Positions 1 to 28,376 of a DNA stretch of 28,376 bases are shown in pieces. The stretch covers positions 1-28,376 of the forward strand of contig JAJRTR010000177.1 in assembly GCA_024278215.1 (NCBI GenBank). The letters are read 5' to 3'. The notes below the pieces were generated by a model, which was not told the origin of the DNA, ran no database searches, and worked only from the letters and a program-made list of their open reading frames with translations. This stretch comes from a bacterium. Lineage in GTDB: Bacteria; UBP15; UBA6099; JAJRTR01. A program made the translations under genes and the position numbers. Each line of letters opens with the position of its first letter. Position 1 is the first letter of the stretch.

Positions 1-56
1 GATAAATGGGTCTTTGGTTTTCAATATGTCCATAATGTACAATATTATAAAAGCTG

Positions 57-923
57 TCATAATGTATTTTCAATTGCCTCCGCAGGAGGCCCCATCTTCC
101 GGGCGCAAGTCCCGGACGAGGCGTAGTAACTTACATCATACCAGTCGTTTACCCATTCCCATACGTTGCCCGCCATGTCCATGGCTCCGTAATAGCTCGC
201 TCCTGTGGGATAACTGCCCACTTGCGTTGTGTCGCCGTAACTACCAATTCCATATCCATAATAATCATAAAAATTCGCCATCGAGCACGTGGCGCTGGTA
301 TCGCCCCATGGGTATATGTTCTCGCTCGGACTCGGCCCCCGCGCAGCTTTCTCCCATTCCGCTTCCGTAGGCAGCCGCCCGCCTATCCAGCCGCAGTACG
401 TGCTCGCTTTGTTCCAGTCCACGTATATTACAGGGTAATTGTCATAAGTCGCATTGCCGTAATATGACGAATGACTATAAGATGACGAACTTGACGGCGC
501 GGTGCACGTTCCCGCGTCCACGCAGGCTTTATACTGCGCGTTCGTCACTTCGTATTTCTGTATCTTGTACTCAGAAAGCGTCACCGTGTGCTTGGGTTCT
601 TCACGGCCATCTCCCTCACACTCCGTATCCGCGGCGGCGCAGCCCATGACGAAGTCGCCCGCGGGAATCGTTATCCATGCGTTGGTGGCTATGGTTTCCG
701 TGGTGCAGGTGGCAGAACATCCGTCACCGCCGGTGGTGTTGCCGTCGTCTCAGGTTTCGCCCGTTTCAGTCGTTCCGTTGCCGCAAACGGCGTTGGTCAC
801 AGTCGGTGTTGTAGGTGTACCGCCACCCCCGCCGCCGCAGCCGGCGAGTATGAGCGTGAGTGCAAGTGCGAGCGTCATTGTCAAGCTCATACTCTTTGTC
901 GAAATTCCTCGTACTTTTTTCAT
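57..923 (-). pseudogene. Formylglycine-generating-enzyme-like (SUMF1/FGE-sulfatase domain) lipoprotein, interrupted by TGA and C-terminally truncated
   Basis: The reading frame starts at ATG 923 behind a strong ribosome site (AAGGAGG, 932-938). Residues 1-29 form a lipoprotein signal ending in the lipobox LAGC (C29), followed by a glycine/threonine linker. A Myxococcus-type cysteine motif starts at C47 (VCGNGTTETGET), but codon 58 (752-750), where DDGN follows and the family has Cys, is TGA. The frame stays open after it, and the FGE-like domain begins near WITIPAGDFVMG. Typical domain motifs follow: KYEVTNAQY, GGRLPTEAEWEKAARG, YPWG and AGNVWEWVNDWYD. Members then need roughly 60-70 more residues carrying RGGSW and GFRC-like motifs. 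Here the frame instead runs into two short hairpins (76-116) and stops at 57. The family oxidises sulfatase Cys to formylglycine or is adapted to other roles. With two lesions I call a pseudogene; an alternative for the TGA alone is selenocysteine. Confidence 0.7.
76..116. repeat. Two adjacent hairpins at the broken 3' end of the FGE-like gene
   Basis: GCCTCC-gca-GGAGGC (76-90) and TCCGGG-cgcaagt-CCCGGA (98-116) are perfect 6-bp stems. They lie where the FGE-like protein loses similarity to its family and could be an inserted REP-like palindrome or a terminator remnant. There is no T-run. Confidence 0.4.
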
Positions 924-1316
924 TGATAATGCCTCCTTCGTTCAATATTTCATGCATAATACAGCATATAAGAGATGATAATACTCGCATTTTATCAAAA
1001 AAATAAAATAGCAATAATATTCCAGAAATTATTTGCCATGATTGTCGCGGGTTGGTTTGTTATGCAGTTAGGGCGTGAATAATGCTATGCGACGCGATGG
1101 GGTTGTATGATCTGTAAAAGGCGGCCATTGGAAGATTCCGGGGACGCGATGCGGTATTTGCTGCGTGCGGGTTTGCCGTCGACTGTTGTGCCAAGATAAA
1201 TATGAAAAACGGCACGCTGGAAAGAAACCACGGATTGAAGTAGAATTAAGCCTATGGGGAAGATGAAACCCTGCATCGGGACTTTGGCCGGGGTTCCCGT
1301 TAGCGGGAGGTGAACA
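924..1316. other. Gene-free stretch between the FGE-like pseudogene and hicB1
   Basis: About 390 bases without a convincing gene. The open frame at 1085-1276 on the minus strand has no recognisable motif or ribosome site. The part next to 923 is AT-rich and should carry the divergent promoter of the lipoprotein gene, but I could not fix good -35/-10 boxes. The only clear signal is the ribosome site of hicB1 at its right edge. Confidence 0.5.
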
Positions 1317-1478
1317 ATGAAAACATTTTCAGCATACGTCGAATGGGATCCGGAAACCAGGCTTTATGTGGGGATCGTGCCTGGCATTTCCGGGGCTCAT
1401 ACACAGGGAGCAACGCTGGATGAACTGCGCGACAACCTGAAGGTGGTATTGGAACTGTGTATCGAAGAGTACAAGTGA
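1317..1478 (+). CDS. hicB: HicB-like antitoxin (short form, 53 aa)
   Basis: A 53-residue protein opening MKTFSAYVEWDPETRLYVG, with the HicB-fold pattern: beta strand, D-P-E-T, YVG-x-VPG, then GATLDELRDNL and a closing helix. The start follows a clear ribosome site (GGGAGGTGAAC, about 1305-1315). It ends before any DNA-binding (ribbon-helix-helix or HTH) extension, so it would neutralise its partner but might not autoregulate by itself. The partner HicA gene begins 53 bases downstream in the same direction. The antitoxin-first order is the reverse of the classical hicA-hicB arrangement. The assignment rests on fold pattern and neighbourhood. Confidence 0.8.
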   Translation: MKTFSAYVEWDPETRLYVGIVPGISGAHTQGATLDELRDNLKVVLELCIEEYK

Positions 1479-1531
1479 AGGACGGATGATCTGCCGCACT
1501 TTGTTGGTCTTCAACAGATTGAGGTTGCTGT

Positions 1532-1765
1532 ATGACAAGGCTTCCCGTTGTTGATTTCGAAAGAATGGATAAAGTGTTGCGTCATTTGGGTTTTGAATTT
1601 GTGCGTCAGAAAGGAAGCCACGTCTTCTACCGCCATACTGACGGCAGAAATACGACACTTCCCAACTATCGGGGCAGGGATATTGCCAGACCTCTAATCC
1701 GCGGGATTATAAGAGAGATCAACCTGCCACCTGAACAATTCAGAGAAATTCTTGACACGATATAA
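1532..1765 (+). CDS. hicA: HicA-like mRNA interferase toxin (77 aa)
   Basis: Small basic protein with the HicA double-stranded-RNA-binding-like fold. MTRLPVVDFERM leads into a helix, then GFEFVRQKGSHVFYRH, whose Gly-Ser-His contains the catalytic histidine of this family. LPNYRGRDIARPLIRGI and an EQF-x-EIL helix follow. HicA cleaves mRNA in a ribosome-independent way and is blocked by HicB. The ribosome site GAGG lies about 8 bases before ATG 1532. It is full length for the family and appears intact. It is similar in layout to the second HicA at 13646-13873; both begin MTRLPVV. Confidence 0.88.
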   Translation: MTRLPVVDFERMDKVLRHLGFEFVRQKGSHVFYRHTDGRNTTLPNYRGRDIARPLIRGIIREINLPPEQFREILDTI

Positions 1766-1826
1766 CTTGAATGTTTCTGCATCGGTTTGGTATTATCGAA
1801 GCTTTTCTATAATGTCTCTCTTCCCA

Positions 1827-2033
1827 TTAACCCGCATATTTCACAAATGCTGGTGAAAAACCGGAAGAATGCCCATAATACAAGGCGCGGCAAGTGAGTG
1901 GTGAGGGAGCAGCCGGCCAGCCGGCCTCATGCGCAAAATGCAGGTATGTGACCGATCCCGAATCGCCGTCGCAACGTAGTAGAATAGGCGTTATCGCGAA
2001 TTTCCGGATTTCTTTGTGAGAAATCCGGGCTAA
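1827..2033. mobile_element. Family B MITE-like repeat, copy B1
   Basis: About 207 bp. Its ends form an imperfect inverted repeat: the left end reads TTAACCCGCATATTTCACA and the right end, read on the opposite strand, TTAGCCCGGATTTCTCACA. Internal blocks, including GCGGCAAGTGAGTGGTGAGG and GATCCCGAATCGCC, recur near-identically at 13047-13110. No coding capacity. I see no clear target duplication. It abuts a family A fragment directly at 2034. 'MITE-like' is an inference from the inverted ends plus a second copy in the window. Confidence 0.6.
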
Positions 2034-2088
2034 GGACAGTTGCAGGCGACAGCCGACTGCAGCAGGATCAGAATTCTGCAATTAGCCT
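2034..2088 (+). mobile_element. Family A MITE-like repeat, 3' fragment (A3)
   Basis: This segment matches the right-hand third of the two complete family A copies (GGACA-TTGCAG..., GCCGAC-GCAGC, ATCAGAATT-TGCAATT). Its left part is missing and replaced by element B1, which ends at 2033. The fragment ends about 20 bases before the glycosidase start codon and in the same orientation relative to the gene as copies A1 and A2. Confidence 0.6.
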
Positions 2089-2108
2089 GGAAGGTAATTA
2101 TTACAGTT

Positions 2109-4385
2109 ATGACGAGAAAAGAGATATTGCTCGACGGTGGCAACTGGGAGCTGGGGCAGGTGATGAGCAGGCAGGGGGTTGACGATGTCGAGCGCTGGGT
2201 GCCTGCCCGCGTACCCGGCAATGTGCGTGGCGCGCTGCTCGATGCCGGACTTATCGAGGACCCCTACTACGCTAGGCAGAACGAACTCTCCCGCTGGGTT
2301 GAAGACTGGAACTGGTACTATAAGCGCGAGTTCGACGCCGACCCCGGCGCGCGGCGCACTTTCCTGCGGTTCGAGGGCGTAGACTACAAGTGTTGCGTTT
2401 TTGTTAACGGTCGCAATGTCGTCGAGAACGAGGGCATGTTCGCGCCGATCATTATCGACATATCGCAACTTATAAAACAGAAGAATACTCTGAGCGTCAA
2501 TATCGAATATTCGGGTAGTCTGCGCAAACGCGAGTCCACTCTGAAGTGCCAGATGGGTTTCGGCTGGGACTTCGCGCCAGCGTTGAGGTCTATGGGTATC
2601 TGGGATTCTGTGTCGCTGGTGCAGACGGGTGATGTGTATATACGACACGTACTCGCGCAGCCGGTCCGCGTGACGGAAAACTACTGGGAACTGCGTGTCA
2701 GGCTTGTGCTCGACGCGCTGAACGAGGCAGCTTACGGAATAGAGCTGAAAACCGCTCCCGACAACTTTGATGGTGAAGAGAAGACATATAAATTCGATGA
2801 AGTCGTGCGGCGCGGCATCACGGAACTTGTGTTCGACCTGCCGATGAAAAACCCGAGACTGTGGCAGCCCTGGGAAGAGGGCGAACAGAATATGTATCGT
2901 CTGGAAACACGGATAAGGGACGGGCGCAGGATAGTAGACAATACGAAAACGGCGTTCGGAGTACGTGAGGTCGAGTTGCTGCCCTGCGACGGGTGGCCCG
3001 AGTATCGCTGGACGTTCGTTGTGAACGGACGCCGCAAGTTCATACGGGGTGCGAACTGGGTGCCCGCCGACTCTCTGCCCGGCACGGTGACGCGCGAGCG
3101 CTACCGCCGTCTCCTGCAAATGGCTCGCGACGCGAACATCAACATGCTGCGTGTGTGGGGCGGCGGTCTGCGCGAAAAGAAAGATTTCTACGATATCTGC
3201 AACGAACTCGGCATTATGATCTGGCAGGAGTTTCCTTTCGCCTGCCCGGGCGGCATGACCTATCCCACTACAAAAGCGTTTCGCAAACTCGTCGACAGTG
3301 AAGTGACGGGCATACTGCGAACGATCCACAACCACCCGTCTGTGGTGTTTTACTGCGGAGGCAACGAGTTCGGCCAAAGCTGGAACAGGGGACTCGTGAA
3401 GCAGTTGAAGAAGCTGGTGCGCGCACACGGCGGCGGGCGGCAGTTCAGTGTCACGTCGCCTACCGAGGGCGAGAGCCACAACTGGGAAGTGTTCCACATG
3501 ATGGCCAACATCGGCGATTACCGCAGGGAGGACTGCGCTTTTCTTAGCGAATTCGGCATGCAGTCCGTGCCGGTGCGCGAGAGTCTCTACAAGTTTATGC
3601 CCCCCGGCAACCACTGGCCCGTCAGCCCGAAGATGCCGTATATTTTAAATGAGTTTTCCTTATCAAGTGTTGCTGAAATCGACGCCATGGGACGGTACCT
3701 GCTCAAGGGGCGCGAGCGTCGCAACGCCGGTATGTGGGCATATCACAACGCGCAGCTCATGAAGCTGTTCCACTATGCAGGCCAACTCGATGTTATCGAC
3801 GTTACGACATTTATCGACGCCACGCAGAAGATGCAGGCTCATGCGCTCCAGACGGCTGTCGAGCATATGAGGAGGCGCAGGAACAGCGCGGGCGGCATCA
3901 TGTTCTGGCAGTTCAACGAGCCGTGGCCGTGCGTCTGCTGGAGTGTGGTCGACTACTACCTCCAACCCAAACTCGCTTATGAAAAAGTGAAACAGGTCTA
4001 CTCGCCGCTGCTGGTGTCGCTCGAGTTCGATATGGGGCCTTACGAACCGGATCAGGTGCTTCGTTCACGTATCTTTGTGATAAACGATCTGCACAGTGAT
4101 ATAAAGAATCTCACTATCACAATTCGCGTGACGGACCGTACAGGCCAGGAATCGTTTCGCCGCGAGATAAAGTTGCCGGCGGCGGCGCCTGACAGTATTG
4201 TCGAACTCGCGCCTGTGGACATTGCCCTGCGTGGCGACGGCGGGCAGATAATCGAATGCACCGCGAAAAAAGGGCGAAAAATTATTTGCAGGAATGAATA
4301 CGACCTGTCGGTTGTGGACAAAAAGCCGACACTCAAGCTGTTGACACTCGGCGGCTGGATTATGCACAATATTTTCTGGAAATGA
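2109..4385 (+). CDS. Glycoside hydrolase family 2, beta-mannosidase-like (758 aa)
   Basis: A three-part GH2 enzyme. The N-terminal sugar-binding domain (about 1-170) has the GNW-x-LG opening and VPGNVRGALLDAG-L-I-x-DPYY, typical of beta-mannosidases. An immunoglobulin-like domain follows (about 180-290), then a TIM barrel (about 300-660). The acid/base glutamate is E420 in YCGGNEFG and the nucleophile is E481 in LSEFGMQS. Substrate-loop motifs FIRGANWVPAD, LRVWGGG and FWQFNEPWPC are also present. It should remove terminal beta-linked mannose (or a related sugar) from glycans. No signal peptide is visible, so action on imported oligosaccharides in the cytoplasm is likely. I chose ATG 2109 because the in-frame TTG at 2040 lies inside repeat A3; the ribosome site (GGAAGG, near 2090) is rather distant. 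It lies 10 bases before the next gene. Confidence 0.92.
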   Translation: MTRKEILLDGGNWELGQVMSRQGVDDVERWVPARVPGNVRGALLDAGLIEDPYYARQNELSRWVEDWNWYYKREFDADPGARRTFLRFEGVDYKCCVFVNGRNVVENEGMFAPIIIDISQLIKQKNTLSVNIEYSGSLRKRESTLKCQMGFGWDFAPALRSMGIWDSVSLVQTGDVYIRHVLAQPVRVTENYWELRVRLVLDALNEAAYGIELKTAPDNFDGEEKTYKFDEVVRRGITELVFDLPMKNPRLWQPWEEGEQNMYRLETRIRDGRRIVDNTKTAFGVREVELLPCDGWPEYRWTFVVNGRRKFIRGANWVPADSLPGTVTRERYRRLLQMARDANINMLRVWGGGLREKKDFYDICNELGIMIWQEFPFACPGGMTYPTTKAFRKLVDSEVTGILRTIHNHPSVVFYCGGNEFGQSWNRGLVKQLKKLVRAHGGGRQFSVTSPTEGESHNWEVFHMMANIGDYRREDCAFLSEFGMQSVPVRESLYKFMPPGNHWPVSPKMPYILNEFSLSSVAEIDAMGRYLLKGRERRNAGMWAYHNAQLMKLFHYAGQLDVIDVTTFIDATQKMQAHALQTAVEHMRRRRNSAGGIMFWQFNEPWPCVCWSVVDYYLQPKLAYEKVKQVYSPLLVSLEFDMGPYEPDQVLRSRIFVINDLHSDIKNLTITIRVTDRTGQESFRREIKLPAAAPDSIVELAPVDIALRGDGGQIIECTAKKGRKIICRNEYDLSVVDKKPTLKLLTLGGWIMHNIFWK

Positions 4386-4395
4386 GGGATTGGAA

Positions 4396-5460
4396 ATGAA
4401 GGGACTTATCCTCAGCGGCGGCCGCGGTACAAGGCTCAGGCCGCTTACTTACACAAACGCGAAACAGCTCATACCTGTTGCCAACAAGCCTATTCTTTTC
4501 TATGGTATCGAAGCCATTGTCAATGCCGGAATCGACGATATAGGCATCGTCGTGGGCGAAACGGGCGAAGAGGTGAAAGCAGCGGCGGGTGACGGCAGCA
4601 AGTTCGATTGTAAAATTTCATATATTCAACAGGACGCGCCGCTGGGACTGGCTCATGCTGTTAAGGTGTCGCAGGAATATCTCGGTGACGACCGCTTCGT
4701 GATGTATCTCGGTGATAATGTCATCAAGGACGGTATCAACGACCTTGTGGCGGAGTTCCGCAACGATAAGCCGAACTCACAGATACTGCTGGCGAAAGTG
4801 GCGAACCCTACGCAGTTCGGTGTGGCCGAACTCGACGGCGACCGTGTCGCGCGGCTCGAGGAAAAGCCGGAAAAGCCGAAGTCCGATCTCGCGCTCGTCG
4901 GCGTCTACATGTTCGACAAGAGCATACACACCGCCGTCAACTCGATCGAGCCGTCGGGCCGCGGCGAACTCGAGATCACAGACGCTATCTCGTGGCTCAT
5001 AGACAACGGCTACCGCGTCGTGCCGCACATTATAGGCGGATGGTGGAAGGACACCGGCAAGCTCGACGACCTGCTCGAAGCGAACCGGATAATGCTCGAT
5101 TTGCTCGAGCGCGACATCGCCGGCAGTGTGGACGGCACATCAAAGATCGAAGGAAAAGTTGTGATAGAAAAAGGCGCGACAATAACCGGCAGCCGGATTC
5201 GCGGACCGGCTGTGATTGGTGAAGGCGCGGAAGTCATAAATTCGTTCATCGGGCCGTTCACGTCGGTAGGTCCCGGCGCGAAAATTAAAAACAGCGAAAT
5301 CGACCACAGCATTCTGCTGGATGAATGTTCGATCGAAAACGCAGGGGCACGGATGCAGGACAGCCTTATCGGCCGAAGAGCGCGCGTGTTCCGCACAGAG
5401 GGGTTGCCGCATGTACTGCGTTTCATGCTGGGCGACATGAGCGAGGCCGGACTGCTCTGA
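4396..5460 (+). CDS. Sugar-1-phosphate nucleotidylyltransferase, long form with beta-helix (354 aa)
   Basis: Catalyses NTP + sugar-1-phosphate to NDP-sugar + pyrophosphate; the closest named group is the long glucose-1-phosphate thymidylyltransferase type (StrD/RmlA-long). The nucleotide-binding signature LSGGRGTRLRPLT lies at residues 6-18, followed by KQLIPVANKPILFYGIEAI. LGLAHAV lies near 84-90, the metal-binding Asp in YLGDN is D107, and FGVAELDGDRV and RLEEKPEKPKS follow. After residue 240 hexapeptide-like repeats (IEGKVVIEKGATI, IRGPAVIGEGAEV) build a left-handed beta helix. Start ATG 4396 is preferred over TTG 4390 because GAGGGA at 4384-4389 is well spaced for it. It is 10 bases from the glycosidase stop, so the two are co-transcribed. 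The exact nucleotide and sugar are not determined by the sequence. Confidence 0.92.
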   Translation: MKGLILSGGRGTRLRPLTYTNAKQLIPVANKPILFYGIEAIVNAGIDDIGIVVGETGEEVKAAAGDGSKFDCKISYIQQDAPLGLAHAVKVSQEYLGDDRFVMYLGDNVIKDGINDLVAEFRNDKPNSQILLAKVANPTQFGVAELDGDRVARLEEKPEKPKSDLALVGVYMFDKSIHTAVNSIEPSGRGELEITDAISWLIDNGYRVVPHIIGGWWKDTGKLDDLLEANRIMLDLLERDIAGSVDGTSKIEGKVVIEKGATITGSRIRGPAVIGEGAEVINSFIGPFTSVGPGAKIKNSEIDHSILLDECSIENAGARMQDSLIGRRARVFRTEGLPHVLRFMLGDMSEAGLL

Positions 5461-5564
5461 TTGCGCCGCCCCCGAAGCAATAAACTTTCGGACACTGTTG
5501 TCTTAAGGACCTGAATAAATATAAAATGATGAATCGGCAAAAGAGTAACCGTTTCGACACATCG

Positions 5565-5585
5565 TTCCGGGCCGGAGCCCCGGAA
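5565..5585 (+). terminator. Hairpin downstream of the nucleotidylyltransferase, possible terminator
   Basis: TTCCGGG-(7 nt)-CCCGGAA is a perfect 7-bp stem, 105 bases after the stop codon. It is followed by TAATAAAA rather than a T-run, so as an intrinsic terminator it is weak. Confidence 0.3.
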
Positions 5586-5607
5586 TAATAAAATGAACCA
5601 GCAAATG

Positions 5608-5784
5608 AGCCAATTGCAAAATTATGTTCGAAGCGAGGTCGAACGAAATTGTTCAGGAACAAGGCGGAGGTGCAAAATCCCCGCAGGCGTACTTGCAGAG
5701 TACGTTGAGGGCGATTTTGTGCCGACAACGTAGCTGTGGACAATTGCAGCCGACCGCAGCCGAATCAGAATTTTGCAATTGGTT
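5608..5784 (+). mobile_element. Family A MITE-like repeat, copy A1 (177 bp)
   Basis: The ends form an inverted repeat: left AGCCAATTGCAAAATTATG, right end on the opposite strand AACCAATTGCAAAATTCTG. Flanking bases are CAAATG on the left (5602-5607) and CAAATA on the right (5785-5790), consistent with a 5-6 bp target duplication. An internal stem-loop lies at 5673-5719 (CAAAATC...GATTTTG outside, CGTACT...AGTACG inside). There is no open frame for a transposase, so it is non-autonomous. It ends 22 bases before the SIS gene, and the gene's ribosome site lies just outside it. Confidence 0.75.
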
Positions 5785-5806
5785 CAAATAACTTCCGGAG
5801 GGGCAG

Positions 5807-6859
5807 ATGCCGGGCACAGTAACGCTACAGGAAATCGCAGAACAGTTTGATGTCTGGGAAGGACTCATCGAAGACATCGAGCTTCTTCAGAAAGATGTCA
5901 GCATCAACTTTCAGGTCAAGGAATTCGACGATCTTATCTTCATCGGTGCCGGTTCGTCTTTTTTTGTGGCGCATACCGCCGCCGCAACTTTCAAGTTCAC
6001 TACTGGCGAATGTGCGCACGCCTATGCGTCCTCGGAAATTTTACAGTTCCATCAATACATGCTCAAAAAAGAACGCAAATATCTTGTTGTGGTGTTCTCG
6101 CGCTCGGGAGAAACCACCGAGACGCGCGCCGCTCTCGAACTGCTCAAAAGCGAATACCGCATCGCCTCGATCGTCATCACATGCAACACACAATCCGACA
6201 TTCTCGCGGCCTGCGATCTCGCGTTTCCTGTGAAAAGCTGCATCGAAAGCAGTCCGGTCATGACAAAATCATTCACCGGAATGCTCTTTGTTGCCTATAT
6301 GTTCGCATCAGCCTACGGAGAGCGGTTCACGAGCATGAACTATCTGAAGCAACTGCCGGAAGAAGGCCGGGCGGCATTCGAGTGGCAGCGCAGGGTATGT
6401 GAAAAAGTATGCGACGAAGCACCGATGGAACGCATCACCATACTGGGCGGCGGACCCATGCTGGGCGTCGCCCTCGAGTGCGGGCTCAAGCTGGACGAAG
6501 TCGCGCAGCTCCGCACTAAAGCACTCTCGCCACTCGAATTCAGGCACGGCTATCACACCTCCGTAGGCCCGCAGGATCTTGTGATATTTCTCATGTCCGA
6601 TTCCGGCAGAAAGCATGAACTCGAACTGCTGGGCGAGGTTCGGAACTACAGCGCGAAAACAATGGTGGTTTCAGACAAGAAAGAACAGGCCTTCGACACG
6701 TCAGCCGACTACACGGTGCTCACAGGCCGCGGCATACCCGAGCATTACAGGGGCATCCTTTACGCTCCTTTTTTCCAGTTCCTCGCGTGCCTCACAGCCA
6801 TGCCCAAAGGCATTGATCCCGACGCGCCGCCCCGTGTCAGCCGCATTGTCACTCTTTAA
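5807..6859 (+). CDS. Double-SIS-domain phosphosugar isomerase/deglycase-like protein (350 aa)
   Basis: Two sugar-isomerase (SIS) domains in tandem, about residues 35-170 and 205-335. The first carries FIGAGSSFFVAHTAA (GAGSS at 47-51) and the phosphate-binding loop FSRSGETTET (97-106). The second has ILGGGPMLGVALE and LSPLEFRHGYHT, whose Glu244 and His247 match the E-x-x-HG signature of the isomerase half of GlmS and of related AgaS/FrlB proteins. It lacks the glutaminase domain of GlmS. The likely substrate is a 6-phosphorylated amino sugar or a glycated compound; the sequence does not decide which. A strong ribosome site (GGAGGGG, about 5797-5803) supports ATG 5807. It follows repeat A1 and lies in the same direction as the two sugar genes upstream. 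Confidence 0.88.
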   Translation: MPGTVTLQEIAEQFDVWEGLIEDIELLQKDVSINFQVKEFDDLIFIGAGSSFFVAHTAAATFKFTTGECAHAYASSEILQFHQYMLKKERKYLVVVFSRSGETTETRAALELLKSEYRIASIVITCNTQSDILAACDLAFPVKSCIESSPVMTKSFTGMLFVAYMFASAYGERFTSMNYLKQLPEEGRAAFEWQRRVCEKVCDEAPMERITILGGGPMLGVALECGLKLDEVAQLRTKALSPLEFRHGYHTSVGPQDLVIFLMSDSGRKHELELLGEVRNYSAKTMVVSDKKEQAFDTSADYTVLTGRGIPEHYRGILYAPFFQFLACLTAMPKGIDPDAPPRVSRIVTL

Positions 6860-6929
6860 TCCAGATTTTTCACAAAGAAATATGTAACTGTTCACGGGGG
6901 ACATTGAAAATAATGCGTTAAACACCTGT

Positions 6930-6955
6930 AGATTCTTCGCTTCGCTCAGAATGAC
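6930..6955. repeat. Dispersed 'VILSEAKNL'-type repeat core
   Basis: GATTCTTCGCTTCGCTCAGA followed by ATGAC is the core of a short repeat known from many bacterial genomes; its minus-strand translation gives the familiar spurious peptide VILSEAKNL. A diverged relative is at 11324-11349. It lies in the 361-base gap between the SIS and thiolase genes. Confidence 0.55.
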
Positions 6956-6997
6956 AAGCCACGGATTTTGAGTATAACGTCGATAACAGAAATTCCT

Positions 6998-7068
6998 GGA
7001 ATGCAAAAACGTCAGTTTTTGCGATATGCGACTTCTTCACAGTTGCAACGACACAGTCGTTGCATTCA
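6998..7068. repeat. Nested palindromic structure of two hairpins inside an outer stem
   Basis: GCAAAAAC-gtca-GTTTTTGC (7003-7022) and TGCAACGAC-aca-GTCGTTGCA (7044-7064) are perfect stems of 8 and 9 bp. The flanks GAATGCAA (6999-7006) and TTGCATTC (7060-7067) also pair with each other, so either two hairpins or one branched structure can form. No gene overlaps. It could be the tail of the neighbouring dispersed repeat, a structured leader of the thiolase transcript, or an inactive mobile element end. Confidence 0.5.
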
Positions 7069-7220
7069 AGAAATCTCAGATGTATCATTGCGAACAGTTA
7101 CTTGTGAACGGATAAAAACATCTGTACAACTCACACCAGAATTGAAATAAGTCGTGGACGTAGTGCACATAAAAATGTATAGTGTTATGATGAACAGATA
7201 ATATTACGGAGGTTATACGA

Positions 7221-8405
7221 ATGAGGGAAGCTTACATAATCAGCGCGGCGAGGACAGCTGTGGGGACATTCGGAGGCCAGTTGAAGGCAGTGTCGGCGGT
7301 GGACCTTGGCACACTTGTCGTGAAGGAAAGCATCAGCCGCTCCGGCATAGAGCCGGGCCTGGTCGAGGAGGTGATCATGGGGAACGTGCTCCAGGCGGGG
7401 CACGGGCAGAATATTGCGCGTCAGACACTTATATACAGCGACATACCGCAGGAAACGCCTGCATACACAGTCAACAAGGTGTGCGGCTCGGGGCTGAAGA
7501 CTGTCGCGCTTGCGGCGCAGGCGATTAAGGCAGGCGATGCGGACATTGTGGTTGCTGGTGGTGTCGAGAACATGAGTGCCGCGCCATACCTGCTGATGAA
7601 GGCACGCTGGGGCTACCGGATGGGCAACAACGAGATCGTGGATCACATGATTTACGATGGGCTGTGGGAGAAATTTAACGACTATCACATGGGCATCACG
7701 GCGGAGAATATAGCGGAGAAATACGGAATAACCCGTGAGGCGCAGGACACTTTCGCGTGCGAGAGCCAGAGGCGCGCCTGCGAGGCCATCGAGAGCGGCG
7801 CTTTCGAATCGCAGATTGTGCCGGTGATGATACCGAGGCGCAAGGGCGATCCTGTAGAATTCAAGGTCGACGAACATCCGCGCGCCGGTACGACAATCGA
7901 AGCGCTCGCGAAGTTGCGCCCCGCGTTTAAAAAAGACGGCACTGTGACAGCCGGCAACGCATCGGGGATAAACGACGGAGCGGTTGCGTTTGTCGTCATG
8001 TCGGGCGAAAAGATGAAAGAGCTCGGTATCGAGCCTATGTGCAGGATCGTATCCTACGCATCAGCGGGCGTCGACCCCGCATATATGGGCATGGGCCCCG
8101 CACCGTCATCGAAGAAAGCGGTGGAAAAAGCCGGCTGGTCTTTCGATGATGTGCAACTCATGGAACTCAACGAGGCGTTTGCTTCCCAGTCACTTGCAGT
8201 CATCCGCGAACTGGGTGTCGAAGATAGAATGGACGACATAAACATACATGGCGGTGCCATCGCGCTCGGACATCCTATCGGCGCATCGGGAGCGCGCATC
8301 TTCACAACGCTGATCTATGCGATGAAAGAACGGAATGTGAGCAGGGGCCTTGCCGCTCTTTGTATAGGTGGTGGCATGGGAATCGCGATGACTGTCGAGA
8401 TGTAA
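7221..8405 (+). CDS. atoB: Acetyl-CoA C-acetyltransferase (thiolase, 394 aa)
   Basis: Condenses two acetyl-CoA to acetoacetyl-CoA, or runs in reverse in fatty-acid or amino-acid degradation. All catalytic residues of a biosynthetic-type thiolase are present: acyl-enzyme Cys88 in [11 protein letters not shown], His351 in [16 protein letters not shown], and Cys381 in [12 protein letters not shown]. Other family marks are [18 protein letters not shown] at the start, [12 protein letters not shown], and [13 protein letters not shown]. The length equals the usual 390-395 residues. Start ATG 7221 has the ribosome site GGAGG (about 7209-7213) at good spacing. No beta-oxidation or butyrate genes are adjacent, so the pathway is open. 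It ends 44 bases before the next gene. Confidence 0.95.
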
Positions 8406-8449
8406 TTTTGCGAGCCGATATTCAACCACATAAAGGTTCTGTTTTGCAC

Positions 8450-11050
8450 ATGCCGGGTCGAAAAAATCGCAGTAAAACCTCAAATGCGGAGAGGCGGAGA
8501 GCCCTTTCCTGTAATCACCTGTATGTGATCATATTTATCCTGACCCTCGTGGTGGCGAGTGGTTGTGTCAATAACGATCAGCGGGGAGATTCACGCGTTG
8601 TCGAGTACTCGATACAACAGCCGCACTGGATAGCCAGCGAGGGCCGCAGAGGAATACCCGATGTGATACTCGAAAGGCGTATTGCAAATGTTGTCTACAA
8701 GTACGGCAGTGTGTGGTTCGGCGCGGAAGGTTACGGGCTTGCCGAGTACCATCCCGACAGCGGCAAGTGGACTCTTTACCCGGTCAGCTTCGGCAAACAA
8801 TCTGTGAAAATATGGGATATAGTAAAAACTGAAAACGGGTTGATAGCGGGCACAGCGGGACTGGGCCTTTTCCGCTACGACATGAATACCGGAAAGTGGA
8901 CGCATATAGCGATACCCGGCAGTAAAAGATGCAACGAAGTGCGGGCAATGGTAAAAGTGGGAAACATCATCTGGATCGCAACTTTCCACGGTCTGTGTAC
9001 ATACGATATTTCCACCGGCGAATTCAGATTTATTCATGAAGGCCGGATATATGAGATACAGGATTCGGAGGAGGGAATATGGGCTCTGATCGACTCTGTC
9101 AAAGAAGGCCGGTATATTGCAAGATTTGATAAAGAAACCGCGGAAAGGAAAGTCCTTCTGAAGAACATGGGCAAAGAGTCTTTGTTATATGACATCTATG
9201 TCGAAGACAGTATCGTGCTGGCAACTGCTATATCCGGCTTCTTCGAATATGACAAAAAGGAAAATGGATTAACAAAGATTATAGCGCCTGATACTTTTCC
9301 ATATTTCATTCCACGATCCATAACAAAACATAACGACATGTACATTGCGGGCGGCTTCTACGGCTTGACGATTTATGATAAGAGTACAGGCAAATGGTAC
9401 CTCGCGGATCGTGATTCCGGTTTGCACTGCCGCACGATATACGGTGTCGCGTCAGACGCCGAGAACATCTACATCGGAAGCGAGCGCGGGCCTTTCATTA
9501 TCACCCCGGATATGCTTGACCGAATAATGACGGCGGCAGACAGGCCCGGCAGAAAGATAACTGATGCCGGTATCGCCGACACCGTGTTGTCGGACAGCAA
9601 TGCGACAACAAGCTGGATACACATTACAACGTCGGATGGGCTGATAAACAACAATGTTTTTACAATCGAAACAAGCGGTGAAGAAGCATGGATCGGCACA
9701 AATGTCTTAGGTGTTTCCATGTTGAATACCGATGATTTCTCTATTAAGAATTACAACGGCAGGGGTGACAGTCCGTTCAGCCCGGTGATGGTGAGAGAAA
9801 TCGCTGTGCAGGGCGATTCGGTTTTCCACGGCGGACAAAGTGTATTCGGTGAATTCGACAGGGTGAAAAACAAATGGTTGATGTTGATTGACGATGAACC
9901 GGCTTTTGACAGCGGCCAGATCGAGGCGCTCTGGGCCGGAAAAGACGAAGTGTGGCTCAGCGCAAAAAAAGACGGGATCAGGGTGTTGAACAGAAAAACA
10001 GGTGAATGGAGAAGGTATCCGCCGGACCCTGTGACTTTAAGCAATGTTATTACAGACATTGTACCGTTACGAAACCGATTATGGATATCATCCGATATCG
10101 GTTTGAGGATGTATGATCCGAATAATGATAAATTCAAAGTCGTAAAACTCAAGATATGGGACATCTCGAGCATCGCCCCCGAAGGCGACACATTGTGGCT
10201 CGGCGCGGTGCAGCGGGGCGCTCCCGCCGGTCCGAACAACACCGGACTCTACAGGTACAACACGCTTACAAAACACGAGGTTGCTTTCAACCGCCTCCCG
10301 GCTGCCGGCGATACGCCTGTAACTGATGTTTTCGTCGACGGTCCCAGCGTATGGATGGCGAACGGCAAAGGAATCAGCAGGTACTGCCGGCTCACCGGTC
10401 GCTGGAACAACTTCGGGCCTGATGAAAAACTCGATGTAGAAAAAACACGTACAGTCGCCGTTGCAGGCGACATGCTGCTTGTCGGCACGGATAACGGACT
10501 GTATATTAAAAAGACAATCCGTTTCTCAAAGTCCTCAAACAGGCGTTTATATATTCAGGCCTGGAACGACGAGGCCAATGGAGACTTTCATGGCGCTTCT
10601 GTAAAATATAATAAACTCATGCAGCAGGATGTCACCTACGGTAAAAACCTGGTCGAATTCAGGCTCGCAAGTTGTCTTCAACTGTCCGGCAAACCGGTTG
10701 CTGCCATGCGGCACTACGAGAATCTCCTTCTCGACTATCCTCTGCTGGTTCTCAGCCTGGAGGAAATCTATACTTCGTTATATGGCTTCGATGCTTACAT
10801 TCAGAAGATTGTCGAACTCAAACAGAAAAATAAAAATGATGCGTCAATACAGGCGCTTTGCAGGGCGTATCTCGAATTCGCCGGGAGTTCTCTCAAAAGA
10901 ATGGCGATCTTCAGGGAAAGACAGGGGCGATATGAACGTGCCGTACAACTCTGGAGATACCTTGTGGAGTATACCGACGATCCGGCCATAAGAAAAAATG
11001 CCGAAAAGCGTTTGCTCGCTTTGACGGATAAGCAGCATGTTGCAAAATGA
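8450..11050 (+). CDS. Lipoprotein with about 14 beta-propeller repeats and a helical C-terminus (866 aa)
   Basis: The N-terminus has a basic segment, a hydrophobic stretch (24-36) and Cys39 after VVASG, a lipoprotein-type signal. From about residue 70 to 690 I count roughly 14 blades of the two-component-regulator propeller type, each with a pattern such as GSVWFGAEGYGLAEYHPDSG, NIIWIATFHGLCTYDISTG or RLWISSDIGLRMYDPNN. That is enough for two seven-bladed propellers. The last 150 residues are helical and TPR-like (SVKYNKLM, AAMRHYENLL, ERAVQLWRYLVEY). In hybrid kinases such propellers sense extracellular polymers; here there is no kinase, so the protein is a free periplasmic-face sensor or scaffold. 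The frame extends upstream to 8360 into the thiolase gene, but ATG 8450 starts exactly at the signal sequence. The specific ligand is unknown. Confidence 0.8.
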   Translation: MPGRKNRSKTSNAERRRALSCNHLYVIIFILTLVVASGCVNNDQRGDSRVVEYSIQQPHWIASEGRRGIPDVILERRIANVVYKYGSVWFGAEGYGLAEYHPDSGKWTLYPVSFGKQSVKIWDIVKTENGLIAGTAGLGLFRYDMNTGKWTHIAIPGSKRCNEVRAMVKVGNIIWIATFHGLCTYDISTGEFRFIHEGRIYEIQDSEEGIWALIDSVKEGRYIARFDKETAERKVLLKNMGKESLLYDIYVEDSIVLATAISGFFEYDKKENGLTKIIAPDTFPYFIPRSITKHNDMYIAGGFYGLTIYDKSTGKWYLADRDSGLHCRTIYGVASDAENIYIGSERGPFIITPDMLDRIMTAADRPGRKITDAGIADTVLSDSNATTSWIHITTSDGLINNNVFTIETSGEEAWIGTNVLGVSMLNTDDFSIKNYNGRGDSPFSPVMVREIAVQGDSVFHGGQSVFGEFDRVKNKWLMLIDDEPAFDSGQIEALWAGKDEVWLSAKKDGIRVLNRKTGEWRRYPPDPVTLSNVITDIVPLRNRLWISSDIGLRMYDPNNDKFKVVKLKIWDISSIAPEGDTLWLGAVQRGAPAGPNNTGLYRYNTLTKHEVAFNRLPAAGDTPVTDVFVDGPSVWMANGKGISRYCRLTGRWNNFGPDEKLDVEKTRTVAVAGDMLLVGTDNGLYIKKTIRFSKSSNRRLYIQAWNDEANGDFHGASVKYNKLMQQDVTYGKNLVEFRLASCLQLSGKPVAAMRHYENLLLDYPLLVLSLEEIYTSLYGFDAYIQKIVELKQKNKNDASIQALCRAYLEFAGSSLKRMAIFRERQGRYERAVQLWRYLVEYTDDPAIRKNAEKRLLALTDKQHVAK

Positions 11051-11053
11051 ACA

Positions 11054-11082
11054 TTGTATTATCTTTGGAATGGTGATATAAT
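11054..11082 (+). promoter_or_regulatory. Candidate sigma-70 promoter upstream of repeat A2
   Basis: A perfect -10 box TATAAT (11077-11082) lies 17 bases from a weak -35 box TTGTAT (11054-11059). It would transcribe repeat A2 and then the HAMP/PAS gene. The match of the -35 box is poor, so chance occurrence in AT-rich DNA is possible. Confidence 0.3.
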
Positions 11083-11106
11083 AAAACAATAACAAATCAA
11101 CATTAG

Positions 11107-11282
11107 AGCCAATTGCAATATTATGTTCGTAGCGAGGTCGGGCGAAATTGTTCGGAGCAAGGCGGAGGGGTAAAATCCTCGCAGGCGTACTTGTAGAGTA
11201 CGTCGAGGACGATTTTGTGACGACAACGCAGCAATGGACAATAGCAGCCGACCGCAGCAGAATCAGAATTTTGTAATTGCCT
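11107..11282 (+). mobile_element. Family A MITE-like repeat, copy A2 (176 bp)
   Basis: Nearly colinear with A1. The left end is AGCCAATTGCAATATTATG; the right end, read on the opposite strand, is AGGCAATTACAAAATTCTG. Identical 6-base flanks CATTAG at 11101-11106 and 11283-11288 look like a perfect target-site duplication. The internal hairpin is kept (about 11172-11216: AAAATC...GATTTT outside, CGTACT...AGTACG inside). No protein is encoded. Confidence 0.78.
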
Positions 11283-11323
11283 CATTAGTTACAAATAACT
11301 TAATTCTGTTGTGCATAAGCGGG

Positions 11324-11360
11324 AGATTCTTCGACTCCGTCTCGGAATGGCCCCATTCCG
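11324..11360. repeat. Diverged dispersed repeat with an 8-bp perfect hairpin
   Basis: AGATTCTTCGACTCCGTCTC resembles the repeat core at 6930. It runs into CGGAATGG-cc-CCATTCCG (11343-11360), a perfect 8-bp stem. It lies in the 5' region of the sensor gene transcript and could act as a transcript structure or be inert repeat debris. Confidence 0.45.
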
Positions 11361-11416
11361 CTCACCGGTTGTCGTCATACTGAACGCAGTCTGTTGCGAG
11401 ACGTTCTACGGCTCTT

Positions 11417-12922
11417 ATGAAAAACACTAAAAGAAAAATAAAGCTTTCCCTTACATCAAAAATATTTCTGCTTATCTTTTTTCTGTTTGTTGTCGGCATG
11501 GGACTGCTCACAGCGACAAGCTACCTCTCGGGTGTGCAGGCAACCAACGATCTCGCTGTGGCTGAGATGCGCCGCACCGCTTCTCTAATTGCAACCATTC
11601 ATTCCCTCTACGAAAAACCCGACTGGGAGTTAACACGTGATTTTGTCGAGAGAACGCTCAGTCTTTACACAAACAGCGAAAAAAGAGATTTTATTGAACT
11701 TCTCTATATCTATATTAAGGATAGTTCCGGGGTTCTCAGGGTAAGAAAGATAAATTACGATATAGCCCGTAAATACGGCATAAAACTTTCCGACGGCATG
11801 GGAGAACCCGACGCAAAAAATATTTTCAACGATATTCCCACGACAACACCATACGAGAAGGAACTGGTACCACACCTTGATAGAGTCGTCATGCCTGTAG
11901 TGGTCAACGGTCGGAGCAGGGGAACAATCGAACTAGGATACCTTGTTACCGGACTTGCAACAAAAGAGAGACAGTCTTTATTTCGGACACTGACGGTATT
12001 CGCATTTCTCAGCATGATCGGGGGCTTTATAGAAATAGTTATGATTCGCTACAACATGCTGCCGATACAAAACACGATTAATGCGATGAAAGACGTTACC
12101 CACGGCAGATTTGAAGTAGAAGTGCCTGAAACCGGGCGCGCGGAAATAAAATTGCTCACAGTCGGATTCAACACCATGGTCAGCGAGATACGGCGCAACA
12201 GCATCGAGATAAAACAGAAAAGTGAAGAAGTCGAGGAGTCCGTCAAAAAATATCGTTCTCTGTTCCAGATGGCGGGTGACTGCATTATACTTGTCGATGA
12301 TGACGGTATCTGCATTGATGCAAACTTCGCGGCGGAAAGACTTTTTCAAAAACCGTTGCGGCAGCTTTTCAACTGCTATGTCCTCGAGCTGGTCAGCCCC
12401 TTGTCGGGCACGAATGATTTCCACAAATTGCCGACACGCTGGGAAGGCGTCGTCAATGTCGCAGGCAAGGTAGGAACAGAAGTCGAAGCCCACACAGCCG
12501 ACCTTGACGACAACACAAGCATCGTGATTTTCCATGACATCACATCGAGGAAAAAAGTCGAACGCAGGATGAACATGGTCAGGCAGACATTCCTGATCCA
12601 CCTTGAATCCTTTCCGCTCGGCATATTGTTCATTGATTCCAATCTACAGCTTGTTTTCGCAAATCAAATGGTAAGAGAGATGTTCAACTGTGAGAAGGAC
12701 AGGCTTATCGCCGACTGGGCGGAAATAAAGAGCAGATTCGTCGATATGGACATCGAAACCGCTGTCGCCACTGTTTTCAGAAAAAAGCAGGATATGTTTT
12801 TCGAAGCAGTTTCTGTCGAAAAACACGACGGCAGCAGGATAGAAACAGAGATACGGATCAATCTCTTCACAGAAGCCCCCGACACCCCACCACAGGTCAT
12901 GATCATCATAAATAATGGCTGA
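11417..12922 (+). CDS. Membrane HAMP-PAS-PAS sensor protein without an output domain (501 aa)
   Basis: Transmembrane segment 1 at about 16-36, a periplasmic sensor region (about 37-188, with the dCache/sCache-like YIKDSSGVLRVRKINYD), and transmembrane segment 2 at about 191-211. A HAMP linker (212-265: LPIQNTINAMKDVTHGRFEVEVP) and a short coiled coil lead to two PAS domains. PAS1 (about 280-380) has FQMAGDCIILVDDDGICIDAN and ends in IVIFHDITSRKKVER; PAS2 (about 395-495) has FPLGILFIDSNLQLVFANQ and ends in QVMIIINNG. Histidine kinase, GGDEF, EAL or methyl-accepting regions should follow but the frame stops. It may be a truncated kinase, since repeat debris begins shortly after the stop, or a true one-piece sensor. 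Ribosome site weak. Confidence 0.8.
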   Translation: MKNTKRKIKLSLTSKIFLLIFFLFVVGMGLLTATSYLSGVQATNDLAVAEMRRTASLIATIHSLYEKPDWELTRDFVERTLSLYTNSEKRDFIELLYIYIKDSSGVLRVRKINYDIARKYGIKLSDGMGEPDAKNIFNDIPTTTPYEKELVPHLDRVVMPVVVNGRSRGTIELGYLVTGLATKERQSLFRTLTVFAFLSMIGGFIEIVMIRYNMLPIQNTINAMKDVTHGRFEVEVPETGRAEIKLLTVGFNTMVSEIRRNSIEIKQKSEEVEESVKKYRSLFQMAGDCIILVDDDGICIDANFAAERLFQKPLRQLFNCYVLELVSPLSGTNDFHKLPTRWEGVVNVAGKVGTEVEAHTADLDDNTSIVIFHDITSRKKVERRMNMVRQTFLIHLESFPLGILFIDSNLQLVFANQMVREMFNCEKDRLIADWAEIKSRFVDMDIETAVATVFRKKQDMFFEAVSVEKHDGSRIETEIRINLFTEAPDTPPQVMIIINNG

Positions 12923-12969
12923 ACGAAAACCTGCTCCTGCCGGAATATGCGCAAATTGCCTGCTATCCC

Positions 12970-13120
12970 GGATCTTCTTACGCGGGAATCCGGGTAAACC
13001 CGTATATTTCACCAATGCTGGCCCAAAATCAGGAGAATACCTGTAATACAAAGCGCGGCAAGTGAGTGGTGAGGGAGCATACTGTTAGTATGTGACAGAT
13101 CCCGAATCGCCGCCGCCTGC
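12970..13120. mobile_element. Family B MITE-like repeat, rearranged or truncated copy B2
   Basis: From 12995 the sequence TAAACCCGTATATTTCACCA continues colinearly with B1, including GCGGCAAGTGAGTGGTGAGG and ATCCCGAATCGCC, but the central hairpin differs: CATACtgttaGTATG here against a GC-rich GCCGGC pair in B1. The right end is absent after about 13120. Just before it, GGATCTTCTTACGCGGGAAT (from 12970) resembles the right end of B1, so two partial copies may be joined head to tail. Confidence 0.5.
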
Positions 13121-13127
13121 CGCCGCT

Positions 13128-13174
13128 GGATTAAAAATGACCCTTTATGCTGAAGTAATAATGACCCCACAGTA
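13128..13174. mobile_element. Possible insertion-sequence end remnant
   Basis: Two direct repeats, AAAATGACCC and AATAATGACCCC, stand about 22 bases apart, resembling the multiple end repeats of IS21-like elements. No transposase frame is present. The rest of 13175-13380 is GC-rich with several small palindromes (for example ACCGGTCGGACCGGT at 13319-13333) and no gene. Confidence 0.25.
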
Positions 13175-13348
13175 AGACAATATAATACCAGTAACAGGGA
13201 AAGGACACGCAAAAGCCGGAATCCGAAGACTCCCGGTGGACCTTCGGGGCGGTCGTGAAAAGTCCAGTTCCATTCCCGAGGCGTCGGACATGATTCGCCG
13301 TCCGAATAAAAACCCAAGCACCGGTCGGACCGGTAGGGCTACGACCCG

Positions 13349-13371
13349 AACGCCCGGCCGGTTGCGTTTTT
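13349..13371 (+). terminator. Weak terminator-like hairpin upstream of hicB2
   Basis: AACGC-(10 nt)-GCGTT is followed by TTT. The stem is short, so this is a low-confidence insulator between the repeat debris and the hicBA promoter. Confidence 0.25.
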
Positions 13372-13387
13372 AAACTATGGAGTCATC

Positions 13388-13416
13388 TTGGCCTTGTGCG
13401 TTTAAGGTGGTATAAT
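13388..13416 (+). promoter_or_regulatory. Sigma-70 promoter of the second hicBA operon
   Basis: A -35 box TTGGCC (13388-13393) and a perfect -10 box TATAAT (13411-13416) are separated by 17 bases. Transcription would start about 13423, just before the hicB2 ribosome site GAGGAG (13423-13428), giving a very short leader. Confidence 0.55.
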
Positions 13417-13436
13417 AAAATAGAGGAGTTAAAAAA

Positions 13437-13646
13437 ATGAAGTATAGAGTAATCATCGAGCAGGATGAGGATGGCGCTTTTGTAGTCGAATGTCCCTCAT
13501 TTCCGGGATGTGTGTCGCAGGGCGCAACAAGGGCGGAGGCCGAGGAAAACATAAAGGACGCCATCAGGGGGTATATTGAAAGTCTGATGAAGCACGATGA
13601 ACCCGCGCCGCCGCCGATATATGAATCTTATGTCGAGGTCGTGTAA
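13437..13646 (+). CDS. hicB: HicB-like antitoxin (69 aa)
   Basis: Typical HicB fold: MKYRVIIEQDEDGAFVVECP, then FPGCVSQGATRAEAEENIKDAI and a terminal helix GYIESLMKHDE. The D-G-x-F-V-V-x-C-P-x-(F/L)-P-G-C-x-S-Q-G signature is essentially complete. The C-terminus is only a short proline-rich tail, so no separate DNA-binding domain is visible. The stop codon overlaps the hicA start by one base (TAATG), which implies translational coupling. A consensus promoter precedes it at 13388-13416. It is more canonical than the short HicB at 1317. Confidence 0.93.
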   Translation: MKYRVIIEQDEDGAFVVECPSFPGCVSQGATRAEAEENIKDAIRGYIESLMKHDEPAPPPIYESYVEVV

Positions 13647-13873
13647 TGACCCGGCTGCCGGTTGTATCAGCGCGGGATGCCATAGCCGCTTTCAGAAAAT
13701 GCGGATATGAAATAGACCACCAGACAGGCAGTCACATCATTCTAAGAAATACTGAACCGCCCCACCGCCGACTTACGATTCCCAACCACAAGGAACTTGC
13801 AAAGGGAACTCTTCGTTCTCTTATCCGCCAAGCTGGTATGACGGTTGATGAATTCGCTCAACTTCTTCACTGA
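13646..13873 (+). CDS. hicA: HicA-like mRNA interferase toxin (75 aa)
   Basis: MTRLPVVSARDAIAAFRKCGY is followed by EIDHQTGSHIILRN with the catalytic histidine in GSH, then LTIPNHKELAKGTLRSLIRQAG and a closing helix DEFAQLL. This matches the full HicA/YcfA pattern. It is translated directly from the overlapping stop/start with hicB2. It cleaves mRNA when free and is neutralised by the upstream antitoxin. It is clearly diverged from the other HicA in this window, so the two pairs are probably independent acquisitions rather than a recent duplication. Confidence 0.93.
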   Translation: MTRLPVVSARDAIAAFRKCGYEIDHQTGSHIILRNTEPPHRRLTIPNHKELAKGTLRSLIRQAGMTVDEFAQLLH

Positions 13874-14219
13874 ATTCGTGTAACCCACACCGAACATTCC
13901 CCGGTTTTCACTGCCGATTAGTTACAGGCGTTGTGCCGACACTTTGCCAACACCTACGAGTAATCGCCTCCATCCAGCGCGGCTGATTTCTGTTATTCCC
14001 CCGACTTCCAATCATATAGGATTTCCTATATCCACACAATGATTCCACGCACAATCTCATGATTCTGCTGATACATTGGTGCCAACACATCGCACGATCA
14101 ATCCCATCCGAACTTGACTTCAAAAAGATGTCGCCCCAACCTGTCTGATGCCTGCGCAGGCGCAATTGGAACGTCCGGCCTGCCGGATTTTATCGACTGG
14201 ACAGATTGAGGAGGACGAC
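13874..14219. other. Gene-free stretch between hicA2 and the small-gene cluster
   Basis: About 346 bases without a convincing coding frame. It holds three palindromes: ATATAGG-attt-CCTATAT (14014-14031), CCTGCGCAGG (14151-14160) and a terminator-like hairpin (14174-14191). The first could be an operator. No tRNA or known RNA motif is recognised. Confidence 0.45.
14174..14191 (+). terminator. Terminator-like hairpin before the small-gene cluster
   Basis: TCCGGC-ct-GCCGGA (effectively a CCGG/CCGG stem with a 4-base loop) is followed by TTTTAT. It stands 29 bases before ATG 14220 and could stop readthrough from hicBA. If the transcript starts upstream, it could also attenuate the next gene. Confidence 0.4.
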
Positions 14220-14444
14220 ATGAAAATCAGAGTGAAATTCGGAAATAATCCCTACGACAATTGTTTTTCCTGCTCACGCTGCGGGAGCAGTTTTGAGTCC
14301 GGCGGATTCATTCTTCGGATCGAGCATAGCGGAACCGTGGTCGATATCCCAATTTGCTCTGAGTGTTTTGACAAAGGCGATCTGTTCGAGGGTTTGATAG
14401 AAATCGACCGCCATCACACGGCGCATCCGATTGGCCGCGCCTGA
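14220..14444 (+). CDS. Small zinc-ribbon-like protein (74 aa), function unknown
   Basis: Two CxxC pairs, CSRC in NCFSCSRCGSSF (a third Cys just before) and CSEC in DIPICSECFDKG, about 30 residues apart and separated by a hydrophobic beta segment, form a probable zinc ribbon. Start ATG 14220 is set by a strong ribosome site (GAGGAGG, about 14209-14215); the longer frame from 14148 covers the hairpin region and is unlikely. It is the first of four short plus-strand genes next to the defence operon. The fold suggests nucleic-acid or protein binding; the function is not recognised. Confidence 0.7.
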   Translation: MKIRVKFGNNPYDNCFSCSRCGSSFESGGFILRIEHSGTVVDIPICSECFDKGDLFEGLIEIDRHHTAHPIGRA

Positions 14445-14473
14445 AAATTCTGAAAGTGAAGGGAATCAGACAG

Positions 14474-14905
14474 ATGACAGAAAATGTAAAAGACATCGGC
14501 GCGTGGGTCGAGAGCGCTAACTGCTTCGAAGTCATGGGGCAGCTCCGCAAACTCGGTGTGCTCACACGTGCCGATATGGAAAAGGCAATGCGGCTTTCTC
14601 GCAGTGAATGGATTTCATTCATGAAAGAGAAAATCGGGCTCACACCGGAAGGCAACAATGAAAACAGGCGATTGATTTATGAAGAAAAAAACGAAATGTC
14701 CGAGTATGAGAGAACTTTGAATCCAATCATCACCATCCAGGAAGACAAGGGGGAACAATTGTTTGTCATTGCCGATTTCTCAATACCTGGCAATCCAGAT
14801 GTGCGCCGCATAATATCCAAACGACGCGCGGACGGCAAAATCTCCGCCGTGACGTACATTGGCACGGTCGGCGCGGACAGAATTGTAACAAAAAACGCAA
14901 CCTGA
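14474..14905 (+). CDS. Hypothetical protein with an N-terminal 'VMGQLRKLG' domain (143 aa)
   Basis: The N-terminal 60 residues (VESANCFEVMGQLRKLGVLT...LSRSEWISFMKEKIGL) are closely similar to the separate small protein at 15194. The C-terminal part (about 75-143) is a different, beta-rich domain (LFVIADFSIPGNPDVRRIIS, then AVTYIGTVGADRI). No known family is recognised. ATG 14474 has AAGGGA at 14459-14464 as ribosome site; the GTG at 14456 overlaps that site and is less likely. The stop overlaps the next start by one base (TGATG pattern), so the two are coupled. Confidence 0.65.
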   Translation: MTENVKDIGAWVESANCFEVMGQLRKLGVLTRADMEKAMRLSRSEWISFMKEKIGLTPEGNNENRRLIYEEKNEMSEYERTLNPIITIQEDKGEQLFVIADFSIPGNPDVRRIISKRRADGKISAVTYIGTVGADRIVTKNAT

Positions 14906-15102
14906 TGAGCATGGTATCCGCCACTGAAGAGCAGTTCTGGAAATCAGTGGATGTTCTATCCGAACTGTTCAAGGCGGTAGGTGGCGTAACAGAGATTCGC
15001 AATTACAGCGGCAAAACTATTCGAGAAGCTGCGGAAATGATGCGGCGGCTTGGAAATGCAAAAGTTTGGATGGAACCGGAAAGGCCTCAGCATAATTTGT
15101 GA
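14905..15102 (+). CDS. Hypothetical small protein (65 aa), translationally coupled
   Basis: Begins at ATG 14905, sharing one base with the previous stop; a second ATG two codons on is also possible. The protein is mostly helical (EEQFWKSVDVLSELFKAVGG, then IREAAEMMRRLGNAKVWME). No domain is recognised. Its coding status rests on the coupled start and cluster position, and it may act together with the 143-residue protein. Confidence 0.5.
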   Translation: MSMVSATEEQFWKSVDVLSELFKAVGGVTEIRNYSGKTIREAAEMMRRLGNAKVWMEPERPQHNL

Positions 15103-15193
15103 AATATGCATCGCAATAATCACCGGTAACAATCCGGGAGATACTCATACTTACAGCATGTTTTTATTGAGAGACGCATGAAAGATATTCCTC

Positions 15194-15400
15194 ATGGATG
15201 AAGCGAAAAAGAAAATACTGAAATTCATTGAATCCTCAACCGTTTTTGCAGTTATGGGGCAGTTGAAAAAGCTCGGTTTCTTGACAAGTGATGACATCGA
15301 GCGAGCCGGGGAAATGTCACGTGACGAGTGGCTGAGGTTCATGAATGAAAAAATCGGCATCGAGAACCGTGATGGACCTCAAGAATCAAAGGAGAAATAA
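15194..15400 (+). CDS. Hypothetical small protein, stand-alone 'VMGQLKKLG' domain (68 aa)
   Basis: FIESSTVFAVMGQLKKLGFL, then DDIERAGEMSRDEWLRFMNE and KIGI, align without gaps to residues 12-56 of the protein at 14474, so this is a paralogous copy of one small helical domain without the beta-rich partner. The ribosome site in front of ATG 15194 is weak. A 7-codon frame (15178-15201, MKDIPHG) with a better site overlaps its start and could couple translation. The gene converges with the large minus-strand operon, ending 66 bases from the end of res. Confidence 0.6.
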   Translation: MDEAKKKILKFIESSTVFAVMGQLKKLGFLTSDDIERAGEMSRDEWLRFMNEKIGIENRDGPQESKEK

Positions 15401-15418
15401 ATTTCACATATCAGTATG

Positions 15419-15450
15419 AAAATTGTTTTTGTGATATTTATTTCAATTTT
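15419..15450. terminator. Weak AT-rich inverted repeat between convergent genes
   Basis: AAAATTG (15419-15425) and CAATTTT (15444-15450) can pair around an 18-base AT-rich loop, in the 66-base gap where the small-gene cluster and the defence operon converge. It has little GC, so any terminator function is doubtful. Confidence 0.25.
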
Positions 15451-15466
15451 ATGGGAACAGCTTTTA

Positions 15467-18400
15467 TCAACTCTTTAAAGTTTTGTTCAGTAACTTCTTG
15501 ATATACTGATTCTTATCATCCTTCTGGAAGAGGACATGGCATTTTTCTAAAACCTTCTTTTCTATGCCGTCACTCCACCATGATACCTGTCGGTAAGGAG
15601 TGTTCGATATTATGAAAGAATTCAGTGTTATTTCGGGATCGCTGAGTTGGGTTTCGATTTTCTTGATGTCTTTGTAAAATCGGATTTTTGGATCGTTAGG
15701 TCCTTCTAAATTTCTAATCCCTTTAGGATCGACAAAACTGATGTATTGTTTTCCTTCAACCAGAAGCCAGATAATGAAATCAGGATAGAAATTACCAGCT
15801 TCAAAGAAACCGATACCCCGGCCACGGCTCAGGTTTCTGAGCAAATAAAGTTCCTTGCCCTCGAAATAGTCGGGCTTTCGTTCACAGAATTGCTGTAAAT
15901 CCAGTACAAAGTCCCGTTCGCTTTCAGTTTCAAGGATTACAGGTTTGACCTCAACAAAGTCGCTTTTCACATATACAAGAGGAGTGTAAAGATGCCTGTT
16001 GAAATTGATCGCCCTTAAATTCTGAAATTCAAAATCTGAAAGTTTCCCTGACTCAACAAGTTCTTTCAACTCTCCCAATTTATCCACAATATCATCACGT
16101 GACTGCTCGATGAGGAAGAGATATTCTTCAATGAAATTGTCATCATCAGGTGTGAGTTCTCGATATTCCAGATGATCACTCTCGAATTCTTCTTTCCGGA
16201 ACTTGTAATAACGGTCACAGTATTTTTTCAGAAGCACGAGCGCAACTTCCTGCCAGCGCCTGAACTGATCAAAGGACCTGAATTCCAGCTGATCGGCGGG
16301 AATAAAAAGACGATACCATTCGGGCTCGGAGAGCAGATCATAAATCTTTTCACGTGATAAATTCAAATTGTACCACGCTCGCTCATTTTTGAACTGCTGC
16401 ATTTCAAAGTAAATCTCATTTATATCCATGAACGAGATGTGCTTCTGTTCAAGTTTCCCTTCGTTTTTAATTGCTAATTCGACTTTTCCAGCCCCGGCTC
16501 CTGCGGAAAGTGCCTGGAGCTTGGGATACCAGTCAACTACGATGGGATTTTTTGTCAATCTGTCATCCGGCATATCCAGAACAGGCTTTTCCCCATCTTT
16601 TTTGAAGTCTACGCCTTCTTTCAACCGGATAGTCTTCAATTTTTTCTTTCCCAGGTTTTCTATAACCGGAAGAACGAATTCGATTCTATCCTCATTCGCA
16701 GGGAGCCCCTCGTCCTCAAGGTATTCTTTAAACTGGCGCATATAATCTGCACGGATACCAAAAATGTTCAAGGATTCAAGAATCTCAATTTTATCAGGAG
16801 GTTTTGCTTCTGGAATTCGGTGGCTTCGCTTCAAGCTAAAATTCATTCCCTTGAGTCTGACCCCTCGACCAAAAAGCTGTATTATTTCAGAGCCTTCCTT
16901 TTTCCCAATATTCATAAGGCCCATCGTGCTTACACGCCAGCTATTCCAGCCCTGGGAAAACTTTTTTGACCCAATCAGAATGTTAATGCTTGATGTGGAT
17001 TCATTCAGTGTATGAAACAACGAGCCGGAGAATTCTCTATCTGTGACATTTAGTTCATTCTGCTCATCACACAATTTGCACAAAGCTGGGGCATCACCGA
17101 CGTTTATCAATCCGAACGGCTCGTTCTCACCGAGCCGGAGCGCAATTTCCCCTTCGGAACCTTTTAAATGCTCGACATGGATTGCCGCCGTTGAAGATGA
17201 ATTAAACAGAACCCTCAAAATGTCCTCATATACTTGATCTCCGGATAGTCCAAGTTTATAGAGGTAAGTAAACGCGCCACTGAAAAGTTCATTTCCTTTT
17301 GCATCAAGTAATCCGGATTGCCCTTTTAGAAAATGTTCAAGGTGTGAAACTGTAACCGCCCGATTTTTCACAAAGTCTGCCATGAACAGCAGAATATCGA
17401 CGACGTCCGATACCTTCCTGCGGTTCTGAGTTCTTACCGCATTTACACTGCCACCGACAAAAATCCACAGCGGTCTCTCAATCAGGTAGGGCCGGAATTC
17501 TTTCTGCCGTTCCGAGTACAATTTCTGTTGCTGGTAATATGCAAGAAGACAGGCCGTCAGATATCGCTGTCGAATCTCTTCGTCAGAGTCATCGGCAAGA
17601 TTGAGAATTCTATAATCTTTGCCATAACCGTCAGAATAAAAATACTTGTATGAATAATCAAATAAGACACATTTCGTATATGTCTGTTCGAGTTCCTTAC
17701 TTCCACTGGCCTTCATAGCCTGGCCGAATGTCGCGGAGTATTCGAACGAAAAACCGTCTTCACACAGCTGGTTGCGCTTTGTGATCCATACACCTATCTT
17801 CTTGCCGCTTGTTCCACGGTGTCCCTCGTCAACAAGAACCAGGTTGTTTCCTTCGAAAGACTCTACGGCGACGGTTTTTTCTCCCATCTCATCGCGGAGT
17901 TTTGTGATTTCAATAATCTCCACCGATCCACTGGAGAACAGCCCGCGACTGTCTTTGGAGAATATTTCCGCTCGTATGCCGGAAAGCTTAAATTCCTCCA
18001 AATGCTGTTGAGAAAGCCCCTCATTCGGCGTAAGCAGAATTATTCGATTCAGTTCATTTTCCCGGTTATTCTTTTCGAGATAATGCTTGTACTGGAGTAT
18101 ATTGATATGCGTTATGAGCGTTTTTCCAGACCCTGTAGCGTTCCAGTAGGCAATTTTGTTCAAATCCTTCAACTCATACGGTTTGATCTGATCTCGTTCC
18201 TGTTTCCATTCATTGAATGTCTGAACGTGCTGATTCAGACTCTCAAGCAGTTTTTCCGGATCGCGAAAATACCGGTCAAGATAAATCTCTGTGAAAAGAA
18301 GCGATAGATACTGAAAATATTTTGGGTGCAGGATATGCCCCTGAAGGTTCCGCTTCTCTGTTATTCTCTTCCAGTATCGGACAATGTTTTGATCATACTC

Positions 18401-18637
18401 AAGAAGCAGGTCGGGAGGCAATTCCGGATGCTCGAAAAGCTGCGCCCGGAGGACATAATGAAACTTCGAGATATTGTCCTCATCAAAGCCTTCAAGCTCC
18501 GGCGTTTTCAGGTTCACCGTCAGTGCATCGAAGCTCGCAACCTCAAACAGGCTGAGCAGCCACTGGTTCAGAACCAGTTTCTCATGAAATTTAAGTGGTT
18601 TTTCCAGTTTCTTATTTTTCAATTTCGATTTTCCCAT
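15467..18637 (-). CDS. res: Type III-like restriction subunit: SF2 helicase with C-terminal nuclease (Res, 1056 aa)
   Basis: An N-terminal region (1-150) leads into a superfamily 2 motor. Walker A is ATGSGKT near 167-173, motif II DEGH near 270-273 (HRGTSGKK follows), motif III-like FEYSATFGQ, and motif VI IIQLFGRGVRLKG. The C-terminus carries a PD-(D/E)xK-type nuclease candidate: P952-D953 in FYPDFIIWL and D970-P-K972 in FVDPKG. The layout is that of type III Res: DNA translocation followed by cleavage, acting with Mod. I start at ATG 18637, 2 bases after the DUF4276 stop; the longer frame to 18688 would overlap that gene by 49 bases. It is the last gene of the operon. Unlike textbook type III loci, it is separated from mod by two other genes. 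Confidence 0.88.
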   Translation of the reverse strand: MGKSKLKNKKLEKPLKFHEKLVLNQWLLSLFEVASFDALTVNLKTPELEGFDEDNISKFHYVLRAQLFEHPELPPDLLLEYDQNIVRYWKRITEKRNLQGHILHPKYFQYLSLLFTEIYLDRYFRDPEKLLESLNQHVQTFNEWKQERDQIKPYELKDLNKIAYWNATGSGKTLITHINILQYKHYLEKNNRENELNRIILLTPNEGLSQQHLEEFKLSGIRAEIFSKDSRGLFSSGSVEIIEITKLRDEMGEKTVAVESFEGNNLVLVDEGHRGTSGKKIGVWITKRNQLCEDGFSFEYSATFGQAMKASGSKELEQTYTKCVLFDYSYKYFYSDGYGKDYRILNLADDSDEEIRQRYLTACLLAYYQQQKLYSERQKEFRPYLIERPLWIFVGGSVNAVRTQNRRKVSDVVDILLFMADFVKNRAVTVSHLEHFLKGQSGLLDAKGNELFSGAFTYLYKLGLSGDQVYEDILRVLFNSSSTAAIHVEHLKGSEGEIALRLGENEPFGLINVGDAPALCKLCDEQNELNVTDREFSGSLFHTLNESTSSINILIGSKKFSQGWNSWRVSTMGLMNIGKKEGSEIIQLFGRGVRLKGMNFSLKRSHRIPEAKPPDKIEILESLNIFGIRADYMRQFKEYLEDEGLPANEDRIEFVLPVIENLGKKKLKTIRLKEGVDFKKDGEKPVLDMPDDRLTKNPIVVDWYPKLQALSAGAGAGKVELAIKNEGKLEQKHISFMDINEIYFEMQQFKNERAWYNLNLSREKIYDLLSEPEWYRLFIPADQLEFRSFDQFRRWQEVALVLLKKYCDRYYKFRKEEFESDHLEYRELTPDDDNFIEEYLFLIEQSRDDIVDKLGELKELVESGKLSDFEFQNLRAINFNRHLYTPLVYVKSDFVEVKPVILETESERDFVLDLQQFCERKPDYFEGKELYLLRNLSRGRGIGFFEAGNFYPDFIIWLLVEGKQYISFVDPKGIRNLEGPNDPKIRFYKDIKKIETQLSDPEITLNSFIISNTPYRQVSWWSDGIEKKVLEKCHVLFQKDDKNQYIKKLLNKTLKS

Positions 18638-18639
18638 AA

Positions 18640-19326
18640 TCAACCTGTCGCTTCGATTCGTTCCAGCCACTCCCCGAAATGGCGACACTTAGTTCTCATT
18701 CTTTCCAGACCGATATCCATTGCAATCAGATTGCCATAAATGTCCTTGTTATAATCAGGAATTACCTTTGATATTCTTCGGTTAGGGCATGTATCGCGAT
18801 TGTCGTTTATTTCTTCGGGATTCCTGAAGTGATTCAAAACACCCACAAGCTCCTGTAAAGCTTTTTGATAGCCCTCAGCGCTTTCATCCATTGTGGTCTT
18901 TACAATTTGTTCCGGCGAAGAAAAAAGAAGCGATTCAAATTCATGAAGCATCAAATATGGATAAAAACGTTGATTATCTATGTCGGTTTGCAAATGTGTT
19001 TCTAAATGTTCTATTCTGTCGTATCGCGATACTGTTTCAAGATTATCAATGGTGTCCATTCCCGGGAAACGTCTATCAAGCGCATAATAATCGAACATGG
19101 TAGTAACCATACTGGATTCTGAGTCATTCAGGAGTTCGAGAATCTGCTTTCTCACACGTGGATAAGGTAATATGCCGCCTTTGCAATCAGGTCCGTTCAG
19201 AACCCTCTTTGATTTTAAAATCACAGGAATCATGAAAATATCAAAACTAAGGAGGTGAGGCCGAATAATATTCTTCACAAACAATTCTTCAGTTTGCCCC
19301 TCGACAAGAATCAGTATCTTATTCAT
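18640..19326 (-). CDS. DUF4276 family protein, TOPRIM-like candidate nuclease (228 aa)
   Basis: It opens with KILILVEGQTEELFVKNI, where Glu9 lies in the position of the TOPRIM glutamate. TTMFDYYALDRRFPG (Asp79) and LMLHEFESLLFS (H128-E129, E131) follow, and these are the hallmark motifs of DUF4276. TOPRIM-type proteins paired with OLD-type ATPases act as nucleases in Gabija, OLD and PARIS-like systems; the same role here is inference. It is separated from the ATPase gene by one base, with ribosome site GGGGGAGG inside the end of that gene, and lies 2 bases before res. It is about the usual size for the family. Confidence 0.85.
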   Translation of the reverse strand: MNKILILVEGQTEELFVKNIIRPHLLSFDIFMIPVILKSKRVLNGPDCKGGILPYPRVRKQILELLNDSESSMVTTMFDYYALDRRFPGMDTIDNLETVSRYDRIEHLETHLQTDIDNQRFYPYLMLHEFESLLFSSPEQIVKTTMDESAEGYQKALQELVGVLNHFRNPEEINDNRDTCPNRRISKVIPDYNKDIYGNLIAMDIGLERMRTKCRHFGEWLERIEATG

Positions 19327-19327
19327 T

Positions 19328-20443
19328 TCACGGCCTCCCCCCGATAATATTCTTCTCCCATATTTCGCCCATCGAATAGTTTTCTCTCCATCCGGCTAAT
19401 TCATCAGCCACAAGTCGCCTGAACGTCGATTCTCTACCTTCTCTTTCAACCACGATAATATGTTCCGGTTCGAAGTGATCAATAAAAGCAGAAGATTGTG
19501 TGGCCAGAATGACCTGGCAGTGATTGGAAACACTTTTAATCATTCCGGAGAGAATCGTAATCGCTGATGGATGCAATCCCAGCTCGGGTTCATCAATTAT
19601 CATAACAGAAGGAAGCTTTTCTTCAGGTTGCAGCAAGAGTGTTATCAGTGCCATCGTTCGCAACGTCCCGTCGGAAGCCTGGCCCGCTACGAAGTTCATA
19701 TCGGAACCTGTTTCGTTCCATCTCAAAAGAACGCTGTTACTGTCCGGTTCCAAAATAAAATCCTCGAAAAACGGGGCTATCATTTTCAAGGTTCTTACAA
19801 TAAGCCTGTAATTCCTGGGATGGTTTTCTCTTATCCAGAGAAGATACGGCGCCAGATTGGCCCCGTCTCCCCTGAGATACATATTCTCATTCACGTTCCA
19901 GTGCTGCTTGATTTTCGCTTCATCCGAGGTGTCGTGAAACTGGAATGCAGCACATTGTTTAAGTAATGAATAAATATAGCTGGCGGTTTTAGCGGTTTGA
20001 CTGTCACTTCTTGCTTCCTCGATAAGCATGGATTCCTTATGCCCGGAACCGAGAGAAATAAACTCCGTGACCGGATAACCGGTTTTTGTAAAATTGTATC
20101 CCTCATCCATAAAGACAAATTTGTCTGCCGCGTCACGCGCAAGTGCCATTTTGTATTCATTCAGCCCCTTCGGCGCTTGAAATTTCAAATGCGCTTGCAC
20201 CTGTGACGTTGTTTTCGGGCCTTCAAACATATGCAGTGCAGCGCCGCCTCCTTTTCCTACAAAACTCTGAAGTCCGCCCGTGCCGCCTGTCATCCAGTTA
20301 AGCAGTTTGAAAAATGATATGAAGTTTGACTTGCCCGCTCCATTCTGGCCGATAAGAATGTTTATGGATCGTAATTCGAAATCATCCAGCTTCTTAATCG
20401 ACTTGTAGCCGGAAAGACAAACTCCAGTAAGCTGTTTATACAT
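19328..20443 (-). CDS. OLD/RecF-type AAA ATPase (371 aa), partner of the DUF4276 protein
   Basis: An ABC-like ATPase head with a short insertion. Walker A is GQNGAGKS (32-39), preceded by LSGYKSIKKL as in AAA_15/AAA_21 proteins. The signature loop QASDGTLR, Walker B VMIIDEPELGLHP and H-loop region ILATQSSAFID follow. It has no fused TOPRIM domain; that part is supplied by the next gene. Start ATG 20443 is chosen for its ribosome site GAGGAGGA (about 20450-20457); the longer frame would overlap mod. Such ATPases sense an invader-linked signal (phage nuclease inhibitors, DNA ends) and release or activate the partner nuclease in PARIS, AbiL and Gabija. The specific trigger here is unknown. Confidence 0.88.
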   Translation of the reverse strand: MYKQLTGVCLSGYKSIKKLDDFELRSINILIGQNGAGKSNFISFFKLLNWMTGGTGGLQSFVGKGGGAALHMFEGPKTTSQVQAHLKFQAPKGLNEYKMALARDAADKFVFMDEGYNFTKTGYPVTEFISLGSGHKESMLIEEARSDSQTAKTASYIYSLLKQCAAFQFHDTSDEAKIKQHWNVNENMYLRGDGANLAPYLLWIRENHPRNYRLIVRTLKMIAPFFEDFILEPDSNSVLLRWNETGSDMNFVAGQASDGTLRTMALITLLLQPEEKLPSVMIIDEPELGLHPSAITILSGMIKSVSNHCQVILATQSSAFIDHFEPEHIIVVEREGRESTFRRLVADELAGWRENYSMGEIWEKNIIGGRP

Positions 20444-20474
20444 ATTTATTTCCTCCTCATTCAGTCTTTCTCCC

Positions 20475-23400
20475 TTATATGTCTTCCACGTCAAACATTA
20501 GTCTCTGGAACTCTGATTCTATTAGTCGTACTTTCCAGGTTTCGTCCTGACGGCGCAGATTTTCCAGGTTGTTGTCGCCGTTTACGTATATCAGATCGAA
20601 TTCCATGTCTTTCGGATTATATTCCTGTTTCCTGAAAAATTTATCCAGGTCTTCGTTCGATTTCTCTTTAAGGTTGCGCCAGATAATGAGAACTTTCTCG
20701 CCGTCCGGATTCGTGCCCTGTACGACACGGAAACCGCGAATGAAGTCGATGTGCTGAACAGTCAAACCGATCAGGTAGTTGAACGTCTCCACCAGATCAA
20801 TGGTCTGAAGCTTTGTTTCGCCGACGCTGCCAGTGGAAATCTTCATTTTGTAATTGAACGGGTCTTCGAAAGAATCGATATTCAGCAGTGATGCGCTACC
20901 CGCGCTTTCAACGTCCAGCATGTATGAAAGAATGTAATCTTCACGAACTCCCGGATGCTCTTCAAGCACGAGTTCCTGCTCCTCAGATCGCTTCATCTCA
21001 AGATTGTTGGTCGCATCTTCATAAGACTCCAATCGAATATATTTGAACATGTGACTGGAACCTTCACGTGATACAGGCTTGCCGCCTTTCCAATCCTTTG
21101 AATATATTGCTTTCATGATTCGGGGTTTTAATACAGTATCGAAATGCTCGCCCATCTCAACGAGAATATATTTCCGATTACCGTCGTCTTTTCGATTTAG
21201 ATTAATAACTGCGTGTGCAGTTGTTCCAGAACCTGCAAAGAAATCAACTATCGACGATTCTTTGGTGCAATTTGATGCTCTGAGGCAGTCTTCAACAAGA
21301 TGTATACTCTTAGGATACGAGAATATCTCCCTTTCACAAAGCATGCTTTTGACAACGCTTGTTCCGCTCTCAGTTGCTGAGTATTTCGCATCGTCCCACC
21401 AAGTTCCTGGTAGTGCTCCATCTTGATTAGCATAGTACTTCCTATAAATCTGCCATCCATCCCCCACTATCTTCGTTATGAGATTTGACGCTGCTTCCTT
21501 CTGGGCTCTTTCCCATCCCATGTTCCAAACACGTTCATTTCCTTCAGAATCCATAGGATAAATGATGGTTTCGTCAGGTTTGTGAGGTGTGATAGGAACC
21601 CATTTTCTCTGTGTGTTGGACCATTCCATGGAGGAAATACGAATAACACCATCTTTTGAAATAAATATTGGATAATATAATTTGGGTCTATCAATTCTTG
21701 CTGATCCAGCTCCTGTCTTTCGGAAGTTAATCCACGTAAAAGTTCCTTTCTCATCTGATTCTGGATAACGGGCATTTCTTCTCTCATCACGCGGCAATCG
21801 ACCAACAACAGATCGTTTTGTTTTTGCATAGAAAAGTGCATATTCATGATTTGTTGAAAACCCTGCAGCCATGGCTCGGCCATGTGGATTACTACGAACC
21901 GGAACAGTAGCGAGATGATTCTCTTCTCCAAATATTTCTGATAGAGATTGTGTGAGTACTGGCAGTTCAAAATCGTCAATCGCTACGCAAATAATGCCTT
22001 CATCTTTCATCATCGGAAGCGCATTATATAGGCGTTCATTTATTAGACTTAGCCATGAAGAATGTCTGTAGTCATTCTTGTATAGAATCTGGGTCGCAGC
22101 TGTATTAAAAGGGGGATCAATGTAAATGCATTCGATATTGGAATGGTGCTTATCCTGAAGTAACCTAAGCGCTTGTGAGTTCTCACTTCTAACGAGTAAG
22201 CCATTACATTTCTTGCTAACATCATAAACAGATGCCAGAAACATATTTATGAACTTCGTATTGAAAATTTTTGTATCTAAAACCAAATATTTGTTTTCCT
22301 TCAAAAATTTGATAGTTAGTGGCTCCGAAAATCCTTCGGTCGCAAGATCACCCTTAATCTCATCAATAGCAAAAAGCCTTACCCATTCTTCGCGTTGAGC
22401 GTCGTTTGCAGCGATCTCAGGGTACAGTTCCTCCGGCACTCGGTCGAGGGTAACGCAGTAGTTTGTTTCGACTACGAATTTCTTTTTCAGCCATAGTTTT
22501 TTCTGGAAGTTTTCAAGGCTTTCGAGAAAGGTGATTATTTTGTGTGCGATTTTTCGTATGACTTTAATTTTGCTGAGATACTGCTCGACGCGGGGAGCAG
22601 TTTCGTGCTCGATGTCGTCGAGGTGCATGATCTCATTTTTAATGAAGAAATCGAGCTCTCTTCTCAAGAAGCCGCCAAGGTCTTTGTGGATGAAATAATC
22701 GAATTCATTGCGTGCCGTGTAGTCCGTAAGATACTTTTCGAGAACCGTTCGATCCGGGTTTTTCTCTGTTGGCATTTTATCTGAAAGGAACGTGCTCCAT
22801 TCGGAGAAGCCCTGAGTGGAGAGTATGGTTTCAACCGCTTTTTCGTTCAGATTCTTCTGTTTTCGTTTTTCATCATCCGGTCTGTATTCGAAGCGGATAT
22901 ATAGTTCATCATTTTCTTCATATAGCGGATCATCTTCACAAAGAATGAAGCGCCGGTCGTTACCGTTCGAAGCTTTCATATTATCTTTTTCCGTGTCGGC
23001 CTCGATGAGCTTGAAATGCACACGTTTGCCGTTGGAAAGCTTGAAAGTGTAATCCCTGAAGTATTCAGACGTTTTGATGTAATACTGGTCTTTATTTGCC
23101 CAGTGCAGCATTACTTCCTCGCCGCTGTAGGGTATGGAGTATACCCCTTCCTTATAGCGTCGGAGAGAAAGAAAGTCGCCGCCGTGATAATAACGCCTGA
23201 AAAAGTTGTATAGATCGGAATAAACTTCGTTTTCCAGTTTTGTAATATCGAAAGCCCCGGCCATTTTCGCCCTGAGTTTTTTTACCTTGTCAGTATCTTC
23301 AGGATCAACACCGCCCAGGCTTTTCGCCTGCTCGATGGCTTCATTCAGTTCCTGTTTAATGAGTGACAAATCCGAATCCTGGTATTCCTCGAATGCGGCC

Positions 23401-23552
23401 TTAACCTGAGGAAGGAGGTCGTTGTCCAGAAAGCGAGTAATATCATCACGCTTTTGGTTCATAATTCTATATATGCCAAAATCGAGATCGGCCTGATCGA
23501 GCATAAAAAGCTCGGAGATCAGGCGTTTCAATTTTTCAAGTTTTTCAGACAT
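20475..23552 (-). CDS. mod: Very large type III-like DNA methyltransferase (Mod, 1025 aa)
   Basis: A beta-class amino-methyltransferase: catalytic motif IV DPPF at 479-482 (IYIDPPFNTAATQ) precedes the S-adenosylmethionine motif I at 770-778 (DFFAGSGTT). Target adenine methylation is most likely from the D-P-P-F form. The protein is far larger than classical Mod subunits of about 600-700 residues: about 450 residues precede the catalytic core (including FRRYYHGGDFLSLRRY and a helical region) and about 200 follow it. The N-terminal part probably carries target recognition or complex contacts; that is inference. Start ATG 23552 is 3 bases after the antitoxin stop, with GAGGG (about 23560-23564) as ribosome site. 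Its methylation would protect host DNA from Res. Confidence 0.9.
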   Translation of the reverse strand: MSEKLEKLKRLISELFMLDQADLDFGIYRIMNQKRDDITRFLDNDLLPQVKAAFEEYQDSDLSLIKQELNEAIEQAKSLGGVDPEDTDKVKKLRAKMAGAFDITKLENEVYSDLYNFFRRYYHGGDFLSLRRYKEGVYSIPYSGEEVMLHWANKDQYYIKTSEYFRDYTFKLSNGKRVHFKLIEADTEKDNMKASNGNDRRFILCEDDPLYEENDELYIRFEYRPDDEKRKQKNLNEKAVETILSTQGFSEWSTFLSDKMPTEKNPDRTVLEKYLTDYTARNEFDYFIHKDLGGFLRRELDFFIKNEIMHLDDIEHETAPRVEQYLSKIKVIRKIAHKIITFLESLENFQKKLWLKKKFVVETNYCVTLDRVPEELYPEIAANDAQREEWVRLFAIDEIKGDLATEGFSEPLTIKFLKENKYLVLDTKIFNTKFINMFLASVYDVSKKCNGLLVRSENSQALRLLQDKHHSNIECIYIDPPFNTAATQILYKNDYRHSSWLSLINERLYNALPMMKDEGIICVAIDDFELPVLTQSLSEIFGEENHLATVPVRSNPHGRAMAAGFSTNHEYALFYAKTKRSVVGRLPRDERRNARYPESDEKGTFTWINFRKTGAGSARIDRPKLYYPIFISKDGVIRISSMEWSNTQRKWVPITPHKPDETIIYPMDSEGNERVWNMGWERAQKEAASNLITKIVGDGWQIYRKYYANQDGALPGTWWDDAKYSATESGTSVVKSMLCEREIFSYPKSIHLVEDCLRASNCTKESSIVDFFAGSGTTAHAVINLNRKDDGNRKYILVEMGEHFDTVLKPRIMKAIYSKDWKGGKPVSREGSSHMFKYIRLESYEDATNNLEMKRSEEQELVLEEHPGVREDYILSYMLDVESAGSASLLNIDSFEDPFNYKMKISTGSVGETKLQTIDLVETFNYLIGLTVQHIDFIRGFRVVQGTNPDGEKVLIIWRNLKEKSNEDLDKFFRKQEYNPKDMEFDLIYVNGDNNLENLRRQDETWKVRLIESEFQRLMFDVEDI

Positions 23553-23555
23553 TAT

Positions 23556-24668
23556 TCAGCCCTCGTTCTCTTCGCTTTCTTTAAGTACGAATTTGATTTT
23601 CAGATCATTATGCCAATTGAAAGGGATACGTTTTTCATGTTGCAGACGTCCGACAATGATTCCGGGTGCGATCCCCAGATCAGAGGAAAAACTGCGGATG
23701 TCGTCTTTATAGAATCTTTTTCTTTTTAAGAAGCGGTTGTATTCCTTTTCGGGAACAAGCGTGTTGGCGGCAAAACGGTTTGCCTCTTCTTCATCTTCGC
23801 TGCTTGCGTTTCCGGGATTGTGTTCATCGAGGAAAAGCTGTTTCTTGCCGTGGAGCAGAATGTGGGCGGATTCATGGAAGAAACTGAACCAGAAATGGTC
23901 GTCTGACTTATGCCGAAGAGAAAGCATGATTAAGGCTTTATCTTTATGTAACCAGCGTGTTGCGCCGCTTAAATGAGTGCCGGGCAATTCAGAAACGAAA
24001 ACGAGCGCAACACCGGAATCGGCGCATAGCTTTTTCATTGCAGGATCGAAAGCGGAAGGTGGTTGATTGGTGAGAGAACGTATCTTTTTCAGGGCGGAGA
24101 CAAATTTATCTCTATTGTAGGGAGCTGTTTCTATCGACTGAGAAATGATGTCACCGATTTTCAGCCATGCCGCTACCGATTCGGGAGCACTGTCGAAAGA
24201 AGGAGATTCCCTGAACAGAATCCCCATTTCCTTAAATTGTGAATCCCATGCGGTGAGAGAACCGACCGCGAAAAAATCCAGTAGCTTATTAACGGCATCA
24301 ACATTATTTTCCGGCTTCTCGATGAAGCCTCTTTTTACGAGTTCCTTGACCGGGAATCGTTTTGTCCAGGCAATTCTCCTTTGCATTCTTTCTTCTGTAG
24401 CCTGTTTTGCCATGAACAATCTGTAAGAGGCGTCGAGATTGTTCCATACGACAGCTGAAACACCCAGAACGTGCTCCAATTTAATAGCCGTTTCCGGCTC
24501 GATGGGAGCTTTCCCGTTTATTATCTGGCTCACGGTTTTCACGGAAAGTCCGCAACGATCAGCAAGGTCTCTTTTTTTGATTTTTCTTGCCTCAAGAGAT
24601 TCTTTAAGAATCTCCCCGGGATGAACCGCATAATCCGGTGTGAATTGATATGAGGATTGTTTAGCCAT
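23556..24668 (-). CDS. higA: HigA-like antitoxin: XRE helix-turn-helix fused to ImmA/IrrE metallopeptidase (370 aa)
   Basis: Residues 15-75 are a Xre/HigA helix-turn-helix (VHPGEILKESLE, then RDLADRCGLSVKTVSQIING). Residues about 200-330 are an ImmA/IrrE-type peptidase with zinc-binding HESAH (H265, E266, H269) and the downstream helix EDEEEANRFAANTLVP that supplies the third ligand. The start overlaps the toxin stop by one base (TAATG). ImmA/IrrE proteins cut repressors after a stress signal, and XRE-ImmA fusions often serve as antitoxins to HigB/RelE toxins. Here it may also regulate the operon. Its place between the SNF2 gene and mod, 3 bases before mod, suggests it belongs to the system rather than being a passenger. 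Confidence 0.88.
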   Translation of the reverse strand: MAKQSSYQFTPDYAVHPGEILKESLEARKIKKRDLADRCGLSVKTVSQIINGKAPIEPETAIKLEHVLGVSAVVWNNLDASYRLFMAKQATEERMQRRIAWTKRFPVKELVKRGFIEKPENNVDAVNKLLDFFAVGSLTAWDSQFKEMGILFRESPSFDSAPESVAAWLKIGDIISQSIETAPYNRDKFVSALKKIRSLTNQPPSAFDPAMKKLCADSGVALVFVSELPGTHLSGATRWLHKDKALIMLSLRHKSDDHFWFSFFHESAHILLHGKKQLFLDEHNPGNASSEDEEEANRFAANTLVPEKEYNRFLKRKRFYKDDIRSFSSDLGIAPGIIVGRLQHEKRIPFNWHNDLKIKFVLKESEENEG

Positions 24669-25003
24669 TAGTGGTAATCCTCCACTTTCAAGATAGTGAT
24701 TGCCGTGATTTGTGACAGATCGTCTCCAGCGTCCGGCTTTTTCGGAACGGGATCGTGATCTGGAATAAAAACAAGCCGGAAGGGATGTTTAAGGTAAACG
24801 GCATACTGTCCTTTTCTATTCCCTTTCAATTCGTGTCTCTTCTCAGGAGGAAGATGAGTCACATCCTCCAGCGTAGGCGCCGCCTGCAGGACAGCCATTC
24901 GGTTCATTATTGTTTTTGCCATTTTTCCGCCATAGGCAGTATGTAAACCGGCACTTGAGCTAAAGGTCTTGCACAACTTTTTGTTTTTAAACCCAATATT
25001 CAT
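24668..25003 (-). CDS. higB: HigB/RelE-like toxin (111 aa)
   Basis: A small basic RelE-superfamily fold: MNIGFKNKKLCKTFSSSAGL, a central helix TIMNRMAVLQAAPTLEDV, and the catalytic sheet RHELKGNRKGQYAVYLKHPF with FRLVFIPDHD, which corresponds to the HigB/'killer' family pattern (H-x-L-K-G...P-x-R-L-x-F). Such toxins cut mRNA on the ribosome. The start is ATG 25003, since the longer TTG start lacks family similarity; AGGTAAAGG (about 25016-25024) may be the ribosome site. The gene overlaps the antitoxin start by one base. Toxin-first order is normal for HigBA. Confidence 0.85.
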   Translation of the reverse strand: MNIGFKNKKLCKTFSSSAGLHTAYGGKMAKTIMNRMAVLQAAPTLEDVTHLPPEKRHELKGNRKGQYAVYLKHPFRLVFIPDHDPVPKKPDAGDDLSQITAITILKVEDYH

Positions 25004-25045
25004 AGTAACAGAAAAACCTTTACCTGACAAGTAAAGTAAAAAGTA

Positions 25046-27916
25046 TCATACAACGCTCCATTTTATAGTAAACAACGGCTCTACGGACGTTTTGTGAGCC
25101 ATTCTTTTTTCAAGAGACGATATGAGCGAATCCCTTTTTTCCATTATTTCGTCTTCTACGTCAAATATTTGCTGTCGCTGGCGGCGTTTTTTCTTTTCCA
25201 ATTCACGGATGCGTTCTTGTATCTTATGCTGCTCATCAATCGTAGGAGCTTGTCTTGCCTGGCGGTTAAGAGCCTTTATTCGGTTTTTTGTGTCCGATAA
25301 TTCTTTTTCAGCGGCAATGACCATGTCTTCTGCCCATTTCTCAAGCCGCTCGCGTTCTTTACAGAAATGTTGATTGTTGGCTTCCAGAGAACGGCTGAGA
25401 GTCGCTTTTGCATGACGTTTTGCCTCTTTCTCCAGTCGCTTTTTTATATCAGGTATTATATCCTCGTGATGAGACACTTTGCCCAGGCAATTGAAAATCT
25501 TCTCGCATGTCTCCTGGTTAAGCGATTTTCCGTGACCATCAATTCCTGAAAATAACAGATGCTCTTCTCGTTCAAATGAATCTATAATCATGTACTGTAA
25601 AATCAGCCATCCGGACTGGCCTTTGAGTTCTTCGACCAGTGATATTTTTACCGGATGATTTGAAATATCGAATTCGACGTGGGCAAGCGAAGTTTCAAGG
25701 TTTTTTCCTGTCTCAATTACATATTCACCGAGTGGATGCGAAAGACGGTATAGAAACTCTCCAGGAATGTTGTCTTTTTCTTTGGAGATCAGGCGATAGA
25801 GTCCTGGCCTGATGTTCTCACAAGGTGGACTGAGCAGTTCGAAACTGAGTTCCGGATCAATAAAATCAGCATTGCTTTCAAGAATAAATTTTGTGAGAAT
25901 CCAAAACATTCTGCTGAAACTATCTAGCTTCTGGCGGGTTCCCTCAAGATTCACTTTCAGACGATTATGAACATCTTCATCGAAGTGCTCCAGAAGAATG
26001 CTACGAGTTTCATCCATTTTGCTTTGTATGGATTCTTCCATTTCTTCCTGGAGTTTGCGAAATGCGTCTTCAATTTCATCCTTAGTTCTGCATAGTTGGT
26101 ATATATCAAATATTCTCTTCTCGAAATCCACACCGGATTCTATCGTGCCGAGCACCTCGTCGGATGCGCCAAAAACACCACTGAAAAGTCGGAATTTTTC
26201 ATTCAACAGCTCAAATACGCGCTGGTCAACTTCGTTGCGCTTGTTGAGAAAATTGATTACGACCACATCGAATTTCTGACCGTAACGGTGACAGCGTCCT
26301 ATGCGTTGTTCAATCCGCTGTGGATTCCAGGGTAAATCGTAATTTATTACGAGTGAACAGAACTGAAGGTTGATCCCCTCTGCGGCTGCTTCTGTAGCCA
26401 GCATTATACTCGCATTGTTTTTAAAGTAATTAATTATGGCTGTTCTGGCATCAATTACGCGTGATCCTGAAGAACGTCCGGAATCAATATTAGCGTCCGC
26501 CCATCTCTGATAAATCGCTTTTGAATCGGGGTCTGCATTAGAGCCGTTAAAAGTGATTACCTGGTCTGCATACCCGTTTGACTCAAGAAAATCTTTCAGG
26601 TACTTTTGCGTTCGAAGTGATTCCGTGAAGATAATGGTTTTTCTTTTTGCCCCCATTTTCTCCATTTCTGAGAAACCGATCTTTAATGCTTTTAAAAGAG
26701 CATGGCTTTTCGTATCAACACCAATGCTTCTCGCCCACTGAATATAACGTTCGAGTTCTTCTATTTCCTCGTTTAATTTCTTTTCATCTATTCCTGTTGT
26801 TTTTTTCTCTGAATCCGAATCATCGTCAGGTTCTTCATCAGATAGGATTTCATCAAGAAGCTCATCTTCCATTTCTTCCTCTTCAATTATTCTTTCGGTG
26901 ATATTCTCTGTGGTGGGTAAGCCATCCCTCATCTTCAGTAGGCGGTCTTTCATTACCTCCAGTGTTCCGGCAACCGCCAGAGAAGAGGAGGCAAGAAGCT
27001 TTCTGAGAATCAATATGGTCAGGTGACGATGTTGGGTGGGGAGGGCGTAAGTGTCTTCTCTTTGCAGAAAAGTCGAAATCGCTTCGTATAATTTGTGCTC
27101 TTGTTCCGTTGGAGAAAAGGGGCGAGTTATTGTACGACGTTCTGTGTACTTGATATATTCGATAACTTGCTTTCTCAGGGTACGAACGCAGAATGAACGA
27201 ATACGATTGCCAAGAGAATTAAGGTCAGCAGTTGCTCCCGTGTACTGAGAGCGGAAAGAGATTAAGTCTCCGAACATATTCTCATCAATGATTGATGAAA
27301 GGCCGTAGAGTTCCAACAGTGAATTCTGAAGAGGAGTTGCGGTAAGGAGTATCTTCCGGGTATCTTCAAGCGCCCATCGTATGTTCTGCCCCATAACATT
27401 ATTGGGTTTATAAGCATTTCGCAACTTGTGAGCTTCATCAATGACAACAAGGTCCCAGTTAGGAATTCGGACTTCCTCTCTTTTGTTGCTGGCAAAGTTT
27501 ACAGAGGTGATTACAACTGCATCTGACTCAAAGGGATTTTGATTCCCGCCTGCCTGTGCCTGCCGATATGATTTTGCATCGAGAATAAACGTCGGCAAAT
27601 TGAACTTTTCTTGTAACTCCAAGCTCCATTGTTTTCGTAAAGAGGCGGGGCAGATAACCATGAGCCGACGGCGTTGCTCGGCCCAAAACTGACAAAGAAT
27701 CAAACCCGCTTCAATTGTTTTTCCAAGGCCGACTTCATCTGCGAGCAGTGCTCCCTTTGAGATAGGTGAACGGAGAGCGAATAGAGCAGCTTCAATCTGG
27801 TGAGGATTGAGGTCGACGCATGCATCAAAAAGGGAACGGGAAATACGTTCGACGCCTTCGCCACCCCGTCTTGTTAGTTCATACGCAAAATATCGAGCAT
27901 GATAGGATGTGCTCAT
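25046..27916 (-). CDS. SNF2/HepA-type helicase-translocase (956 aa)
   Basis: An SNF2-family motor: LNPHQIEAALFALRSP, Walker A DEVGLGKT (60-67), motif II DEAH (160-163, VVIDEAHKLRN), motif III LTATPLQNS, motif V AAEGINLQFCSLVINYD and motif VI QRIEQRIGRCHRYGQ. An acidic insertion (EEEEMEDELLDE-like, near 340-370) separates the two motor lobes. The C-terminus ends in a long coiled coil (about 840-940). SNF2 proteins translocate on double-stranded DNA and remodel bound proteins. HepA-like versions occur in DISARM and in unnamed methyltransferase-linked loci. Start ATG 27916 has GAGGAAA as ribosome site. No nuclease motif is seen. It probably loads or remodels the restriction complex, or inspects DNA. 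Confidence 0.9.
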   Translation of the reverse strand: MSTSYHARYFAYELTRRGGEGVERISRSLFDACVDLNPHQIEAALFALRSPISKGALLADEVGLGKTIEAGLILCQFWAEQRRRLMVICPASLRKQWSLELQEKFNLPTFILDAKSYRQAQAGGNQNPFESDAVVITSVNFASNKREEVRIPNWDLVVIDEAHKLRNAYKPNNVMGQNIRWALEDTRKILLTATPLQNSLLELYGLSSIIDENMFGDLISFRSQYTGATADLNSLGNRIRSFCVRTLRKQVIEYIKYTERRTITRPFSPTEQEHKLYEAISTFLQREDTYALPTQHRHLTILILRKLLASSSLAVAGTLEVMKDRLLKMRDGLPTTENITERIIEEEEMEDELLDEILSDEEPDDDSDSEKKTTGIDEKKLNEEIEELERYIQWARSIGVDTKSHALLKALKIGFSEMEKMGAKRKTIIFTESLRTQKYLKDFLESNGYADQVITFNGSNADPDSKAIYQRWADANIDSGRSSGSRVIDARTAIINYFKNNASIMLATEAAAEGINLQFCSLVINYDLPWNPQRIEQRIGRCHRYGQKFDVVVINFLNKRNEVDQRVFELLNEKFRLFSGVFGASDEVLGTIESGVDFEKRIFDIYQLCRTKDEIEDAFRKLQEEMEESIQSKMDETRSILLEHFDEDVHNRLKVNLEGTRQKLDSFSRMFWILTKFILESNADFIDPELSFELLSPPCENIRPGLYRLISKEKDNIPGEFLYRLSHPLGEYVIETGKNLETSLAHVEFDISNHPVKISLVEELKGQSGWLILQYMIIDSFEREEHLLFSGIDGHGKSLNQETCEKIFNCLGKVSHHEDIIPDIKKRLEKEAKRHAKATLSRSLEANNQHFCKERERLEKWAEDMVIAAEKELSDTKNRIKALNRQARQAPTIDEQHKIQERIRELEKKKRRQRQQIFDVEDEIMEKRDSLISSLEKRMAHKTSVEPLFTIKWSVV

Positions 27917-27966
27917 CTCGTTGATTTCCTCTTTTGTGATATTTTCTTTTCACCTTTCCCAGAAAC

Positions 27967-28152
27967 CTATGTTTCTTCTCCGCCACCTTTTTCCACCCAT
28001 TCATCGATTTCAGAAAGTCTGAATCGCAAAAGTCGCCCAACACGGTGTGTTGGAAGTCCACGTCTCTCTACCCATCTGTATATGGAATCCTTGGCAACAC
28101 CAAGATGAGAGGCTACTTCTTCAACACTGACCCATCGTTCTTCAGCACTCAT
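27967..28152 (-). CDS. Excisionase-like helix-turn-helix DNA-binding protein (61 aa)
   Basis: A winged HTH of the excisionase/MerR-like small type: WVSVEEVASHLGVAKDSIYR, WVERRGLPTHRVGRLLRF, then RLSEIDEWV. The pattern is that of 'excisionase family DNA-binding domain' proteins. Start ATG 28152 has GAGG at good spacing. It is the first gene of the eight-gene operon, 50 bases before the SNF2 gene. No integrase is present in the window, so a regulatory role for the operon is as likely as an excision role; adding a stalled recombinase or a plasmid origin is not supported. Confidence 0.85.
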   Translation of the reverse strand: MSAEERWVSVEEVASHLGVAKDSIYRWVERRGLPTHRVGRLLRFRLSEIDEWVEKGGGEET

Positions 28153-28183
28153 AATTACCTCACTTTAAAATGAAGAAACACAA

Positions 28184-28216
28184 TCTATGACAATGAAAAC
28201 AAACTCAAGTCTATGA
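28184..28216. repeat. Direct repeat TCTATGA x2 in the operon control region
   Basis: TCTATGA at 28184-28190 and again at 28210-28216, 26 bases apart, with the second copy overlapping the proposed -10 box. It could be an operator for the first-gene HTH protein or the HigA-like protein. Two copies of a 7-mer can arise by chance. Confidence 0.3.
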
Positions 28217-28236
28217 AAGTGGATTGAATCTGTCAA
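28208..28236 (-). promoter_or_regulatory. Candidate promoter of the defence operon
   Basis: Read on the minus strand, a perfect -35 box TTGACA (28236-28231) is followed after 17 bases by TAGACT (28213-28208), a 4 of 6 match to the -10 consensus. Transcription would begin about 28200, leaving a roughly 48-base leader before ATG 28152. It is the only good -35 box in the control region. Confidence 0.5.
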
Positions 28237-28376
28237 TCTTGATGACAAGAAAGTCCACATATTTGGGGCATCCGGGAATCAAGTGGGTGACCACAACATG
28301 TAGTGTAGAAAGGATAGAAAGGCGAGTTTATCGCATTCAGGACGATAACTGGAGAGAAAAAGAAAGAGAGGCCCCA

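Follow-up and report, generated by a model that had tools for sequence, protein, structure and literature searches.

The window, a stretch of 28,376 nucleotides of bacterial DNA, carries what we read, at a probability of about 0.7, as a modular restriction operon: a three-gene core with two embedded modules that would serve as abortive-infection backups. Its eight genes all lie on the minus strand in the order HTH, SNF2, HigB, HigA-ImmA, Mod, ATPase, DUF4276 and Res, and with ATG starts the gaps between them are exactly 50, 42, -1, 3, 31, 1 and 2 bases; the genes, order, spacing and single strand given in the original prediction are thus real. Its extent (15467-28236) was correct as to gene content but not at the upper limit, the HTH gene starting at the ATG at 28152 and position 28236 being the first base of a promoter-like TTGACA. 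Alternative upstream TTG starts exist for the ATPase (20494) and HigB (25030), the contig continues for just 224 bases beyond the 5' end of the HTH gene, and Rfam and tRNA scans were empty. The arrangement is not a matter of chance, since dozens of unrelated genomes have the core genes in the same order. The features are as follows.

15467..18637, minus strand: Res, type III-like restriction subunit, core gene 3 (PADLOC REase_III 2.8e-250, Pfam ResIII, motifs)
18640..19326, minus strand: DUF4276 protein (HEC-01B), predicted TOPRIM-type effector of the embedded pair (PF14103 1.4e-52, HEC-01B 6e-74)
19328..20443, minus strand: ABC-type ATPase AAA_21 (HEC-01A), proposed sensor/partner of DUF4276 (HEC-01A 1.9e-133, AriA 9.6e-28)
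20475..23552, minus strand: Mod, long (1025 aa) type III-like DNA methyltransferase, core gene 2 (PADLOC MTase_III 1.1e-240)
21318..21995, minus strand: Mod target-recognition region (TRD; residues 520-745), hypervariable (pairwise difference)
23556..24668, minus strand: HigA-type HTH fused to an ImmA/IrrE metallopeptidase, antitoxin of the embedded TA pair (TIGR02607 1.6e-16, Peptidase_M78 6.7e-11)
24668..25003, minus strand: HigB/RelE-like toxin (Pfam HigB-like 1.7e-4, below cut-off; PDB 6f8s_B 5e-4)
25046..27916, minus strand: SNF2 motor, RapA/DrmD type, core gene 1 (DrmD_b 2.8e-204, DrmD 1.1e-203)
27967..28152, minus strand: small excisionase/MerR-type HTH, probable regulator, accessory (HTH_17 1.3e-15)
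28184..28236, minus strand: candidate operon promoter TTGACA-17-TAGACT (overlaps the 12-nt direct repeat 28184-28195, 28210-28221)

Recurring gene neighbourhoods single out three genes as the conserved unit: SNF2 (a motor of RapA/DrmD type), Mod (long, type III-like) and Res (also type III-like). With SNF2 as bait, Mod was found in 74 of 80 loci, and Mod plus Res followed 3' on the same strand in 54 of the 80, the loci without the full triad lying mostly on truncated contigs; with Mod or Res as bait, about 21 of 25 long-Mod loci had a neighbouring SNF2. The order SNF2-Mod-Res recurs across many bacterial phyla, the predicted tie between SNF2 motor and methyltransferase is supported, and pairwise distances of the SNF2, Mod and Res proteins correlate (r 0.79, 0.82 and 0.93; permutation p 0.0005, the floor value). 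SNF2 is not strictly obligatory, since four long-Mod loci (L090, L109, L110 and L124) have none adjacent; the same is seen in four short-Mod (EcoP15I-size) loci, and one further locus (L104) has the order Mod-Res-SNF2. The host phylum comprised seven genomes only and close relatives gave little. Viral collections held few relatives.

Profile matches and motifs bear out the type III-like Mod/Res core, and SNF2, Mod, Res, the ATPase and the ImmA part all keep their catalytic motifs intact; the earlier family labels also hold, with HTH_17, SNF2, N6_N4_Mtase, HTH_3 plus Peptidase_M78, and DUF4276 all above Pfam cut-offs. Mod has (YI)DPPFNT followed by (DF)FAGSGTT, the beta-class order of N6-adenine methyltransferases, enclosing the hypervariable residues 520-745, where mean pairwise difference is 0.78 as against 0.46 in the remaining Mod and distances are nearly uncoupled from the core (r 0.14-0.21). 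Its PDB matches include Mbo45V (1.9e-38) and EcoP15I Mod (3.6e-26). The Res motifs ATGSGKT, DEGH, SATF, GRGVRLKG and PD(952-953)...DPK(970-972) mark an SF2 helicase with a C-terminal PD-(D/E)XK nuclease, and an alignment of 64 shows them to be largely conserved. SNF2 retains Walker A, DEAH and motif VI and is RapA-like by sequence and by Foldseek over its full length, its mediocre structure prediction (pLDDT 72, pTM 0.42) being used only for this overall likeness.

With type III restriction-modification (RM) systems such as EcoP15I and Mbo45V the locus thus shares a beta-class Mod with a central TRD, a Res of the same helicase-nuclease build, mod before res on one strand (here with two genes between) and PADLOC type III matches at 1e-240 or better. 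It differs in the length of Mod (1025 aa as against about 570-645; some 440 aa at the N-terminus form a conserved region), in a Res without sequence match in the PDB, and in the linked RapA-type SNF2 and the cargo between mod and res. The CglI/NgoAVII systems have a DEAD-family ATPase as third protein, and their nuclease family differs from that of the window. These systems combine a methyltransferase and a nuclease with an extra helicase/ATPase protein required for cleavage (PMC4267653), a composition that the window resembles by description.

The gaps between the core genes act as slots. That between SNF2 and Mod was occupied in 17 of 69 loci and that between Mod and Res in 31 of 53, both being empty in 16 of 50. 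They are filled by twelve or more defence or toxin families that are unrelated to each other, among them Fic, DUF1016/YhcG nuclease, Abi_2, AIPR and GmrSD, and on the core tree 24 changes are required to account for the Mod/Res-slot label. Comparison of loci indicates that HigB/HigA-ImmA and ATPase-DUF4276 are exchangeable cargo of the core operon, because other modules replace them in the same slots and both are found alone elsewhere. ATPase-DUF4276 occupies the Mod/Res slot in six core-tree loci, the six changes needed being forced by supported branches, and in one more (L102) outside the core-tree count; it was seen there in the same orientation, never in the SNF2/Mod slot, and also between Mod and Res of one short-Mod system. 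The Aeromonas media plasmid pE31A carries HTH-SNF2-Mod-ATPase-DUF4276-Res without HigBA.

The original prediction had taken the eight genes for one integrated new system. Tight spacing, the single strand and intact motifs speak for a unit in which all genes are needed together, but only SNF2-Mod-Res is conserved: the core occurs without the other genes and these without the core, and the full set was seen in the window only, no other examined locus having it. HigBA and ATPase-DUF4276 are moreover both autonomous, an outcome that had been named beforehand as telling against integration. On these gene-content comparisons the eight-gene system appears nearly refuted, and we regard it as very improbable. 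PADLOC matches of the operon proteins include type III RM and HEC-01 models. An effector and a toxin standing behind restriction would still be a reasonable supposition.

The module in the SNF2/Mod slot has a HigB-like toxin followed by a HigA-family antitoxin, the order of a HigB-HigA toxin-antitoxin pair. The HigB match is weak (22.4 bits against a Pfam cut-off of 27) and PADLOC returned none for this protein; it does match the solved killer protein 6f8s_B (5e-4), and relatives 59-60% identical adjoin HigA-ImmA in two other loci (L005 and L098). HigA passes the TIGR02607 cut-off and the HExxH of HigA-ImmA is intact (FFHESAH). HigA-ImmA also matched PD-Lambda-2_B in PADLOC (2e-42); assignment to PD-Lambda-2 failed, only component B being matched. 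The HigB-HigA/ImmA pair also stands alone elsewhere.

In the Mod/Res slot, the protein earlier labelled an OLD ATPase is indeed an ATPase, with the motifs IGQNGAGKSN and DEPELGLHP, but of the ABC/AAA_21 kind and without a TOPRIM domain of its own. HEC-01A directly followed by HEC-01B matches PADLOC's candidate system HEC-01. All 20 Pseudomonadota loci examined have the ATPase immediately upstream of DUF4276 with nothing between, several of these pairs standing beside housekeeping genes, and the pair also occurs alone on plasmids. For the AF2 model of DUF4276 (pLDDT 89) the 13 best structural matches, at Z 6.3-9.0, were without exception TOPRIM proteins of OLD, PARIS or Gabija, with Z 9.0 against OLD TOPRIM; Foldseek alone gave modest values (best E 6.6e-4). 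Foldseek, the second structural alignment and the invariant motifs EGxxE and DxY together lead to the prediction that DUF4276 is a TOPRIM domain resembling the ones in OLD and PARIS AriB, which supports, by predicted structure, the ATPase plus TOPRIM-type effector proposed originally. For the same reason the pair looks PARIS-like, and it is probably a nuclease pair. PARIS (AriA-AriB) and OLD/Gabija share with it an ABC ATPase followed by a TOPRIM protein (predicted here). The AriA model hits the ATPase at 9.6e-28, a far poorer score than that of HEC-01A (1.9e-133), and the effector is a DUF4276 protein without PADLOC AriB match (predicted fold Z 8.2), the pair being filed by PADLOC as candidate HEC-01.

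In the reading that we prefer, Mod would methylate a target set by its swappable recognition region and so mark self DNA, and Res, aided by the SNF2 translocase, would attack unmodified DNA through its PD-(D/E)XK nuclease. The two embedded modules, probably co-transcribed with the core, would act as abortive-infection backups that come into play once restriction has been blocked or outrun by a phage; on the model of AriA and AriB, a phage product might be sensed by the ATPase, which would then set the TOPRIM nuclease free. We infer the enzyme activities, the need of SNF2 for restriction and the co-regulation of the operon. By analogy the modules may also guard the restriction complex, to which we give somewhat less than an even chance. 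Precedents for guarding are PrrC and PARIS (PMC12707154; PMC12409363) and DarTG2 embedded in a type I RM (PMC12255303). The known PARIS trigger is not directly transferable, because T7 Ocr does not inhibit type III enzymes (PMC12707154). In both the RRDM island, where DarTG2 lies in the RM operon with RptR (PMC12255303), and PrrC embedded in EcoPrrI (PMC12707154), a toxin module stands inside a restriction operon (in RRDM between hsdS and hsdR, with a small regulator first, as here); they differ in their type I RM, in other toxins and in a demonstrated function.

The autonomy of the modules weighs on our preferred reading: they may work independently of the restriction enzyme, and their co-location could be hitchhiking. 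A quite conceivable alternative, at rather less than even odds, is a plain type III-like restriction system with passengers, in which the gaps are insertion hot spots and the two pairs are addiction or defence cargo, with shared transcription as their gain and no functional link to restriction. It has the same anatomy as our reading and differs from it only on the guard role. That both modules stand alone elsewhere, including between housekeeping genes, would fit passengers, as would the fast slot turnover (24 changes) and the loci with both slots empty (16 of 50). Passengers would not lead one to expect that ATPase-DUF4276 keeps to one slot and one orientation in six core-tree lineages and L102 and recurs between Mod and Res of a short-Mod system, nor that toxins, nucleases or defence-linked families, and not random genes, make up most of what was identified in the slots.

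A divergent DISARM, MADS or Hma/BREX-related system is suggested by the best matches of SNF2 (DrmD), HTH (MADS1) and ATPase (HEC-01A, and also MAD3). With DISARM type 1 the locus shares a DrmD-type SNF2 motor adjoining a DNA methyltransferase; it differs in having the Res nuclease in place of DrmB, DrmC and a separate DrmA. Assignment to DISARM failed on the lack of separate DrmA, DrmB and DrmC genes in the operon and on SNF2 scores under the cut-offs (DrmD_b 680.8 of 950 bits, DrmD 299.7 of 610); the genome yielded a single DUF1998 gene (784 aa), which lies on a different contig, C161. MADS, listed among ATPase-TOPRIM systems (PMC12409363), likewise has, by NCBIfam names, an HTH, a methyltransferase and a MAD3-like ATPase. 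Assignment to it failed too, with the HTH below the MADS1 cut-off (6.5e-19, 67.9 of 80 bits), the ATPase below that of MAD3 (89.5 of 420) and no other MAD model matched. Hma/BREX-related operons of SNF2 helicase and methyltransferase host embedded modules, HEC standing for Hma-embedded candidate (PMC8565338, PMC12839542), but carry a DUF499 ATPase (HmaC). SNF2 matched HmaA in PADLOC at 1.6e-52 against 1e-203 for DrmD, neither HmaB nor HmaC was among the PADLOC matches listed for the operon proteins, and DUF499 had no Pfam match, so this assignment failed as well. As the original prediction had said of BREX and DISARM partners, Pfam, PADLOC and NCBIfam models matched no PglZ, BrxC, DUF499, DrmB/C or MAD2 gene in the operon. 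The bare core, moreover, stands on complete plasmids with no DISARM-, MADS- or BREX-type partner nearby, and we find a divergent system of these kinds scarcely credible.

The individual pieces are known, and no name was found for the triad with cargo slots. A literature search that did not take in the embedded-defence preprint 10.1101/2024.01.29.577857 or the MADS paper found no published SNF2-Mod-Res system or DUF4276 in a type III RM, and a prior description may exist. Annotation tools would probably split the locus into a type III RM, a candidate HEC-01, a HigBA pair and a stray DrmD-like helicase. Comparison of loci places that helicase, in most relatives, within the restriction core and shows a changing set of toxins and nucleases in the core-gene gaps. 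Unknown proteins in the slots are accordingly predicted to be defence effectors, and the locus offers a simple system for asking whether embedded genes are, like PrrC, guards of a restriction enzyme or are simply carried along. That SNF2-Mod-Res is a distinct, unnamed and widespread type III-like subtype, with SNF2 a working subunit and the slots reserved for interchangeable effectors wired, physically or functionally, to the restriction complex, seems to us on the unlikely side; if true, the restriction enzyme would be the sensor and the cargo the executioner.

The HTH gene was rejected as a core member and counts as accessory, since no more than 9 of ~92 loci have a relative upstream of SNF2. 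It probably regulates the operon. The candidate promoter was the best of 20 promoter-like sites (10/12 matches) where 22 such sites are expected by chance, promoter and terminator scans being at chance level only, and the promoter/operator reading of 28184..28236 is suggestive only; the 12-nt direct repeat is a possible operator.

The operon in the window is, as judged from its sequence, a known kind of system, type III restriction-modification (RM), in a new form rather than a new type of system, since it carries what defines type III RM at the sequence level, with additions, curated tests for other systems failed, and no published name for the SNF2-Mod-Res set or account of the intervals within it was found in the literature searched, whose coverage is incomplete for key sources. 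These tests were negative for DISARM, outside which, as outside BREX, the original prediction had placed the operon, and likewise for MADS, Hma/BREX-related systems and PD-Lambda-2. The operon also contains one ATPase-DUF4276 pair, as in the PADLOC candidate system HEC-01, and one HigBA pair.

All eight genes share the minus strand and follow the predicted order (HTH, SNF2, HigB, HigA-ImmA, Mod, ATPase, DUF4276, Res), and the gaps of 50, 42, -1, 3, 31, 1 and 2 bases were reproduced exactly using ATG starts. Position 28236, previously taken as the operon start, has no start codon and is a promoter-like TTGACA, whilst the first gene begins at 28152. The stretch 28184-28236 reads TTGACA-17-TAGACT, its -10 region covered by a direct repeat of 12 nt; it is a possible operator for the HTH protein, with a scan score not above chance. 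The HTH gene is HTH_17, of the excisionase type; of about 92 loci, 9 have a relative of it 5' of SNF2. The sequence, one entire contig of a 4.5 Mb draft genome, stops just 5' of this gene. At ~40-45% GC, the operon lies below the ~47-57% of ordinary metabolic genes within the window's first 11 kb, suggesting horizontal acquisition.

The SNF2 protein is of the RapA/DrmD type (Walker A, DEAH and motif VI all present) and Res is a type III Res with helicase motifs and PD...DPK. Mod is an N6_N4 methyltransferase of the type III kind (DPPFNT, FAGSGTT) resembling Mbo45V and EcoP15I Mod, but is ~400 aa longer and has a conserved N-terminal region of ~440 aa. This region (residues 1-440; window 20478-23552) is common to long Mods, has no Pfam match, is missing in EcoP15I-size Mods and accompanies the SNF2 gene. 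The recognition region spans residues 520-745; it is hypervariable, and across 45 loci its distances are almost uncoupled from those of the core, the pattern that would be expected under target swapping.

Using SNF2 as bait, 84,980 species genomes yielded 80 loci, with Mod 3' of SNF2 on the same strand in 74 and both Mod and Res following in 54, the remainder being mostly interrupted by contig ends. Hosts included Nitrospirota, Planctomycetota, Thermodesulfobacteriota, Myxococcota, Pseudomonadota, Verrucomicrobiota, Acidobacteriota, Chloroflexota, Bacillota, Actinomycetota and Synergistota. In order to counter bait bias the search was repeated with Mod and Res, and annotated plasmids were examined; SNF2 adjoined long Mod in ~21/25 loci, decayed copies included. 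It was missing beside the long Mod of L090, of two plasmids from haloarchaea and of one viral contig. A RapA/DrmD-type SNF2 neighbour was absent at all four short-Mod (EcoP15I-size) loci. The long-Mod loci with SNF2 include conjugative enterobacterial plasmids that carry a bare HTH-SNF2-Mod-Res set. Pairwise distances of SNF2, Mod and Res correlate strongly (0.79, 0.82 and 0.93; 45 loci), which we read as common inheritance rather than contact because shared ancestry of neighbouring genes contributes part. The three genes can be reordered yet stay together, as Mod-Res-SNF2 on a Conchiformibius plasmid (L104:8001-17349). Two decaying cores, L098 (broken SNF2 and Res) and L102 (SNF2 remnant), retain an embedded module, suggesting that cargo can outlast the core.

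Extra genes occupy the SNF2/Mod interval (slot 1) in 17/69 loci and the Mod/Res interval (slot 2) in 31/53, with both occupied in 8 and both empty in 16 of 50. Besides ATPase-DUF4276 and HigB/HigA-ImmA, they encode DUF1016/YhcG nuclease (14 loci), Fic (8), 23S_rRNA_IVP-type four-helix proteins (5) and SLFN_AlbA (4), with single cases of GmrSD, GajB-like helicase, AIPR/AbiU, Abi_2, HNH, DUF4143, DUF5131, DUF3800, a PLD-like protein and a sigma factor. The full eight-gene combination was found in the window only among the loci compared, and the proposal of one integrated system was not supported. In the window, as in L005 and L098, HigB/HigA-ImmA occupies slot 1; in L014 it occupies slot 2. On a tree of concatenated core proteins (60 loci) the slot-2 label required 24 changes. 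ATPase-DUF4276, present in six carriers, required six, a number that supported branches enforce, and therefore most likely entered slot 2 repeatedly, although the count alone does not separate gains from losses. SLFN_AlbA_2 plus HATPase_c_4 proteins, recurrent in slot 2 of L018, L053 and L055 and slot 1 of L033 and without clear PADLOC assignment, are a candidate unnamed effector. Candidate undescribed defence proteins are the slot genes lacking any Pfam match, L047:12914-14170 and L005:7833-8546 (also without PADLOC match), L013:8272-9093 and L080:12795-13388.

The predicted 'OLD ATPase' stood as regards its ATPase part (AAA_21 family, Walker A and B), whilst the TOPRIM domain resides not in this protein but in the next gene, DUF4276. 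EGxxE and DxY are invariant in DUF4276, and its predicted model (pLDDT 89) aligned at Z scores of 9.0 with OLD C-terminal domains, 8.2 with PARIS AriB and 7.5 with Gabija GajA, the first unrelated folds appearing at 5.8; on this modelling DUF4276 is the TOPRIM of the pair. Residue 1 aligns opposite AriB residue 18, an offset from which we infer that E9 corresponds to AriB E26, mutated in the inactive E26A control (PMC12409363).

From their protein families, Mod would mark self DNA and Res would destroy unmarked DNA, with SNF2 probably serving as a motor that tracks along DNA and clears or couples translocation. ATPase-DUF4276 would most likely act like AriA-AriB, in which a caged TOPRIM nuclease is released once the ATPase encounters a phage product (PMC12409363). 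The other module, a HigB-like protein followed by a protein that joins a HigA HTH to an ImmA metallopeptidase (HExxH present), may add a translation-blocking toxin under an antitoxin with a protease domain. Placement inside a restriction operon would fit a guarding role, with precedents in PrrC of EcoPrrI (PMC12707154) and the DarTG2-RM island (PMC12255303). According to a review (PMC12707154), type III enzymes are not inhibited by Ocr, thus the trigger would need to be some other anti-restriction product or a DNA state. Nearly as likely, and the chief alternative, the modules are passengers without functional link to restriction; this reading shares the same anatomy and differs solely in the guard role, hence confidence in the two overlaps. 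HigB/HigA-ImmA pairs also occur free-standing.

Relatives of DUF4276 occurred in 26/398 Pseudomonadota genomes, with the ATPase directly upstream in all 20 loci examined; several pairs adjoin housekeeping genes, and one (L138:4023-9770) sits within a split methionine synthase, flanked by its homocysteine methyltransferase and B12/pterin parts. The pair stands alone on Nostoc, Acinetobacter and Piscirickettsia plasmids, whilst on Aeromonas veronii pHX3 it is embedded in a short-Mod system, flanked by Mod and Res. In the ATPase tree, copies from slot 2, from other RM systems and from free-standing pairs intermingle. Aeromonas media pMC64A (L112:4117-10166) carries an RM-like WYL regulator-SNF2-ATPase-DUF4276-methyltransferase fragment disrupted by insertion sequences. 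Pairs are also present on IMG/VR viral contigs (L121:4898-6657 and L122:4892-6669), and so may travel on phages or prophages too.
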